Program-made: the position numbers and the translations under genes
In this document: positions 1-64,000 of the stretch, piece after piece
How the letters are laid out: the number at the start of each line of letters is the position of its first letter
How positions within the stretch are numbered: the first letter of the stretch is position 1
Notes under the pieces: model-generated
What the model was told of the DNA's origin: nothing
The model's database searches: none
What the model saw: the letters and a program-made list of their open reading frames with translations, nothing else
Source of the DNA: Streptomyces dangxiongensis
Lineage (GTDB): Bacteria; Actinomycetota; Actinomycetes; Streptomycetales; Streptomycetaceae
DNA length: 64,000 bases
Direction of reading: 5' to 3'
NCBI RefSeq assembly: GCF_003675325.1
Contig: NZ_CP033073.1
Location: forward strand, 5,394,001-5,458,000

Positions 1-1305
1 GGTGACGTTGTGGCAGGAGCAGATGACCGCGTCGTCCGGCAGCGCGGACGGGCCGAGCCGGTCCGCCGAGCCGGCGCCGGCGGGCAGCACCAGCGACTCG
101 GGGGAGACGGGCGGCACCGAGCCGGTGAGCGCGCGCAGGGTGCCGTACGCCTCCGCGTCGCCGACCAGGACGCCGCCGAGGAGCGTGCCGTCCCGGCCGA
201 TGACCAGCTTCTTGTACAGGCCGGCGCGGGAGTCGGAGTAGACGACGTCCAGGCAGTCCGCGGTGGTGCCGTGCGCGTCGCCGAAGGACGCCACGTCCAC
301 GCCGAGCAGCTTCAGCTTGGTGGACAGGTCGGCGCCGGTGAAGGACGCCTCGTCCGCCGCGATCGTCGCCGCCGCGGTCTGAGCCTGCTCGTACCCGGGC
401 GCCACCAGGCCGTACACCCGGCCGTCCGCCGCCAGCGCGCACTCGCCGATGGCGAAGACGTGCGGATCGGTGACGGTACGGCACTGCTCGTCGACCGTGA
501 TGCCGCCGCGCTCGCCGACCGTCAGACCGCAGTCGCGGGCAAGCTGGTCGCGGGGGCGGACACCGGCGCTGAACACGACCAGGTCGGCGGCGAGTTCGGA
601 GCCGTCGGACAGCCGCATGCCGGTGACGGCACCGGAGGCGTCCGTGACGATCTCCTGGGTGCCCACGCCGGTGTGGACCGTCAGCCCCATGTCCTCGATG
701 GTCCGCAGGAGGGCCGCGCCGCCGCCCTCGTCGACCTGCACCGGCATCAGGCGCGGCGCGAACTCCACGATGTGGGCGTCGAGTCCGAGGCCCTTGAGGG
801 CGCCCGCCGCCTCCAGACCGAGCAGGCCGCCGCCGACCACGGCACCCGTCGAGGCCTTCCGCCCCGCGTACTCCTCGATGGCGAGGAGGTCCTCGATGGT
901 GCGGTAGACGAAGCAGCCGGTGGCGTCCTTGTTCGGCACCGGCGGCACGAACGGGTAGGAGCCGGTCGCCAGGACGAGGACGTCGTAGCCGACGACCAGA
1001 CCGGAGCGGGCGGTCACCCGCCGTGCCTCGCGGTCGATCGTCTCCGCCGGGTCGCCGAGGTGCAGCTCGATGCCGTGGTCCGCGAGGAACCGCTCGTCGG
1101 TCAGGGACAGGTCCTGCGGCGTCCGGCCGGAGAAGTACGAGGTGAGCTGGACGCGGTCGTACGCCGGACGTGGCTCCTCGCACAGCACGACCACGCGGTG
1201 CGTGGCGGTCAGGCCGCGCTCGGCGAGCGCTTCGAGGAAGCGCTGGCCGACCATGCCGTGGCCGACGAGCACGATCGTGGGGGTGGCCTCCGGGGTGGCG
1301 GTCAT
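1..1305 (-). CDS. nirB: Nitrite reductase (NADH) large subunit NirB, N-terminal part (cut by window edge)
   Basis: This is the first 435 codons of assimilatory NirB, which passes electrons from NAD(P)H through FAD to a siroheme/4Fe-4S centre and reduces nitrite to ammonium in the cytoplasm. The visible part begins MTATPEATPTIVLVGHGMVG, an FAD-binding Rossmann motif. A second nucleotide-binding glycine motif (VVGGGLLGLEAA) follows mid-domain. The fragment ends at ICSCHNVT, the start of the BFD-like [2Fe-2S] cysteine motif, so the siroheme domains lie beyond the left edge. The ATG directly follows the TGA of the upstream reductase gene, and GGAGG lies 8 nt before it, so the two are translationally coupled. 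The identification is firm; only completeness is unknown. Confidence 0.93.
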   Translation of the reverse strand, partial: MTATPEATPTIVLVGHGMVGQRFLEALAERGLTATHRVVVLCEEPRPAYDRVQLTSYFSGRTPQDLSLTDERFLADHGIELHLGDPAETIDREARRVTARSGLVVGYDVLVLATGSYPFVPPVPNKDATGCFVYRTIEDLLAIEEYAGRKASTGAVVGGGLLGLEAAGALKGLGLDAHIVEFAPRLMPVQVDEGGGAALLRTIEDMGLTVHTGVGTQEIVTDASGAVTGMRLSDGSELAADLVVFSAGVRPRDQLARDCGLTVGERGGITVDEQCRTVTDPHVFAIGECALAADGRVYGLVAPGYEQAQTAAATIAADEASFTGADLSTKLKLLGVDVASFGDAHGTTADCLDVVYSDSRAGLYKKLVIGRDGTLLGGVLVGDAEAYGTLRALTGSVPPVSPESLVLPAGAGSADRLGPSALPDDAVICSCHNVT

Positions 1306-2520
1306 TCAGGAGCCTCCATCGTGGGTGAGCAGGTGGAGCAGGGGGCCGTCACCGGGGAGCGGCTCTGCTCCCTCCCAGGCGCGGGCGAGCGCGCCTACGG
1401 TGCCGAGTTCGCCGACGAGGACCCCGCCGACCAGGCGTTCGTCGCGGACGACGACCTTGCGGTAGGTGCCCCGGGTGGCGTCGGCGAGCCGCACCACGTC
1501 GTCGCCGGGGCGTGCCTCGGTGTCGCCGAACGCGGCGAGGTCGAACGGGGAGCCGGGGCCGGTGAGGGTCAGCCGGGTCAGGGAGCGGGTGCCGAGGTAG
1601 CGGGCGTCCGGCTCGCCGGCGAGCAGCCGGGCGAGCACGTCGGCCTGTTCCAGCGCGGGGGCGGCCAGGCCGTAGACGGTGCCGTCGTGCTGGGCGCAGT
1701 CGCCGACGGCGTGGATGTGCGGGTCGGAGGTGCGCAGCGCGTCGTCCACGAGGACGCCCTTGTGGACGGCGAGCCCGGCCTGTTCCGCCAGGCCGGTGCG
1801 CGGGCGCACCCCGCAGGCGACCACGACGAGGTCGGCGTCCAGGGCGTAGCCGTCGGCCAGTTCCACCGAGCGGACCGCGCCCGCGACGCAGCGCACGTCC
1901 CGCACCCGGCACTCGGTGTGCACCTCGACGCCCAGGTCCGTCAGGTGCCGCAGCACCAGCCGGGAGGCGTCCGGGTCGAGCTGGCGTTCCATGAGCCGTT
2001 CGGACTGCTGGGCGAGGACCACCTGCGCGCCGCGCACGGCGAGCGCGCGGGCCGCGGAGACCCCCAGCAGGCCGCCGCCGATGACGACCGCGCGCACGCC
2101 CGGCCGGACGGCCTTCGCCAGGCCCAGGCAGTCGTCCAGGGTGCGGAACGCGTGCACACCCTCGGGCAGCCGGTGATCGGCCGTGAACAGGCCGCGCAGC
2201 GGCGGCAGTACGGGGTTGGAGCCGGTGGCCAGGACCAGCGTGTCGTAGGCGATCGGCATGCCGTCGGCGCGGGTGACGGTCCGGGCGGCCCGGTCGATGC
2301 CGGTGATCCGGGCGCGCAGCAGGCCGGCGGGCGGCGGGAGGGCGATCACCTCCGGCGCGTACCGGCCGGCCAGCACCTCGGCCAGCAGGACGCGGTTGTA
2401 CGGGGGGTGCTCCTCCTCGCCGACGAGCAGCGCGGGCGTACCCAGCTCGCCGAGCCGCCGGGCGAGCCGTACGCCCGCGAGGCCGGCGCCGATCACCACC
2501 ACACGCGTATTCGAGGTCAT
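1306..2520 (-). CDS. FAD-dependent pyridine nucleotide-disulphide oxidoreductase next to nirB
   Basis: A 404-aa flavoprotein. It has an N-terminal FAD motif (VVVIGAGLAGVRLARRL), an NAD(P)H motif near residue 145 (VVIGGGLLGVSAARAL) and the C-terminal HAVGDCAQH FAD signature. It resembles the FAD/NAD(P)H half of NirB without the [2Fe-2S] and siroheme domains. It probably supplies electrons to nitrite or nitrate reduction, as NasB-type subunits do; this role is inferred from context. It lies immediately upstream of nirB with no gap and is the first gene of that operon. A candidate GlnR operator is found 23-60 nt before its ATG. The N-terminal MTSNTRV start gives a compact domain with no unexplained extension. 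Confidence 0.85.
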   Translation of the reverse strand: MTSNTRVVVIGAGLAGVRLARRLGELGTPALLVGEEEHPPYNRVLLAEVLAGRYAPEVIALPPPAGLLRARITGIDRAARTVTRADGMPIAYDTLVLATGSNPVLPPLRGLFTADHRLPEGVHAFRTLDDCLGLAKAVRPGVRAVVIGGGLLGVSAARALAVRGAQVVLAQQSERLMERQLDPDASRLVLRHLTDLGVEVHTECRVRDVRCVAGAVRSVELADGYALDADLVVVACGVRPRTGLAEQAGLAVHKGVLVDDALRTSDPHIHAVGDCAQHDGTVYGLAAPALEQADVLARLLAGEPDARYLGTRSLTRLTLTGPGSPFDLAAFGDTEARPGDDVVRLADATRGTYRKVVVRDERLVGGVLVGELGTVGALARAWEGAEPLPGDGPLLHLLTHDGGS

Positions 2521-2542
2521 GTCCCGAGCGTGCGGCCCCGAC

Positions 2543-2580
2543 GTTACCCGGTGGCATCACCCCTGTTTCCCGCGGGGAAC
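2543..2580 (-). promoter_or_regulatory. Candidate GlnR operator for the nirB operon
   Basis: On the minus strand four pentamers start at 11-bp steps: GTTCC, GAAAC, GATGC and GTAAC, each separated by 6 nt. The Streptomyces GlnR consensus is GTnAC-n6-GAAAC repeated twice. Box 2 is perfect, boxes 1 and 4 have one mismatch, and box 3 is poor. The site lies just upstream of the FAD reductase-nirB operon. nirB is a known GlnR target in S. coelicolor. The assignment is inferred from spacing and sequence only. Confidence 0.55.
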
Positions 2581-2641
2581 GCTGCCCTCAGTGGTGGCAC
2601 GCCGGGGGTGTGAGGCCGCGCGTGCCGGGGCCCGCGGCCGG

Positions 2642-3301
2642 TCAACGGCCCGGTGGCGCCTGCCCGGTGGTGTGGCGGCTGCCCGTCAGGTGCGCGAACA
2701 CCACCACGTTGCCCTGGTAGCCGGTCGTCCTGGAGTAGCCGCCGCCGCAGGTGATGACGCGCAGTTCGGGGCGGGGCGCGGCGCCGTACACCTTGTCGTC
2801 GGGGAAGCCGCGGGCCGGGTACACCTCCACCGCGTCCACGGTGAAGACGGCCACGCTGCCGTCCTGGCGGTCCACCTCGACGGTGGCGCCCCGCTTCAGC
2901 GCGCCCAGGTCGTAGAAGACGGCGGGGCCCTCGGTGTTGTCGACGTGGCCGGCGACGACCGCGGTGCCCGTCTCGCCGGGCACGGTGCCGGCCCGGTACC
3001 AGCCGGCCAGGTTCTTCCGCCCGGCGGGCGGCGCCTCCAGGTTGCCGGAGCGGGTCAGGGCCAGGCCCGTCAGCGGGGCGTCCACGCGGATCGCGGGGAT
3101 GCGGATGCGGACCGGCGGGGACGGCGCGAGCGCGGGCGCCGCCAGCCGCTCGCCCGTCGGGTCGGGGCGGCCCTCGGCGGCCGCCGGCTGCGGGGGCGCG
3201 TGGCTGCCGGTGCCACCGTCCAGCAGCCACACGCCCGAGCCGAGGGCGACGACGGTGACGGCGGCTATGGCGGTGTCGCCGAGCCTGGCTCTCCTGCGCA
3301 T
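2642..3301 (-). CDS. Class F-type sortase
   Basis: A 219-aa membrane-anchored transpeptidase. An uncleaved N-terminal hydrophobic helix (residues about 9-25) follows MRRRARLGD. An Ala/Pro-rich linker leads to the sortase domain. The catalytic His lies in VVAGHVDN, the catalytic Cys in RVITCGGG, and an Arg follows in the SRTTGYQGN strand. Sortases of this class join proteins to cell-wall peptidoglycan. The ATG at 3301 was chosen because GAGAGGGG precedes it; the longer reading frame upstream is arginine/glycine-rich noise. The next gene upstream encodes a signal-peptide protein with a C-terminal membrane helix and could be its substrate or partner. Two strong hairpins separate the two genes. 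Confidence 0.88.
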   Translation of the reverse strand: MRRRARLGDTAIAAVTVVALGSGVWLLDGGTGSHAPPQPAAAEGRPDPTGERLAAPALAPSPPVRIRIPAIRVDAPLTGLALTRSGNLEAPPAGRKNLAGWYRAGTVPGETGTAVVAGHVDNTEGPAVFYDLGALKRGATVEVDRQDGSVAVFTVDAVEVYPARGFPDDKVYGAAPRPELRVITCGGGYSRTTGYQGNVVVFAHLTGSRHTTGQAPPGR

Positions 3302-3346
3302 GCGAACCCCTCTCCCGGGGGCGCGCCCCCGAACGGGACCCTGAGA

Positions 3347-3374
3347 AGGGGACCGGCCTCGGGGCCGGTCCCCT
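3347..3374 (-). terminator. Hairpin between the sortase and its neighbour
   Basis: A perfect 12-bp stem with a 4-nt TCGG loop (left arm AGGGGACCGGCC) lies downstream of the 171-aa surface protein gene and before the sortase start. There is no T-tract. It is probably a GC-hairpin terminator or attenuator acting on minus-strand transcription. Confidence 0.6.
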
Positions 3375-3413
3375 CCCCCTCCGGGCCGCGAGGGGCGTCG
3401 GACCCGGAGGGGG
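3375..3413 (-). terminator. Second tandem hairpin
   Basis: Left arm CCCCCTCCGGG at 3375-3385 pairs perfectly with 3403-3413, giving an 11-bp stem with a 17-nt loop. It abuts the hairpin at 3347-3374. Two consecutive stems between the putative substrate and its sortase could reduce read-through into the sortase gene. Confidence 0.5.
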
Positions 3414-3455
3414 CGGGACGTGCGGTACCGGCGGACGGACAGCGGAGGGTGTCCG

Positions 3456-3971
3456 TCAGATCCCGTCGCCTCTCGCCCGGCGATGCAGGAGCCAGGTACC
3501 GCCCGCGGCGGCGACGGCCAGCGCCGCCACACCCGCCGCGGTCTGCACGGGGTCGGGACCGAGTCCGCCGCCGACCCCCGTCTTCACACTTCCGCGCGGC
3601 TGCACCTGTTCGTGCGCCGCGCCCAGCGCCACCACCAGGTCGCCCGCCACCTGCCGGCCGCCCTCGGCGCACCTGGCGACGATCTCGTACGTCCCTGGCT
3701 GCGCGCTCGGCGGCACCTGGAACCGGCCGATCGCCTCGCCGTCGTGCGCGGTGGGTGCCAGCGTGAAGGTGCCGGCGCCGACCGCACCCGCGTCTCCGGT
3801 CGCCGAACCCCGGTCCCCGCACGCGGCGGTGTTCACCGTGACGTGACCGCCGGGCGCCACGGTGGACGGGTACACGTCCAGGCGGCCGGTGTCCCCGGCC
3901 GCGCCGTGGGCGGGCGCCGCGGCGGTCACGGCGAGCGCCGTACCGGCCAGCAGACGGGCAGTGCGTCGCAT
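3456..3971 (-). CDS. Secreted, C-terminally membrane-anchored protein next to the sortase
   Basis: A 171-aa protein of unknown function. Residues 1-24 form a signal peptide (MRRTARLLAGTALAVTAAAP). A roughly 100-residue extracellular domain has two Cys. A Gly-rich spacer is followed by a hydrophobic helix (VAALAVAAAGGTWLL) and a basic tail (HRRARGDGI). This is the layout of a sortase-sorted protein, but I find no LPXTG or LAXTG pentapeptide before the helix; the sequence there is GGGLGPDPVQ. The domain may have an Ig-like beta fold (GTYEIVARC-type strands), which is inference. The start at 3971 opens directly into the signal peptide. It may be a sortase partner rather than a classical substrate. 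Confidence 0.7.
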   Translation of the reverse strand: MRRTARLLAGTALAVTAAAPAHGAAGDTGRLDVYPSTVAPGGHVTVNTAACGDRGSATGDAGAVGAGTFTLAPTAHDGEAIGRFQVPPSAQPGTYEIVARCAEGGRQVAGDLVVALGAAHEQVQPRGSVKTGVGGGLGPDPVQTAAGVAALAVAAAGGTWLLHRRARGDGI

Positions 3972-4184
3972 GGTGCTCCCCAGCGCTTGTCCGACTCGTC
4001 CAGGGGTGCGCCCCTGCCCTACCGAGATAAGTCGCACTCGCGGGGATCCGCTTCCCGGGGCACCGCCGGGAATGCGGTGAACGGGTGGCGCGGACGGCCC
4101 CCCACACGGCCCAGCCGGGGAGTGTTCCGGCAGGTCACGGACGTGTGGGGGGCTGTGTATGAAGAGCACACGATTGGCCTCCAC

Positions 4185-4220
4185 CCGCCGGCCCGCCCCG
4201 TCGGCGGGGCGGGCCGGCGG
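4185..4220 (-). terminator. Terminator of the M4 protease gene
   Basis: A perfect 15-bp GC stem (arms 4185-4199 and 4206-4220) with a 6-nt loop, just downstream of the protease stop codon. There is no U-tract, as is usual for Streptomyces terminators. Confidence 0.75.
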
Positions 4221-4235
4221 AGGCGCCGCTCCGGC

Positions 4236-5885
4236 TCAGTTCACGTTGACCGCGCTCCAGGCGGCGGCGACCGCGTCGTACTCGGCGCTGCCGGCGCCGT
4301 ACAGGTCCCTGGCCGCGTTCAGGGTGGCGGTGCGCGCGCCCGCGTAGTTCGTCGAGGACGTCATGTAGACCGTCAGCGCCCGGTACCAGATCCGGCCGAC
4401 CTTGTCGCGGCCGATGCCGGTGAGCGCGGCGCCGTCGGCGGTCGGCGAGTCGTAGCTGACGCCGTTGACGGTCTTCGCGCCGCTGCCCTCGGCGAGGAGG
4501 TAGGCGAAGTGGTTGGCGACGCCGGAGGAGTAGTGGACGTCCAGGTTGCCGACCGACGAGCTCCAGTAGTCGGCCGAACTGCCGTCCCTGGAGGGCCGGT
4601 CCATGAAGCGCAGGGCGGCCTTGCCGAAGCCGGGCCGGACGATCTTCTCGCCGATCAGGTAGTCACCCGGGTCGGAGGAGTTGCCCGCGTACCACTCGAC
4701 CATGGTGCCGAGGATGTCGGAGGTGGCCTCGTTCAGCCCGCCGGACTCCCCGGAGTAGGCCAGCGCGGCCGACTTGGACGTCACGCCGTGCGTCATCTCG
4801 TGCCCGGCGACGTCCAGCGCCACCAGCGGGCCGAAGGTGGTGCCGTCGCCGTCGCCGTACGTCATGCAGAAGCAACTGTCGTCCCAGAAGGCGTTGTTGT
4901 AGTTGCTGCCGTAGTGGACGCGGTTGTACGAGCCCTTGCCGTCGTTCGCGATGCCGTTGCGGCCGTGGATGTTCTTGTAGTAGTCCCAGGTCGCGTCGGT
5001 GCCGTACTGGGCGTCGACCGCCGCCGAGGAGCGGTCCGCGGTGGCGCCGGTGCCCCAGTGGTTGTCGGCGTCCGTGAACAGGGTCGCGGGGGCCCGGCTG
5101 ATGCAGATGCCGAAGATGCACAGGTCGGTCCTGTTGGCCGCGTCGCCGGTGTAGGTGTTCCCGCGCGTCGGGTCCTTCAGTTGGTACGACGACCCGGACG
5201 GGGTGGTCTGGAGCGGCACCGTCCCGCTGTACAGGGACGCGCCGTCGCCGGTGGCCGTCTCGATGCTGTCCCAGGCGTCGATCCGGGTGCCGGTGCGGGC
5301 GTCGGTCAGCACGGTGCGGGCGACGGGGTTGCCGAGCGTGTCGAGGCCGACGGCGTCGGTCCGCCAGGCCAGCCGGGGGTGTCCGTGGAGGGCGTCGACC
5401 ACCAGCCGCGGCTTGGCCTTGACCTGCTCGATCCGGTGGCCGGGGTGGGCCGCGCGCAGGGCGCTCACCGCGAGAGCGGCGGCCTTCGGGCCGGAGACCT
5501 CGGGGGTGACGGAGGGCAGGGAGAGCGGCTGCCGGGTGGCCCGGTCGGCGCCGCGGTAGCGGCCGTCTCCGGCCAGGTGGACGACGAAGTCGCCGCCGAG
5601 GACGGGGAGCCGGTGGTAGGCGCGGTCGTAGCGGACGTGCTGGGTGCCGTCCTTGTCGACGATCACGTCCCGGACGCTCGTGTCCTGGTCGGCGGCGAGG
5701 CCCAGCGTGGCCGCGTGGGCCAGGAGCGCCGAGGCCGCGTTGGCGACCGCGGTGGCCCGGGTCGGTCTGGCGTCGGCGTGGGCGGTGGGAGAGAGGGTGA
5801 CGGTCAGCAGGGCCGCGCCGGTGACGGCGGCGCCGGCGGTGGCGGTGCGACGGGTTCCTCGGACGTGGTGCCGTATCCGGCTCAT
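4236..5885 (-). CDS. Secreted neutral zinc metalloprotease, thermolysin family (M4)
   Basis: A 549-aa preproenzyme that degrades extracellular protein. A basic N-terminus and hydrophobic helix (residues about 12-35, ending TAHADA) form the signal peptide. A propeptide follows to about residue 200, then the catalytic domain. The zinc site HEMTH and the third ligand in GGLNEATSD are intact, and the C-terminal catalytic region includes the expected HYSSGVANHF segment. The mature part has two Cys pairs (DLCIFGICIS and DSCFCM). The start at 5885 has GAGGAGA 7 nt upstream. A 14-bp perfect palindrome sits about 70 nt upstream of the start and may be its operator. A strong hairpin follows the gene. 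Confidence 0.95.
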   Translation of the reverse strand: MSRIRHHVRGTRRTATAGAAVTGAALLTVTLSPTAHADARPTRATAVANAASALLAHAATLGLAADQDTSVRDVIVDKDGTQHVRYDRAYHRLPVLGGDFVVHLAGDGRYRGADRATRQPLSLPSVTPEVSGPKAAALAVSALRAAHPGHRIEQVKAKPRLVVDALHGHPRLAWRTDAVGLDTLGNPVARTVLTDARTGTRIDAWDSIETATGDGASLYSGTVPLQTTPSGSSYQLKDPTRGNTYTGDAANRTDLCIFGICISRAPATLFTDADNHWGTGATADRSSAAVDAQYGTDATWDYYKNIHGRNGIANDGKGSYNRVHYGSNYNNAFWDDSCFCMTYGDGDGTTFGPLVALDVAGHEMTHGVTSKSAALAYSGESGGLNEATSDILGTMVEWYAGNSSDPGDYLIGEKIVRPGFGKAALRFMDRPSRDGSSADYWSSSVGNLDVHYSSGVANHFAYLLAEGSGAKTVNGVSYDSPTADGAALTGIGRDKVGRIWYRALTVYMTSSTNYAGARTATLNAARDLYGAGSAEYDAVAAAWSAVNVN

Positions 5886-5951
5886 CTGTCTCCTCGAAAA
5901 GGCGCCCGGCAGGCGTGGGGGTGGCACGGATGTCCCTGTGATTTAAGGGGG

Positions 5952-5965
5952 CATGACATGTCATG
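5952..5965. promoter_or_regulatory. 14-bp perfect palindrome, candidate operator
   Basis: CATGACATGTCATG lies between the divergent protease and gamma-glutamylcyclotransferase-like genes, about 67 nt before the protease start. It is AT-richer than its surroundings. A perfect 14-bp palindrome of this composition is unlikely to arise by chance in a 70% GC genome. The binding protein is unknown. Confidence 0.45.
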
Positions 5966-5985
5966 TCCATAGCATTTTCGGAGGG

Positions 5986-6483
5986 ATGTGTGGGGAGCCG
6001 GCGGGGGTACAGAATCGGTTCCGTGATCGCCGAGGAACCCCCGCCCCACAGCCCGGCCCGGGTGGACCCCGCGGCCCCCGGCCGTTCTTCGTCTACGGCA
6101 CCCTGCGCGCCGGCGGGGCGAACCACGACCGGTTCCTGCGCGGACGTACGCTCGCCGGGGAACCGGCCCGGCTGGCCGGCGCCGTGCTGTACGACGGCCC
6201 CGGCCACCCCTACGCCGTCGAGCAGCCCGGCGGACGGGTGCGCGGGGAACTGGTGACCGCACTCCCGGAGGTGTACGAAGCCCTGCTCACCGACCTCGAC
6301 CGGCTGGAGGAGTACGTGCCGGGCGACCCCCGCAACCTCTACGAGCGCGTCGCCCGGGACGTCGAACGCGCCGACGGCACCACCGTCCGCGCCTGGGTGA
6401 ACCTGGCCGCCCCCCGCGTCGCGGACCGGCTGCGCGCCCGGGGCCGGCCGATCCCGGGCGGCCAGTGGCCGGACGGCCGCTGA
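5986..6483 (+). CDS. Gamma-glutamylcyclotransferase-like (AIG2/GGCT-fold) protein
   Basis: The conserved part begins PRPFFVYGTLRAGGANH, the substrate-binding YGTLR motif of the GGCT/AIG2 fold. It contains the expected acidic residue region (DLDRLEEYVPGD) with the catalytic Glu. Members release 5-oxoproline from gamma-glutamyl amines or peptides; the substrate here cannot be told. The start is uncertain. The only in-frame ATG close by is at 5986, directly abutting GGAGGG, which leaves too little spacing, and it adds about 40 low-complexity residues before the domain. A GTG at 6023 is in another frame. The stop is one base from that of the convergent N-acetyltransferase. Confidence 0.75.
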   Translation: MCGEPAGVQNRFRDRRGTPAPQPGPGGPRGPRPFFVYGTLRAGGANHDRFLRGRTLAGEPARLAGAVLYDGPGHPYAVEQPGGRVRGELVTALPEVYEALLTDLDRLEEYVPGDPRNLYERVARDVERADGTTVRAWVNLAAPRVADRLRARGRPIPGGQWPDGR

Positions 6484-6484
6484 C

Positions 6485-7315
6485 TCAGCCCAGCAGGGCG
6501 AGCCCCTCGGGCACCTCGATGCCGAACTCCTCCGCCACCACGCGCCGCGCCTCCGCCTCTCGCGTCAGTGTGCGCTCGCTCACCGTGCCGTCGGCGAGAG
6601 TCTGCGTGAACCGGTCGCCTTCCAGCGCGAGATGACGCTCGGCGGTGGTCCGCTGGAGATAGGGGCGGCGGGTGAACGGGGAACGCGGGTGCGTGGCGAC
6701 ATACCAGTTGAACACCTCCAGGTCGGTGGCGGTGAACGGCTCCCGCGTGAACGCGTACTGCCCGGCCCACACCCCGTCCCGGCGGTCGTACGTCCGCAGC
6801 TCCGACAGCTCCAGCGGCCCGTCGTGCGGCAGCCGCGCCAGCCGGTGCCGGCGCCCGGCACCCTCCGACTCGACGCCGGTGACCAGCGGCGCCGGCAGCA
6901 GCAGCGCCCCCGAGGCGCCGAAACCGACGTCAGCCAGATACGGCCCGGCCTCGCCCGCCACCTCCACCTGGAGCATCGCGTGCGTCCGCGGCCGGCTGTC
7001 CGGGCGCTCCGCCCCCAGCACCACCCGGCCGGCCAGCAGGGTCACCCGGAAACCGAGCGCCTCCAGGGCCAGCCGGAGCAGGGTGTTGTGCTCGTAGCAG
7101 TAGCCGCCGCGCCGGCCGTGCACCATCTTCGCCATCAGGTCCCCGGGCGCCAGCGAGGGCACCGACCCGCGCAGCGGGTCCAGGTTCTCGAACGGCAGCG
7201 ACAGCGCGTGCGCCAGGTGCACGCCACGAAGGGTGCCCAGGTCGGCCCGCCGCTCGCCCTGCCAGCCGATGCGGTCGAGATAGGCGTCGAGGTCGTACTG
7301 CCCGGTGCCGTCCAT
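6485..7315 (-). CDS. Arylamine N-acetyltransferase
   Basis: A 276-aa cytoplasmic enzyme that moves acetyl (or another acyl) groups from CoA to arylamines, hydrazines or a biosynthetic amine. The catalytic triad is complete: Cys73 in RRGGYCYEHN, His112 in PRTHAML and Asp129 in LADVGFG. Length is typical of the family. It starts 9 nt after the nitrate reductase stop codon on the same strand, so the two are probably cotranscribed although no metabolic link is obvious. In actinomycetes some family members act as amide synthases in antibiotic pathways, but no such genes are nearby, so a general acetyltransferase is more likely. Confidence 0.92.
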   Translation of the reverse strand: MDGTGQYDLDAYLDRIGWQGERRADLGTLRGVHLAHALSLPFENLDPLRGSVPSLAPGDLMAKMVHGRRGGYCYEHNTLLRLALEALGFRVTLLAGRVVLGAERPDSRPRTHAMLQVEVAGEAGPYLADVGFGASGALLLPAPLVTGVESEGAGRRHRLARLPHDGPLELSELRTYDRRDGVWAGQYAFTREPFTATDLEVFNWYVATHPRSPFTRRPYLQRTTAERHLALEGDRFTQTLADGTVSERTLTREAEARRVVAEEFGIEVPEGLALLG

Positions 7316-7324
7316 ACCCCGAAC

Positions 7325-9565
7325 CTACGCGAGAGCGTCCCCCGGCCGCGTCCGTGGCCCCAGGGCCTCCACCCGCACCGCGCACGACTTGAACTCCGGC
7401 ATCCCCGACGTAGGGTCCAGGGCCGGGTTGGTGAGGGTGTTGGCACGGCCCTCGCCCGGCCAGTGGAAGGGCATGAAGACGGTGTCCGGGCGGATGGCGG
7501 CGGTGACCCGCGCCGGCGCCACGGCCCGGCCCCGCCGGGAGACCACCGCGACCGGGTCGCCGTCGGCCGCCCCCAGCCGGGCCGCGAGCCGCGGATGCAG
7601 CTCCACGAACGGTCCCGGCGCCGCCGCGTTCAGCTCCGCCACACGCCGGGTCTGCGCCCCCGACTGGTACTGCGACACCACCCGGCCGGTGGTCAGCACC
7701 AGCGGATACTCGTCGTCCGGCTCCTCGGCGGTCGCCCGGTGCACGACGGGGACGAACCGCGCGCGACCGTCGGCAGTCGCGAACCGTTCGAGGAAGAGCC
7801 GCGGCGACCCGGGATGCGCCTCGGTGCCGGGAACGGGGTCGGGACCGGGGCCGGGGACGCCGCCGGGAGCCGCCCGGGTGCCGTCGGCCCGCGCCACCGC
7901 CAGGCCGTCCGACCCCGGTGCCGCGCCCGCGTCCGCGCCTCCGGTCCGCGTGGTGGGTGGTTCGGCCGGGCAGGGCCAGAAGACGCCGTTCTCCTCGGCG
8001 AGGCGGCGGTAGGTGATGCCCGAGTAGTCCGCGGGGCCGCCCGCGCTGGCTCGGCGGAGTTCCTCGAAGACCTCCTCGGGGTCGGTCGGGAAGCCCTTCT
8101 CCACCCCGAGCCGGGCGGCCAGCTCGTGCAGGACGTACAGGTCGGTGCGGACGCCGGGCGGGGGAGCGACGGCCCGGCGGCGCAGCAGCACCCTGCCCTC
8201 CAGGCTGGTCGTCGTGCCGGTCTCCTCCGCCCACTGGGCGACCGGCAGCACGACGTCCGCCAGCTCCGCCGTCTCCGACAGGACGACGTCGGCCACGGCC
8301 AGGAAGTCCAGGGAGCGCAGCCGTTGTTCGACGTGGGCCGCGCGGGGGGCGGAGACCACCGGGTTGGAGCCCATCAGCAGCAGCGTCCGCACGTCCGTGC
8401 CGAGGGCGTCGAGGAGTTCGTAGGCGCTGCGCCCCGGGCCGGGAAGCGCGTCCGGGTCCACGCCCCACACCCCGGCCACGTGCCGCCTGGCCGCCGGGTC
8501 GTCGAGCTTGCGGTAGCCGGGCAACTGGTCGGCCTTCTGGCCGTGTTCGCGTCCGCCCTGCCCGTTGCCCTGGCCGGTCAGACACCCGTACCCGGACAGC
8601 GGACGCCCCGCCCGCCCGGTGGCCAGGCACAGGTTGATCCACGCGCCCACCGTGTCCGTGCCCTTGGACTGCTGCTCCGGCCCGCGCGCGGTGAGCACCA
8701 TCGCCGCCTCCGGTGCGCAGAACATCCGTACCGCCTCGCGGAGCTGCGGCACGGGCACGCCCGTGATCCGCTCCACGTACTCCGGCCAGTGCGCCATCGC
8801 CGCGGCCCGGGCCTCCGCCCAGCCGGTGGTCCGCTCGCGGATGTACGCCTCGTCCGTCCGCCCCTCCGCGACCACCAGGTGCAGCAGGCCGAGCGCGAGG
8901 GCGAGATCGGTGCCGGGGCGCGGCGCGAGGTGCAGGTCGGCCTGTTCGGCGGTCTTCGTCCGGCGCGGGTCCACGACGATCAGCGTGCCGCCGTTCTCCC
9001 GGAGTTCCGTGAAGAAGCGCAGCGACGGCGGCATGGTCTCGGCGAGATTGGATCCGACGAGGATCACGCAGCCGGTCCGCGGGATGTCCTCCAGCGGGAA
9101 CGGCAGCCCACGGTCGAGACCGAACGCCTTCGTGCCCGCCGCGGCGGCCGACGACATGCAGAACCGGCCGTTGTAGTCGATCTGCGAGGTGCCCAGCACG
9201 ACCCGCGCGAACTTGCCGAGCGCGTACGCCTTCTCGTTGGTCAGCCCGCCCCCGCCGAACACCCCGAGGGCGTCCGCGCCGTACCGCTCCCGGGCCGCCC
9301 CGAGCCGCTCGGCGATCCGGTCCAGCGCCTGGGGCCAGTCGGCCTCCACCAGCCGGCCGCCCTCCCGGACCAGCGGCGCGGTCAGCCGTACCGCCGGCGA
9401 CAGCACCTGTGCCGCTGTGCGGCCCTTGCCGCACAGCGCGCCCCGGTTGACGGGGAAGTCCGGGCGCTCGGTGACCTCGACGCCCCCCTGGGGCAGGGGT
9501 GTGAGCGTCATCCCGCACTGAAGGGCGCAGTACGGGCAGTGGGTGGGCGCCGAGGTGTTCTCCAT
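7325..9565 (-). CDS. nasA: Assimilatory nitrate reductase catalytic subunit (molybdopterin)
   Basis: A 746-aa cytoplasmic molybdenum enzyme reducing nitrate to nitrite. The N-terminal [4Fe-4S] ligands are Cys10, Cys13, Cys17 and Cys45 (HCPYCALQCG and ALCGKG). The bis-MGD fold follows, with SNLAETMPP, an active-site region CLTGQGNGQGG and a C-terminal dinucleotide-binding domain (PLVLTTGRVVSQYQSGAQTR). No Tat signal is present, consistent with assimilation rather than respiration. A low-complexity Gly/Pro/Ala insert (about residues 545-585) separates the middle and last domains. The ATG start gives MENTSAPTHC just before the cluster. GTTAC boxes upstream may bind GlnR. The product nitrite would be used by NirB at the window's left end. 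Confidence 0.92.
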   Translation of the reverse strand: MENTSAPTHCPYCALQCGMTLTPLPQGGVEVTERPDFPVNRGALCGKGRTAAQVLSPAVRLTAPLVREGGRLVEADWPQALDRIAERLGAARERYGADALGVFGGGGLTNEKAYALGKFARVVLGTSQIDYNGRFCMSSAAAAGTKAFGLDRGLPFPLEDIPRTGCVILVGSNLAETMPPSLRFFTELRENGGTLIVVDPRRTKTAEQADLHLAPRPGTDLALALGLLHLVVAEGRTDEAYIRERTTGWAEARAAAMAHWPEYVERITGVPVPQLREAVRMFCAPEAAMVLTARGPEQQSKGTDTVGAWINLCLATGRAGRPLSGYGCLTGQGNGQGGREHGQKADQLPGYRKLDDPAARRHVAGVWGVDPDALPGPGRSAYELLDALGTDVRTLLLMGSNPVVSAPRAAHVEQRLRSLDFLAVADVVLSETAELADVVLPVAQWAEETGTTTSLEGRVLLRRRAVAPPPGVRTDLYVLHELAARLGVEKGFPTDPEEVFEELRRASAGGPADYSGITYRRLAEENGVFWPCPAEPPTTRTGGADAGAAPGSDGLAVARADGTRAAPGGVPGPGPDPVPGTEAHPGSPRLFLERFATADGRARFVPVVHRATAEEPDDEYPLVLTTGRVVSQYQSGAQTRRVAELNAAAPGPFVELHPRLAARLGAADGDPVAVVSRRGRAVAPARVTAAIRPDTVFMPFHWPGEGRANTLTNPALDPTSGMPEFKSCAVRVEALGPRTRPGDALA

Positions 9566-9586
9566 GCCGCCCAGCGTGGGTCCGGC

Positions 9587-9614
9587 GTGTTACGCCCCCG
9601 GGCCGGATCCCGTT
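9587..9614 (-). promoter_or_regulatory. Weak GlnR-like boxes upstream of nasA
   Basis: Two GTAAC pentamers on the minus strand (9587-9591 and 9610-9614) lie 22-49 nt before the nasA start, 23 nt apart. The GlnR consensus expects 22 nt for two steps, so the spacing is one base off. The call depends mainly on context. Confidence 0.3.
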
Positions 9615-9716
9615 ACACGCCCGGCACGGCGACCTCCCCGCGCCGGTCCGGGGGCCGTGAGGCCGTGGGGCCGAGAGGCCATGGGGCGGTGGGGCGGTGG
9701 GGTCGTGAGGACACGG

Positions 9717-10397
9717 TCACCGCCCGGCGGCCAGCGCCCGCGCCACCCCCGGCTCCTTCCGCCCGAGGAACCGCGGGTCCGGGCGGAACACCGCGTCCAG
9801 CGCCGCCTTGCCCGCCGCGAACACCTCGCGCGTGCCGCCGTAGTACCAGGTCGCGTCGTGCTTCGCGTCCACCCCGACGCCGTACGACGCCACGCCCGCG
9901 GCCTCGCACAGCGCGACCGCCCGCCGGATGTGGAAGCCCTGGCTGATCAGCACCGCCCGGTGCACCCCGAAGATCTTCCTGGCCCGGACGCAGGAGTCCC
10001 AGGTGTCGAAGCCGGCGTAGTCGCTGACGATGCGCGCGTCCGGCACGCCGTGCCGGGTCAGATAGGTGCGCATGGCGTCCGGCTCGTCGTAGTCCTCCCG
10101 GCTGTTGTCCCCGGTGACGAGGACGACCTCGATCCGCCCCTGCCGGTACAGCCGGGCCGCCGCGTCCAGCCGGTGCGCGAGGTACGGCGACGGTTCCCCC
10201 TGCTTCCACAACCCCGCCCCGAACACCATCGCCACCTCGGTGTGCGGCACGTCGGCCGTGGTGCGCAGCCGGTCCGCCGTGGACACGTACAGCCAGGTCA
10301 CCGGCAGCAGCGCCAGCACGCACCCGGCCATCACGGCCTGCACCAGCCGCCGCTGCCCGGTGCGCGTGCGCGGCAGCCGCGGTCGACGGATCCTCAT
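9717..10397 (-). CDS. SanA/YdcF-type (DUF218) membrane-anchored protein
   Basis: A 226-aa protein with one N-terminal membrane helix (residues about 20-38, LVQAVMAGCVLALLPVTWLY) and an extracytoplasmic DUF218 domain. The family signatures are present: VFGAGLWKQGEPSPYLAHRL, VLVTGDNSREDYDE and SQGFHIRRAVAL. SanA homologues affect envelope permeability and vancomycin sensitivity in enterobacteria; the biochemical activity is unsettled. The gene is divergent from the sirohydrochlorin chelatase with a 151-bp shared upstream region. No functional link to nitrogen assimilation is evident. The stretch 9615-9716 downstream holds only GC-rich repeats of GTGGGGC type. Confidence 0.85.
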   Translation of the reverse strand: MRIRRPRLPRTRTGQRRLVQAVMAGCVLALLPVTWLYVSTADRLRTTADVPHTEVAMVFGAGLWKQGEPSPYLAHRLDAAARLYRQGRIEVVLVTGDNSREDYDEPDAMRTYLTRHGVPDARIVSDYAGFDTWDSCVRARKIFGVHRAVLISQGFHIRRAVALCEAAGVASYGVGVDAKHDATWYYGGTREVFAAGKAALDAVFRPDPRFLGRKEPGVARALAAGR

Positions 10398-10499
10398 GCG
10401 CCCCCCAGAGATCGCTTCCGGTCAGGGAGACGCCACCGGCGCCCGTCCGGTTCGCCTCACACCCCGCGTCCGTCCGTGGTGAAACGGCGGAAAACACCC

Positions 10500-10515
10500 G
10501 TGACGGGCCGGCAAC
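10500..10515 (+). promoter_or_regulatory. Possible GlnR half-site before the chelatase gene
   Basis: GTGAC-n6-GCAAC matches the GTnAC-n6-GAAAC half of the GlnR consensus with one mismatch, 34-49 nt before the ATG of the sirohydrochlorin chelatase. It is short and may be chance, but it fits the nitrite-reductase cofactor role. Confidence 0.3.
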
Positions 10516-10548
10516 GGCGACGCAACCTCCGACCGACAGGATCCTTCC

Positions 10549-11400
10549 ATGACGGCGTCGAACCCACGCAGCGACGAACCCCGCGTCCCCCTCGGCCCCA
10601 CGGCGGACCCTAGGACCGATGGCAGCACCGGCCGGCTCCGGCTCGTCCCCCCGCTCCGGTCCCGCCGCCCGGCCCCGCCCGCCCTGGTCCTGGTCGCCCA
10701 CGGCAGCCGCGACCCCCGGGCGCTCACCACCGTACGGGCCCTGGCCGGACAGGTCCGCGCACTGCGCCCCGGCCTCCCGGTCCACCTCGGCCACATCGAA
10801 CTGAACGCGCCCCTGCTGCCCGACACCCTCGCCGCCCTCGGCGACACCCCCGCCGTGCTCGTACCGCTGCTCCTCGGCCGCGGTTACCACGTCCGGCAGG
10901 ACATCCCCGCGATGGCCGCAGCCGCACCGGCGGGCGCACGCGTGGCCGCCCCCCTCGGCCCGCACCCGCTCCTCGCCCGCACCCTGCACGACCGCCTCCT
11001 GGAGGCCGGCTGGCCCGTGGCCATGGACGCCGCCGCCCGCCGCACCAGCGCGGTGGTCCTCGCCGCGGCCGGTTCCCGCGACCCCGACTCGGCCGCCGAC
11101 ACCCGCGGCACCGCCCGCCTGCTCTCCGCCCGCCTCGGCGTGCCCGTCGTCCCCGCGTACGCCTGCGCGGCGGCACCGACGGTTCCGGCCGCCCTGCGCG
11201 CCCTCGCGGCACGCGGCCGGCACCGGGTGGCGGTCGCGTCGTACTTCACGGCCCCGGGCCGCTTCGCCACCCAGTGCGCGGACCGGGCCCCGTGGCTCGC
11301 CTCGGCCCCCTTGGGCGCCCACGAGGCGATGGCCCGTCTGGTCCTGCACCGGTACGACCAGGCCCACGTGAGCCGGGAGCCGGAACTGGCCTCCGCCTGA
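10549..11400 (+). CDS. Sirohydrochlorin chelatase (CbiX/SirB-like)
   Basis: A 283-aa two-domain chelatase inserting Fe2+ (or Co2+) into sirohydrochlorin. The N-terminal half has the conserved VLVAHGSRDPRA with the metal-binding His, and the GHIELNAPLLPD segment. The second half repeats the fold with VLAAAGSRDPDSAAD, where the equivalent of the first His is replaced by Ala. Siroheme is the prosthetic group of NirB, so its place beside nasA and nirB makes an Fe-inserting role likely. The first 40 residues are poorly structured and precede the domain. The gene precedes dgt by 54 bp on the same strand. Confidence 0.88.
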   Translation: MTASNPRSDEPRVPLGPTADPRTDGSTGRLRLVPPLRSRRPAPPALVLVAHGSRDPRALTTVRALAGQVRALRPGLPVHLGHIELNAPLLPDTLAALGDTPAVLVPLLLGRGYHVRQDIPAMAAAAPAGARVAAPLGPHPLLARTLHDRLLEAGWPVAMDAAARRTSAVVLAAAGSRDPDSAADTRGTARLLSARLGVPVVPAYACAAAPTVPAALRALAARGRHRVAVASYFTAPGRFATQCADRAPWLASAPLGAHEAMARLVLHRYDQAHVSREPELASA

Positions 11401-11454
11401 GAGCACGGCAGGCGGCAGCCCGTTTTTGTCGGTGCCGGCCCGTACTGTCGAACC

Positions 11455-12801
<1,347 letters not shown>

Positions 12802-12807
12802 AAGGAA

Positions 12808-12837
12808 TGTGACCCTACGTGGCCTGAACGGGTCACA
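12808..12837 (+). terminator. Inverted repeat after dgt
   Basis: TGTGACCC at 12808-12815 pairs with GGGTCACA at 12830-12837, a perfect 8-bp stem with a 14-nt loop, a few bases after the dgt stop. A second 6-bp stem (12845-12850 with 12861-12866) follows. They may terminate dgt transcription or act as an operator for the next gene. Confidence 0.45.
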
Positions 12838-12905
12838 CCCTCTTCCCGCATCACGCTGCGTGCGGGACGCTCGCAGGTGGCGGCAACCTTATGAGGAGGC
12901 ATCAC

Positions 12906-14171
12906 GTGGTCGACGCGGATCAGACATTCGTCATCGTCGGAGGCGGTCTCGCCGGGGCGAAGGCGGCCGAGACGCTCCGGGCGGAGGGCTTCACCGGCCG
13001 GGTGATACTGATCTGCGACGAACGCGACCACCCCTACGAGCGCCCGCCGCTGTCCAAGGGCTACCTGCTCGGCAAGGAGGAACGCGACAGCGTCTTCGTG
13101 CACGAGCCCGCCTGGTACGCGCGCAACGACATCGAGCTGCACCTCGGGCAGACCGTCGACCGCGTCGACCGTACGGCGAAGACGGTCCGCTTCGGCGACG
13201 ACGGCACCCTCGTCCGCTACGACAAGCTGCTCCTGGTCACCGGCGCCGAACCCCGCCGCCTCGACATCCCGGGCACCGACCTCACGGGCGTCCACCATCT
13301 GCGCCGGCTGTCCCACGCCGAACGGCTCAGACGCGTACTGGCCGCGCTCGGCCGGGACAACGGGCACCTCGTGATCGCCGGCGCCGGCTGGATCGGCCTG
13401 GAGGTCGCGGCGGCGGCCCGCGAGTACGGCGCGGAGGTCACGGTGATCGAGCCGGCGCCGACCCCGCTGCACGGCGTTCTCGGCCCCGAGCTGGGCAACG
13501 TCTTCGCGGAGCTGCACCGCGAGCACGGCGTCCGCTTCCGCTTCGGCGTCCGGCTCACGGAGATCGTCGGACAGGACGGCATGGTCCTCGCCGCCCGCAC
13601 GGACGACGGTGAGGAACACCCCGCGCACGACGTCCTCGCCGCGATCGGCGCCGCTCCCCGCACGGGCCTCGCGGAGGCCGCGGGGCTGGAGACCGCCGAC
13701 CCGGCGCGCGGCGGCGGCATCGTCGTCGACGAGCGGCTGCGCACCAGTGACCCGGACATCTACGCGGCCGGTGACGTGGCGTCCTTCCCGCTCGCCCTGT
13801 TCGGCACCCGGCTGCGGGTCGAGCACTGGGCCAACGCCCTGAACGGCGGGCCGGCCGCCGCCCGCTCCATGCTCGGCAAGGACGTCATCTACGACCGCGT
13901 GCCGTACTTCTTCAGTGACCAGTACGACCTGGGCATGGAGTACAGCGGGTGGGCGCCGCCCGGCTCGTACGACGAGGTGGTGATCCGCGGCGACGCCGGC
14001 AAACGGGAGTTCATCGCGTTCTGGGTGCAGCGGGGCCGCGTGCTGGCCGGGATGAACGTGAACGTGTGGGATGTCACAGAGCAGATCCAGCAGCTCCTCC
14101 GTTCCCGGTCCCCGGTGAACATCGAGGCACTCTCGAACCCGCACGTACCGCTCGACAGCCTCACCTCCTGA
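12906..14171 (+). CDS. Ferredoxin/rubredoxin reductase-type FAD oxidoreductase
   Basis: A 421-aa flavoprotein of the NAD(P)H:ferredoxin (rubredoxin, putidaredoxin) reductase group. FAD motif: VIVGGGLAGAKAAETLR near the N-terminus. The PYERPPLSKGYL segment is typical of this group. The NAD(P)H motif is VIAGAGWIGLEVAAAA, and the second FAD signature is PDIYAAGDVASFP. It probably reduces a small ferredoxin that feeds cytochrome P450s or other oxygenases; none lies in the window. The start is GTG at 12906, not the ATG at 12891, because GAGGAGG (12893-12899) is correctly spaced for the GTG and overlaps the ATG region. Confidence 0.9.
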   Translation: MVDADQTFVIVGGGLAGAKAAETLRAEGFTGRVILICDERDHPYERPPLSKGYLLGKEERDSVFVHEPAWYARNDIELHLGQTVDRVDRTAKTVRFGDDGTLVRYDKLLLVTGAEPRRLDIPGTDLTGVHHLRRLSHAERLRRVLAALGRDNGHLVIAGAGWIGLEVAAAAREYGAEVTVIEPAPTPLHGVLGPELGNVFAELHREHGVRFRFGVRLTEIVGQDGMVLAARTDDGEEHPAHDVLAAIGAAPRTGLAEAAGLETADPARGGGIVVDERLRTSDPDIYAAGDVASFPLALFGTRLRVEHWANALNGGPAAARSMLGKDVIYDRVPYFFSDQYDLGMEYSGWAPPGSYDEVVIRGDAGKREFIAFWVQRGRVLAGMNVNVWDVTEQIQQLLRSRSPVNIEALSNPHVPLDSLTS

Positions 14172-14206
14172 CCGCCGCGCGCACCGGCACTGCCGCACCA
14201 CCCCCG

Positions 14207-14212
14207 TAGAAT
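14207..14212 (+). promoter_or_regulatory. -10 element of a probable leaderless dnaG transcript
   Basis: TAGAAT ends 6 nt before the GTG start of dnaG, and no Shine-Dalgarno sequence is present. This arrangement is characteristic of leaderless mRNAs in Streptomyces, with transcription starting at or next to the GTG. No clear -35 hexamer is visible. Confidence 0.6.
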
Positions 14213-14218
14213 TCACGC

Positions 14219-16129
14219 GTGGCAGGACGGATCAACGACGAGGACGTGAAGGCGGTACGGGACGCGGTCCCGATCGACGCCGTGGTCTCCGAGTACCTCC
14301 AGCTACGCAGCGCGGGCGGCGGCAACCTCAAGGGCCTGTGCCCGTTCCACGACGAGAAGTCGCCGTCCTTCCAGGTCAGCCCCAGCAAGGGACTCTTCCA
14401 CTGCTTCGGCTGCCAGGAGGGCGGCGACACCATCACCTTCGTGATGAAGGTGGACCACCTCTCCTTCTCGGAGGCGGTCGAGCGCCTCGCCGCCCAGGCC
14501 GGCATCACCCTGCGGTACGAGGAGGGCGGGTACAACCCGGCCCACCAGCGCGGTGAGCGCATCCGCCTGGTCGAGGCGCACAAGATCGCCGCCCAGTGGT
14601 ACGCGGAGCAGCTCGCCACCAGCCCCGAGGCCGAGACCGGCCGGGTCTTCCTCGCCGAACGCGGCTTCGACCAGGCCGCCGCCGTCCACTTCGGCGTCGG
14701 CTACAGCCCCCAGGGCTGGGACCACCTCACCCGCTACCTGCGCGGCAAGGGCTTCACCGACAAGGAACTGCTCCTGTCCGGCCTGTCCCAGGAGGGCCGC
14801 CGGGGCCCCATCGACCGGTTCCGGGGCCGCCTGATGTGGCCGATCCGGGACATCGGCGGCGAGGTCGTCGGCTTCGGCGCCCGCAAGCTGTACGAGGCGG
14901 ACAACGGCCCGAAGTACCTCAACACCCCCGACACGGCGATCTACCGGAAGAGCCAGGTCCTGTACGGCATCGACCTGGCCAAGAAGGAGATCGTGAAGGC
15001 GAGCCGGGCGGTCGTGGTCGAGGGCTACACCGACGTCATGGCCTGCCACCTCGCCGGGGTGACGACCGCCATCGCGACCTGCGGCACGGCCTTCGGCGGC
15101 GACCACATCAAGATCCTGCGTCGGCTGCTGATGGACAACGGCAGCGCCCGCGTCATCTTCACCTTCGACGGCGACGCGGCCGGCCAGAAGGCCGCCCTGC
15201 GCGCCTTCGAGGACGACCAGAAGTTCGCCGCCGAGACGTACATCGCGATCGCGCCCGACGGCATGGACCCCTGTGACCTGCGTCTCGCCAAGGGCGACGA
15301 GGCCGTCGCCGACCTGGTCCAGCCCCGCACCCCGCTCTTCGAGTTCGCGCTCCGCCAGATCCTGATCCGCTACGACCTCGACACCCCGGCCGGCCGCGCC
15401 GCCGCCCTGGACGAGGCCGCCCCGATCGTCGCCCGGATCAAGAACAGCGGCGCCCAGCACGAGGTCGCCGTCGAACTGGCCGGCATGCTCGGCATCCTCG
15501 ACACCCAGTTCGTGGTCCGCCGGGTCGGCCAGCTCGCCCGCTGGGCCCGCGACCGCGGCGGCAAGGGCGACCCGCGGCAGGGCCCGTCCCGCCCGGCCGG
15601 CCCCCAGTGGACCGAGGCCCCCCGCCCGACCTCCGGCGGCCCGGCGCTGACCCTGCGCAACCCCGTCCACGCCGCCGAACGCGAGCTGCTCAAACTCGCC
15701 CTGCAGCGCCCCGAGCTGGTCTCCCCGGCCTTCGACGCCTACGGCATGGACGAGTTCACCGCCCCGCCGTACGCCGCCGTGCGCCAGGCCGTCGCGGAGG
15801 CGGGCGGCGCCGAGTACGGCGTGTCCGACCCGCAGGAGTACGTCGTCCGGGTGCGGGAGGCCGCCCCCGACGACACCGTCCGCGCGATGGTCACCGAACT
15901 GGCCGTCGAGCCGATCCTGCGCCGCACGGTGGACGAGACGTACGCCGGCACGGTCCTGGTGCAGATCCGCCGCCGGGCCGTGGAGCGCCGCATCCGCGAC
16001 ATCCAGTCCCAGCTCACCCGCCTCGCCGCCGGCGGCGACCCGGCCCGGCTGACCGCCGTCCAGAACGAGGTGTGGGTCCTCCAGCAGTACGACCAGGCCC
16101 TGCGCGAACGCGGCGCGGCAGCGCTCTAG
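14219..16129 (+). CDS. dnaG: DNA primase DnaG
   Basis: A 636-aa primase that makes RNA primers at the replication fork together with DnaB. Domain order is normal. The N-terminal CHC2 zinc ribbon has [11 protein letters not shown] and [10 protein letters not shown]. The central Toprim catalytic core has the conserved [10 protein letters not shown] (Glu) and [11 protein letters not shown] (Asp pair) motifs. A Gly/Pro-rich linker (about residues 440-475) leads to the C-terminal helicase-binding domain. The start is GTG at 14219 ([17 protein letters not shown]), leaderless by the spacing of TAGAAT. A sigma-70-type gene follows 251 bp later, reminiscent of the dnaG-rpoD pairing in other bacteria. 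Confidence 0.97.
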
Positions 16130-16380
16130 CCACCCCGGTCCCCGGGCGCCCGGGATCACGCCAGGTCAGCGGCGCAGCCGGGGCCGCCGCTGAGGGCGCG
16201 GTCAGCGAACGGTCACGGACCGGATGCAAAAAGTCACCGCACGCCCCTCGTGGCGGCGTTGTGTCGTACTCCACACTGGGGGCCGGTGCCCGGGTCCTCG
16301 GAGCGCAGGCCGTCGACTCTCCGCCCCCGAAGTACCGCTGCCGCCCCCTTCAGCAGCGATCATCCTGGAGGTCGCCCCCC

Positions 16381-17547
16381 GTGCAGACCCAGATCGTCGC
16401 CCAGACCGACAGCAGCGCCCGCTCCACCGCGGACGAACCGGACGCGGAGACGGACGTCCTCAGGGCCGTACCCCCGCAGGGCCGCGCCGCCCGGCACCCC
16501 GAGGCCCCGGCCGCCGGGGTGTCCGACGAGGACCCCGGAGAACCGGCCGAAGCGGCGGAACCGGCGGAGATCGAGGAGGCCGAGGACGTCACCGAACCCG
16601 TCGAGGCCCCGGCCGTCGCCCGGGCCGAGTCCGGCGGCCCCTCGGCCGACCTGTTCCGCCAGTACCTGCGCGAGATCGGCCGCATCCCGCTGCTCACCGC
16701 CGCCGAGGAGGTCGAGCTGGCCCGCCGGGTCGAGGCCGGCCTGTTCGCCGAGGAGAAGCTGGTCAGCACGCCCGACCTGGACAGCCGGCTGGCGCACGAC
16801 CTGGACCGCCTGGTGGTCATGGGCCGGATGGCCAAGCGCCGGCTCATCGAGGCCAACCTGCGCCTGGTGGTGTCCGTCGCCAAGCGGTACGTCGGCCGCG
16901 GACTGACCATGCTGGACCTCGTCCAGGAGGGCAACCTCGGGCTCATCCGGGCCGTGGAGAAGTTCGACTACGCGCGCGGCTACAAGTTCTCCACGTACGC
17001 CACCTGGTGGATCCGTCAGGCCATGTCCCGGGCCCTGGCCGACCAGGCCCGCACCATCCGCGTCCCGGTCCACGTCGTGGAGCTGATCAACCGGGTCGTC
17101 CGCGTCCAGCGGCGGCTGCTCCAGGAGCGCGGCTGCGAGCCGACGGCGGACGAGGTCGCCGCCCACCTGGACCTGCCGCCCGAGCGGATCGGCGAGGTGC
17201 TGCGGCTCGCCCAGGAACCGGTGTCGCTGCACGCCCCGGTCGGCGAGGAGGACGATGTCGCCCTCGGTGACCTCATCGAGGACGGCGACGCGGCCAGCCC
17301 CGTGGAGTCGGCGGCGTTCCTGCTGCTGCGCCAGCACCTGGAGGCCGTGCTGTCCACGCTGGGGGAGCGGGAGCGGAAGGTCGTCCAGCTCCGCTACGGC
17401 CTGGCCGACGGCCGCCCCCGCACCCTGGAGGAGATCGGCCGCATCTTCGGGGTGACCCGGGAGCGGATACGGCAGATCGAGTCCAAGACCCTGAACAAAC
17501 TCCGCGACCACGCCTTCGCGGACCAGCTCAGGGGCTACCTGGACTGA
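16381..17547 (+). CDS. hrdA: RNA polymerase sigma factor, HrdA-type (group 2 sigma-70)
   Basis: A 388-aa principal-like sigma factor that is probably nonessential. Region 1.2 is [16 protein letters not shown]. Region 2 includes [17 protein letters not shown], the core-binding [19 protein letters not shown] and the -10 recognising [14 protein letters not shown]. Region 4 has the -35 reading helix [14 protein letters not shown]. The first 85 residues are acidic and low in complexity, much shorter than the HrdB N-terminus, which argues for group 2. The GTG start at 16381 has CTGGAGG about 10 nt upstream. The position after dnaG and before the ABC pair matches my memory of S. coelicolor hrdA (SCO2465). 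The 251 bp upstream hold no gene. Confidence 0.9.
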
Positions 17548-17575
17548 CCGGGGGCCGCCCGGCGGCGGCCCCCGG
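17548..17575. terminator. Bidirectional terminator between the sigma factor and ABC exporter genes
   Basis: A perfect 12-bp stem (left arm CCGGGGGCCGCC) with loop CGGC starts directly after the sigma factor stop and ends 4 nt before the convergent ABC gene's stop. It serves both strands. Confidence 0.8.
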
Positions 17576-17579
17576 CCGC

Positions 17580-19508
17580 CTAGTCCACCTCGGCGACGGC
17601 CTGCGCGAACTGGGCCTGGTACAGGCGGGCGTAGGCGCCGCCGGCCGCCAGCAGCTCGGCGTGCGCGCCCTGTTCCACGATGGACCCGTTCTCCATGACG
17701 AGGATGACGTCGGCGTCCCGGATCGTCGACAGCCGGTGCGCGATCACGAACGACGTGCGCCCGGCCGCCAGTTTGGCCATCGCCTTCTGGATCAGCACCT
17801 CCGTGCGCGTGTCGACGGAACTCGTCGCCTCGTCCAGCACCAGGATCACCGGGTCGGACAGGAACGCCCGCGCGATGGTGATGAGCTGCTTCTCGCCGGC
17901 GCTGACGCCCGTGCCCTCGTCGTCGAGCACGGTGTCGTACCCGTCGGGGAGCGTGCGGACGAACCGGTCGGCGTGCGCCGCCCGCGCCGCCTCCTCGATC
18001 TCCCCGCGCGTGACCTCCCGCGAGGCGCCGTACGCGATGTTCTCCGCGATGGTGCCGCCGAACAGCCAGGTGTCCTGGAGCACCATGCCGATCCCGGCCC
18101 GCAGTTCGTCGCGGGACATCCTGCGGATGTCGACCCCGTCGAGCGTGATCCGCCCGCCGGAGACGTCGTAGAACCGCATCAGCAGGTTGACCAGCGTGGT
18201 CTTGCCCGCACCGGTCGGGCCGACGATGGCCACCGTGTGCCCCGGCTCCACCGCGAGGTTCAGGTCCTCGATCAGCGGCTTCTCGGGGTCGTACCGGAAC
18301 GACACGTGCTCCAGCCGCACCCGGCCGCGCAGCTCCTCGGGCCGCTCGCCCGGCACCGGGTCCGCCTCCTGCTCCTCCGCGTCCAGGAGTTCGAAGACCC
18401 GCTCGGCCGAGGCGACACCGGACTGCACCAGGTTCGCCATCGACGCGACCTGCGTCAGCGGCATCGAGAACTGCCGCGAGTACTGGATGAAGGCCTGCAC
18501 GTCACCGATGGACAGGGCGCCGGACGCGACCCGCAGCCCGCCGACGACCGCCACCAGCACGTAGTTGAGGTTGGACACGAACATCATCAGCGGCTGCATG
18601 ACGCCGCTGTTGAACTGCGCCCTGAACCCGGCCTCGTACAGCGCCTCGTTCTGCTCGGCGAACTGCCGCGCCGACTCCGCCTGCCGCCCGAAGACCTTCA
18701 CCAGGGCGTGCCCGGTGTACATCTCCTCGACGTGCGCGTTCAGCTTGCCGGTGGACCGCCACTGCTGCACGAAGTGCGGCTGCGACCGCTTGCCGACCCG
18801 GGTGGCGACCACGAACGACAGCGGGACGGTGACGAGCGCGACCAGCGCCAGGATCCAGGAGACCCAGAACATCATCGCGAGGACGCCGACGATGGTCAGC
18901 ACCGAGTTGATCAACTGGCCCATCGACTGCTGGAGCGTCTGCCCGATGTTGTCGATGTCGTTGGTCGCCCGGGACAGCACCTCACCGCGCTGACGCTTGT
19001 CGAAGTACGACAGCGGCAGCCGCGACAGCTTCTTCTGCACGTCCTCGCGCAGCCGGTACATCGTGCGGTTCACGGCCCGGTTCACCAGCCGGGTCGCGAC
19101 CGCCATCAGCAGACCGGCGACCAGGAAGGTGCCGAGCGCGAACAGCAGGACGCGGCCGACGGCGTCGAAGTCGATGCCCTGGCCCGGCGTGAAGTCGGTG
19201 CTCTTGAGCATGTCCGCGACCCGGCCCTGGCCGTGCTCGCGCATCCTCGCCAGGACCTGTGCCTTCGTGGCGCCGTCCGGCATCTGCCGGCCGATGAGGC
19301 CGGAGAACACCAGGTCGGTGGCGCGCCCGAGGATCTTCGGGCCGATCACGCTCAGGCCCACGCTGACGACCACGCAGAGCAGCAGCGTGTAGATCGTGAC
19401 GCGTTCCGGTCTGAACTGGGCGACGAGCCGTCTGCCCGACCCCTTGAAGTCCATCGAGCGCTGGTCCGGGCCGCCCCCGGCCATCATGCGTCCCATGGGC
19501 CCGGCCAT
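17580..19508 (-). CDS. ABC exporter half-transporter B (membrane plus ATPase)
   Basis: A 642-aa type IV ABC exporter subunit with six membrane helices followed by a nucleotide-binding domain. Walker A is GPTGAGKTT, the Q-loop lies in MVLQDTWLFGG, and Walker B keeps the catalytic Glu (VILVLDEATSSVD). The signature loop is VSAGEKQLI instead of LSGGQ. Its neighbour has the opposite pattern, so together they form a heterodimer with one good and one degenerate ATP site. Its ATG overlaps the neighbour's TGA by one base (TGATG), so the pair is coupled. The exported substrate is unknown; a lipid, peptide or drug is likely. The N-terminus is rich in Gly and Met (MAGPMGRMMAGGG). Confidence 0.92.
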   Translation of the reverse strand: MAGPMGRMMAGGGPDQRSMDFKGSGRRLVAQFRPERVTIYTLLLCVVVSVGLSVIGPKILGRATDLVFSGLIGRQMPDGATKAQVLARMREHGQGRVADMLKSTDFTPGQGIDFDAVGRVLLFALGTFLVAGLLMAVATRLVNRAVNRTMYRLREDVQKKLSRLPLSYFDKRQRGEVLSRATNDIDNIGQTLQQSMGQLINSVLTIVGVLAMMFWVSWILALVALVTVPLSFVVATRVGKRSQPHFVQQWRSTGKLNAHVEEMYTGHALVKVFGRQAESARQFAEQNEALYEAGFRAQFNSGVMQPLMMFVSNLNYVLVAVVGGLRVASGALSIGDVQAFIQYSRQFSMPLTQVASMANLVQSGVASAERVFELLDAEEQEADPVPGERPEELRGRVRLEHVSFRYDPEKPLIEDLNLAVEPGHTVAIVGPTGAGKTTLVNLLMRFYDVSGGRITLDGVDIRRMSRDELRAGIGMVLQDTWLFGGTIAENIAYGASREVTRGEIEEAARAAHADRFVRTLPDGYDTVLDDEGTGVSAGEKQLITIARAFLSDPVILVLDEATSSVDTRTEVLIQKAMAKLAAGRTSFVIAHRLSTIRDADVILVMENGSIVEQGAHAELLAAGGAYARLYQAQFAQAVAEVD

Positions 19509-21241
19509 CAGGCGGCCTCCGCTTCCGTCAGTTGGGAGAGCACGATCTCCCGGTAGGTCTCGTTGGACGCCATCAGTTCGGCGTGCCGGCCGGAGCCGAC
19601 CACGCGGCCCTCGTCGAGCACGATGATCCGGTCGGCGTCCCGGATGGTCGCCACCCGCTGGGCGACGATGACGACGGTCGCCTCGGCGGTCTCCCGGATG
19701 AGCGCGGCGCGCAGGGCCGCGTCGGTCGCGTAGTCGAGCGCGGAGAAGGAGTCGTCGAACAGGTAGATCCCGGGGCGCTGCACCAGGGTGCGCGCGATGG
19801 CCAGGCGCTGGCGCTGGCCGCCGGAGACGTTGGTGCCGCCCTGCGCGATCGGGGCGTCCAGGCCGCCCTCCAGCTTCCGCACGAAGCCCTCGGCCTGTGC
19901 CACCTCCAGCGCGTGCCACAGCTCCTCGTCGGTGGCGTCCGGGTTGCCGTAACGGAGGTTGGTGGCGACGGTGCCCGCGAACAGGTACGGCTTCTGCGGG
20001 ACGAGCCCCACGGTCCTCGCGAGCAGCGCCGGATCGACGGACCGGACGTCCACGCCGTTGACCAGCACCTCGCCCTCGGTGGCGTCGAACAGCCGGGGGA
20101 CGAGTCCGAGCAGCGTCGACTTGCCGCTGCCGGTGGAGCCGATCACGGCGGTCGTCTCGCCGGGCCGGGCCACCAGGCCGACGGCCTTCAGCACCGGCTC
20201 CTCGGCGCCCGGATAGCGGAAGCCCGCGTCCCGGATCTCCAGGTGTCCGTGCCCGCGCAGCTCCCGGACCGGGGCGGCCGGCGGTACGACGCTGGACTCC
20301 GTCCCGAGGACCTCCTCGATCCGCTCGGCGCACACCTCGGCGCGCGGCACCATCATGAACATGAAGGTCGCCATCATCACCGACATGACGATCTGCATCA
20401 GATACGCGAGGAACGCGGTCAGGTCGCCGATCGCCATCTCGCCGCTGTCGATCCGGTGGGCGCCGAACCAGACCACCGCGAGGGACGACAGGTTCACCAC
20501 CGTCATGACGATCGGGAACATCAGGGCGAGCATCCGGCCGGTGGCGAGCTGCATCCCGGTCAGCTCGGCGTTCGCCTCGCCGAACCGGCCCTGCTCGTAC
20601 TCGTCCCGGACGAAGGCGCGGATGACCCGGTTGCCGGTGATCTGCTCGCGCAGCACCCGGTTCACCGTGTCCAGGCGGACCTGCATCGACCGGAACAGCG
20701 GGCGGAGCCGGCGCACGATGAGCGTCACGCAGACACCGAGCACGGGTACGACCGCGGCCAGTACCCCGGACAGCGGCACGTCCAGGCCGAGCGCCAGCAC
20801 GATCCCGCCCACGCACATGATGGGCGCCGACACCATCAGGGTGAACGTCATCAGGGCCAGCATCTGGACCTGCTGCACGTCGTTCGTCGTACGGGTGATG
20901 AGCGAGGGGGCCCCGAAATGACCGACCTCACGCGCGGAGAACGACTGGACGCGGTCGAAGACGGCACCGCGCACGTCCCGGCCGAGGGCGGAGGCGGTCC
21001 GGGCGCCGTGGTACACGGCACCGATGTTGCACACGACCTGGGCCAGCGAGATGCCGATCATCAGGGCGCCGAAAGACAGGATGTACCCGGTGTCACCCTT
21101 CACCACACCGTTGTCGATGATGTCGGCGTTCAGGGTGGGCAGGTAGAGGGTGGCGCAGGTCTGGAGGAACTGGAGCAGCACCAGGAAGGCGATGGGTTTC
21201 TTGTAGGGCCTGAGATAGGTCCGCAGAAGTCGTATGAGCAC
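19508..21241 (-). CDS. ABC exporter half-transporter A (membrane plus ATPase)
   Basis: A 577-aa type IV ABC exporter subunit with six membrane helices and an ATPase domain. Walker A is GSTGSGKST and the signature is canonical, NVSGGQRQRLAIAR. The Walker B catalytic position is Asp rather than Glu (YLFDDSFSALD). With the partner's intact Glu and non-canonical signature, only one of the two composite ATP sites should hydrolyse efficiently, as in TM287/288-like heterodimers. The start is GTG at 21241 (VLIRLLRTYLRPYKK), preceded by GAGAG. Earlier codons in the frame are low-complexity. It is first in the two-gene operon. Confidence 0.92.
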   Translation of the reverse strand: MLIRLLRTYLRPYKKPIAFLVLLQFLQTCATLYLPTLNADIIDNGVVKGDTGYILSFGALMIGISLAQVVCNIGAVYHGARTASALGRDVRGAVFDRVQSFSAREVGHFGAPSLITRTTNDVQQVQMLALMTFTLMVSAPIMCVGGIVLALGLDVPLSGVLAAVVPVLGVCVTLIVRRLRPLFRSMQVRLDTVNRVLREQITGNRVIRAFVRDEYEQGRFGEANAELTGMQLATGRMLALMFPIVMTVVNLSSLAVVWFGAHRIDSGEMAIGDLTAFLAYLMQIVMSVMMATFMFMMVPRAEVCAERIEEVLGTESSVVPPAAPVRELRGHGHLEIRDAGFRYPGAEEPVLKAVGLVARPGETTAVIGSTGSGKSTLLGLVPRLFDATEGEVLVNGVDVRSVDPALLARTVGLVPQKPYLFAGTVATNLRYGNPDATDEELWHALEVAQAEGFVRKLEGGLDAPIAQGGTNVSGGQRQRLAIARTLVQRPGIYLFDDSFSALDYATDAALRAALIRETAEATVVIVAQRVATIRDADRIIVLDEGRVVGSGRHAELMASNETYREIVLSQLTEAEAA

Positions 21242-21356
21242 GCTACGTCTCTCGGAGTCGGCGACAGGGCTGGACGGTTGCCCCTGGCCCCTATCGTCGG
21301 GCACACCACCCGTGTTACCCCAACCGATTAACCCGACCGGTCCGGTGCGCGCCGCG

Positions 21357-22808
21357 TCATGACCGGAACGCCCCCGGATGGGTCTGTTCCCGCACCGCCG
21401 TGAACTGCTGCCGTACCGCCTGCCCCACGGCCAGCTCCTCGCCCGGTTCCAGCACCTGCGCCGCCGCGCCCTGCCAGGCCGGCGGGTTCCGCGGGTCGAG
21501 GGTGCCCTGCGACACCCCGAGCGCCCAGGCCGCCTGCCGGGCCGCGCCGATCGCCGCGTAGTCCGCGGGCTGCGGCACGACGACCTGCGCGCCGAACAGC
21601 GAGGGCGCCGAGGCCTGCACGGCGGACAGCCCCCCGGCCGGGCCGAGCAGGAAGATCCGCCGCACCTCCACACCCCGCCCGCGCAGCACGTCCAGCGCGT
21701 CGGCGAGCCCGCACAGCATGCCCTCGAACGCGGCCCGCGCCAGGTGCTCCGGCTTCATCGACTCCCGCCGCAGCCCCGACAGGGTCCCCGCGGTGTGCGG
21801 CAGGTTCGGCGTCCGCTCACCCTCCAGATAGGGCAGCAGCACCAGGCCGTGCGCGCCCGGCGTGGACTTCGCCGCCAGGTCGGACAGGCTCTCCAGGTCC
21901 GCCAGCCCGAGCAGTTCGGCGGTGCCGCGCAGCGTGCGTACGGCGTTCAGGGTGGTGACGACCGGCAGGTGCATGCCGGTGGCGTCGGCGAGGGAGGTGA
22001 TCATCCCGGACTGGTCGGCGAGCGCCTCCGGATGGACGGCCATCACGGACCCGGACGCGCCGAGCGAGACGACGGCGTCCCCGAGCCCGATCCCGAGCCC
22101 GAACGCGGCGGCCATGGTCTCCCCGGTCCCGGCGGATATCAGCAGCCCCTCCGGGGTCGTACCGGCCGCGTCCGAGGGGCCGATCACCTCCGGCAGCATC
22201 GCCTGGTGACCGAGGGCCAGCTCGATCAGCTCGGGCCGGTAGGCGCCGGTGGCCGCCGACCAGTACCCCGTGCCGGAGGCCCCGCCGCGGTCGGTGGTGC
22301 GGCGCGCCGGCCGTCCCAGTAGCTGCCAGACCAGCCAGTCGTGGGCCTGGAGCAGGACGGTGGCGCGCCGCGCGTTCTCCGGTTCGTTCTTCGCCAGCCA
22401 GCGCAGTTTGGTGACCGGCTGGGCGGCCTGCGGAACGCTTCCGACTGCCTGTGCCCAGGCCTCCCGGCCGCCGAGCGCGTCCACGAGGTCCGCCGCCGCG
22501 ACCTGCGCGCGCTTGTCGCCGCCGACCAGTGCCGGGCGGACGGTGTTGCCCTGGGCGTCCAGCGGGATCAGCGCGTTCTGCTGCGAGGAGACGCCGATGG
22601 CCTGCACGCCCTCCAGCAGACCGCCGCCCGCGGCCTCGCCCAGGGAGAGCAGCCAGGCCTGCGGGTCGACGTCACTGGGCCGCCCCCCGTCCGGCGCCTC
22701 GACCGGATGAGGGGCGTACCCCTGCCTCAGCACGGCGCCCGTGTCCGTGTCGCAGACCACGATGCGCGTGAAATCGGGCGAGCTGTCCAAGCCGGCGACT
22801 ATCCCCAT
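21357..22808 (-). CDS. FGGY-family carbohydrate kinase (xylulokinase-like)
   Basis: A 483-aa ATP-dependent sugar kinase. The N-terminal phosphate-binding segment is VAGLDSSPDFTRIVVCDTDTG. The family's GVSSQQNALIPLD, GASGTGYWSA, LLPYLEGERTPNLP and C-terminal GPAGGLSAVQASAPSLFGAQV segments follow. FGGY kinases phosphorylate xylulose, gluconate, glycerol or similar sugars; xylulokinase is the nearest guess, but the substrate cannot be fixed. There is no strong Shine-Dalgarno before the ATG at 22808. CAAAAT lies about 10 nt before it, so a leaderless or near-leaderless message is possible. It stands alone between the exporter operon and a YtxH-like gene. Confidence 0.85.
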   Translation of the reverse strand: MGIVAGLDSSPDFTRIVVCDTDTGAVLRQGYAPHPVEAPDGGRPSDVDPQAWLLSLGEAAGGGLLEGVQAIGVSSQQNALIPLDAQGNTVRPALVGGDKRAQVAAADLVDALGGREAWAQAVGSVPQAAQPVTKLRWLAKNEPENARRATVLLQAHDWLVWQLLGRPARRTTDRGGASGTGYWSAATGAYRPELIELALGHQAMLPEVIGPSDAAGTTPEGLLISAGTGETMAAAFGLGIGLGDAVVSLGASGSVMAVHPEALADQSGMITSLADATGMHLPVVTTLNAVRTLRGTAELLGLADLESLSDLAAKSTPGAHGLVLLPYLEGERTPNLPHTAGTLSGLRRESMKPEHLARAAFEGMLCGLADALDVLRGRGVEVRRIFLLGPAGGLSAVQASAPSLFGAQVVVPQPADYAAIGAARQAAWALGVSQGTLDPRNPPAWQGAAAQVLEPGEELAVGQAVRQQFTAVREQTHPGAFRS

Positions 22809-22884
22809 GCCTACGAATTTTGCCGTATCCGCGGGGCTGGTCCGGCCGAGGGGCCGCGGCGGTCGCCGGCGCCGGGCAACGGCC

Positions 22885-23190
22885 TCAGGTGGTGCTGGTG
22901 CCCCAGTCGTCCTCACCCGTGCCGTTGACGCCGCGCTCGCGCAGGGACCGCACCCGCTGGGCGACGGACTCCGGGACGTGGTCGCCGACCTTGTCGCTGA
23001 CCGTGTGGAAGGCCTTGCCGGCGTAGACACGGCCCTGCTGGGCGGCCGTCTCGGCGGTGTTGCGCACGGCAGGGTTCTGGGTGACCTGCCGTGCGGACTT
23101 CTTCAACTGCTCGTAGCGCTCGCGTCCGGCCCTCGTGCCGAGTACGTAACCGAGGGACAGTCCGGCGAGGAACGTGAGCCGGTAGCGCAT
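22885..23190 (-). CDS. Small YtxH-like membrane protein
   Basis: A 101-aa protein with one N-terminal membrane segment (RLTFLAGLSLGYVLGTRAGRE) ending in the GYxLGTRAGRERYEQ signature of YtxH-type proteins. An amphipathic, charged helix and an acidic C-terminus (GEDDWGTSTT) follow. Function is unknown; related proteins are often stress-induced or envelope-associated. The start at 23190 has AGGGTGG 5 nt upstream; an upstream in-frame GTG would overlap that site. It is divergent from the tRNA cluster. Confidence 0.8.
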   Translation of the reverse strand: MRYRLTFLAGLSLGYVLGTRAGRERYEQLKKSARQVTQNPAVRNTAETAAQQGRVYAGKAFHTVSDKVGDHVPESVAQRVRSLRERGVNGTGEDDWGTSTT

Positions 23191-23349
23191 GGCTGCCACC
23201 CTTCCCGTGCGTTGGTTTCTGGTGCGGCGCTGACCCCGAGGGGAAGCGATTGGCGGAGCACCCCCCTGCTTGCGCTAATGTATGTGTCGCAGCGAGCGTC
23301 CGCCCCCTGGCGAATACCCAGGTAGGTACGATCGATGCAATCGAGGCGA

Positions 23350-23422
23350 TCCTCCGTAGCTCAATTGGCAGAGCAGCCGGCTGTTAACCGGCAGGTTACT
23401 GGTTCGAGTCCAGTCGGGGGAG
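23350..23422 (+). tRNA. tRNA-Asn (GTT), copy 1
   Basis: A 73-nt cloverleaf. The acceptor stem TCCTCCG pairs with CGGGGGA, the anticodon GTT is at 23383-23385 within CTGTTAA, and the TPsiC loop is GGTTCGAGTCC. No CCA is encoded. It is identical to the next copy. Confidence 0.97.
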
Positions 23423-23428
23423 CTTCGG

Positions 23429-23501
23429 TCCTCCGTAGCTCAATTGGCAGAGCAGCCGGCTGTTAACCGGCAGGTTACTGGTTCGAGTCCAGTCGGGGGA
23501 G
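23429..23501 (+). tRNA. tRNA-Asn (GTT), copy 2
   Basis: An exact duplicate of the tRNA at 23350, with only 6 nt between them (repeat period 79 nt). The two are surely cotranscribed and end at the terminator that follows at once. Confidence 0.97.
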
Positions 23502-23510
23502 CGCTGAACG

Positions 23511-23534
23511 AGGACCCCCGCAGGGGTCCTTTTT
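23511..23534 (+). terminator. Rho-independent terminator after the tRNA-Asn pair
   Basis: AGGACCCC (23511-23518), loop CGCA, GGGGTCCT (23523-23530), then a T-run. It is one of the few classical U-tract terminators in the window. Confidence 0.93.
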
Positions 23535-23677
23535 CATGTCCGCGGGAACCGCCGGGCCCGGCGTCGCCGTCCTCGGGATCATGAGCAGCGCGGAAGCCGA
23601 CCATCCGAAGCAGGAGATCGTATGAGCGGCTATGCTGCGGCAGACGGCGCGCACACATGTACGCGACACGCCGCGAT

Positions 23678-23751
23678 GGGGCGGTAGCTCAGCCGGTTAG
23701 AGCAGCGGACTCATAATCCGTCGGCCGTGGGTTCGAGTCCCACCCGCCCCA
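23678..23751 (+). tRNA. tRNA-Ile2 (CAT anticodon)
   Basis: A 74-nt cloverleaf. The acceptor GGGGCGG pairs with CCGCCCC, with discriminator A. The anticodon arm reads GGACTCATAATCC, the pattern of the minor isoleucine tRNA whose C34 is changed to lysidine to read ATA. Elongator tRNA-Met normally has a different arm, so Ile2 is preferred. No CCA is encoded. Confidence 0.85.
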
Positions 23752-24073
23752 CCCGACAGTGCAGGCGCAGAATCGATGCGACCTGCTAGGACGGATGAAC
23801 GGTGGCCGCCACGCCGAGGCGGCGACCACCGTTCACCCGCGCGGGCCACGCAGTTGAACGGCCGTCACCCTCTTTACTTGTCACGTGCCCCCCATCCCGT
23901 TCACCGTCCGCGTCCCATGGCCGTGCCCCATGTCCCGCGTCCCGTGGCCCGCAGACCGCCCGGGGCGGTGCGGTGCGGCCGGGGCGTCCCTACGGTGAAG
24001 GGGTACCGCCTCTTCGTGAGGCCCCCTCGCGGGCCGCGCCGGCAGGGCCGGGCCCGGAAGGAGAACGGTCGCA
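23752..24073. other. 322-bp stretch without a recognised gene
   Basis: Between tRNA-Ile2 and the M20 amidohydrolase I see no gene or clear terminator. The segment TTTACTTGTCACGTG near 23871-23885 is AT-richer than its surroundings and might hold promoter elements. AAGGAG near 24057 is the ribosome-binding site of the next gene. Confidence 0.5.
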
Positions 24074-25369
24074 TTGCCACCTCCGCCCCGGACCCCGCCC
24101 GGCACACCCGACGCCGACCCCGCCCGCCCGGCGGGCCCCGACCCCACCGGCCCGGATCTCCCCGGCCTGCTCGATGCGGCACGCCGGCGGGCTCCCGGTG
24201 CGGTCGCGCTGCGCCGCGCCCTGCACCGCAGCCCGGAGACGGGCCTGGACCTGCCCGCCACCCAGCGCCTGGTCCTGGACGCGCTCGACGGCCTCGGCCT
24301 GGAGATCCGCACCGGCCGCGCCCTGTCCTCCGTGACCGCGACCCTCACCGGGGCCGGCGACGGCCCGACGATCCTGCTGCGCTCCGACATGGACGCGCTG
24401 CCGGTCACCGAGGACACCGGGCTGCCGTTCGCCTCGCGGACCCCCGGGCTGATGCACGCGTGCGGGCACGACGCCCACATGGCGATGCTGGTGGGCGCCG
24501 CACGGCTGCTGGCCGGACGGCGCGAGGCGTTCGCCGGGCGCGTGGTGTTCATGTTCCAGCCCGGCGAGGAGGGCGACCACGGAGCCCGCCACATGATCGC
24601 GGAAGGGGTGCTGGAGGCCTCCGGCAGCCGGGCCGACGCGGCCTTCGCCCTGCACGTACAGCCCACCCTGCCCGCCGGGACGGTGTGGCTGCGCCCCGGA
24701 CCGCAGATGGCGGCCTCCGACCGGTTCCGGATCCTGGTCCGCGGGCGCGGCGGCCACGCGTCGGCACCGCACACCACGTGCGACCCGGTGCCCGTGGCCT
24801 GCGAGATCGTGCTCGCCCTCCAGACGACAGTCAGCCGCGGCCTCGCCGCCGACGACAGCGCCGTCCTCAGCGTGACGCGGCTGGAAGCGGGCACCGCCCC
24901 GGGCGTCGTCCCGGACACCGCGGAGCTGGGCGGCACCGTGCGCACCCTGTCCGGGCGGACCCGGCGGCGGCTGCACGAGGCGATCGCCCGGGTCGCCCAC
25001 GGGGTGGCCGCGGCGCACGGAGCGACGGCGGAGGCGACCGTCACACCCGGCTACCCGGTCACCGTCAACGACGCCGGGTTCACCGGGTTCGTCCTGCGCA
25101 CCGCCGGGGAGGCGCTCGGCGCCGGGGCGGTGGGCGTGCTGCCGGCCGCGCCGCTGACGGCGGAGGACTTCTCCTACGTCCTCCAGGAGGTCCCCGGCGC
25201 CCTGGCCTTCCTCGGCGCCTGCCCGCCGGGCCGGTCCCCGGACGAGGCCCCGTCCCTGCACTCGTCCCGCACGGGCATCGACGAGGAGGTCATCGCCACG
25301 GGCATCGCCTGCGAGGCCGCCGTGGCCCTGGCCTTCCTAGCCGACCGCGGAGCGCGGCCGACCCGGTGA
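24074..25369 (+). CDS. M20-family amidohydrolase (N-acyl-amino-acid / hippurate hydrolase-like)
   Basis: A 431-aa metal-dependent peptidase-like amidohydrolase that deacylates N-acyl amino acids or a related amide. Metal-site motifs are visible: RSDMDALPV, HACGHDAHMAML, FQPGEEGDHGARHM, the LHVQP His, and a C-terminal LHSSR. The dimerisation domain lies between about residues 215 and 330 (RGRGGHASAPHT). The start is TTG at 24074 with AAGGAG 10-11 nt upstream. The first 35 residues are Pro-rich and probably disordered. It is followed by remnants of an asparagine synthetase gene on the same strand. The precise substrate is unknown. Confidence 0.88.
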   Translation: MPPPPRTPPGTPDADPARPAGPDPTGPDLPGLLDAARRRAPGAVALRRALHRSPETGLDLPATQRLVLDALDGLGLEIRTGRALSSVTATLTGAGDGPTILLRSDMDALPVTEDTGLPFASRTPGLMHACGHDAHMAMLVGAARLLAGRREAFAGRVVFMFQPGEEGDHGARHMIAEGVLEASGSRADAAFALHVQPTLPAGTVWLRPGPQMAASDRFRILVRGRGGHASAPHTTCDPVPVACEIVLALQTTVSRGLAADDSAVLSVTRLEAGTAPGVVPDTAELGGTVRTLSGRTRRRLHEAIARVAHGVAAAHGATAEATVTPGYPVTVNDAGFTGFVLRTAGEALGAGAVGVLPAAPLTAEDFSYVLQEVPGALAFLGACPPGRSPDEAPSLHSSRTGIDEEVIATGIACEAAVALAFLADRGARPTR

Positions 25370-25439
25370 CCGCCCCGTACGGGCCGTCCGCCCCGGACAC
25401 AGGGGTCGTCCACCCCGGACAAGGGGTCGCCCGCCCCGC

Positions 25440-26350
25440 GAACCGGAGCAGGTCGTCGCCCACCCCGTCCTTCCGTCCCGTGCTCGACGCGGACGGGCTG
25501 CGGGACATCCCGGCACGTGATCTTCCGCGGCATGCGCGAGGTCCCGGCGGGCTGCGTGGTCCGCGTGAACCGCTCGGGCCTCACCGAGGAGCGCTACTGG
25601 CAGCTCCACGTGGCCGAGCACACCGACTCCCTGGACGACACCGTCCGGACGGTGCGCGAACTCCTCGCGTCCGTCGTGGAACAGCAGATGGTCGTACCCG
25701 GGGCCTGGACCGCATCCGCTCCTGCTCGGTCAGCGACCCCGACCTGCCCATCGCCAAGGGCGACGACTGCTGTTCAGCATTGAAGGCCGCCACAACTACC
25801 GGGGCAACGAGGTCGTCCTCACCCCCGACCTGCTCGCCAAGCTCGACCTGGCCACCTACGAACGGGACTGCCACAGCGCGGCCGTCGCCGAGGTCGACGC
25901 CGGCCGTCACCTGGACGACCCCGCCGAGGCCCGCTACCGCGAGGTCACCTACCTAGCCCTCACCCGCCACGCCCAGGTGCTCTTCGACCGCAAGGACCGC
26001 ATGAGCATGACCTGCGGACTGGAGGTCCGCGTGCCCTTCGCCGACCACGGCTGGTCGAGTACACCTTCAACATCCCCTGGGCGATGAAGAGTTTCGACGG
26101 CCGGGAGAAGAGCCTGCTGCGCGCGGCCATGAATGCCGAGGCCTACAACCGGACCCTGCGCGAGCGCCTCGCCGAGCTGGTCCGCGCCGGCTCCGGCCCG
26201 CTCGACCCGTTCCTCTCGCCGGAACTCGGAGCACGGGTACGGCGCGAGGGCGCCGCGGCACTGGAGCAGGGCATGAGCCGGGCCGCGCTGGAGACGACCC
26301 TCCAGCTCGACGCCTGGCTGCGCACGTACGACGTGGACGTCGTGCTCTGA
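25440..26350 (+). pseudogene. Decayed asparagine synthetase (AsnB-like), multiple frameshifts and deletions
   Basis: Pieces of a glutamine-hydrolysing asparagine synthetase lie in three frames. EQVVAHPVL (near 25447) and LDADGLRD (near 25481) are followed in another frame by VIFRGMREVPAG...RSGLTEERYWQL (25516-25610). The synthetase core with its ATP-binding SGGLDS loop is missing. A later frame gives LLAKLDLATYERD and FDRKDRMSMTCGLEVRVPFADH (near 25828-26048). One base is missing at about 26050, where LVEYTFNIPWAMKSFDGREK resumes in a new frame. The tail (26084-26350) also lacks about 20 residues after REKSLLRAAM. The 267-bp and 264-bp open frames inside are fragments, not genes. Confidence 0.85.
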
Positions 26351-26446
26351 GCCGCTCCGGCCGCCGGACACGGAAGGGGGCACGGGCCGCCCCCCGGGCG
26401 CGGATGGGGTGATGGACGGTCCTGTCCGGCGGCCATACTTGTCCGC

Positions 26447-27739
26447 ATGGAACGCATCGGGGGATACCTCGTCGAGCGCCGGCTCGGCGAGGGCGGCATG
26501 GGCACGGTCCACCTCGCACGGACGCGCGGCGGACGGGCCGTCGCGCTGAAGGTCGCCAAGCCCGAACTGGCCGCCGACCCGGTCTTCCGCGAGCGGTTCC
26601 GCAGCGAGGTCGAGGCGGCTCGGGCGGTGGGCGGCTTCCACACGGCGCCGGTGGTAGACGCCGACGTCACCGGCGACCCGCTCTGGCTGGCCACCGCCTA
26701 CATCCCCGGGCCCACCCTCGCGGCCCGGCTCGCCGCCGACGGCGCCATGGACGAGCCGCGGCTGCGGGCCCTGGGAGCCGCCCTCGCCGAGGCCCTGGAG
26801 TCCATCCACTCCTGCGGCCTGGTCCACCGCGACCTGAAGCCGGGCAACATCATCATGGCCGACGACGGGCCGCGCGTCCTGGACTTCGGCATCGCCCGGG
26901 CCGTGGAGTCCACCCGCCTCACCGCCACCGGCACCGCCTTCGGCACCCCCGGCTTCCTCGCGCCCGAGCAGGCCCTGGGGCACGACGTGACCGGCGCCGC
27001 CGACGTGTTCGCCCTCGGAGCCGTGCTGGTGGCGGCGGCGGGCGGCACCGCGTGGGGCGAGGGCACCCCGATGGGGCTGATGTACCGCTCGGTGCACGAG
27101 CCGCCGGACCTGTCCGCCGTACCGGCCGCCCTGGCGGACGTCGTGGCCGCCTGTCTGGCCAAGGAGCCCGCGGACCGGCCCACGCCCACCGCGCTGCTGG
27201 ACCTGCTGACCGGCTCCGCCCCGCCGCCGGCCCACCCGCTGACCCCGTACCCACCGACGACGCTCACCCCGCCCCCGCCGCCGCAGGTGCCCACCGCGCC
27301 CCCGCAGATGCCCACCGCGCCCCCGCCGGTGTTCCTCCCGGCGGCGCAGGGGTTCGGCGCGCCCCCGCCGCCCCCGTACCAGCAGCCCGTGCAGGCCGCC
27401 ACGCCCGCGCACCTGCCCGCCGCCGCGCCGCCGGCCCCCTACGGTTTCGGGCCGCCGGTCCCGTACGGCAGCCCGGAGGCCGTCCTCGCCGACGCGCAGG
27501 CCGGCGTGGTCGTCAACGCCGCCGGGGTGCTCCTGGAGATCGCGGGCACCACCGCGGACTTCCCGTGGGACGAGATCGCGCACGTCGAACGCACCTGGCG
27601 CGGCAACCGTCTCACCGTCACCGTCCGGCTGTGGGACGGCGGTGTGTACTCCTGCGAGCTGAACGCCCGCCGCAAGGCCCGGCTGAGCACCTGGGTGACC
27701 CAGCTCGACCCGGTCCTCGGCCGGTACCTGACCCGGTAG
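26447..27739 (+). CDS. Serine/threonine protein kinase (Hanks type) with Pro-rich linker
   Basis: A 430-aa cytoplasmic kinase. The Gly-rich loop is LGEGGMGTVHLAR, the invariant Lys is in VALKVAK, the catalytic loop is HRDLKPGNI, and DFGIARA and APEQ follow. The kinase domain ends near residue 260. A long Pro/Thr/Ala linker follows with a repeated TAPPQMPTAPPP pattern (about 265-335). A C-terminal domain of about 90 residues (AQAGVVVNAAGVLLEI...WDEIAHVERTWRG) resembles a PH-like or immunoglobulin-like beta module. There is no transmembrane helix and there are no PASTA repeats, so it is soluble, not PknB-like. The substrate is unknown. It lies alone before a STAS/anti-sigma pair. Confidence 0.92.
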   Translation: MERIGGYLVERRLGEGGMGTVHLARTRGGRAVALKVAKPELAADPVFRERFRSEVEAARAVGGFHTAPVVDADVTGDPLWLATAYIPGPTLAARLAADGAMDEPRLRALGAALAEALESIHSCGLVHRDLKPGNIIMADDGPRVLDFGIARAVESTRLTATGTAFGTPGFLAPEQALGHDVTGAADVFALGAVLVAAAGGTAWGEGTPMGLMYRSVHEPPDLSAVPAALADVVAACLAKEPADRPTPTALLDLLTGSAPPPAHPLTPYPPTTLTPPPPPQVPTAPPQMPTAPPPVFLPAAQGFGAPPPPPYQQPVQAATPAHLPAAAPPAPYGFGPPVPYGSPEAVLADAQAGVVVNAAGVLLEIAGTTADFPWDEIAHVERTWRGNRLTVTVRLWDGGVYSCELNARRKARLSTWVTQLDPVLGRYLTR

Positions 27740-27778
27740 CCGGCCCACGGCAACCGCCCCGACGCGGGCACGACTTGA

Positions 27779-27798
27779 CCCGTTCAGGCTTGAACGGG
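27779..27798. terminator. Hairpin after the kinase gene
   Basis: CCCGTTCA and TGAACGGG pair perfectly (8 bp) around a 4-nt loop, 40 nt after the kinase stop. It is AT-richer than other hairpins in the window. It is either a terminator or an operator palindrome for the downstream transcript. Confidence 0.5.
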
Positions 27799-27863
27799 CC
27801 ATGTCCTGGGCACGGACCTCCTACCGGCGTCCAGCCGGGGGGTGTCGGCAGGAGGAGGGCGTC

Positions 27864-27965
27864 ATGGACCGTCGGATCCGGGTACGTGTCAGCCGGCGGC
27901 CCGCCGCGCCGCGAGGGCAGGAGATCGACCGCAGGACGCCCTCGGGACGCATCCTGCCGTACTGA
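27864..27965 (+). CDS. Candidate 33-aa basic small protein
   Basis: A short ORF with an ATG at 27864 behind an unusually strong ribosome-binding site (AGGAGGAGGG, ending 4 nt before it). It encodes MDRRIRVRVSRRPAAPRGQE and a further 13 residues ending ILPY. The peptide is strongly basic (nine Arg) with no membrane segment. It occupies an otherwise empty 395-bp interval between the kinase and the STAS gene, and I do not recognise it. It could be a regulatory leader peptide or a real microprotein. The remainder of the interval (27966-28134) shows only a possible CATACT -10 element near 28095. Confidence 0.35.
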   Translation: MDRRIRVRVSRRPAAPRGQEIDRRTPSGRILPY

Positions 27966-28134
27966 ACCGGCCGCCCCCTGGCTCCGGCCGCCCGGCGCGT
28001 TCCCCGCGCGGTTCGCCCCGCCCGGTCCGGGGTGCGGACACGTGCACCGGCCCGTCGTGTCCGGGCCTTCGGCCCCCGGGGCCGGCCGGAGGCGCATACT
28101 GGGCGCTCGTGTATCTGTGCAGCGGGGGGATGGC

Positions 28135-28503
28135 GTGAGCGGAACCGAGCCGGGAAGGCCCCAGCGGGTCGTTGTCGTGCCCACGCCCGCCGTGCCGCGA
28201 CTCGATGTGTACCCGCTGAGCGGGCGGACCGGACTGCGGGCGGCGGGCGAGGTCAGCCTGCCCACGCGGGGCATCTGGGAACGCGCGCTGGAGCGGGCCG
28301 TTCGCGAGGGCGATGACGTGTATCACTTGGAGCTTTCCGCGCTGACCTTCGTCGACGTCGCGGGCGCCGGCGCGCTGGCGGACGCGGCCCGGCGCCGGGG
28401 CGAGCGGCGGCGGCTGGTGCTGGACCGGCCCCCGGCCGTCCTGCCACGCATGCTGGACCTGCTGTGGCCCGGACTCCGGGGGATCGAGGTGTCGGCGTCA
28501 TGA
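28135..28503 (+). CDS. STAS-domain anti-sigma factor antagonist
   Basis: A 122-aa SpoIIAA/RsbV-like protein. The fold elements are LRAAGEVSLPTRGIWERAL, DVYHLELSALTFVDVAGAGAL and VLDRPPAVLPRMLDLL. The usual phosphorylatable Ser/Thr of the D(S/T)xG motif is represented by the DVAGAG stretch, which has no Ser or Thr at that point. It may therefore signal without phosphorylation or be a sensor variant. The GTG start at 28135 follows GGGGGGA. Its last codons overlap the next gene (ATGA), so it is coupled to a protein with an anti-sigma-type ATPase domain, its probable partner. Confidence 0.8.
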   Translation: MSGTEPGRPQRVVVVPTPAVPRLDVYPLSGRTGLRAAGEVSLPTRGIWERALERAVREGDDVYHLELSALTFVDVAGAGALADAARRRGERRRLVLDRPPAVLPRMLDLLWPGLRGIEVSAS

Positions 28504-29465
28504 CCGCAGTCGTCGAGGCCCGGTCCGCCGAGGCCGCCGACCCGTTCGTGCACCCCGCCCTGTTCTACGCCGGCGCACGGGAGTACGTGTCCGGCACCGT
28601 CCCCTTCGTCCGGGCGGCGCTGGCCGCCGGGGAGCCGGTCGCGGTGGCGGTGCCCGGCGAGAACCTGCGCCTCATCCAGGACGAGCTGGGCGCCGACGGC
28701 GACGCCGTACGGTTCCTGGACATGCGGGAGGCCGGCCGCAACCCCGGCCGGATCATCCCCGGCGTGCTGCGGGCCTTCGCCGACGCCCAGCCGCCCGGCC
28801 GGCGGGTCCGCATCATCGGCGAGCCGGTGTGGGCGGGCCGCAGCCCGGCCGAGTACCCGGCCTGCGCCCAGCACGAGGCGCTGATCAACGCCGCGTTCCA
28901 GGGCCGCGAGATCACCATCCTGTGCCCGTACGACACCTCCCGCCTGGACGAGCGGGCGCTCGCCGACGCGCACGCCACCCACCCCGTCCTCATCCCGGCC
29001 GGCTCCGCGGGCGAGCGGGCGAGCGCCGCCTACGACCCGGACGGGGTGGTCGCCCGCTACAACGAGCCGCTGCCACCGGTGCCGGACGGCCCGGACCTGC
29101 TCTCCGTCGGCTTCCACAAGGACGTGCTCTCCGCCGTCCGGCACTCGGCCACCGACCACGGCGCCCGGCTGGGCCTGTCCGGCCTGGCCCTGGAGAACCT
29201 GACGCTGATCACCGCCGAGCTGACCACCAACAGCGTCGTCCACGGCGGCGGCACGGGCGTGCTCACGGTGTGGCCCGACAGCGGGTCCGTGCTGTGCCAG
29301 GTCCGCGACGGGGGCCGCCTCGCCGACCCGCTGGCCGGCCGCCGGCCCGTCGCCCGCGACCAGCGCGGCGGACGCGGTCTGCTGCTGGTCAACCTGGTGG
29401 CGGACCTGGTGCGGGTCCACGCCGGACCCGAGGGGACGACCATCCGGGCCTACCTGGGCCGCTGA
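28500..29465 (+). CDS. MEDS-domain protein with C-terminal HATPase (anti-sigma/sensor kinase)
   Basis: A 321-aa two-domain regulator. The N-terminal 190 residues match the MEDS (methanogen/methylotroph DcmR sensory) type: HPALFYAGAREYVSGTVPFV, MREAGRNPGRIIPGVL and CAQHEALINAAF, with ITILCPYDTSRLD near the end. The C-terminal RsbW-like ATPase has the N-box ITAELTTNSVVHG and the G-box GGRGLLLVNLVADLV. It probably binds and phosphorylates an antagonist or sequesters a sigma factor in response to a small ligand. It is translationally coupled (ATGA) to the STAS gene, and its stop nearly meets mbl from the other strand. Which sigma factor it controls is unknown. Confidence 0.85.
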   Translation: MTAVVEARSAEAADPFVHPALFYAGAREYVSGTVPFVRAALAAGEPVAVAVPGENLRLIQDELGADGDAVRFLDMREAGRNPGRIIPGVLRAFADAQPPGRRVRIIGEPVWAGRSPAEYPACAQHEALINAAFQGREITILCPYDTSRLDERALADAHATHPVLIPAGSAGERASAAYDPDGVVARYNEPLPPVPDGPDLLSVGFHKDVLSAVRHSATDHGARLGLSGLALENLTLITAELTTNSVVHGGGTGVLTVWPDSGSVLCQVRDGGRLADPLAGRRPVARDQRGGRGLLLVNLVADLVRVHAGPEGTTIRAYLGR

Positions 29466-29478
29466 GCCGCCGCCGGCC

Positions 29479-30516
29479 TCAGGCGGCCAGGGGGTTCAGC
29501 ACCAGCGGCTCGATCCGGCCCTCCAGCATGTCGCCCAGGCCCTGCGCCGCGCAGATGTCGGGCCGTTCGGCGATGTGCACCGGCATCCCCGTCGCCTGCC
29601 GCAGCATCTGGTCGAAGCCGGGCAGCCGCGCGGAGCCGCCGACCATGGTGATCCCGCGGTCGGCGAGATCGGCCACCAGGTCGGGCGGGCAGTCGCGCAG
29701 CACCTTGCCGATCCCGTCCAGGACGGCCGTCAGCGGGGTCTGGATCGCGCCGCGCACGGCGGCGGTGTCCACCCGCACACTGCGCGGCAGGCCCGTCACC
29801 ACGTCCCGGCCGTGGATCTCCGCGGACGCCGGCCCCTGCGAGGTGAGCCCGTTGCCCGACAGGGCGAGCTGGAGCGGCCGTACCGACTGGCTGGGCAGCA
29901 TCAGCTCGTGCTCGTGCCGCAGGTGCTGCACGATGGCGTGGTCCACGGCCTCGCCGCCCACCGGGACCCGCTCGGCGGCGACGATGGACCCCATCGACAG
30001 CACCGCGACCTGGGTGGCCGCCGCCCCGCACACCATGATCATGGTGGCCTCGGCCCGTTCCACCGGCAGCCCGCACCCCACGGCCGCCGCGATGAGCGTG
30101 TCCACCAGCTCCACCCGCCTGGCCCCGAGCCCGACCAGCGTCTCGATCGTCGCCCGCTGGGCCAGCGGATCGGCGTCGTGCGGGGTGCAGGCCGCCGCGC
30201 GCAGCCGGGGCTTGCGGCGCAGCGCCCGGCGCGTCCTGTCGCCGAGCAGGTGCCGCAGCATCCGCTGGGCCATCTCGATGTCGACCACGGTGCCCCCGGA
30301 GATGGGCCGCACGACCCGGATGTAGTCCGGGGTCCGTCCCGTCATCTGCTCCGCGAACTCGCCCACCGCGATGAGCGCGCCGGACCGCGTGTTCACGGCC
30401 GCGACCGACGGCTGGTCGACGACCAGGCCGGTGCCCTTCACGTACACGCGGGTACGCGCCGCGCCCAGGTCGACGGCGAAGTGACAGCGGCGCAACTGCT
30501 CCAGGCTGACGGTCAC
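29479..30516 (-). CDS. mbl: MreB-like actin homologue Mbl
   Basis: A 345-aa actin/Hsp70-fold ATPase. The phosphate-1 loop is FAVDLGAARTRVYV, with GLVVDQPSVAAVN, the connecting segment around AAAVGCGLPVERA, phosphate-2 (MIMVCGAAATQVAVLS) and GITMVGGSARLPGFDQML for the adenosine site. In phosphate-2 the usual DIGGGT is replaced by VCGAAAT, so this protein is divergent from canonical MreB. In S. coelicolor, Mbl (SCO2451) acts in aerial hyphae and spore-wall formation; that role is transferred here by similarity and location. The gene is monocistronic, 170 bp upstream of the disrupted SAV_2336-type gene's stop codon. Confidence 0.85.
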   Translation of the reverse strand: MTVSLEQLRRCHFAVDLGAARTRVYVKGTGLVVDQPSVAAVNTRSGALIAVGEFAEQMTGRTPDYIRVVRPISGGTVVDIEMAQRMLRHLLGDRTRRALRRKPRLRAAACTPHDADPLAQRATIETLVGLGARRVELVDTLIAAAVGCGLPVERAEATMIMVCGAAATQVAVLSMGSIVAAERVPVGGEAVDHAIVQHLRHEHELMLPSQSVRPLQLALSGNGLTSQGPASAEIHGRDVVTGLPRSVRVDTAAVRGAIQTPLTAVLDGIGKVLRDCPPDLVADLADRGITMVGGSARLPGFDQMLRQATGMPVHIAERPDICAAQGLGDMLEGRIEPLVLNPLAA

Positions 30517-30686
30517 GGCAGCTCCTCCCGGGTGCGCGGGCCTCGGCGTCCCGCCTGGTCGGCGGGCTCACTGGACATGCTGCGCGGCACCGGGGGCGGG
30601 CGCCTTCCCTGGGCGGCCGGGCGGGGCGCCGCTGAACGGGGGTAATTCCGGGCCGCTGCGGAGTGTCGGCCGGACAGCACCCCCCT

Positions 30687-33600
30687 TCACAGGGAACGGG
30701 CGGCCTCCAGCAGCGGTTCGAGGGACGACACGGTGACCTCGCTGCCCTCCTCGCGCAGCCGCCGGCGCCCCGGCGGCGGTGGGGGGCGTATCCGATGAAG
30801 CGGAGGCCGAGCTGCTGGGCGGCGGTGAGTTCGGCGACCGAGGAGCTGATCAGGACGCCGCCGCGGGCCGGTGTGCCGCGGGCCCGCAGGGCGCGCAGCA
30901 GACAGTCGGGGTGGGGCGTCAGCAGGCCGAGGTCGGCGCGGCGGCCGTGGACGCCCGCGAGCGGCAGCCGGCAGGGCTCCAGGTAACGCTGGACGGCCGG
31001 GGTGCTGACGTCCGTCACCACGCTGACGCGCCGGCCGGAGCGGTGCAGGGCGCGCACCAGCGCGAGGGAGCGGTGCGTCGTGGGCGCGTCGGGGACGGCG
31101 CGCAGTTCCAGGTCGTCCAGGCGTGCCCGCAGCAGGGGACCGAGCCGGTCGTGGGCGAAGGCGCGCAGCAGGTCCAGCGGATGGGTGAACGCCTCGCGGC
31201 CGACGGGTCCGGCGAGGGGCAGTGGCCGGCCCGTCAGCGCGTCCTGCGGATCGCGGTGGTCGGCCACGACGGACAGCAGGTCGAGGACGGCCTCCCGGGC
31301 CCGCTGCGCCGGGAACAGCCGGGCGAGGGGACCGTCGAAGCCGATCAGCACCGTCTGGGCGTCGTCCAGGAGGGCCGACAGCCGGCGGCGCGACGGGACC
31401 GGCGGCTCCGCCTCCGGTGCGGGCGCCCACTCGGGGACCAACTGCACGGTGTACGACACCGCCAGCCCCGGCACCGGCCACGCGTCGACCCCCGCGTTCA
31501 CCGCCCGCTGGGCCGCGCCCGCGCGGCGCAGCGGATGGTGGCGCGTGAGCGGGGCCGCCGCGGCGGTGAGATGCGCCAGCAGGAGCCCGGGGACGCCGGT
31601 GGTCTCGGCGCGGACGAAGGCGATGGGGTCCTCGACGCGCCAGGACAGCTTGACCGCGGCCTTGAACGCGCCCTTCCCGGAACTCGGCAGGGACACCAGG
31701 TGCCGGGCCTCGTGCGGGGTGAGGTCGACCGTGTAGTACGTCTCCGGGCGGGGCGCGCGGGTGCCGTACGGCTGGATCGGGTCGAGCAGGGTCAGCGGGC
31801 CGCCGGGCCGCGTGTGCACGATCGCCGTGCGGCCCGGGGTGGGGACGCCCAGCTCGTGCAGATCGGGCGTGATGAACGGGCCCCGCACCAGGTCGCGTTC
31901 ACCGGGCTCGGGGGACCTCGGGCCCAGCAGGCAGTACCAGGCGGCCGGCGGACTGTCCGGGGCGCTGTCGCGGAAGAGCGGCCGGAACGGCGGGGAGCGC
32001 CGGGCGGCGGAGCTGGCGGCGAAGCCGTCGTACAGCGCGGGCGGTACGACGACCACGATGTCCGCGGCCGCCTCCGGCGGCCGGACGGACGGCTCCCCGA
32101 ACGTCACCCCGAGCCGGGGCGGGTCGGTCAGCCGGCTCAGCGCCTGGGGGAGTTCCCGCAGGACGGCGACGAGGGCGGGCAGCAGATAGGCGTCCGGCTC
32201 GGTGCGTACCAGGTAGCCGTCCGGACGGACGTCCACCGCGTACTGGCGGGGGCCGAGGGAACCGCGGGCCAGGACCTCGTGCACGGCGGCTTCGAGCGTG
32301 ATGCGGGCCTCCGGCCGGCCGCTGAGGTCATCGGCCGAGAACCGGATCCCGGAGCGGCCGACGGGGACCCCGTCCCCGTCCCGGGCCCCGGCGTCGGCGC
32401 TGGGGGTGTGCTCCCGGTGCGGCGTGGCCGCTACCGAGAGCCGGCGCACGCTGTCCTCGCTGACCGTGGCGAACGGGTCGTCCTCCGCCGCCGTGCCCGC
32501 GCCCCGCGCGGCGGGCACCGACGCCCGGAACTCGCCCGGCGCCCGGCCCGCCCGCCGGTCGATGAACTCGCCCACGCGTTCCAGGAGTCCGGCGGTGCTG
32601 TTGCGGGCGGTGCGCGGCAGGCCGAGCAGGAGCAGTTCCCGCACCCCGTCCCGGAAGGCGTAGGCGCCGGGCGGGCCGCCCCGGGACGGTGACGAGCATG
32701 CCGCTCAGGACGATCTCGGCCAGGTGCTGGGGGCGGGGTTCGGGTTCGACGGCGGCCTGGACCAGGCGCATGACCGGCAGGTCGGGGCGCCCCACCGCGA
32801 GATGGCCGGCCAGCCGGAACGCCTCGGGGGGAGGCGGTCGCCCGGAACCGCAGCACCAGTTCCTCGGCGGACAGCGCGCCGACGTCCGTGCGGTCCTCGG
32901 CGTCCGCCGGGAGCGGCCGGCCCAGCTCGGCGACCGCGCCGGGCACCTCCCCGCCGCCCGGCGCCGTGAGCAGCGCCGCCCAGTGCGCCAGCCAGCGCGG
33001 TTCCGGCTCCAGCACGGGGAGGGGCACGGTGTCCACGGCCGGCTCGTGCGCGTGCCGCTCGTACGGGGTGAACATGAGCGTCGCCGAGGGCGCCACGGGG
33101 TGCGGGGCCGACAGGCGGCCGGGCGTGGCGGGAAGCGCCGTGTCCCGCCACAGATGCTCCGGGAGCGGCTGGACGACGGCGAGGGGCGTGCGTCGTGCCC
33201 AGCGGCGCAGGGTGGCGTACCAGCGGGTGCCGGCGGGGCCCTCCCGCCACTGCGGGCCCATGCAGTCGCTGATCAGGAGGGTGACGGTGCGGCCGCCGTC
33301 GCCGGGGGCGTGCGTGTCGGCGCCGCGTACGGTGCCGTCGGCGGCGGCCCGGTACAGGGCGACCGTGCGGAAGGTGCCCGACTGGGCCAGGGCCGTGTGC
33401 AGTTCGCGGATCAGGGGCCGCCAGACCGGCATCGTGGGCCCGGTGTCGTACACCAGGTTCAGGCGCAGCCAGCGCTCCTGGGCGGGGCGCAGCACGGGCA
33501 GCCACCACTCGGGGGCGGCGCCCAGGCGGGCGATGCGGTCGGCGGTCGCCCGCTCGTCCAGCTCGCGGCCGACGGGCGCGTCGACGCGGCGCCCCAGCGG

Positions 33601-34032
33601 GCGCAGCGCGCGCTGGAGCGCGAGGGGGTGGCGCAGCATCGGGGGCGCCGGGGCCAGCAGCGTGGTGCGGGGCCGGCCCGCCGGTGCGGGGGCGGGGAGG
33701 TGGGAGGGCAGGTGCAGGGGGACGCGGGAGGGCGGCCCGGGGGCTCGGGCCGGTGCGGGCGCAGGGTCCCGGTCCGCCGGGCGGGAGGGCCGGGGCGCCG
33801 GCCGGTCCGTGGGCGGCCGGGTGGGCGGCGGCTTCGGGGGCGGTGGTGCCTGCTCCGGGGCCGGCGGCTGCCCGGTGGTCTCGCCGTCCGTGGCGCCGGG
33901 GCTCATGTGTCCGGCCAGCCACAGCAGTTCTGCCAGTTCGAGCGGGGTCGGGCGCACCCCGTGGGCCGCCTCGGCCAGGATGCCGGCCAGGCGGACCACG
34001 GGGTCCGGGGAACCGGCGCGGTCAGAAGACAT
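30687..34032 (-). pseudogene. SAV_2336-type vWA-like plus HAD-like protein, interrupted by three one-base indels
   Basis: A coding region of about 1115 residues spread over frames. Part 1 (34032 to about 32830) begins MSSDRAGSPDPVVRLAGILA and has a Pro-rich linker. A vWA-like domain follows, with LVYDTGPTMPVW in place of the DxSxS metal site. Frame breaks occur at a G-run at 32826-32831 (one extra base), near 32683-32686 (one extra) and at the G-run 30781-30786 (one missing). Between the last two the frame runs GAYAFRDGVRELLLLGLPR through a SAV_2336-type segment to a C-terminal HAD-like domain. The protein would end EEGSEVTVSSLEPLLEAARS. HAD motif I reads VLIGFDGPLARLF, so the nucleophile Asp is Gly. 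It overlaps the MoxR gene by 11 nt. The indels may be assembly errors. Confidence 0.75.
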
Positions 34033-35101
34033 CGGACTGCGCCGCCTGCCCGAGGTACGGCATCAGCCGTTCGGCCAGCCGGTCGAGGGACTCGGTGTCC
34101 AGGTCGGCGGAGCGGGCCAGGTAGATCGCGTTGAGGAGCTGGTCGGTGGCCAGGTCGCCGACGCCCGCCCGGGACAGGAAGCGGTCGATCAGGGTCCGCG
34201 CGTACGCGTCCGGTTCCCCCAGGTGGGCGCGGACGATCTCGGCGAGGTGCCGGTCGTCCGGCTGCCGCAGGTGCAGCGTGACGCAGCGGCGCAGGAAGGC
34301 GGGCGGGAACTCGCGCTCGCCGTTGCTGGTGAGGACGACGAACGGGAAGGCCCGGCAGCGGACCCGGCCGTGCGCCACCGGCACCCGCTCGTCGGCGCCG
34401 TCGGCCAGCACCTCGGCGACGCCGTCCGGTGCGAGGCGGGCGGCGCGCACCAGCTCGGGAATCTCGTACTGGCCCTCCTCCAGCACGTTCAGCAGGTCGT
34501 TGGGCAGGTCGAGGTCGCTCTTGTCGATCTCGTCGATGAGCAGGGCGCGGGGCCGGTCGTAGGGCAGCAGGGCGGTGCCGAGCGGGCCGAGGCGCAGATG
34601 GTCCTCGATGCCCGACCCGCCGGCCGCCCCCTCCGCCCGCCCGTCCTGGCCGGCCGGTCCGCCGGGGCCGGTCCGGCCGGTCCGGTCGGTCCGGGTGACC
34701 ACCTGCCGGGCCGAGTACAGCCGCGACAGCGGGTCGTACTGGTACAGGCCGTCGTGCAGCGTGCTGCGGCTGGTGATGTTCCAGCGCAGGACCGGACCGA
34801 GCCGCAGCTCACGGGCGACCGCGTACACGAGGGAGGACTTGCCGGTGCCCGGCGGCCCGGTGACCAGCAGCGGGCGGCGCAGGTACAGGGCCGCGTTGAC
34901 GAGCTGGACCGTCTGCTCCGTGGCCTGGTACGTCTCGGCGCGGTGCATGCGGTCGGGTGAGACGGCGGAGGCCTCGGTGACCGCGTCGGGCGCCCGGAGC
35001 ACCGGCCCGCCGTCGAAGGCCCGCCACGGCGGTGGCGGGGGCAGCTTCCCGATGCCGTCGTGCGGCTCGTTCGTACCGGTATAGACGGGCCACAGGGGCA
35101 T
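34022..35101 (-). CDS. MoxR-family AAA+ ATPase
   Basis: A 359-aa cytoplasmic AAA+ ATPase. Walker A is VTGPPGTGKSSLV, Walker B is ALLIDEIDKSDLDLPN, sensor 1 is FVVLTSNGEREFP, and an Arg finger lies in PAFLRRCVTLHL. A low-complexity Gly insert (about residues 140-165) separates Walker A from Walker B. MoxR proteins act as chaperone-like partners of vWA proteins. Here the vWA-like gene follows directly with an 11-nt overlap, and a trypsin-like protease gene precedes by 30 nt. This MoxR, vWA and protease order fits predicted conflict or quality-control cassettes. Confidence 0.92.
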   Translation of the reverse strand: MPLWPVYTGTNEPHDGIGKLPPPPPWRAFDGGPVLRAPDAVTEASAVSPDRMHRAETYQATEQTVQLVNAALYLRRPLLVTGPPGTGKSSLVYAVARELRLGPVLRWNITSRSTLHDGLYQYDPLSRLYSARQVVTRTDRTGRTGPGGPAGQDGRAEGAAGGSGIEDHLRLGPLGTALLPYDRPRALLIDEIDKSDLDLPNDLLNVLEEGQYEIPELVRAARLAPDGVAEVLADGADERVPVAHGRVRCRAFPFVVLTSNGEREFPPAFLRRCVTLHLRQPDDRHLAEIVRAHLGEPDAYARTLIDRFLSRAGVGDLATDQLLNAIYLARSADLDTESLDRLAERLMPYLGQAAQSDVF

Positions 35102-35131
35102 TTGCTCTTCTTCTCCGTGGGGGGCGGTCGG

Positions 35132-36856
35132 TCAGACGACGGGGGAGTGCAGGCTCGCGGTGGCCTCGGGGAAGCAGCGCGGGTCGTCCCAGAGGAGCTG
35201 GAGGTCTCGCGCCCAGTGCAGGTCCGGCTCGTCGGCGGCGTCCGCGGCCAGCCGCAGGGACAGGATGTGGCGCGGGAGTTCGGCGGGCGGGACCTCCGCG
35301 ACCGACACGGCTAGCTGGTCGAGGAACGCCCCGCCGGGGCAGGGCTGTTCCGTGGGCCCGGGGTGGCCCGGGTCCGTGTGCGCGGTGTGGGGGCAGCCGG
35401 TCCGGGACCACAGCAGGACGGGGACGGGCACGGTGAGACCGACCTCGAAGTGGCCGCGTGCCGCCGTGGGCGGGGAGGCGTAGCCGGCCAGTCCGGCGTC
35501 GCCGTCCCACAGCCGCTTGCGCAGGCTCGGCGGGCGCTCGGCGGTGCCGCACTCCACGCGGTGCACCTCGACCCCCTGTCCGGCGGAGTCCAGCTTCTGC
35601 CACTTCTTGCGAAGCTGGTGGCGCAGCCGGCCACTGTGGTGGCGTGCCCGGTCGGTCACCACGAGGGGATACGCGCACCCGAGGGGGGTGCTGTCCTCCG
35701 CGCCGCACTCCCAGTGCGCCACCGCCTCGTTGAGCCACTCGCGCGGCAGGACGAACGTCACCAGCTCGTCGGCGTCCGGGGCGAGCTGGGCGACGGCCTC
35801 GTCGATGCGGCTCTGGACGTAGGCCCGCACACCGGTCCGCGGCAGCCGGCCCGCGCCCACCGGACGGCGCTGTCCGTCGCGGTACGCGGACACCTCCACG
35901 GTCACCTGGTCGGGACCGGCGCCGCTGTGCTCGATCTCGACGACGACCGGAGCCCAGGCCGGCGACGCCGGAGGGGCGGGAGGGGCCGGGGCCGCGTCCA
36001 GCAGTTCCCCGAGGCGGGCGGCGAACCGGTTCACCGCCTCCGGATCCGGCACCTCCCACTGCACGTACGCGGCAGCCGCCCACAGGGAGGGGAAGCCGCC
36101 CGCGGGCAGGGGCGGCCCGAACGCGCCCACCGCGTCCACGTAGAGCCGGTTCGGATCGCAGCCGCGGCCGGCGTCCGAGTCGCCTCCGCGGCCGGCGCCC
36201 GCGGCCCGCCGCAGCAGGGCGTACAGCCGCCGGCGGCTGTCGTCCCGGTGGCCGGGGGTGGGCACCAGCTCGCCCAGTTCGGGCCAGTACCGGGCCATCA
36301 CGTCCAGCGGCAGCATCCGGCCCTTGCGCACCGCCGGCGCGTCCAGGGCCGCGGTGACCATGCCGGCGACCCTGCCGTCCGGCAGGGTCGCCGCCGCCCC
36401 GCTGAATCCGGCCACGAGCGGCTGCCCGTGCCCGTGCCAGGCGACCAGTTCCAGCCACTCGCCGGCGATCAACTGGCCGGAGACGGCCTGGTACTCGGCG
36501 AGGGTGCCCTCGTCGTAACCCTCGGGGAAGCCGTACGCGATCAGTTTGGGGTACGGCTCCGTGTACGCGGCGTCCGGCGGCGCGAAGCCGGCCGGCGCGA
36601 GCGGGACGTCCCGCTCCAGTTCCAGTACGGCCACGTCACCGGGGTCGGTGACGTCGCCCGCCCAGCCGCCGTGGGCGACGACCGAGGCGGACAGCTCGCC
36701 CAGCTCCCGGGCGTGCGGGAAGGAGACGGTCACCGCCGCCGTGCCGCTGCCCTCGACCACGTGGGCACAGGTGAGGACCCGGCGGCCGGTGATCAGGAAC
36801 CCGGCCCCCACCTCGTGGCCGCAGACGATCCGGGCGTGCCAGGCAGCACTGCTCAT
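35132..36856 (-). CDS. Trypsin-like serine protease with long C-terminal region (VMAP-type)
   Basis: A 574-aa protein without a signal peptide. The N-terminal 190 residues form a trypsin-like domain with His in LTCAHVVEG, Asp in GDVAVLELERD and Ser in VAGFSGAAATLPDG, so the triad appears intact. A linker leads to a region of about 330 residues (EVPDPEAVNRFAARLGELLD ... SLHSPVV). It contains beta-rich segments and WLNEAVAHWECG-like motifs that recall vWA-MoxR-associated protein (VMAP) C-termini; that part is inference. The protein would act inside the cell, perhaps cutting a partner after ATPase activation. Its ATG overlaps the upstream gene's TGA by one base. Confidence 0.8.
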   Translation of the reverse strand: MSSAAWHARIVCGHEVGAGFLITGRRVLTCAHVVEGSGTAAVTVSFPHARELGELSASVVAHGGWAGDVTDPGDVAVLELERDVPLAPAGFAPPDAAYTEPYPKLIAYGFPEGYDEGTLAEYQAVSGQLIAGEWLELVAWHGHGQPLVAGFSGAAATLPDGRVAGMVTAALDAPAVRKGRMLPLDVMARYWPELGELVPTPGHRDDSRRRLYALLRRAAGAGRGGDSDAGRGCDPNRLYVDAVGAFGPPLPAGGFPSLWAAAAYVQWEVPDPEAVNRFAARLGELLDAAPAPPAPPASPAWAPVVVEIEHSGAGPDQVTVEVSAYRDGQRRPVGAGRLPRTGVRAYVQSRIDEAVAQLAPDADELVTFVLPREWLNEAVAHWECGAEDSTPLGCAYPLVVTDRARHHSGRLRHQLRKKWQKLDSAGQGVEVHRVECGTAERPPSLRKRLWDGDAGLAGYASPPTAARGHFEVGLTVPVPVLLWSRTGCPHTAHTDPGHPGPTEQPCPGGAFLDQLAVSVAEVPPAELPRHILSLRLAADAADEPDLHWARDLQLLWDDPRCFPEATASLHSPVV

Positions 36857-37260
36857 CACCGGTCGGCGGCCTCCGGGACCGGCGCGGCCTGGCCCGGCAC
36901 ACTCCGCCCCGGCGCGGGCTCCGCGGGTGCCGTCGGCTCCGGCTGCTGTCCGGGGGACCAGCTCAGCTTGACCACCAGGTGGCCCTCCGTCGATCCCTTC
37001 GCGATGACGGCACCGGCCTCCGCGGACATCCGCACCCCGAACTCGATCTCCACCGCGTCGGGGCGCAGGCTGCCGTCCCGGAACACCCGCAGCGCGGCCG
37101 AGGCCGCCGCCCGTACGCCCTCCAGGGCGCCCTCGAAGGTCCGCGCCGCCTGCGCCGGTCCGTCGCCGCGCGAGACGAGTCGGGCACCGGACCGGGTCAC
37201 CACGTCCTCCACCACGACCCGCGCGCCGTCCTCGGTCGTGAACTCCACCAGCCCGTCCAT
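36856..37260 (-). CDS. CU044_2847-type protein (trypsin-co-occurring domain 1, Trypco1)
   Basis: A 134-aa protein. It opens MDGLVEFTTEDGARVVVEDV and has the RTFEGALEGVRAAASAAL and DAVEIEFGVRMSAEAGAVIAK segments typical of the CU044_2847/Trypco1 family. Family members occur next to trypsin-like peptidases and are predicted to be their substrates or activators. The last 35 residues are Pro/Ala-rich and probably disordered. It is the first gene of the four-gene cassette, coupled to the protease by TGATG. GGGGGAG lies about 10 nt upstream of its ATG. It is divergent from the secreted subtilase across 228 bp. Confidence 0.8.
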   Translation of the reverse strand: MDGLVEFTTEDGARVVVEDVVTRSGARLVSRGDGPAQAARTFEGALEGVRAAASAALRVFRDGSLRPDAVEIEFGVRMSAEAGAVIAKGSTEGHLVVKLSWSPGQQPEPTAPAEPAPGRSVPGQAAPVPEAADR

Positions 37261-37488
37261 GGCGCCGCTCGCTCCCCCGTCGTACCTGACCTGCTGACAA
37301 CTCTCATGGTACGGACGGCGCTTCGGGTGTCCCACCGTTGACGGCGCGCGGCGAGGTGTCGGCCGAGGTTGGCGAGAACCCGCCACCGCGCCGGCCCGGC
37401 CGCCCCGGCGGCCTTCCCGTCGCGCGCCCCGCCCGGCACTCTGCACAGCGGTCCCGGCCTCGCACACGGACGTGGAAGAGGGGCGTCG

Positions 37489-40400
37489 ATGAGAAGAGAA
37501 CCGGTCGGACGCGGGGCGGCGCTGTGGGCGGCCGGGCTCGTGCTGACGCTGTCGCCGACGGCGACGGGAACGCCGCAGGCAGCGGCAGCGGCGACAGCAG
37601 GGGCGACGGCGGCGGCGCCGGCTGCCGTGGGCGGTGCGCCGCGGGCCCCGCGCACGACGGCCGCCGCCCGGACCGTCACCCTCGTCACCGGCGACCGGGT
37701 GACCGTCACCGACCTCGGGCACGGCAGGAGGACGGTCACCGTGCGCCGCCCGCCCGGGGCCACCGGTGCCGTGCGGACGCGGACGAGCGACGGCGACCTG
37801 ACCGTCGTACCGGACGAGGCGCTGCCGTATCTGCGGGCCGGGACGCTGGACCGGCGGCTGTTCGACGTGAGCGGGCTTATCCGGCAGGGGTTCACGGACG
37901 CCGGGACCGACGCGCTGCCGCTGATCCTGGCCTACGGCAGGAACGCGCGGGCCGCCGTCCCGGCCGGAGCCGAGCGGATCCGCACACTGGCCAGTGTCCG
38001 AGGGGCGGCCGTCGAGGCCGGCCGGGGGCGCACCTTCTGGCGGGCGTTCACCGCTTCGTCCGGCATCGACCGGGTGTGGCTCGACGGGCGGGTGACGGCC
38101 CGTCTGGCCGAGAGCAACGCCCAGATCGGCACCCGGGTGGCGTGGGACGCGGGGCTGACCGGGAAGGGCGTCACCGTCGCCGTCCTGGACACCGGCGCCG
38201 ACCTGAGCCACCCCGACCTCGCCGGCCGGGTCGACGAGGCGAGGAGTTTCGTCGACGGGCAGGAGGTCGTCGACCGCGACGGGCACGGCACCCACGTCAC
38301 CTCCGTCGTCGGCGGCAGCGGTGCCGCCTCCGGCGGCCGGGAGCGGGGCGTGGCGCCGGGCGTGACACTCGCCGTCGGCAAGGTGCTCGGCGACCAGGGC
38401 TCGGGCAGCGAGTCCCAGATCATCGCCGGCATGGAGTGGGCCGCACGGGACGTGCACGCCCGGATCGTCTCGATGAGCCTGGGCACGGCGGAGGCCAGCG
38501 ACGGCACCGACCCGATGGCCAGGGCGCTCGACACCCTGTCCCGGGAGACCGGCGCGCTGTTCGTCGTCGCCGCCGGCAACGCCGGCGCCCCGTCCTCCAT
38601 CGGTTCGCCCGGCGCCGCCGACGCCGCCCTCACCGTCGGCGCGGTCGACGCCGACGACCACGCGGCCCCCTTCACCTCCGCCGGCCCCCGCTACGGCGAC
38701 AACGCCCTGAAACCGGACCTCGCCGCCCCCGGCGTCGGCGTCCTCGCCGCCCGCTCCCACCTCGCGCCCGGCGACGGCTACTACACCGCCATGAGCGGTA
38801 CGTCCATGGCGGCCCCGCAGGTCGCGGGCGCCGCGGCGCTGCTCGCCGAGGAACACCCCGGCCTCACCGGCCCCCAGTTGAAGAACGCGCTGATGTCCGG
38901 CGCACGGCGACTGGACGCCTCCCCCTACGTGCTGGGCGCCGGACGGGTGAGCGTGCCGGACGCGGTGCGGGCGACGGTCACCGCGACGGGCAGCGCCGAC
39001 CTCGGCTTCCACAGCCGGCCGCGGGACACCGACGAACCGGTCACCCGGACCCTCACCTACACCAACACCGCCGCCGGACCGGCCGAGTTGCGGCTGTCGG
39101 TGCGGGGCGCCCCGGACGGGGTCGCCACCCTCGCCGACGACACCCTCACCGTGCCCGCGCACGGCACCGCCTCCACCACCGTCACCGGCGACGCCTCCCG
39201 GGCGCCGGCCGGTACGACCAGCGGGTGGGTGGTGGCCGTGGACGGGACCGGCGCCATCGTCGCGCACACCGTGTTCGGGCTGGTCAAGGAGGAGCGGTAC
39301 ACGCTCACCGTCCATGTCCGGGACCGCGCGGGAGGCCCGGCCCCCGCCGACCTCACCGTCCAGCGGCTCGCCGCCGGCGAGGACGCCCAGCAGGCCCGGG
39401 TGGACGACTCCGGCACGCTCGCGCTGCGCCTGCCACCCGGCACCTACGCCCTCGTCACCTTCCTCGACGTGCCCGGCGGTCACGGCCCCGACTCCCTCGG
39501 CCTCGGCTTCCTCACGGCCCCCGGGACCGTCCTCGACCGGGACCGCGACGTCACCCTGGACGGGCGCCGGCTGCGGGAGGTGGCGGCACGCGTGGACCGG
39601 CGCACCGAGACCCGCCAGCTCGTCATGGAGTACGACCGCCGGGCCGGCGGCGCCGACCTGTCCGGCGCCGTCCAGGTGCCCCTCACCTACGACAGCGTCC
39701 TCGCCGCGCCCACGCCCCGGGTCGCCCGGGGCACCTTCGAGTACCGGACCGTGTGGCGGCTGGCCGCGCCCCGGCTGGAGGTCAGGGGCGTCACCGAGGC
39801 GACCGTCCAGCCGGGCGGCACCCTCGTCGGGGGCCGCACGCGACTGCCCCTGGTGGACGTGGCCGACGGACCGGTCACCGGGGTGTCCGGCAAGGCGGTC
39901 CTCGCCCGTCTCGCCGACGGCACCGACCCGGCCGCGCTCGCCCGTGCCGCCGAGGACGCCGGCGCCCGGGCCCTGTTCGTCACGGACGACGTCCCCGGCC
40001 GGCTGACGGCCTGGTGGGGCACCGACGACAACACCGACCGGCCGCTGACGATCGCCACGGTGAACCGGGCGGACGCGGCCCGCCTGCGGGCGGCGGGCCG
40101 CGTCGACATGACCGGCAGGGCCTACCCGCCGTACGTCTACGACCTCACGCAGGGCCACCGGGGCGCGATCCCGGACCGGGACCTCACGTACGCGCCCGGC
40201 CGGGGTGAACTGGCCGCCGTGCACGTCCGGTTCCACGCCGCCGGTTCGCGGGACGGCGGCGAGTTCCGGTACTCGCTCACCGACGCCTTCCCGGTCGGAC
40301 TCGGCTTCCAGGAGCGCGTCGCCCTGCCCTCCGAGCGCACCGACTACGTCTCCGCCGGACCCGGCCGGCGCTGGCAGGAGACCGTCACGGCCGCCGACGG

Positions 40401-41151
40401 CGCCCTGGAGGAACGCGGCGGGCTCGTCCGCTACACCGGCGGTACCCGGCCGGCACTGGACTGGTTCGGTCCCGTGTGGCATCCGTGGCTGGGTACCGGA
40501 CTCGGCCGGGGCCAGGAACGCGCCGGTGACCGGATCCGGCTGGACACCCCCGGCTGGGGCGACTCCGGGCCCGGCCACACCGGCTCCGGGGACGTGTGGA
40601 GCGGGAGCAGCGGGATGACCCAGACCACCGCCGTCCGCCTGGACGGCACCCTGGCCGACCGGCGCACCGGATCCGCCGTCCAGGTCGAGGGCGCGCCCGC
40701 CGACGAGCACACGTACACGGTCGTCACCGACACCGCCCTGGACGCCGGCCGCTGGCCGCTGGCCACCCGGGGCCACAGCGAGTGGACGTTCCGCTCGGCG
40801 GCCACCCCGGAGGACCACTGGACCGCCCTGCCGCTGATCAACCTCGTCTGCCGCCCGCGCACCGGCCTCGCCGGCACCGTGCCCGGCGGGCGGCGGACAC
40901 CGGTCACGCTGCACGCGGAGTACGTGGCGGACGCCCCGGGCACCGGGACGCTCGGCGACGCCCGCCTGGAGGTGTCGTACGACGCCGGCCGGACCTGGCG
41001 GCCGGTGCCGCTGGCGGGCCGGGACGCCTCCTGGCACGGCACCCTGACCGTGCCGCGCACCGCGTCCGACATCTCCCTGCGGGCCTCGGCCCACGACGAC
41101 CGGGGCGGCTCGGTGACCCAGGAGATCGTCCGGGCGGTGGCGGTGCGCTGA
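37489..41151 (+). CDS. Large secreted subtilisin-like serine protease (S8)
   Basis: A 1220-aa extracellular protease. The signal peptide covers about residues 1-35 (MRREPVGRGAALWAAGLVLT). A propeptide follows to about residue 205. The catalytic domain has Asp in VAVLDTGADLSHPDL, His in DGHGTHVTS and Ser in SGTSMAAPQVAG, all intact. The oxyanion Asn is in VVAAGNAG. About 700 residues of beta-rich C-terminal region follow, with no LPXTG anchor. It starts after a GGAAGAGGGG sequence. Its stop nearly meets that of the convergent carboxyltransferase, so no terminator lies between them. The target protein is unknown; nutrient scavenging or envelope maturation are the usual roles. Confidence 0.93.
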   Translation: MRREPVGRGAALWAAGLVLTLSPTATGTPQAAAAATAGATAAAPAAVGGAPRAPRTTAAARTVTLVTGDRVTVTDLGHGRRTVTVRRPPGATGAVRTRTSDGDLTVVPDEALPYLRAGTLDRRLFDVSGLIRQGFTDAGTDALPLILAYGRNARAAVPAGAERIRTLASVRGAAVEAGRGRTFWRAFTASSGIDRVWLDGRVTARLAESNAQIGTRVAWDAGLTGKGVTVAVLDTGADLSHPDLAGRVDEARSFVDGQEVVDRDGHGTHVTSVVGGSGAASGGRERGVAPGVTLAVGKVLGDQGSGSESQIIAGMEWAARDVHARIVSMSLGTAEASDGTDPMARALDTLSRETGALFVVAAGNAGAPSSIGSPGAADAALTVGAVDADDHAAPFTSAGPRYGDNALKPDLAAPGVGVLAARSHLAPGDGYYTAMSGTSMAAPQVAGAAALLAEEHPGLTGPQLKNALMSGARRLDASPYVLGAGRVSVPDAVRATVTATGSADLGFHSRPRDTDEPVTRTLTYTNTAAGPAELRLSVRGAPDGVATLADDTLTVPAHGTASTTVTGDASRAPAGTTSGWVVAVDGTGAIVAHTVFGLVKEERYTLTVHVRDRAGGPAPADLTVQRLAAGEDAQQARVDDSGTLALRLPPGTYALVTFLDVPGGHGPDSLGLGFLTAPGTVLDRDRDVTLDGRRLREVAARVDRRTETRQLVMEYDRRAGGADLSGAVQVPLTYDSVLAAPTPRVARGTFEYRTVWRLAAPRLEVRGVTEATVQPGGTLVGGRTRLPLVDVADGPVTGVSGKAVLARLADGTDPAALARAAEDAGARALFVTDDVPGRLTAWWGTDDNTDRPLTIATVNRADAARLRAAGRVDMTGRAYPPYVYDLTQGHRGAIPDRDLTYAPGRGELAAVHVRFHAAGSRDGGEFRYSLTDAFPVGLGFQERVALPSERTDYVSAGPGRRWQETVTAADGALEERGGLVRYTGGTRPALDWFGPVWHPWLGTGLGRGQERAGDRIRLDTPGWGDSGPGHTGSGDVWSGSSGMTQTTAVRLDGTLADRRTGSAVQVEGAPADEHTYTVVTDTALDAGRWPLATRGHSEWTFRSAATPEDHWTALPLINLVCRPRTGLAGTVPGGRRTPVTLHAEYVADAPGTGTLGDARLEVSYDAGRTWRPVPLAGRDASWHGTLTVPRTASDISLRASAHDDRGGSVTQEIVRAVAVR

Positions 41152-41152
41152 C

Positions 41153-42562
41153 CTACGGCCGGGGCCGTCCCCCGCGGCCGGCCCCACCTGGGCCCTCCGC
41201 GGACCCCTCGTGCGTCACGATGCCCCGCACCACTCCCAGTTCCACCAGGTCCTGTGGCCGCAGACGAAGCTGCCCCGCGGTCGCCTCCACCTGCCCGGGC
41301 CCGCGTTTGAGGATCGCGGCGGCGAGTTCCGGGGCGATCACCGAGAAATAACTGTCCGGGGTGGCCCAGGTGTTGCCGGGCGCCGCCAGCGCCAGGGCCC
41401 CGCCGGAGCCGCCCTCGCCGATGACGAGGGTGGTGACCGGCACGCGGGCGGCGGCGACCGCGCCGAACACCTCGGCGATGGCCGGGCCGGCGCCCTGCCG
41501 CTCCGCCTCCGCGTCGTTGGCGGCGCCCGGGGTGTCCACCAGGGTCAGCACCGGTGCCCCCAGCCGGTCCGCCAGCCGGATGAGCCGGGCGGCGGTGCGG
41601 TACCCGGCGGGACGGGTCGCCGCCCCGGTCTGCGCCGCGTACGCCACGGTACGGCCGTCCCGCTCGCCGAACCCGCACAGCATGCCGTCGGTGTCCGTGC
41701 CCCCGCACCGGTCGCCGCTGATGCCGGCCCGGTGGGTGAAGTAGGCGTCCAGATAGGCCCGGCAGCGCGGCCGTCGCGGCGAACGGGCCCGCCGTACGGC
41801 CTCCCAGCCGGTACCGGGCAGTCCGGCGGCACCGAGAGCGGCCGGCACGTCCGCGGCCACGACCCGCCCGCCGTCCAGGGGCGTGCCGCGGGACAGCAGC
41901 CGCAGCCACCGGCCCAGCACCTCCCGCACCTCGGCCGGCTCCACCACCGCGTCCACCGAACCCGCCGCCACCTGCGCCTCGGCCGTGTAGGCCGCCGGGT
42001 CGGCGTCCGGGGGACGCACGCGGGAGCCGGCGAAGCCCACCTGGGCACCGGGCAGGGCCAGGACGACGTCCGCGCCCGCGCCCAGCGTGGCCCAGCCGCC
42101 GCCGGTCGTCGGGTCCCGCAGGACCGCGATCTGGGGCAGGCCGGCCTCCCTGGTGAGCGCGGACTGACGGGCGACCCGCTGGAGCTGGGTCAGCGCGAGC
42201 ATGCCCTCCTGCATCCGGCTGCCGCCGGTCGCGACGAGCGGCACGACCGGCAGCCGGTGCGCGCGGGCATGCGTGTACGCCGCCACCAGCCGGTCCCCGG
42301 TGCGTTCGCCGAGCGAGCCGCCCAGGAAGCCGAACTCGAAGGCGATCAGCACGGCCCGGGTGCCCGCGACGCTCGCGGTGCCGCAGACGACCGACTCCCG
42401 CTCGCCGGTGCGGCCGGCGGCGCGGGCGCGCGAGGCGTCGTAGCCCTGCCAGCCGAGCGGGCCGTCCGGCCCCGACTCCTCCGGCGGCGCGGGGAGGTCA
42501 CGGAAGCTGCCGGCGTCCGTGACGAGCGCCAGCACCTCCCGCGCGGACAGCCGTTCAGGCAC
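41153..42562 (-). CDS. Acyl-CoA carboxylase-type carboxyltransferase (fused beta/alpha halves)
   Basis: A 469-aa protein with two crotonase-like halves. The N-terminal half is AccD-like (FEFGFLGGSLGERTGDRL, VATGGSRMQEGML). The C-terminal half is AccA-like (TLVDTPGAANDAEAERQGAG, VIGEGGSGGALALAA, MSE-type positions in TPDSYFSVIAPE). Carboxyltransferases move CO2 from carboxybiotin to acyl-CoA. It starts 8 nt inside the end of matB, so the two are coupled and probably both supply malonyl- or methylmalonyl-CoA. No biotin carrier is in the window, so it would borrow a housekeeping AccA-type subunit. A related decarboxylase activity cannot be excluded. Confidence 0.83.
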   Translation of the reverse strand: MPERLSAREVLALVTDAGSFRDLPAPPEESGPDGPLGWQGYDASRARAAGRTGERESVVCGTASVAGTRAVLIAFEFGFLGGSLGERTGDRLVAAYTHARAHRLPVVPLVATGGSRMQEGMLALTQLQRVARQSALTREAGLPQIAVLRDPTTGGGWATLGAGADVVLALPGAQVGFAGSRVRPPDADPAAYTAEAQVAAGSVDAVVEPAEVREVLGRWLRLLSRGTPLDGGRVVAADVPAALGAAGLPGTGWEAVRRARSPRRPRCRAYLDAYFTHRAGISGDRCGGTDTDGMLCGFGERDGRTVAYAAQTGAATRPAGYRTAARLIRLADRLGAPVLTLVDTPGAANDAEAERQGAGPAIAEVFGAVAAARVPVTTLVIGEGGSGGALALAAPGNTWATPDSYFSVIAPELAAAILKRGPGQVEATAGQLRLRPQDLVELGVVRGIVTHEGSAEGPGGAGRGGRPRP

Positions 42563-44000
42563 CGGTCAGCGCCCGCTTCATGATCTTCCCCATGTCGTTG
42601 CGGGGGAGGGCCTCCAGGTAGCGGACGACCCGGGGACGCTTGTGCGGGGCCAGCCGCCGGGCCACATGGTCCGCCAGCTCCTCGGTGCCGGGCGGGGTCC
42701 CCGGCTCCGCGGGCACGATCCAGGCCACGATCCGCTCGCCCAGGTCGGCGTCGGGTTCCCCGGTGACCGCCGCCTCCCGCACCCCCGGATGCTCCAGCAG
42801 CGCGTTCTCGATCTCACCGGCCCCGATCTTGTAACCACCGCTCTTGATCAGGTCGGTGGCCTTGCGCCCGACGATGCGGACGTAGCCGTCGGGCTCGCGC
42901 ACGGCCATGTCGCCGGTGCGGAACCAGCCGTCGGCGGTGTACGCGGCGGCGGTGGCGTCGGGCCGGTTCAGGTACTCGGTGAACAGGTGGGGTCCGCGCA
43001 CCTGGATCTCGCCCACGCTCTCCCCGTCGTACCCGGTGATCTCCGAGCCGTCCTCCTCCACCAGCCGCAGCTCCACGCCCGGCAGCGGCACCCCGACCGT
43101 GCCCGCCCGGGCCTCCCCGTCGGCGCGCACACTGGTGTTCATCAGCGTCTCGGTCATGCCGTACCGCTCGATCACCCGGCGCCCGGTGGCGGCGGCGATC
43201 CGCTCGTGGTCGTGCACGGGCAGCGCCGCCGACCCCGAGACCAGCAGCCGGGCCCGACCCAGCGCCCCCGCCAGCTCCGGGTCGCCGGGCAGGGCCTCGG
43301 CGATGCGGTGGTACATCGTCGGCACCCCGAACACCATGGTCGCGCCGTCGTTCAGCTCCCGGGCCACGCCCTGGGGGGAGAACCGCCCCAGGTGCCGCAC
43401 CGAGCCGCCGCGCCGCAGCGGGCCCAGGACGCCCAGCACCAGCCCGTGCACATGGAACAGGGGCAGCCCGTGCACCAGCACGTCGTCCGCGGTCCACTGC
43501 CAGGCGTCGGCGAGCGCGTCCAGGGTGGTGGCCAGGGCCCGGCGGGGCAGCACCGCGCCCTTGGGCGGACCGGTGGTGCCGGAGGTGTAGACGACCAGCG
43601 CCGGGTCACCGTCCGCCGCCCGCTCCTCGGGGACGGTGCCGGTGGCGAAGGCGTCGACGTCGGTCCGGGGCAGCGCCCCGAGGACGGGCGGCAACTGGGC
43701 CCCGGGGGCGGCGAGGACCAGCGACGGCGCGCTGTCCGACAGGATGTGCGCCAGCTCCTTCTCGCCCGACCTCGGGTTCAGCGGCACCGCGGCCACCCCG
43801 GCCAGCAGCGCGCCGGTGACGGCGACGGCCGTCTCCAGCTCGGGGGTGGCCCACACGGCGACCCGTCCGGTGCCCGCCAGCCGGCCGGCGAGGGCCCCGG
43901 CGGCGCCCGCGAGCCCGCCGTACGTCAGGGTCCGCGGGCCGAACCGCAGGGCGGCCCGCTCGCCCGGACCGTCCGTCAGAGCGGGGAAGAGAGAGGACAC
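42555..44000 (-). CDS. matB: Malonyl/methylmalonyl-CoA synthetase MatB
   Basis: A 481-aa ANL-superfamily ligase joining malonate or methylmalonate to CoA via an acyl-AMP. The P-loop is VVYTSGTTGPPKGAV. Also present are GLPLFHVHGLVLG, IERYGMTETLMN, the hinge WFRTGDMAV and the catalytic Lys in MGKIMKRAL. The sequence closely resembles what I recall of S. coelicolor MatB (SCO2444). The start is GTG at 44000 (VSSLFPALTDG), 8 nt after AAGGAG; the GTG at 44009 abuts that site directly. It provides extender units for polyketides or feeds malonate use, and is coupled to the carboxyltransferase downstream. Confidence 0.93.
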   Translation of the reverse strand: MSSLFPALTDGPGERAALRFGPRTLTYGGLAGAAGALAGRLAGTGRVAVWATPELETAVAVTGALLAGVAAVPLNPRSGEKELAHILSDSAPSLVLAAPGAQLPPVLGALPRTDVDAFATGTVPEERAADGDPALVVYTSGTTGPPKGAVLPRRALATTLDALADAWQWTADDVLVHGLPLFHVHGLVLGVLGPLRRGGSVRHLGRFSPQGVARELNDGATMVFGVPTMYHRIAEALPGDPELAGALGRARLLVSGSAALPVHDHERIAAATGRRVIERYGMTETLMNTSVRADGEARAGTVGVPLPGVELRLVEEDGSEITGYDGESVGEIQVRGPHLFTEYLNRPDATAAAYTADGWFRTGDMAVREPDGYVRIVGRKATDLIKSGGYKIGAGEIENALLEHPGVREAAVTGEPDADLGERIVAWIVPAEPGTPPGTEELADHVARRLAPHKRPRVVRYLEALPRNDMGKIMKRALTGA

Positions 44001-44230
44001 GCGACGCACTCCTTACTGTCGACGGTGCCGACCGCCGGGGACGACAGCACCCTTCCTACACCAGACCCCGCCGGCCGACGACCGCCCTCGGACCGGTGAG
44101 GCATCCACCACATCGGCGACCACGCGCCCGCCCGCGGGGGAAGGCCAAATGGCGTGCTGGGGCCGCCCGGTGCTTGTTAGCCTCGCAGCGCGTCCGCCGA
44201 TCGAACCGCCGTACGAAAGAGAGCCCGCCC

Positions 44231-45106
44231 GTGCCCCGCATCGCCCTGGCCACCTATGACCCCGGAGCCGAGCCGAGCAGGGACACCGACCTGCCCTTGC
44301 TGGTGCGGGCGCTCGGGGACGCCGGGGCGCGGGCGGAGGCCCCGTACTGGGACGACCCGGCGGTGGACTGGGGCGGCTACGACCTCGTCGTCATCCGGTC
44401 CACCTGGGACTACAGCTGGCGGGCCGCGGAGTTCGCCGCCTGGGTGGAGCGGGCCGGCGCGCTGACCCGGCTGGCCAACCCGGCCTCCGTGGTGCGCTGG
44501 AACAGCGACAAGCGCTACCTCGGGGAGCTGGCGGCGGCCGGCGTGCCCACGGTGCCCACCCGGTACGCGGCATCGGGCGAGCCGGCCGGCCTGCCCGCCG
44601 GGCACGACTTCGTGATCAAGCCGACGTCGGGCGCGGGCGCCCGGTTCGCCGCCCGGTACACGCCCGCCGAACACGACACGGCGCTACGGCAGCTCGCGCG
44701 GATGCACGCGGAGGGCCTCACGGCGATGGTGCAGCCCTACATGCCGGGCATCGACGTCAACGGCGAGCGGGCGCTGCAGTTCTTCGGCGGCCGGCTGCTG
44801 CACGCCAGCCGCAAGGGGGCCGTGCTGTCCCCCGGCACCCCGTACGACGCCGTCAAGGTCGCCCATCCCGGCCTGGAGCCCTGGCGGCCCACGGCCGCCG
44901 AACTCGCCGTCGCCCAACGGGCGCTGGCGGCCGTGCCCGGCGGCTCATCCGGGCTGCTGTACGCGCGGGTGGACCTGGTGGACGGGGAGGACGGCGCACC
45001 CCGCCTGATGGAACTGGAGCTGGTGGAACCCAACCTGTTCCTGTGGCTGCACCCCGGCTCGCTGGAGCACGTGACCCGGGCGATCCTGACGGCGGCCGAA
45101 GGGTAG
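44231..45106 (+). CDS. ATP-grasp family ligase-like protein
   Basis: A 291-aa protein with a RimK/glutathione-synthetase-like ATP-grasp fold. The N-terminal part is VPRIALATYDPG with VVIRSTWDYSWR. ATP-grasp elements are HDFVIKPTSGAGARFAARY (ATP-binding Lys), MVQPYMPGIDVNGERAL, the KGAVLSPGTPYD loop and the Mg-binding RLMELELVEPNLFL. It should link a carboxylate to an amine or thiol with ATP; the substrate is unknown. The GTG at 44231 has AAAGAGAG about 9 nt upstream. The 230-bp divergent region shared with matB contains CTTGTTAGCCT around 44173-44183, possibly its -10 region. Confidence 0.85.
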   Translation: MPRIALATYDPGAEPSRDTDLPLLVRALGDAGARAEAPYWDDPAVDWGGYDLVVIRSTWDYSWRAAEFAAWVERAGALTRLANPASVVRWNSDKRYLGELAAAGVPTVPTRYAASGEPAGLPAGHDFVIKPTSGAGARFAARYTPAEHDTALRQLARMHAEGLTAMVQPYMPGIDVNGERALQFFGGRLLHASRKGAVLSPGTPYDAVKVAHPGLEPWRPTAAELAVAQRALAAVPGGSSGLLYARVDLVDGEDGAPRLMELELVEPNLFLWLHPGSLEHVTRAILTAAEG

Positions 45107-45117
45107 GCCCCCGCGGC

Positions 45118-45684
45118 TCAGGTGACGAGTGCCGTGCGCTGGAGCAGACCCCAGGTGAACTCGGCGACCACCTCGCGCCGGGTGCCGGTCCGGTCGGGGG
45201 CGGTGAACGCCAGTCCCCACCGGGTCGGGGCCGTGCCCTCCAGAGGGCGGGCGGGGGCGAAGGCGCGGGCCGCCTCGTCCACCGTGCAGGACCAGGGCGT
45301 CAGGTCCTCCAGGGCGCGCAGGTCCGGGGCGGAGGCGTCCGGCGCCCGCACCAGCCACTCGTTCCAGACCCCGCCGTCGGGACCCACGAGCACCTCGAAG
45401 CGCAGGCCGGGCCAGAGCGGCAGGGCCCACTGCCAGGCCGCGCAGTCGACGTCGCCGAGGCGGCGCGGGAGCACGCGCTCGGGTGCGCCGAGGACGGAGC
45501 GGTAGCGCGCGGCGGCACCCCGGGCCCGGGGTGAGCGGACCATGGCCTGCCAGCGTCTGTTGGTCTCCCGCATCTGCGCGAGCGAGGCGCCCAGTTCGCG
45601 GCGGGCGTCCTCGACGAGGTCGGGGTTGTGGTCGGCCATCCGGCGCAGCAGCACCAACTGGAAGTCGAGTCGCATGGCATCCAT
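45118..45684 (-). CDS. Conserved hypothetical protein
   Basis: A 188-aa soluble protein of unknown function. It begins MDAMRLDFQLVLLRRMADHN (a second start MRLDF lies 9 nt downstream). An Arg-rich helical N-terminal third is followed by a Trp-rich, probably beta-rich C-terminal domain (WQWALPLWPGLRFEVLVGPDG, VWNEWLVRAP, LTPWSCTVDEAAR). There is no signal peptide or membrane helix. No Shine-Dalgarno is obvious. The start at 45684 avoids the Gly-rich extension upstream. It converges on the ATP-grasp gene with 11 nt between stops. I do not recognise the family. Confidence 0.7.
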   Translation of the reverse strand: MDAMRLDFQLVLLRRMADHNPDLVEDARRELGASLAQMRETNRRWQAMVRSPRARGAAARYRSVLGAPERVLPRRLGDVDCAAWQWALPLWPGLRFEVLVGPDGGVWNEWLVRAPDASAPDLRALEDLTPWSCTVDEAARAFAPARPLEGTAPTRWGLAFTAPDRTGTRREVVAEFTWGLLQRTALVT

Positions 45685-45766
45685 GGTGCCCGGACCGTTC
45701 CGCCCGCCCCCGGCCATTGCCCGCACCCCCTTCCCTGACTAGCCTGTGTTCGTCATGCCGATCGTC

Positions 45767-45783
45767 TGTTGATATCTCGAACA
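45767..45783. promoter_or_regulatory. Candidate IclR-family operator (autoregulatory)
   Basis: TGTTGATATCTCGAACA is a near-palindrome with TGTT/AACA ends and a GATATC core, about 55-70 nt before the IclR gene. A second GATATC lies at 45793-45798, 22 bp away (two helical turns). It resembles the better palindrome at 63781-63798 before the sugar operon. Confidence 0.5.
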
Positions 45784-45836
45784 TCACGTGGGGATATCGC
45801 CCGCAGGCGCCTAGACCCAAAGGGAGGGGGCCGGAC

Positions 45837-46610
45837 GTGGGACGCCTCGTGCCTGCCGTGACCCGGGCTCTCGACATTCTGGAGCTGTTCCTCGAGGGGG
45901 ACGGGACACTCTCCGCCCCCGACATCGTGCGCCGCCTCCGGCTGCCGCGCACCACCGTGCACGAGCTGGTCACCACGCTCGCCGCACGGTCGTACATCGT
46001 GCCGTTGCCCGGACAGCCCGGACGGTACCGGCTCGGCGTGCGCCCGTACCAGCTCGGCAGCCGCTACGCCGAACAGCTCGACCTCGCCGCCGAGGGCCAG
46101 CAGGTGGCCCGCTCCGTCGCCGAGACCTGCGACGAGACGGTCCACGTCGCCATCCTCGAGGGCACCGACGTCATCTACATCGCCAAGGTCGACTCCACGC
46201 ACGCGGTCCGGATGGTCTCCGCCGCGGGCCGCCGCCTCCCCGCCCACTGCACCTCCGTCGGCAAGATGCTGCTGGCCTCCCTGCCGGAGCCGGAGCTGGC
46301 CGCGCGGATCCCCGACGGCACCGAGCTGGCCGCGATGACCCCGAACAGCATCACCGGGCCGGCCGCCCTGCGCGAGGCCCTGGCGGAGATCCGGCAGCGC
46401 GGACTCGCGGTCGAGAACCGCGAGTCCAACCCGGACGTGTCCTGCGTGGCCGCGCCGGTCCGCGACCGCACCGGCCAGGTCGTGGCCGCCCTGTCCATCT
46501 CCGTGCCCATGATCCGCTGGAGCGAGGAGCGCCGGACCGAGCTGGAGCAGCTCGCCGTGAAGGGCGCGGCGGAGCTGTCGGAGCGCCTGGGCCACCGGAG
46601 CGGGGCATGA
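45837..46610 (+). CDS. IclR-family transcriptional regulator
   Basis: A 257-aa DNA-binding regulator. The N-terminal winged helix is RALDILELFLEGDGTLSAPD with recognition helix LPRTTVHELVTTLAA. The C-terminal effector domain includes DETVHVAILEGTDVIYIAKV, HCTSVGKMLLASL and SCVAAPVRDRTGQVVAALSI. The GTG at 45837 follows AAGGGAGGGGG by 7 nt. It overlaps the SMP-30 gene by four bases (ATGA), so it probably regulates sugar-lactone or aldonate metabolism and senses an intermediate. A near-palindrome upstream suggests autoregulation. A similar site precedes the sugar transport operon at 57.6-63.8 kb, which may also be in its regulon. Confidence 0.92.
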   Translation: MGRLVPAVTRALDILELFLEGDGTLSAPDIVRRLRLPRTTVHELVTTLAARSYIVPLPGQPGRYRLGVRPYQLGSRYAEQLDLAAEGQQVARSVAETCDETVHVAILEGTDVIYIAKVDSTHAVRMVSAAGRRLPAHCTSVGKMLLASLPEPELAARIPDGTELAAMTPNSITGPAALREALAEIRQRGLAVENRESNPDVSCVAAPVRDRTGQVVAALSISVPMIRWSEERRTELEQLAVKGAAELSERLGHRSGA

Positions 46611-47452
46611 CGGCGTACGAGGTGGCGGTGCGGGCCGAGGCGACGCTCGGCGAGGGACCGACCTGGGACCCGGCGACGGGCCGGCTGGTCTGGCTCGACA
46701 TCCTGGGCATGCGGGTGCACACGTACGACCCGGTGACCGGCCGGCGCACGGTCCGTACGACGGAACAGCACGTCGGCGCGGTCAAGCCCCGGGCGGGCGG
46801 CGGCCTGGTGCTGAACCTGCGGGACGGCGTGGGTCTGCTGGACCCCGACGACACGTTCCGCTGGCTGCACCACGAGCCGGTCGCGGGCCGCCGCGCGAAC
46901 GACGCCGCGGTGGCCCCGGACGGCTCGCTGTGGGCGGGCACGATGCGCTACGACGAGGCGGCGGGCGGCGGCACGCTGTCCCGGCTGACCGGGGACGGGA
47001 CGGTGCGGACGGTCCTCGCCGACGTCACCGTCAGCAACGGCACCGGCTGGAGCCCCGACGGCAGCCTCATGTACTACGTCGACACCCCGACCCGCCGCGT
47101 GGACGTCTTCGACCACGACGCGGACGGCGTGCGCGACCGCCGCCTGCTCGTGGAGATCGAGGAGGGCGCGGGCTACCCGGACGGCCTCACGGTCGACGCG
47201 GAGGGCTGCGTGTGGGTGGCGCTGTGGGACGGCGGCGCGGTGCGCCGGTACACGCCCGACGGGCTCCTCGACCGGGTGATCCGGGTGCCCGCGCCGCGCA
47301 CGACGGCCTGCGCGTTCGGCGGCCCGGCGCTGACCGACCTGTACATCACGACGGCACGCACGGGCCTGCCGGCACCGCACCCCCTGTCCGGTTCGCTCCT
47401 GGTGGTCCCGGGAGCGGGCCAGGGCCTGCCGCAGCCGGCGTTCACGGGCTGA
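46607..47452 (+). CDS. SMP-30/gluconolactonase family protein
   Basis: A 281-aa six-bladed beta-propeller lactonase. Metal-site residues are placed as in the family: Glu in ATLGEGPTWDP, Asn in RRANDAAVAPDGSLWAG, Asn/Gly in VSNGTGWSPDG and Asp in GYPDGLTVDAEG. It opens sugar lactones (glucono-, galactono- or arabino-type) to aldonic acids in the cytoplasm. It is coupled to the upstream IclR gene by ATGA. No sugar dehydrogenase lies directly beside it, but a Zn-dehydrogenase, sugar importer and epimerase are 10-17 kb away. The specific lactone is not known. Confidence 0.9.
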   Translation: MTAYEVAVRAEATLGEGPTWDPATGRLVWLDILGMRVHTYDPVTGRRTVRTTEQHVGAVKPRAGGGLVLNLRDGVGLLDPDDTFRWLHHEPVAGRRANDAAVAPDGSLWAGTMRYDEAAGGGTLSRLTGDGTVRTVLADVTVSNGTGWSPDGSLMYYVDTPTRRVDVFDHDADGVRDRRLLVEIEEGAGYPDGLTVDAEGCVWVALWDGGAVRRYTPDGLLDRVIRVPAPRTTACAFGGPALTDLYITTARTGLPAPHPLSGSLLVVPGAGQGLPQPAFTG

Positions 47453-47469
47453 GCCCGCCCGGCGGCGCC

Positions 47470-47510
47470 CGGCAGTGCCCGCCGGCGGCGCTCGGCGGTG
47501 GGCACTGCCG
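47470..47510. terminator. Bidirectional hairpin between the lactonase and MAB_1171c genes
   Basis: CGGCAGTGCCC (47470-47480) pairs perfectly with GGGCACTGCCG (47500-47510). The 11-bp stem lies between convergent genes, with a 19-nt GC-rich loop. Confidence 0.75.
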
Positions 47511-47526
47511 AGCAGGGCGCCGTCGC

Positions 47527-48756
47527 TCACTCGTGTGCGGCGACGCTCTTCGCCGGGGCGGTCGCACGGGCGCGGACCGCCTCGATGTCGTCGGGGCGGC
47601 GGAGGGCGCGGGAGAGGGCCCCGATCTCCTGGAGCAGGCCGGTGGTGTCGGGCCCGGTGGCCGGTTCGGGCGGTGCCGGCGTACGGGCCCCGGCGCCGAC
47701 GGCGTCCAGGATGCTCACCGCGGCGGCCAGTGCCCGGGCCCGCTCCGGCGGATGTCCGAGTCCGAGGGCGGCGTCGTAGGACCGTCTGCCCAGGCCGGTG
47801 TCGATGTGCCGGGCCAGGGGCAGCAGCACGTCCCGGATGAACGTCTCCCGCCGGGTGAGCCGGAGTTCGGGGGTGGCGCGCAGCACGAACGGCACGCCGT
47901 CGCCGCTCGCGGCGCGCATCAGCCGGTACAGGGGCCGCAGTTCACGGTGGGCGAGCCGGACCCGCCAGCGGTCGCGCAGGTACTGCCCGGCGTGCGGCAG
48001 GATGAAGCCGACCGCGATGAGGATGGCGGACAGCGCGGCGACCGGCGGGGCCAGGCCGGTGCTGAGCCAGTCCAGGTCACGGCCGCACCAGCGGGCGGTG
48101 ACGGCGGTCAGCTTGGCCGCGTCGAAGACGAGGTTGAGGACGTAGCCGGCGCCCAGGAGTTCCAGGCCCCACCGCAGCCAGGCGTCCAGGCCCTCGCCGC
48201 GTACCCAGTTCCAGACGAGGCGGGACGTGATCAGGCAGGCCGCGGCGTGCGCGAGGAGGTAGAGCAGGATCTCCTCGCGCATGAACGGCGTGGTGGCGTA
48301 GTAGGTGTCGAGGTCGCGCACCCGTTCCTCGGGGGCGTCGGCGAGCAGGAAGAGCGTCCACAGGGCGGCGATCACCCCGGAGTACACCGTGATCACCCAG
48401 CGCGTCGCACGGCGGGTGGCGGCCGAGCGGTCGGACAGGCCGTTGCGCCAGGTGATGATGAGCAGCAGGCAGGAGCCGCAGAACGCGGTGATCAGCGAAT
48501 AGCACCAGGGCGCCGAGATGTTGGGCACGCCGGTCAGCCGGTTCACCCCGGCGATGGTGGAGGGCGTGCAGAACACGAACACCGCGCAGGCGAGCAGCAG
48601 CAGTCCGCCGACCGCGCGCAGCAGCGGGTCCCGCCACAACCGGATGATCGAGGGCAGCTTGATCACCAGGGCGGTGGTGAGCACGGCGGTGGGGATCCAG
48701 AAGGAGATGTAGAACTCGCCGAGGAGTCCCGCGGGATCCAGCGCCAGCGGGGTCAC
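47527..48756 (-). CDS. MAB_1171c-type membrane protein
   Basis: A 409-aa protein with seven predicted membrane helices in the first 260 residues (for example FWIPTAVLTTALVIKL, GGLLLLACAVFVFC, YSLITAFCGSCLLLII, WVITVYSGVIAALWTLFLL). A cytoplasmic C-terminal region of about 150 residues follows, rich in Arg and Ala. It matches the MAB_1171c family of putative transporters or sensors. Such genes often sit beside an ImmA/IrrE metallopeptidase and an XRE regulator. Here the peptidase gene overlaps it (GTGA) and no XRE gene is adjacent. Start is GTG at 48756. Function is unproven. Confidence 0.8.
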   Translation of the reverse strand: MTPLALDPAGLLGEFYISFWIPTAVLTTALVIKLPSIIRLWRDPLLRAVGGLLLLACAVFVFCTPSTIAGVNRLTGVPNISAPWCYSLITAFCGSCLLLIITWRNGLSDRSAATRRATRWVITVYSGVIAALWTLFLLADAPEERVRDLDTYYATTPFMREEILLYLLAHAAACLITSRLVWNWVRGEGLDAWLRWGLELLGAGYVLNLVFDAAKLTAVTARWCGRDLDWLSTGLAPPVAALSAILIAVGFILPHAGQYLRDRWRVRLAHRELRPLYRLMRAASGDGVPFVLRATPELRLTRRETFIRDVLLPLARHIDTGLGRRSYDAALGLGHPPERARALAAAVSILDAVGAGARTPAPPEPATGPDTTGLLQEIGALSRALRRPDDIEAVRARATAPAKSVAAHE

Positions 48757-49412
48757 CGCGTGGCTCCACCCGTCCCCGCCGCTCGGTCCGCCCGCGGGGC
48801 GCGCCCCGTGCGCTCACCCGCCCGCTCCCCTCCGCGGTAGCCGAGGGAACGCTGGACGGGGTCGAGGGGGAGGTCGCGGGTGCGGGAGAGACGGTGCCGG
48901 AACAGGGTGGCCAGCCGGTGTCCGAAGTCGTCGGCCTCGGCCTCGTCGGCCTCCCGGGAGCCGTCGCGGGCGGCCACCGTGAGGGCCGCCTCCCGCCAGC
49001 CGGGTGTGCCGGCGAGCGCGCGGGCGGCGGCGGTCCCGGCCAGGTGGTGGTGGCGGTGTCCGGCGTGCAGGTGCCACAGTTCGTGGCCGAGGATGACCAG
49101 TTGCTGCACGGCTTCGGCGCGTTCCTCGACGATGACCAGGTCGAAGTCGGTGAACTCCACCCACAGTCCGGTGACCTCGATCTCGTCGGGGAACCGTTCG
49201 AACCGCAGCTCCACCGGCCGTCCGCCGCGCAGCGCGCTCGTCTCCTCGCACAGCGCCAGGCACAACTCCCGTACGTCATGGGGTTGTCGCGGCCGGGCGC
49301 GGACGGCGGTGGCCAGGTCCCGGGCGAGGGAGCGCATCGCGGAGCGCGGACGGGGGCGCCGCAGGCGGGCGGCCAGGCGTGCGGTTCCTTCTCGCGCGCC
49401 GCCGAAGCTCAT
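48753..49412 (-). CDS. ImmA/IrrE-type zinc metallopeptidase
   Basis: A 219-aa putative protease. The zinc motif is LGHELWHLHAGH (HExxH), and the downstream acidic EADEAEADDFGHRLA helix offers the third ligand. IrrE-type peptidases cut helix-turn-helix repressors on stress or mobile-element signals. An XRE partner is usual but absent here; the closest XRE gene is at 54.4 kb. The N-terminal 25 residues are basic and may be disordered. It is coupled by overlap to the membrane protein gene downstream, suggesting a membrane sensor/protease pair. GACCGATG-type context without a clear Shine-Dalgarno leaves the start moderately sure. Confidence 0.8.
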   Translation of the reverse strand: MSFGGAREGTARLAARLRRPRPRSAMRSLARDLATAVRARPRQPHDVRELCLALCEETSALRGGRPVELRFERFPDEIEVTGLWVEFTDFDLVIVEERAEAVQQLVILGHELWHLHAGHRHHHLAGTAAARALAGTPGWREAALTVAARDGSREADEAEADDFGHRLATLFRHRLSRTRDLPLDPVQRSLGYRGGERAGERTGRAPRADRAAGTGGATR

Positions 49413-49539
49413 CGGTCTCCCTTCCCGTCCGCGGTGTCAGGCCGGTCCGAGCGTACGCGTCCGGGCGTGTCCGCGTCATGCGATCCGGCGACCGTCGCCC
49501 CACCCGGAACGATCTGTTCCGGCGTGTGGCCGGATGTGG

Positions 49540-52494
49540 TCAGACGGGCGTGACCGGCACTCCGCCCGACGCCGCGCCCAGCAGCGTCAGCCGCACCGAC
49601 CCCGGCCCCGACAGCGTGGTGAACTCCGAGAGGACCGCCAGCGCGAGGGTGTTGGTGCCCCGGGTGCGCAGGATGCCGTTGGGCAGGACGAAGGTGTGCT
49701 GCGGGCCCACGTTGTTGATGTACTGCCCCAGGTTCCAGCCGTTGAGGAAGATCTGCGCACGGTAGGCGCGGTACGGGTCGTCCTCCAGGGTCAGCCCCAC
49801 GGAGGCGTCGACGTCGGCCGGCACCGACAGCCGGAAGGCGGTCCGGTACCAGGTGACGCCCTGCCGTCGCACGGCGCGCGGGAAGGTCACCTTCTCCCAG
49901 TCCCGGTCCTGGAAGCCGGGCAGGTGCCAGCCCTCCCGCTCCCCGTACAGACCGCCGTTGTTCATCGGCCCGCGCACCGGGTCGGGCGCGCCCTCGCCCT
50001 GGATGCGCCACCGCACCCTCGGGGACGCGCCTTCGAAGGTGACGGCCGTCAGTCCGCGTGCCGCCTTGTGCGTGTCGAGGGACCTGCCGTCCTGGTCGTG
50101 CTGCATGCGCCGGACGAGGACGGACAGCACGTGCCGGCCGGGGGAGCGCAGCCGCGCGCGCACCGGGAAGACCGCCGTGTCCGTCCAGGTGCCCTTGCGG
50201 ATCGTCACCTCCTTGTCGGGTACGGGCATGCGGTGGGTGCCGAGCGGTTCGCCGTCCAGCCAGGCCATCAGCAGGCCCTGGGTGCCGGTGCTGTAGGCGA
50301 GCGAGACCTCCTCGACGCCGGTGGTGCCGGTGAGCGTGCCCCGGTACCAGACGTCTCCGTAGTGGAAGCCGTAGTCGTCGGCGAACAGCACCGGCTGCCC
50401 GGCCGGGACGGCCGTGGTGCTGTACGACGACGTCCTGTCCGCGGCCCGCCACTTCGAGTCGTCGAAGCCGGGGCCCGCCTCCGGGTTCTCCGTGCGCATC
50501 CGCCAGCCGCCCAGCTCGGGCAGCCGCACCTCGGGGACGGCCGGCAGCACACCGGTGGTCTTCACGCTGCCGGAGAGGGTGACCCGGGTGGCCTGCCTGC
50601 GCCCGTTCCACACCAGGGTGTCGATCCCGCGCGGACCCCACACCTCCAGGCCGGCCGCCTCGGTGAGGTCACCGGTCAGACGGACCTCGGAGCCGCGCAC
50701 CTCGGCGTGGCGCAGCAGGGCCGGCCCGTACACGAGCAGGGTGCCGGACGGGGTGTCGTACGGGAAGAGGCGGAGGCTGGTGGCGTCGTCGGCGAAGAGC
50801 AGCAGCAGCGGGGTGTCGGTCTCGCCCTTCCGCACCAGGACCCGGGTCAGGCCGGCCTTCCCGAGCGGGGCGTTCACGTGGAGTTCGTCCCGGTCGTAGA
50901 CCCAGGCGGCCTCCGGGTCGAGCCGCTGCACGTACGGCTCGGCCGGGCACCTCAGCACCAGCTCGGCCATCTCGCCGCGCCGGCCGGCGAACACGGCGAT
51001 GTCCTGGCGGCCCGCCGTCAGGCACAGCATCGGCGCGGCGGTGGCGTACTTCAGGGTCCGAGCGCCCAGCGGCAGCCCCGTGGTGAACAGCTTGGCGTCC
51101 TTGCCGGGCACGGTGATCCGCAGGCGGCCGGCGTCGGTCGGCAGGTCGGTGGTGACGTCGTCCGTGCCGTCGTTGCGGGCGACGTACACATGGGTGCCGG
51201 TGTGCCGGTCGGTGAGGTGGTAGACCTTCAGGCCCTCGGCCCGCACATCGGCCGCCCGGTCCAGCCCGGCGAAGGCGGGCACGCGTTGCAGCAGGTGCCC
51301 GAGCTGGTGCAGCGGGGCCGTCTTGGCGGTGACGTTGCGGCCCTCGTCGATGGCGGCGCCGTAGTCGTACGAGGTGTAGACGACGGGTGCGGGCAGCCAG
51401 CCCCACGACGTGCCGCCGAAGGTCATGTACACGTTGTGGAGGGTGAGCCCGTTGGCGAGGTTGGTCAGGTAGAAGCGGCGCTCGTAGGCCGCGTCGCGGG
51501 TGCGCCGCGACTCGGCGTACCCCTTTCCGTCGAACCAGGCCCCGCCCCACGGGTCGAACCAGCCGCCCCCGAACTCGGGCACGAACCCGGGCGTGGACGG
51601 CGACGCCGTGGACCCGCCCTTCGGCCCGCCGGGCCCGTAGTGCCCCCAGTCCGGCGGGGTCTGGGAGGGCGAGGGATACCCGTCGAACCCGTACAGCCAG
51701 CCGTCCCGTTCCCCGCCGGTGTCGAACGACCCGGGCACCCAGTACCCGTTGCGCCCCTTGTCGTTGTGGAACAGGGGTACGTCGATCCCGTCGGCCCGCA
51801 CCTTCCGGTACAGGTGGGACATGTAGTTCCGGCCGGCGGCCTCGCTCACATGGGCGTCGTACTCGTTCTCGATCTGGTAGAGCAGGACCGTCCCCGTGCC
51901 CCGCGTGAACAGGTGCTCGCGGGCGATCCGGTTCACCTGGCCCAGCCACTCGTCGACGTGGGCGAGATAGGCCGGGTCGTCGGTGCGGGCCGTGCCCTTC
52001 GCCGCCGTCAGCCAGCCGGGGAAGCCGCCGCCGTCGACCTCGGCGTTGATGTACGGGCCCGGCCGCAGGATGACGTACAGCCCGGTCTCGGCGGCCGTGC
52101 GCAGGAACAGGCCGAGGTCCCGGACGCCGGTGAAGTCGTACCGGCCCGGCGCGGGGGAGTGGTAGTTCCAGGCCACGTAGATGCTCACCGCGTTGAAGCC
52201 GTGAGCCCGCATCTTCTGGAGCACGTCCCGCCACAGGGAGGGGCTGGGCAGCCGGAAGGGATGCATCTCCCCGGACCACACCACCAGCCGCCGCCCGTCC
52301 ACGAGCAGCGAGCGGCGGTCGTGGCCGACGGTGTGCCGGACACCGTCCGCGCCCGGCGGGGCCGGCGCCGGGCCGGCCGGCACACCGCCGCCCGCGTACG
52401 CCGAGGGCGCCCCCGGGCCGCCGCTGCCGCCCATGGCGAGACCGAGCGCGGCCGAGCCGGTCAGGGCACTGAAGGTACGTCTGCTGAGCGCCAA
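49540..52494 (-). CDS. Secreted beta-galactosidase, glycoside hydrolase family 35
   Basis: A 984-aa extracellular enzyme releasing beta-linked galactose. The N-terminus MALSRRTFSALTGSAALGLA is a twin-arginine signal (SRRTF) with the cleavage region near SAYAGG. The GH35 barrel opens LVVWSGEMHPFRLPSPSLW. The acid/base Glu is in LLYQIENEYDAH, and the nucleophile Glu is in FVPEFGGGWFDPWGG. C-terminal jelly-roll domains follow, with QIFLNGWNLGQYINNVGPQ near the end. It stands alone, divergent from an Rrf2 regulator gene 75 bp away. With the epimerase and sugar importer to its right it may supply galactose or arabinose from plant galactans. Confidence 0.93.
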   Translation of the reverse strand: MALSRRTFSALTGSAALGLAMGGSGGPGAPSAYAGGGVPAGPAPAPPGADGVRHTVGHDRRSLLVDGRRLVVWSGEMHPFRLPSPSLWRDVLQKMRAHGFNAVSIYVAWNYHSPAPGRYDFTGVRDLGLFLRTAAETGLYVILRPGPYINAEVDGGGFPGWLTAAKGTARTDDPAYLAHVDEWLGQVNRIAREHLFTRGTGTVLLYQIENEYDAHVSEAAGRNYMSHLYRKVRADGIDVPLFHNDKGRNGYWVPGSFDTGGERDGWLYGFDGYPSPSQTPPDWGHYGPGGPKGGSTASPSTPGFVPEFGGGWFDPWGGAWFDGKGYAESRRTRDAAYERRFYLTNLANGLTLHNVYMTFGGTSWGWLPAPVVYTSYDYGAAIDEGRNVTAKTAPLHQLGHLLQRVPAFAGLDRAADVRAEGLKVYHLTDRHTGTHVYVARNDGTDDVTTDLPTDAGRLRITVPGKDAKLFTTGLPLGARTLKYATAAPMLCLTAGRQDIAVFAGRRGEMAELVLRCPAEPYVQRLDPEAAWVYDRDELHVNAPLGKAGLTRVLVRKGETDTPLLLLFADDATSLRLFPYDTPSGTLLVYGPALLRHAEVRGSEVRLTGDLTEAAGLEVWGPRGIDTLVWNGRRQATRVTLSGSVKTTGVLPAVPEVRLPELGGWRMRTENPEAGPGFDDSKWRAADRTSSYSTTAVPAGQPVLFADDYGFHYGDVWYRGTLTGTTGVEEVSLAYSTGTQGLLMAWLDGEPLGTHRMPVPDKEVTIRKGTWTDTAVFPVRARLRSPGRHVLSVLVRRMQHDQDGRSLDTHKAARGLTAVTFEGASPRVRWRIQGEGAPDPVRGPMNNGGLYGEREGWHLPGFQDRDWEKVTFPRAVRRQGVTWYRTAFRLSVPADVDASVGLTLEDDPYRAYRAQIFLNGWNLGQYINNVGPQHTFVLPNGILRTRGTNTLALAVLSEFTTLSGPGSVRLTLLGAASGGVPVTPV

Positions 52495-52557
52495 GGTGGA
52501 TCCTCCCGGGCGATCTTACGGGGCGCGGGTGCGGCCATTCTGCACGGGAGGACGCCC

Positions 52558-52563
52558 CACAAT
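52558..52563 (+). promoter_or_regulatory. -10 element of a probable leaderless Rrf2 transcript
   Basis: CACAAT ends 6 nt before the ATG at 52570. No well-placed Shine-Dalgarno is visible, so the message may start at the ATG. Confidence 0.4.
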
Positions 52564-52569
52564 GGACGC

Positions 52570-53028
52570 ATGAGGATCTCGGCGCGGGCGGATTACGCGG
52601 TACGGGCGGTGCTGGAGCTGGCCGTACGGCAGGGTGACGGCCCGGTGAAGGCCGAGCAGATCGCCGCCGTACAGGACATCCCGCACAAGTTCCTGGAGGG
52701 CATCCTGGGCGACCTGCGGCGGGCCGGGATCGTGGACAGCCGGCGCGGCGGGGGCGGCGGCTACCGGCTCGCCGGGGACGCGGCGGCGATCACCGTGGCG
52801 GACGTCATCCGCTCGGTCGACGGCCCGATCGTCTCGGTACGCGGCGAACGCCCGACCGGCCTCGCCTACACCGGTACGGCCCAGCCCCTGCTGCCCCTGT
52901 GGATCGCCCTGCGCGCCAACGTCCGCCGCGTCCTGGAGGGCGTCACCCTCGCCGACCTCGCCGCGGACGCCCTGCCCGAACCGGTCCGGGCGCTCGCGGC
53001 GGAACCGGCGGCCTGGGAGAACCCCTAG
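52570..53028 (+). CDS. Rrf2-family transcriptional regulator lacking cysteines
   Basis: A 152-aa winged-helix regulator beginning MRISARADYAVRAVLELAVR, the classic Rrf2 N-terminus. HTH segments are AEQIAAVQDIPHKFLEGIL and the wing RRGGGGGYRLAGDA. No cysteine occurs anywhere, so unlike IscR, NsrR or RsrR it cannot bind an Fe-S cluster through Cys. It may sense a small molecule (CymR-like) or a protein partner. The ligand region around VSVRGERPTGLAYTGTAQPL is family-typical but uninformative. The gene is monocistronic, divergent from the GH35 gene, and probably leaderless. Confidence 0.9.
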   Translation: MRISARADYAVRAVLELAVRQGDGPVKAEQIAAVQDIPHKFLEGILGDLRRAGIVDSRRGGGGGYRLAGDAAAITVADVIRSVDGPIVSVRGERPTGLAYTGTAQPLLPLWIALRANVRRVLEGVTLADLAADALPEPVRALAAEPAAWENP

Positions 53029-53098
53029 GAGTCCCGCCGCTCGCCCGACCGGGGGACGGGCGGGTTTCCCCCTGCGGGCGTCCGTCGTTGGGCTCGGC

Positions 53099-53302
53099 AT
53101 GATCAGGAAACTCGCCTGCGCCTCCGTCCTCGCCGTCGCCCTCCTGGCGTCCGCTCCCGCCGCCGAGGCGGCCGTGCAGCCCGTCCCGTCCGCCGGTGTC
53201 CCCGGCGCGCCCCTCCTCCGGGGCCTCCTCGGCGCCCTGGAGCTGGGGCACCCGACCGCCTCCCCGCAGACCCTGGTGCCCCTGGGCGTCCTGGGCGGGT
53301 GA
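53099..53302 (+). CDS. Small secreted peptide of unknown function
   Basis: A 67-aa protein with a clear signal peptide, MIRKLACASVLAVALLASAP, and a probable cleavage site near AEAA. The mature part of about 42 residues is hydrophobic and Pro/Gly/Leu-rich (VPGAPLLRGLLGALELGHP) with no Cys. It might be a surface-active or signalling peptide. No family is recognised. Shine-Dalgarno is weak. It lies after the Rrf2 gene (70 bp) and before the DUF4360 gene (184 bp), both on the same strand. Confidence 0.55.
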   Translation: MIRKLACASVLAVALLASAPAAEAAVQPVPSAGVPGAPLLRGLLGALELGHPTASPQTLVPLGVLGG

Positions 53303-53486
53303 GCCACGGCCCGGACGACGTGAAAACCCCGGTGTGAATGGCCGGAGTTCACCCTGCCGGGCCGGGTCGGGGCTTCCTACGATGCCCACGCCTCCCTCCC
53401 CGCTTCACAGGTGACGCACAGATCCTTCACCTGGGGGCGGACACCGGGGGGAGGCTCACCCCCCACCCGACGACCCGGGAGAAACC

Positions 53487-54137
53487 ATGGCTGGTGGCCT
53501 CCTCCTGAGCGGTGCCGTGGCCGCTCTCCTCACCACCGCACTGCCCGCCCAGAGCCCCTCCTCCGTGTTCGACGACCCGCCCCCGGACAAGATCGTCATC
53601 GACGTGGCGACGGTCAACGGCTCGGGCTGCCCGGCCGGCACGGCCGCCGTGGCGGTCGCACCGGACAACACGGCCTTCACCGTCACCTACAGCGCCTACC
53701 TGGCCCAGGCCGGCGGCAACTCCGACCCCACGGCTTTCCGCAAGAACTGCCAGCTCAACCTGGTGGTCCACGTCCCCCAGGGCTTCACCTACGCGATAGC
53801 CAGCGCGGACTACCGCGGCTTCGCCTCGCTCCAGCGGGGCGCCACGGCCACGCAGAAGGCGTCGTACTACTTCCAGGGCTCCTCCAGCACCGTGCCCCGG
53901 ACCCACCCGTTCAACGGCCCCTACAACGACGACTGGCAGGCCGGCGACTCCACCGACTGGGCCCAACTGGTCTGGGCGCCCTGCGGGGTGCTGCGCAACT
54001 TCAACATCAACACCGAGCTGCGGGTGAACGCCGGCACCGCGGCCCCCGACAAGGTCAGCTTCATGACGATGGACTCGACCGACGGGGACATCAGCACGGT
54101 GTACCACATGGCCTGGAAGAACTGCCCGAAGGCCTGA
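53487..54137 (+). CDS. Secreted DUF4360 protein
   Basis: A 216-aa exported protein. The short signal peptide (MAGGLLLSGAVAALLTTALP) ends near PAQS. The DUF4360 domain shows the family's VDVATVNGSGCPAGTAAVAV-like opening, FRKNCQLNLVVHVPQGFTYA, and a C-terminal Cys near the end (WKNCPKA). Four cysteines in the mature part can form disulphides. DUF4360 proteins are abundant secreted proteins of unsettled role in actinomycetes and fungi. GGGAGAAACC precedes the ATG. A hairpin with one bulge (54159-54183) ends it against the convergent DUF397 gene. Confidence 0.88.
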   Translation: MAGGLLLSGAVAALLTTALPAQSPSSVFDDPPPDKIVIDVATVNGSGCPAGTAAVAVAPDNTAFTVTYSAYLAQAGGNSDPTAFRKNCQLNLVVHVPQGFTYAIASADYRGFASLQRGATATQKASYYFQGSSSTVPRTHPFNGPYNDDWQAGDSTDWAQLVWAPCGVLRNFNINTELRVNAGTAAPDKVSFMTMDSTDGDISTVYHMAWKNCPKA

Positions 54138-54158
54138 CGGGAGCCGCACACCAGGGAA

Positions 54159-54183
54159 CCCGCGGCCCCGGACGGGGCGCGGG
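54159..54183. terminator. Hairpin between the DUF4360 and DUF397 genes
   Basis: CCCGCGGCCCC (54159-54169) pairs with GGGGCGCGGG (54174-54183) with one bulged base and loop GGAC. It lies between convergent stop codons. Confidence 0.65.
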
Positions 54184-54192
54184 CTCCTCGGG

Positions 54193-54375
54193 TCACTTCC
54201 CGGCGTGGCCGACGAAGGCCGACCAGGCGGCGGGGGAGAGGGCCAACTGGGGGCCTTCCTCGGCTTTGGAGTCGCGGATGTGGATGGTGGTGGGGGTGTG
54301 GGCGACCTCGATGCAGTTGTCACCGGAGCCGCTGCTGTAGCTGCTCTTGAACCACGCCAGTTCGGGGTTGCTCAT
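54193..54375 (-). CDS. DUF397 protein (whiJ-cluster type)
   Basis: A 60-aa protein, MSNPELAWFKSSYSSGSGDN, with the invariant WFKSSYSS-G-GDNCIEVA start and the VHIRDSK-type strand (TTIHIRDSKAEEGPQL) ending in W-x-AFV. DUF397 proteins pair with XRE/Scr1 regulators in the many whiJ-like loci of Streptomyces and are thought to modulate them. It overlaps the end of the XRE gene by four bases (ATGA). Confidence 0.9.
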   Translation of the reverse strand: MSNPELAWFKSSYSSGSGDNCIEVAHTPTTIHIRDSKAEEGPQLALSPAAWSAFVGHAGK

Positions 54376-55202
54376 AGGTCTCCTCGAATCCGCTGCAACA
54401 GGCTCACGGAGTCCGCGATGGTGAGAGCCTGCGAACGAATCCTGGCATACCTGCTCTGGAGTGTGCTGATCACCTTCACATCGGAGATGAACTGACCGCT
54501 CTCCTGTCCCTCGCTGTACGCGAACCACTTGTTCTTCGGGGTCTCCAGCAAGGCGATCGGCCCGTGCAGTCCTGCGTGTGACCTCTGAAGGAGCGGCATG
54601 ACCTGGATCTCCACGTTGCGCAGTTGCGCGATGTCGAGGATGCGGTCGACGGCGTCACGCGTGACCGCCACGCCACCTGTGTGGCGGAGGAGGGCGTGCT
54701 CCTCGATGATGAAGTTGAACGCGGTGTTCGGCCGTTCCCGCAGCAGGCGCTGACGTTTTGCTCGGGCGGCCCATGTCGCCTCGATCTGAGCATCGGTCAG
54801 CGGAGGCAACTCGTCGGCGAACAGTTGGCGTGCGTACGCCTCCGTCTGCAACAGGCCGGGGATCATCCTGCACTCGTAGTTGAAGAGGTGGATGGCGGCC
54901 TTCTCCAGCGCGGCCCATCGCTGGAACCATGAGGCCAATCCCGGTTGCCGCACCAGATGCCCCGCCGCCCTCCGCAGTGCCCCCGTGTTTCCCAGCACCC
55001 CTTCCGCCGCCTCGATGAAGTCCGCGTCCGGCATCCGACGGCCCAGTTCCACCGAGGCGACGGTGTGTTTGGAGTATCCGACATGCCGGCCGAGTTCCTC
55101 CCGGCTCAGCCGGTGATACTCCCGCAGCGCTTGAACGACCGCCCCGAACGTCCGCATGCTGTCCGACGACTCCGGCTCGCTGCCCGCGCGACCATCGACC
55201 AC
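54372..55202 (-). CDS. XRE-family regulator (Scr1/DUF5753, WhiJ-like)
   Basis: A 276-aa DNA-binding protein. The HTH domain begins SMRTFGAVVQALREYHRLSR, with recognition helix GYSKHTVASVELGRRMPDAD. The C-terminal Scr1-type domain has NYECRMIPGLLQTEAYARQL, RQRLLRERPNTAFNFIIEEH, VEIQVMPL and WFAYSEGQESGQFI. The start is taken as GTG at 55202 (VVDGRAGSEPESSDS), which is 8 nt after GGGAGG; the GTG at 55211 abuts that site and the ATG at 55157 would lose the typical EPESSDS lead. It is first in a two-gene operon with DUF397. A HATPase gene diverges 131 bp away. Confidence 0.9.
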   Translation of the reverse strand: MVDGRAGSEPESSDSMRTFGAVVQALREYHRLSREELGRHVGYSKHTVASVELGRRMPDADFIEAAEGVLGNTGALRRAAGHLVRQPGLASWFQRWAALEKAAIHLFNYECRMIPGLLQTEAYARQLFADELPPLTDAQIEATWAARAKRQRLLRERPNTAFNFIIEEHALLRHTGGVAVTRDAVDRILDIAQLRNVEIQVMPLLQRSHAGLHGPIALLETPKNKWFAYSEGQESGQFISDVKVISTLQSRYARIRSQALTIADSVSLLQRIRGDL

Positions 55203-55332
55203 CTCGGTCACCTCCCGGCACCCATAGTCACGTTCGGTCACCGGTACTGTCCAGTGCGTCACCGCGTACGCTCCCGCAGCGTACGCGGCCCGACCCTGGT
55301 GAAGTGCCTGCCCTGAGGCCCACATTGGTCCC

Positions 55333-55818
55333 ATGACAGCACCACCGGTCCGTCCGCCCACGCTCACGCAACGTCTCAGCCCCACTCCCCGAGGCGCTCG
55401 CCTGGCAAGGCGGCTCGCGCTCGCCCAACTCGACGACTGGGGCATCCCGCCCGACTCCGGCACGGCCGAGGCCGTCGCCGTGATCGTCGCCGAGCTGGCC
55501 GCCAACGCCGTGACCCACGGGCGCGTGCCGGGGCGCGACTTCGAGCTGCGGATCGCTCTCGTCACCGGAAGTGTCCGGATCGAGGTCAGTGACACTCTCG
55601 TCGAACGGCGCCCGCCCGATCCGGGGGACGTACCCGAGCCCGCGTCCCTCGCGGAGACGGGGCGTGGGCTCGTGCTGGTGGACGCGCTGGCCGACCGGTG
55701 GGAGGTGGTCGACCGCGAGCCGCCGGGCAAGACCGTACGGGCCGAGGTCGATGTGCCGCGCTGGCTGTCCATCGCTGCCACCGGCCTGAACCACCGGCCC
55801 GACGGCGCGTCCGCCTGA
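55333..55818 (+). CDS. HATPase_c anti-sigma-like protein of the whiJ-type cluster
   Basis: A 161-aa RsbW-like ATPase without a sensor domain. The N-box is VIVAELAANAVTHGRVPGRD, and the G-box LAETGRGLVLVDALADRW carries the nucleotide-binding glycines. It probably binds an antagonist or partner regulator. Divergence from the XRE/DUF397 pair is the standard arrangement of whiJ paralogue clusters, which influence development in Streptomyces. Its stop lies 14 nt from the convergent aminotransferase gene. Confidence 0.87.
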   Translation: MTAPPVRPPTLTQRLSPTPRGARLARRLALAQLDDWGIPPDSGTAEAVAVIVAELAANAVTHGRVPGRDFELRIALVTGSVRIEVSDTLVERRPPDPGDVPEPASLAETGRGLVLVDALADRWEVVDREPPGKTVRAEVDVPRWLSIAATGLNHRPDGASA

Positions 55819-55831
55819 TCGGAGCGAAGCC

Positions 55832-57533
55832 CTATCCGGTCTGGCCGATGCCCGCCGCGTTCGGCCAGCTCTGGGCGTTGGGCCAGCCCGTCGCGGGGGC
55901 CGGGGTCAGGCCCGTGGCCGGGGCCGGGGCCGTCATCCCGCGGACCTGGGCCGCGGTGAGCCCGCCGCGGGCCGGGACACCGGGCGGAGTGGGGGCGGAG
56001 GCGGCATACGCCGCGGGGGCCAGGGGCGCGGGTGCGGGGGCCGGTACGGGCGTGGGAGCCGGTGCGGGCGTGGGTGCCGGTACCGGAGTGGGGGCCGGCA
56101 CGGGAGTGGGGGCGGTGGGGGGCACGGGTGGGGGCGCCGGCGTGGGCCGGGGGGCCGGGGTGTACGCCGGCTGGGGGAGGGAGGCCGCCGCCGGGAGCGG
56201 GGTTCCCGTGGCGGGCGGCGGTACGGCGGCCGGGAGCGGCATGCCCGTGCCGGTGGCCGGGGCGGGGACGGCCGGGGCGACCCCCACGCCCGTGCCGGCG
56301 GCCTGGGCGGCCAGTCCCGGCAGACCCGCCCCGTTGGTCTCGCTGACCAGCCGGTCCACCGCCGCCGTACCCGAGCTGTAGCTCATCCCGGCGCCCGGCC
56401 CGGGTACGGCGGCTCCCCTCCTGGACCCGTAGAGCACCTGTTCCAGGCCGGACACCAGGCGACGCACGTCGACCTGGGGGCGCACCACGAGCCGCAGGAA
56501 GCGGCTGGAGGATCCGATCTTGTTGCCGCATTCGCGGACCAGGATCCGGTGCTCGGTGAGCATCCGGTCCCGGACCACCGTGCCCTCGGCGCCGACGGGA
56601 AGGCGGACGAAGAGGAAGTTGCCCTGGGAGGGGTAGACCGTGAGGCCGGGGAGCGCGGAGAGCCGGCCGGCCATGTCCAGCCGGTCGCGGCGGACCTGGT
56701 CCAGGCTCTGCGCGTACTCGGGCCCGTGCTCCCGCAGCATGAACACCACGTGCTCGGCGAGGGAGTTGAGGTTCCACTTCGGCAGTCTGGAGCGGATCCT
56801 GCCCGCGAGTGCCGGGGTTGGCGACGAGGTAGCCGAAGCGTACGCCGTGCAGGCCGAAGTTCTTGCCGAGGCTGCGCAGCACGACCACGTTGGGGCGGAG
56901 CACGGCCTCCTGGACGACGCTCGGCTCGGGCTCCGCGTCGGCGAACTCCAGGAAGGACTCGTCCACGATCACCAGGTCGAGGTCCGCCATGGCGTCCATG
57001 AACTCCACGACCTGCCGGCGGTGCAGATAGCCGCCGTCGGGGTTGTTCGGGTTGCAGACCACCGCGACCCGGGTGCCCCGGGCGCGGATGAACTCGGCGT
57101 ACCGGCCGAGGTCCAGGGCGAAGCCGTTCGCCTCCTGGAGCGGGAACATGTCGACCCGCTTGCCCGTCTCCATCGGCTGGTCGGTCCAGCGGCCGAAGGT
57201 GGGCACCGGGATCGCCAGGGACTCGCGGACGAGGAGGTGGTCGATCCAGGTGATCAGTTCCGTGGAGCCGTTGCCCATCGCCACGCACTGCGGGGGCAGC
57301 CGGAGCAGACCGCACAGTTCCGCGGTGATGGTGTCGGTGCTGCTCGGGTAGTACGTGATGATCTCGCGCAGCCGGGCCCCCATCTCCTCGAACATGGCGG
57401 GGGTGGGGAAGTACGGGTTGCACGGGATGCAGAAGTCCACCGGGCCCGACCCGTCGCTCTCCCGCGTCAGCGCCGCCATCGAAGGGCTGTGCGCGGCGGC
57501 GTCGCGGAACAACGAGGTGACGTTGTCAGGCAA
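55832..57533 (-). pseudogene. Class I/II aminotransferase (HisC-like) with Pro/Ala/Thr tail, one frameshift
   Basis: A PLP enzyme of about 567 residues if read through. The first frame has FCIPCNPYFPTPAMFEEMGA, NGSTELITWIDH, CNPNNPDGGYLH, VDESFLEFAD and the PLP Lys in RSLGKNFGLHGVRFGYL. At about 56814-56819 (CCGGGG on the plus strand) one extra base shifts the frame. The next frame continues LAGRIRSRLPKWNLNSLAEH to the C-terminus with GNFLFVRLP and SSRFLRLVVRP. A 190-residue tail is rich in Pro-Ala-Thr-Val. The start is TTG at 57533, since GGAGG precedes it by 5 nt and the ATG at 57572 falls inside a terminator hairpin. Either it is inactive or the base is a sequencing error. Confidence 0.75.
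56040..56111 (-). repeat. Four 18-bp tandem repeats coding Pro-Thr-Pro-Val-Pro-Ala
   Basis: Units begin at 56040, 56058, 56076 and 56094, each close to GCCGGTACGGGCGTGGGA on the plus strand. They encode hexapeptide repeats in the aminotransferase tail and keep its frame. Confidence 0.85.
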
Positions 57534-57553
57534 GGGAACCTCCGTCCGGGGGT

Positions 57554-57577
57554 GGCCCGTGCGGGGGAGCACGGGCC
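57554..57577 (-). terminator. Terminator of the sugar operon
   Basis: GGCCCGTGC (57554-57562) pairs perfectly with GCACGGGCC (57569-57577), loop 6 nt, about 60 nt after the epimerase stop and before the aminotransferase start. Confidence 0.75.
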
Positions 57578-57635
57578 GCCCACTGGTACGGAGGTGGCGT
57601 CAGTGGCGTTCAACTCGGCCGCTGTGTGAGCCGCT

Positions 57636-58790
57636 TCACGCCCCGAACGTGTGGATCGTCGTCGTGCGGTACGGCTGCCCCGGCCGGAGCACCGTCGACG
57701 GGAAGTGCGGGTGGTTCGGCGAGTCCGGGAAGTGCTGGGTCTCCAGGCAGAGCGCGTCGCCCTGGCGGTAGGTGCGGCCACCGGTGCCGGTCAGGGTGCC
57801 GTCGAGGAAGTTGCCGGAGTAGAACTGGAGGCCCGGCTGGTCGGTGGCGATCCTCAGGGTGCGGCCGGAGCGCGGGTCGCGGAGCGTGGCGATGTGCTCG
57901 GGCCGGGCGGTGATGCCCTTGTCCAGGACCCAGTTGTGGTCGTACCCCTTGGCCTGCACCTGCTGCTCGTGGCCCGCCCGCAGGTCCCGGCCGATCGGCT
58001 TGCCCCGGCGGAAGTCGAAGGGGGTGCCCGCGACCCCGGCCAGCTCGCCGGTGGGGATCAGGCCGGAGTCGGTGGGGGTGTAGCGGGAGGCGGCGATCGT
58101 CAGCTCGTGGTCCTCGATCGTGCCGCTGCCCTCGCCGGCCAGGTTCCAGTACACGTGGCTGGTGAGGTTGACGATGGTGGCCCGGTCGGTGGTGGCCTCG
58201 TAGGTGATGCGCCAGTCGCCGTGCCGGGTGAGGGTGTACGTCACCTTCGTCCTGAGGGTGCCCGGGTAGCCCATCTCGCCGTCGACGCTGGTGTAGTGGA
58301 GGTGCAGTCCGACGTCGGAGCCCTCGGTGAACGGCTCGACGTCCCACACGTGCTTGTCGAAGCCCTTGGCGCCGCCGTGCAGGTGATTGACGCCGTCGTT
58401 GACGGACAACTGGTGGCTCGTGCCGTCCAGCGTGAACCGGCCCTTGCCGATGCGGTTGCCGTAGCGGCCTATCAGGGCGCCGAAGTACGGGCTCTTCGCC
58501 TCGTAGTCGGCGATGTCGTCGAAGCCGGCGACGATGTCGGCGTGGCGGCCGTGCCGGTCCGGTGTCTGGAGCGACTGGACGATGCCGCCGTACGACAGCA
58601 CCTTCAGCCGGGTGCCGCCGTTCTCCAGCGACCAGCGGTGGACCTTCGTGCCGTCGGTGAGCGTGCCGAAGGGTTCCCGGACGGGTTTGCGGCCCGAGGC
58701 GGCGGCCTGGGCGCTGCCCGTGCCGAGGGTGGTGGCGGCGAGGCCCGCTGCGGCGGCGCCTGCGATGACCGTGCGTCTGTTCAGTTCCAT
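57636..58790 (-). CDS. Secreted aldose 1-epimerase (GalM family)
   Basis: A 384-aa mutarotase exported by the Tat path: MELNRRTVIAGAAAAGLAAT with cleavage after AQA. The domain has GGIVQSLQTPDRHGRHADIV, the substrate-binding RYGNRIGKGRFTLDG, the catalytic His in LTSHVYWNLAGEG and the Glu near the end (DALCLETQHFPDSPNHP). It interconverts alpha and beta anomers of glucose, galactose or related aldoses outside the cell, easing uptake by the importer. It is the last gene of the five-gene operon, 25 nt after the permease. Confidence 0.92.
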   Translation of the reverse strand: MELNRRTVIAGAAAAGLAATTLGTGSAQAAASGRKPVREPFGTLTDGTKVHRWSLENGGTRLKVLSYGGIVQSLQTPDRHGRHADIVAGFDDIADYEAKSPYFGALIGRYGNRIGKGRFTLDGTSHQLSVNDGVNHLHGGAKGFDKHVWDVEPFTEGSDVGLHLHYTSVDGEMGYPGTLRTKVTYTLTRHGDWRITYEATTDRATIVNLTSHVYWNLAGEGSGTIEDHELTIAASRYTPTDSGLIPTGELAGVAGTPFDFRRGKPIGRDLRAGHEQQVQAKGYDHNWVLDKGITARPEHIATLRDPRSGRTLRIATDQPGLQFYSGNFLDGTLTGTGGRTYRQGDALCLETQHFPDSPNHPHFPSTVLRPGQPYRTTTIHTFGA

Positions 58791-58815
58791 GGGTGCGGCT
58801 CCCTTGTCTGGGCGC

Positions 58816-60060
58816 TTACGAACCGGACTTGCGCTTGTTCCACACGTCGAACCCGACCGCCACCAGCAGGGCCAGGCCCTTGATGACCTGCTGCCAGTCG
58901 GTTCCGACGCTGAGGAGGTTCATGCCGTTGTTCAGCACGCCGAGGACGAGACCGCCGATGATGGCGCCGAGGACGGTGCCGACACCGCCGCTCATGGACG
59001 CGCCACCGATGAACGACGAGGCGATGGCCTCGAGTTCGAAGTTGAGGCCCGCCTTCGGCGAGGCCGCGTTCAGGCGGGCGGCGACCACCAGACCCGCCAG
59101 GGCCGCGAGCACGCCCATGTTCAGGAAGACGTAGAAGGTGACCTTCTTGTCCTTCACGCCGGACAGCTTGGCCGCCGGCAGGTTGCCGCCGATGGCGTAG
59201 ATGTGGCGGCCGAAGACGGCGTTGCGCATGACGTAGCCGTAGCCGACCACCAGCACGCCGAGGATGATCAGCACGATGGGGGCGCCCTTGTAGCTGGCGA
59301 GCAGCATCGTGACGACGAGGATCGCGGCGGTGATGGCGACGAGCTTGAGCAGGAAGATGTTGCCCGGCAGCACGTCGAGGGAGAACTCCTGCTGGCGCCG
59401 CCGGTCGCGGATCTCCCGCAGGACCGTGAAGACGATCAGGGCGAGGCCCAGCAGCAGGGTGAGGTTGTGGTAGTTCGTGTCCGGACCGGTCTCCGGCAGG
59501 AAGCCGTTGCCCATCTTCTGGAGCCCGTCCGGGAACGGGCCGAGGGTCTGGCCCTGAAGGAAGATCTCGGTCAGGCCGCGGAAGATCAGCATCCCGGCGA
59601 GGGTGACGATGAACGAGGGTATGCCGAGGTAGGCGATCATGAAGCCCTGTACCGCGCCGGCCACCGCGCCCACCAGCAGGCACAGCACCAGGGCGATGGG
59701 CCAGGACACGCCGTGCTCCACCGTGAGGACGGCCGCGAACGCGCCGGTGAACGCCGTCAGCGAGCCGACCGACAGGTCGATGTGGCCCGCGATGATCACC
59801 AGCATCATGCCGATCGCGAGGATCAGGATGTGGCTGTTCTGGAGCACCAGGTTGGAGACGTTGCGCGGCAGCAGCAGGTCGCCGCCGGTCCACACCGAGA
59901 ACAGGATCACGATCAGGCCGAGCGCGATCAGCATGCCGTACTGCCGCATGTTGTTGCGCAGGCCGTCGAGGATCAGGTGCAGCAGGCCGCCGGAGGCCTG
60001 GCCGCCGCTCTTCCCGGGCGGCGCCGGTGCCGGGGTCTTGGCGGTCACGTCCGTGCTCAT
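58816..60060 (-). CDS. Sugar ABC transporter permease (XylH/MmsB type)
   Basis: A 414-aa membrane permease with about ten helices. Conserved segments are [53 protein letters not shown], and the ATPase-contacting [20 protein letters not shown]. It carries monosaccharides together with the ATPase and lipoprotein encoded upstream, with which it overlaps (ATGA). The type is common to xylose, ribose, galactose and arabinose importers. The related S. coelicolor operon is annotated, as I recall, as ChvE-like. Confidence 0.93.
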
Positions 60061-61607
60061 CGGGTTACCTCTTTGTCCTTCGTCATCTGGCGCATCAGCG
60101 ATTCCTGGGATGCCTCGGCCCGTGAGAACTCGCCGGTCAGCCGCCCCGCGGCCATCGTGTAGATGCGGTCGCACATGCCGAGCAGCTCCGGCAGCTCGGA
60201 GGAGATGAAGACGACCGCCTTGCCTTCGGCCGCCAGTTGGTCGATGACCGTGTAGATCTCGAACTTGGCGCCGACGTCGATGCCGCGCGTCGGCTCGTCC
60301 AGGATCAGCACGTCGGGACCCGCGAAGATCCATTTGCTGAGGACGACCTTCTGCTGGTTGCCGCCCGAGAGTTTGCCCACCGGCTCGAAGACGGTCGGCG
60401 CCTTGATGTTCATCGAGGTGCGGAACCGTTCGGCGACCCGCCGCTCCTCGTGCTCGTCGACCACACCGCGCCGGGCCACCTTGCGCAGGGAGGTCAGCGA
60501 GATGTTGCGGTTGATGGTGTCGATGAGGTTGAGGCCGTAGTGCTTGCGGTCCTCGGTGACGTAGGCGATGCCGTGCCCGATGGCCTCGGGGACGGTCCGG
60601 GTACGGATCTCCGTGCCGTCCTTGAGGACCGTGCCGCCCGCGTACCGGCCGTAGGAGCGCCCGAAGACGCTCATGGCGAGTTCGGTGCGGCCGGCGCCCA
60701 TGAGGCCCGCGATGCCGACGATCTCCCCGCGCCGCACCTTGAGCGACACCTGGTCGACCACCTTGCGCTGCTGGTCGATCGGGTGGTGCACGGTCCAGTC
60801 GCGGATCTCCAGCGCCGGGGCCGTGCCCTCCTGCGCCTCGTGCGCGGTGCGCTGGGGAAAGCGGTGGTCGAGGTCGCGGCCGACCATGCCGCTGATGATC
60901 CGGTCCTCGGTCGTCTGCGCCGACTTCACGTCGAGCGTCTCGATGGAGTGCCCGTCGCGGATGATCGTCACCGAGTCGGCGACCTTGCGGATCTCGCCCA
61001 GCTTGTGGGAGATGATGATCGAGGTGATGCCCTGCTTCTTCAGCTCCAGGATCAGGTCGAGGAGTTTGTCGCTGTCCTCGTCGTTCAGGGCGGCCGTCGG
61101 CTCGTCCAGGATGAGCAGCTTCACCTTCTTGGACAGTGCCTTGGCGATCTCCACGAGCTGCTGCTTGCCCACGCCGATGTCGGCGACGCGGGTCTTCGGA
61201 TGGTCGCTCAGACCGACCCGGCGCAGCAGTTCGGTGGCGTGCCTGAGGGTGTCGTTCCAGTTGATGAAGCCGCGCGTGGCGTGCTCGTTGCCGAGGAAGA
61301 TGTTCTCCGCGACGGAGAGGTACGGCACCAGCGCCAGCTCCTGGTGGATGATGACGATGCCGTGCTGCTCGCTCGCCCGGATGTCCTTGAAGCGGCAGGG
61401 CTCGCCCTCGAAGAGGACGTCGCCCTCGTAACTGCCGTACGGGTGGACGCCGGAGAGCACCTTCATCAGGGTGGACTTCCCGGCGCCGTTCTCACCGCAG
61501 ATGGCGTGGACCTCGCCCTGACGTACCGTCAGCGTGACGTCCGAGAGCGCTGTGACACCGGGGAAGGTCTTGACGATCGAGCGCATTTCCAGGACGGGTC
61601 CCGCCAT
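60057..61607 (-). CDS. Sugar ABC transporter ATP-binding protein (two NBDs, XylG/GguA type)
   Basis: A 516-aa ATPase with two nucleotide-binding domains in one chain. The first has Walker [16 protein letters not shown] and Walker [12 protein letters not shown]. The second has the degenerate Walker [17 protein letters not shown], the signature [15 protein letters not shown] and Walker [15 protein letters not shown]. This pattern is standard for pentose/hexose importers of the CUT2 group. It powers uptake by the permease downstream. It lies 44 nt after the lipoprotein gene. Confidence 0.94.
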
Positions 61608-61651
61608 GGTCGTGCCTTTCAGTCAGGGGTGGGGTCGGTCGGCCGGCGGGA

Positions 61652-62761
61652 CTACTTGAGCTGGGCGGCCGTGTAGTAGCCGCCCTTGACGAGCACGTCC
61701 TCGTAGTTGGTCTTGTCGACACTGACCGGCTGGAGCAGGTAGGCGGGGACGACCTTGCTGCCGTTGTCGTAGGACTTGACGTCGTTGACCTGCGGCTTCT
61801 TGCCCTTCAGGGCGTCGTCGACCATCGTGGAGGCCACCTCGGCGAGCTTGCGGAGGTCCTTGTAGACGGTCTGCGTCTGCTGCCCGCCGATGATCGACTT
61901 CACGGAGGCGAGTTCGGCGTCCTGGCCGGTGATCACCGGCAGCGGCTTGCTCCCGGAGCCGTAGCCGTCCGACTTCAGCGCGGACAGGATGCCGATGGAG
62001 ATGCCGTCGTAGGGCGAGAGGACCGCGTCGACCCGCTCGCTCTTGTACGAGGAGGTGAGGATGTCGTCCATGCGCCGCTGGGCCGTGGCGCCGTCCCAGC
62101 GCAGGGTGACGACCTTGTTGAGCGCGGTCTGGCCGGACCGGACGACGAGCTGCTTCTTGTCCATGTACGGCTTCAGGACGCTCATCGCGCCGTTGAAGAA
62201 GTACCGGGTGTTGTTGTCGTCGTTGGAGCCGGCGAACAGCTCGATGTTGAACGGGCCCTTCTTGCCGCTGTCCAGGCCGAGCTTGTGCACGATGTACGAG
62301 CCCTGGAGCCTGCCGACCTTCTCGTTGTCGAAGGAGGCGTAGTAGTCGACGTTCTTGGTGCCGAGGATCAGCCGGTCGTAGGAGATGACCGGGATGTTCG
62401 CGTCCGCGGCCTGCTGGAGCACGCTGTTCAGGGACTTGTTGTCGATGGCCGCGACGATCAGGCCCTTGACGCCCTGTGTGATCAGGTTCTCTATCTCCGA
62501 GACCTGCTGCTCGGGGTCGTCCTCGCCGTAGACCAGCTTGGTCTTGTAACCCTTGGCCTCCAGATCCCTCACGACGTTCTTGCCGTCGGATATCCAGCGC
62601 TCGGAGGACTTGGTCGGCATCGCGATGCCGATGGTGGCGCCCTTGGCGTCGCCGGGCTTCTCCTTGCTGCCGCCCTCGCCGCTCTGCCCGCAGGCGGTCA
62701 GGGTCAGGGCGAGTGAGGCGGCCGCGGCTGTCGCGGCGAGTGCGGCTCTGCGGTTGCGCAT
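61652..62761 (-). CDS. Sugar-binding lipoprotein of the ABC importer (ChvE/XylF type)
   Basis: A 369-aa periplasmic-binding-type lipoprotein. Lipobox LTLTAC with lipidated Cys24 follows the signal MRNRRAALAATAAAASLALT. The type I fold shows IGIAMPTKSSERWISDGKNV, GLIVAAIDNKSLNSVLQQA, IPVISYDRLILGTKNVDYY and SPYDGISIGILSALKS, the xylose/arabinose/galactose-binding group. It captures a monosaccharide outside the membrane. It starts 4 nt before the end of the U32-like gene's region and precedes the ATPase, so all five genes form one operon. Confidence 0.94.
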   Translation of the reverse strand: MRNRRAALAATAAAASLALTLTACGQSGEGGSKEKPGDAKGATIGIAMPTKSSERWISDGKNVVRDLEAKGYKTKLVYGEDDPEQQVSEIENLITQGVKGLIVAAIDNKSLNSVLQQAADANIPVISYDRLILGTKNVDYYASFDNEKVGRLQGSYIVHKLGLDSGKKGPFNIELFAGSNDDNNTRYFFNGAMSVLKPYMDKKQLVVRSGQTALNKVVTLRWDGATAQRRMDDILTSSYKSERVDAVLSPYDGISIGILSALKSDGYGSGSKPLPVITGQDAELASVKSIIGGQQTQTVYKDLRKLAEVASTMVDDALKGKKPQVNDVKSYDNGSKVVPAYLLQPVSVDKTNYEDVLVKGGYYTAAQLK

Positions 62762-62765
62762 GGGA

Positions 62766-63767
62766 TCAGTCCTTGTCGATCTCGTCGTTGAGGGGAGCGG
62801 ATGCTTCGGCGGGGAAGCGGTGGAGCGGTCCGGGCAGCCGGGAGCCGAGCGGCGCCATGCCGTCGTCCGCGCCGTGCCGGGCGAGCAGGTCCAGGGCGAG
62901 CCGGCCGCGCCGCACCCGCTCCCGGGCGGTGTGCAGGGTCAGGTCCCTGAGGTGGGTGCCCCACGGGTAGATGCCGGGGGCCTTGGACAGGCCGAACTTC
63001 AGGTAGAGCGGTGCGCCGCGCCGGATCAGCTCGGCGACCTCGTACATCCGGATGTAGCCGCCGAGGTCGTCGGGGGCCTCGATGTACATGTCCATGGGAG
63101 CGCCGGACACCCGGCGGATCTCCGTGAGGTGATCCAGCGTCAGGTCGCTGGGCACGTTGACGGAGTCGGCGCCGAGCCGCTCGTAGACGGCGTACGAGGC
63201 CGGATTGACGGGACCGATGAGCGCCGACACCTTCAGGGTGGTGTCGGCCGGGATGATCCCGGCCTCGCGCGCCCGGTGCAGGGTCCACAGCACGCCCTCG
63301 TCGGCCACGAGCAGGCACTTGACGCCCAGTTCGGTGGCGCGGACGGCGTCCTCGACACAGCCGGCCACGGCGTCGTGGCCCCGGGCGCGCAGTCCGGCCC
63401 CCCGCGAGTCGGACCGCACCGAGCCGCCGATGTCCCAGGTGCCGCGCGGACCGGTGAACAGGCAGAGTTCGATGTCGCGTTCGGCGGTGGCGTCCACCAT
63501 CTCGGTGATCTCGGCGTCGGTGAGCATCCACACGCCGCTGCCCTGGCTGATCCGGTGGATCGGCACGTCGAGGCGCGAGGCCTCCTTCAGGATGACCGCC
63601 AGCGCTTCGGGCCCCTCGCACGAGGGGATCTCGGTGCGCCAGCGGCCACCGCCCGGGAAGGTGCGGGCGGAGGCGTCGGCGGGGTCGAGGGCGGGTGCCC
63701 CCAGGCCGAGTGCGGCGAGCACCTGCTCGCCGGGCCTGCGGACTGCCGGGGCGGAAGCGTCGGTCAC
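62766..63767 (-). CDS. U32/TIM-barrel-like protein, first gene of the sugar operon
   Basis: A 333-aa protein of uncertain role, recalled as a peptidase U32-like or conserved hypothetical family found with sugar importers. Distinct segments are FPGGGRWRTEIPSCEGPEAL, IHRISQGSGVWMLTDAEI, ELCLFTGPRGTWDIGGSV, GVKCLLVADEGVLWTLHRA and DSVNVPSDLTLDHL, suggesting a (beta/alpha)8 barrel. MDMYIEAPDDLGGYIRMYEV and YLKFGLSKAPGIYPWG are conserved-looking active-site candidates. It may act on the imported sugar or an acid derived from it. The GTG start at 63767 has AAGGA 6 nt upstream. A near-palindromic operator lies 14 nt upstream. Confidence 0.75.
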   Translation of the reverse strand: MTDASAPAVRRPGEQVLAALGLGAPALDPADASARTFPGGGRWRTEIPSCEGPEALAVILKEASRLDVPIHRISQGSGVWMLTDAEITEMVDATAERDIELCLFTGPRGTWDIGGSVRSDSRGAGLRARGHDAVAGCVEDAVRATELGVKCLLVADEGVLWTLHRAREAGIIPADTTLKVSALIGPVNPASYAVYERLGADSVNVPSDLTLDHLTEIRRVSGAPMDMYIEAPDDLGGYIRMYEVAELIRRGAPLYLKFGLSKAPGIYPWGTHLRDLTLHTARERVRRGRLALDLLARHGADDGMAPLGSRLPGPLHRFPAEASAPLNDEIDKD

Positions 63768-63780
63768 AAGCTGTCCTTCG

Positions 63781-63798
63781 TGTTCGGTATATCGGACA
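63781..63798. promoter_or_regulatory. Candidate IclR-type operator of the sugar operon
   Basis: TGTTCGGTATATCGGACA is an 18-bp palindrome with two mismatched pairs, immediately upstream of the operon's first gene. Its TGTTCG/ATATCGnACA form matches the site before the IclR gene at 45767-45783 and general IclR-family operators. Its closeness to the start suggests repression. Confidence 0.6.
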
Positions 63799-63899
63799 AA
63801 GTTCGCGGCTCTGGGTACGGCGAGGCACTGGTGGTACGCCGGCCGGGGCGCCGTCAGGTCACACCCCGGCCGGCGTACGGCTGGGTCCGGCAGGCGGCC

Positions 63900-64000
63900 C
63901 TAGGGGTGGAGCAGCACCTTGCCCACCGCCGGGTCGCCGGCCCCGACCAGCTCGATGGCCCGCGAGAACTCGGCCAGCGGCAGCTCGTGCGTGACCAGCG
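63900..64000 (-). CDS. Zinc-type alcohol/polyol dehydrogenase, C-terminal end (cut by window edge)
   Basis: The last 32 codons of a gene entering from the right. They read LVTHELPLAEFSRAIELVGA and then AGDPAVGKVLLHP followed by TAG. This H-x-(L/F)-PLxEf-AxE tail is typical of medium-chain Zn-dependent dehydrogenases (sorbitol or threonine dehydrogenase type). It precedes the sugar operon on the same strand with 132 nt between. It might oxidise the imported sugar or a derived polyol. Active-site residues are outside the window. Confidence 0.7.
   Translation of the reverse strand, partial: LVTHELPLAEFSRAIELVGAGDPAVGKVLLHP

What the first reader, a model, noticed from the sequence alone, without database searches (positions are those of the whole stretch)
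30687..37260. Compact Trypco1 / trypsin / MoxR / vWA-HAD cassette, a candidate NTP-dependent conflict system
Four minus-strand genes are coupled or nearly so (TGATG overlap, 30-nt gap, 11-nt overlap). They encode a Trypco1-like small protein, an intracellular trypsin-like protease with intact triad, a MoxR AAA+ ATPase, and a large SAV_2336-type protein with vWA-like and HAD-like regions. Such combinations define vWA-MoxR-associated conflict systems predicted by comparative genomics; few have been tested. Here the trypsin could be the effector released when the ATPase/vWA pair senses invasion, with Trypco1 as its gate. The HAD-like C-terminus fused to the vWA region seems unusual.
Basis: partly seen in the sequence, partly recalled or inferred. 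Interest (0 to 1): 0.78.

Follow-up and report, generated by a model that had tools for sequence, protein, structure and literature searches.

The report
Bacterial protease alarm, one gene broken
This is a member of an already described family of predicted bacterial anti-virus machines (a gated protease, a molecular motor and a scaffold protein), and in this strain the scaffold gene reads as broken in three places.

Summary
First, the vWA protein is not one reading frame: it breaks near 32.83, 32.68 and 30.78 kb, while 39 of 40 relatives with the complete gene have one frame. A coding-frame scan calls two breaks in this 3.3-kb gene against 1.5 per 100 kb in 400 kb of the same genome, so decay is likely, but a local sequencing fault is not excluded. 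The copy also lacks a kinase-like domain of its closest relatives. Second, the HAD-like end is not unusual: it is in print and in 32 of 42 relatives' vWA frames. The trypsin triad is kept in 120 of 120 listed homologues, while the HAD nucleophile is absent in 120 of 120 and the kinase HRD aspartate in 77 of 77. This favours the trypsin as the live effector, with the vWA arm as sensor or bait. Antiviral function is untested. The MreB-like neighbour marks the location and is not a component.

The parts
36856..37260 (-). Trypco1 protein, 134 aa
   Evidence: PF19493 E 1.8e-25, NF041216 E 3.6e-22
35132..36856 (-). VMAP subunit, 574 aa: N-terminal trypsin (1-193, triad H32/D74/S152), helical middle, VMAP-C (316-559)
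34022..35101 (-). MoxR-type AAA+ ATPase, 359 aa, with the N-terminal motifs WPVYTG and PPWRAF and Walker A GPPGTGKS
   Evidence: PF07728 36.8 bits and, partially, PF20030 (MoxR of beta-propeller ternary systems) 29.3 bits, both over cut-off; motifs of VMAP-system MoxR given; sequence
32832..34032 (-). vWA gene, frame 1: N-terminal helix, linker and vWA domain (this frame runs on to a stop at 32431)
   Evidence: NF041121 E 1.1e-99
32681..32831 (-). vWA gene, frame 2: C-terminal extension of the vWA domain
   Evidence: NF041121 profile 379-430; 95.9% identical to P0001
30782..32680 (-). vWA gene, frame 3: rest of the extension, an undefined region (the cyclase and Band-7 positions of Kaur 2020, not confirmed here), HAD-like domain at about 31357-30782
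   Evidence: 92-99% identical to P0001; HAD fold in relative P0040; in the window protein itself the Pfam HAD match is weak (E 0.049, below cut-off)
30687..30781 (-). vWA gene, back in frame 2: C-terminal tail and stop
   Evidence: 22-residue tail 100% identical to P0001 and P0003
32425..32435 (-). junction where the closest relatives (P0001-P0003) carry a kinase-like domain of about 205-220 aa that is absent here, in frame
29479..30516 (-). MreB-like gene: conserved chromosomal neighbour, not a component
   Evidence: PF06723 E 1.1e-108; in 119 of 121 genus genomes with or without the cassette
37489..41151 (+). S8 subtilase, divergent gene on the other side of the cassette in many relatives
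   Evidence: PF00082 E 2.3e-58

Best explanation
It is a VMAP-type MoxR-vWA ternary conflict system of the Trypco1/trypsin subtype, sitting as an accessory cassette between an MreB-like gene and an S8 subtilase in a Streptomyces chromosome. Shown by sequence: the domains, the gene order, an intact protease triad, ATPase motifs, vWA metal-site aspartates, and a HAD arm without its catalytic nucleophile. Inferred: MoxR rings and the vWA subunit hold the VMAP trypsin inactive. The vWA protein's arm or the VMAP middle region meets an invader protein, MoxR uses ATP to remodel the complex, and the trypsin is released to cut cell or invader proteins, with Trypco1 helping to couple or restrain it. In this strain the vWA subunit is, as sequenced, truncated after the vWA domain by frame breaks, so the copy is probably decaying or altered rather than a full working system. 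A second Trypco1/trypsin-VMAP system with an unbroken SAV_2336-type gene lies elsewhere in the same genome.
For: Families. MoxR motifs and gene order as defined in print. Recurrence in relatives. Triad 120 of 120; HAD nucleophile position Gly 119 and Ala 1 of 120; HRD-position Asp in 0 of 77 kinase-region matches; vWA aspartates 117 of 117 aligned. In the relatives chosen by their VMAP, not by the arm, the HAD nucleophile is Gly 28, Ser 1, Cys 1 of 30 that cover it. HtrA/MarP-like protease fold and HAD fold. Frame breaks and their local excess. Full, remnant and absent states at the locus. Second system.
Against: No functional data for any VMAP ternary system came up in the searches made here. 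3 of 48 distinct VMAP loci lack Trypco1, so it is not an obligatory gate. The printed vWA N-terminal motif was not matched exactly. The frame breaks could be a local sequencing fault; dN/dS gives no clear sign of long decay. Some catalytic residues do persist in the arm: the second HAD motif-I acid is Asp or Glu in 120 of 120, and the DFG-position Asp is present in 51 of 77 kinase-region matches. Kaur et al. propose the opposite direction, with the protease freeing vWA-borne effectors.
Confidence: 0.6

Rival explanations
1. The direction proposed by Kaur et al. 2020: the VMAP senses the invader, MoxR activates the VMAP trypsin, and the trypsin cuts the vWA protein to free its C-terminal domains, which act as effectors or dominant-negative decoys.
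For: The authors' model. The vWA arm is modular and length-variable, 767-1614 aa among the 120 listed homologues, some of them partial. Dead domains can still act as decoys.
Against: In this clade the HAD nucleophile, and the kinase HRD aspartate where that domain is present, are missing in every homologue scored, so a freed arm would have no known enzyme activity from these two domains. The other undefined arm domains were not tested.
Confidence: 0.3
2. The vWA gene is intact in the organism and the frame breaks are sequencing or assembly faults at C/G runs. (This concerns the state of the copy; it does not exclude the other readings.)
For: The breaks lie in or beside C/G runs. dN/dS of the window pieces, 0.20-0.43, stays in the purifying range; between relatives it is 0.21-0.36.
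Against: Elsewhere in 400 kb of this assembly the coding-frame scan finds 5 switches, 1.5 per 100 kb of coding sequence, like other assemblies (1.39-1.45, from 6 events in all), against two in this one 3.3-kb gene. Flanking genes MoxR, VMAP, MreB and S8 are unbroken.
Confidence: 0.4
3. A housekeeping or developmental proteostasis module rather than a conflict system, for example tied to cell shape through the MreB-like neighbour.
For: The MreB-like gene follows the cassette at 39 of 40 distinct loci holding the complete vWA gene, within 350 nt at 37 of them. The family is enriched in multicellular bacteria.
Against: The MreB-like gene is in 119 of 121 genomes, but only 21 of 121 have this VMAP at E 1e-60. 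In 40 sampled genomes without it the MreB locus carries no cassette, and seven carry remnants. L054 has the cassette on another contig than MreB. The adjacency is synteny.
Confidence: 0.12
4. The locus is already inert in this strain: Trypco1, VMAP and MoxR remain but without a full vWA partner do nothing, a step on the way to the remnants seen in relatives. (This concerns the state of the copy.)
For: Frame breaks. Remnant states in relatives: Trypco1 without the rest at 5 of 40 loci, vWA 3' remnants at 2 of 40.
Against: The vWA domain itself is still encoded in frame before the first break, so a truncated subunit could work; the other three genes are intact.
Confidence: 0.35

Closest known systems
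VMAP-type MoxR-vWA ternary conflict system with Trypco1-trypsin (Kaur et al. 2020, eLife e52696, PMC7159879)
   Same: VMAP-C fused to trypsin; adjacent Trypco1; order VMAP, MoxR, vWA; MoxR N-terminal motifs; vWA followed by a C-terminal arm ending in a derived HAD; relatives' vWA lengths fall near the published classes
   Different: This copy's vWA gene is frame-broken and lacks the kinase-like domain of its nearest relatives; no Pfam VMAP-M0 match in its middle region
DGR-linked VMAP systems of multicellular bacteria (PMC10907252)
   Same: Same core with trypsin-VMAP, MoxR, vWA and Trypco1; those authors propose the vWA protein as sensor and the VMAP N-terminus as effector
   Different: A diversity-generating retroelement or C-type lectin domain was not specifically searched for here
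HtrA/DegS and MarP (Rv3671c) trypsin-fold proteases
   Different: Here fused to VMAP-C in an operon with MoxR; no PDZ match in Pfam

Membership tests
VMAP ternary system (Kaur 2020) | VMAP-C domain protein | tested here: met
   PF20028 E 7.2e-44, 150.8 bits against cut-off 27
VMAP ternary system (Kaur 2020) | Gene order 5' VMAP, MoxR, vWA 3' | tested here: met
   definition
VMAP ternary system (Kaur 2020) | MoxR N-terminal motifs WxhapG and PsWRxa | tested here: met
   WPVYTG and PPWRAF in the window protein; motifs
VMAP ternary system (Kaur 2020) | vWA domain with the two metal-site aspartates | tested here: met
   LVYDTGPTM and ISDCMG in the window; Asp in 117 of 117 aligned, of 118 hits; NF041121
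VMAP ternary system (Kaur 2020) | vWA N-terminal [D/E]xxx[D/E]xxxa motif | tested here: inconclusive
   The window has PLELAELLWLA, acidic-acidic-aromatic with shorter spacing than printed
VMAP ternary system (Kaur 2020) | Trypsin-bearing VMAP accompanied by Trypco1 or Trypco2 | tested here: met
   PF19493 gene overlaps the VMAP start; described as frequent, not universal
VMAP ternary system (Kaur 2020) | Variable, mostly helical VMAP middle region | tested here: inconclusive
   Four helices at 205-287 in the model; no Pfam VMAP-M0 hit for this protein, one for the paralogue
VMAP ternary system, intact working copy | All three core subunits encoded as unbroken genes | tested here: not met
   vWA gene split over three frames as sequenced
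VMAP ternary system (Kaur 2020), HAD-ended arm | Derived, probably inactive HAD at the end of the arm | tested here: met
   HAD fold in relative P0040; nucleophile position not Asp in 120 of 120 and in 30 of 30
VMAP ternary system (Kaur 2020), HAD-ended arm | Band-7 and cNMP-cyclase domains before the HAD | tested here: inconclusive
   No Pfam match to them in 8 relatives scanned; the structure comparisons covered only the HAD part
VMAP ternary system (Kaur 2020) | Protection against viruses or other invaders | not testable with these tools
   needs phage challenge
NCBIfam MadB ATPase | Score over the curated cut-off | tested here: not met
   68.3 bits against 475
AVAST Avs1b protease | Score over the curated cut-off | tested here: not met
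   22.2 bits against 1500, trypsin part only

The most novel reading that the evidence does not exclude
In this Streptomyces clade the ternary system runs in the reverse of the published direction: the recognisable enzyme-like domains on the vWA protein (HAD, kinase) are conserved dead mimics used as bait for invader proteins, and the HtrA-like trypsin of VMAP is the sole live effector. The window strain shows what happens when the bait arm is trimmed, first by in-frame loss of the kinase mimic and then by truncation of the arm, while the protease core stays intact.
Probability: 0.3. Interest if true: 0.6.

Novelty: new member of a known kind. Interest (0 to 1): 0.35.

Why it matters
These systems are widespread in Streptomyces (VMAP-C in 101 of 121 genus genomes), but the searches made here found no functional test of one. 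Two published proposals disagree on which part senses and which part acts. The pattern here, protease triad always kept while the HAD nucleophile and kinase HRD aspartate are always gone in the homologues scored, points to a simple decisive test with a serine mutant and an arm deletion. The naturally broken scaffold and the remnant loci also show how such a cassette may be lost.

Tried and rejected
HAD fusion as a novelty: rejected. MreB-like gene as a fifth component: rejected as synteny, since it is in 119 of 121 genomes. Trypco1 as an obligatory antitoxin-like partner: not supported, because 3 of 48 distinct VMAP loci lack it (L042, L050, L051), although Trypco1 without the cassette does occur. 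Programmed frameshifting was considered and judged unlikely because 39 of 40 relatives with the complete gene have one frame; the exception, L082, is itself split. PADLOC gave only weak partial hits. PDB sequence search with the VMAP profile found no match at E 0.01; the vWA profile matched only HAD-type entries, two of six below E 0.01. The structure second looks tested only the trypsin and HAD parts, so the VMAP-C, cyclase-position and Band-7-position folds stay open. Promoter and terminator scans found no site. A check of the nature of the 56.8-kb break returned no alignment, so that break is not characterised. One literature search on the MreB paralogue led nowhere (listing only).

Rows dropped or limited: five loci in the L035-L054 set duplicate named ones (L035=L059, L036=L062, L037=L056, L040=L076, L045=L063, judged by equal contig lengths), so 53 loci count as 48. 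Of the 48, six contigs hold no vWA match and two are cut off inside the gene, leaving 40. The homologue counts are for the best 120 listed of 347 (vWA) and of 460 (VMAP). The vWA query was the arm that contains the HAD, so its 120 of 120 with a HAD are partly a product of the query; the 32 of 42 comes from relatives found through VMAP. The locus survey took 40 of the 98 genomes that had the MreB-like gene but no VMAP at E 1e-60, by convenience of contig and identity, so the absence of the cassette there follows largely from the choice. Of these 40, 30 showed no cassette gene and no S8 gene beside MreB at all.
Full report
What is there. With that domain the locus can be named: a VMAP-type MoxR-vWA ternary system.

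The fit to the published system is close. Kaur et al. 2020 (PMC7159879; abstract, sections 8, 9, 12, 13 and 19, part 1 of section 35, and passages seen) define the gene order VMAP, MoxR, vWA, the MoxR N-terminal motifs WxhapG and PsWRxa (here WPVYTG and PPWRAF), the Trypco1 neighbour of trypsin-bearing VMAPs, and vWA arms in which a Band-7 domain is strongly coupled to a C-terminal HAD; they call the HAD highly derived and possibly inactive. Their actinobacterial length peaks near 1125, 1300 and 1450 aa resemble the clusters among the 120 homologues listed here. The Band-7 and cyclase parts could not be confirmed here.

The fourth gene is broken as sequenced. The frame opened at 34032 stops at 32431. 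The homology to relatives continues in a second frame from about 32.83 kb, in a third from about 32.68 kb, and returns to the second near 30.78 kb. The NF041121 profile splits into three consecutive hits in three frames, and open reading frames from relatives match the window in the same pieces. Aligned with 12 relatives, the breaks are small insertions in or beside C/G runs. Of 40 distinct relative loci that hold the complete gene, 39 keep all matched pieces in one frame and one (L082) is split. The neighbours MreB, MoxR, VMAP and S8 match relatives without a break.

Is that real? A coding-frame model trained on this genome found 5 same-strand frame switches in 328 kb of coding sequence outside the window (1.5 per 100 kb), and 1.45, 1.44 and 1.39 per 100 kb in three control sets (1, 1 and 4 events). 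The window had 3, two of them in the 3.3-kb vWA gene; the third vWA break, beside a last piece of about 95 nt, was not called by the method. So the breaks are not explained by a generally poor assembly. Against old decay, dN/dS of the window pieces is 0.34-0.43 for the vWA-domain piece and 0.20-0.34 for the arm piece, against 0.31-0.36 and 0.21-0.28 between relatives: at most slightly raised. The breaks are recent or are a local fault; I put a local fault at about 0.4. The one other window break called, near 56.8 kb, is in an aminotransferase gene.

A further difference: the three closest full-length homologues (P0001-P0003, 91-92% identical over the main arm, 1341-1342 aa) carry a kinase-like domain of about 205-220 aa between the vWA extension and the rest of the arm. 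The window copy lacks it, and the frame is kept across that junction. Other relatives also lack it (P0017, P0040), so this is ordinary modular variation.

Where it sits. VMAP homologues at E 1e-60 occur in 21 of 121 genus genomes, the window's included; VMAP-C of any kind occurs in 101 of 121. At 39 of 40 distinct loci holding the complete vWA gene the MreB-like gene follows, within 350 nt at 37 and at 1.8-2.1 kb at two, but that gene is in 119 of 121 genomes anyway. In 40 sampled genomes lacking this VMAP, the MreB locus had Trypco1 without the rest in 5, vWA 3' remnants in 2, the S8 gene directly beside MreB in 3, and none of these in 30. Trypco1 is a clear open frame of 120 and 108 aa in two of the five (L097, L095), the other three were not listed by the coding filter used, and in L092 and L095 another gene occupies the space. 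This is compatible with gain and loss of an accessory, defence-like cassette, and it makes the MreB link positional. Trypco1 was found by a profile at 45 of 48 distinct VMAP loci (50 of 53 rows).

The same genome has a second Trypco1/trypsin-VMAP-M0-VMAP-C system near 7.90 Mb, with a MoxR match and an unbroken 1119-aa vWA-type gene whose SAV_2336 region scores 377 bits.

Literature. Searches for MoxR with vWA and VMAP, for SAV_2336/Trypco1/VMAP-C, for MoxR with von Willebrand and antiphage, and for a Streptomyces combination listed papers of which, from the titles, abstract openings and passages seen, none was an experimental test of a VMAP system; most were not opened. PMC10910872 (passages) notes CRISPR-linked vWA-MoxR-VMAP genes. 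Subscription papers and preprints are largely outside that library.

Verdict. A new member of a known, predicted kind, with a probably broken scaffold gene in this strain. Identity is secure; the defence function and the direction of action are inferred.

Noticed in passing
window 56160-57533 (-): An aminotransferase-like gene is also split by a frame break near 56.8 kb relative to two relatives' unbroken frames; its nature was not resolved.
   Followed up: partly
G000:C2 about 7895900-7902800 (L055:5623-12475, -): A second Trypco1 + trypsin-VMAP-M0-VMAP-C + MoxR + vWA system in the same genome, with an unbroken vWA-type gene.
   Followed up: partly
L092, L093, L095, L097, L144 beside the MreB-like gene: Trypco1 without its trypsin-VMAP, MoxR or vWA partners; in L092 and L095 another gene fills the space.
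   Followed up: partly
L094 and L099, just upstream of MreB: Remnants of only the 3' (HAD) end of a vWA gene, a sign of cassette decay in other species.
   Followed up: no
L082:12642-17555 (+): Streptomyces sp. DHE7-1 also has a vWA gene split over two frames.
   Followed up: no
L046, between the vWA gene and MreB: A gap of about 1.8 kb separates the two genes here, against at most 350 nt at 37 other loci; what fills it was not examined.
   Followed up: no
window 28464-29465 (+): MEDS sensory domain with a HATPase_c_2 anti-sigma-like ATPase, flanking the MreB-like gene; found near it in many relatives.
   Followed up: no
window 26447-27739 (+): A Ser/Thr protein kinase gene with a weak partial match to ternary-complex-associated domain TCAD9, below its cut-off.
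   Followed up: no
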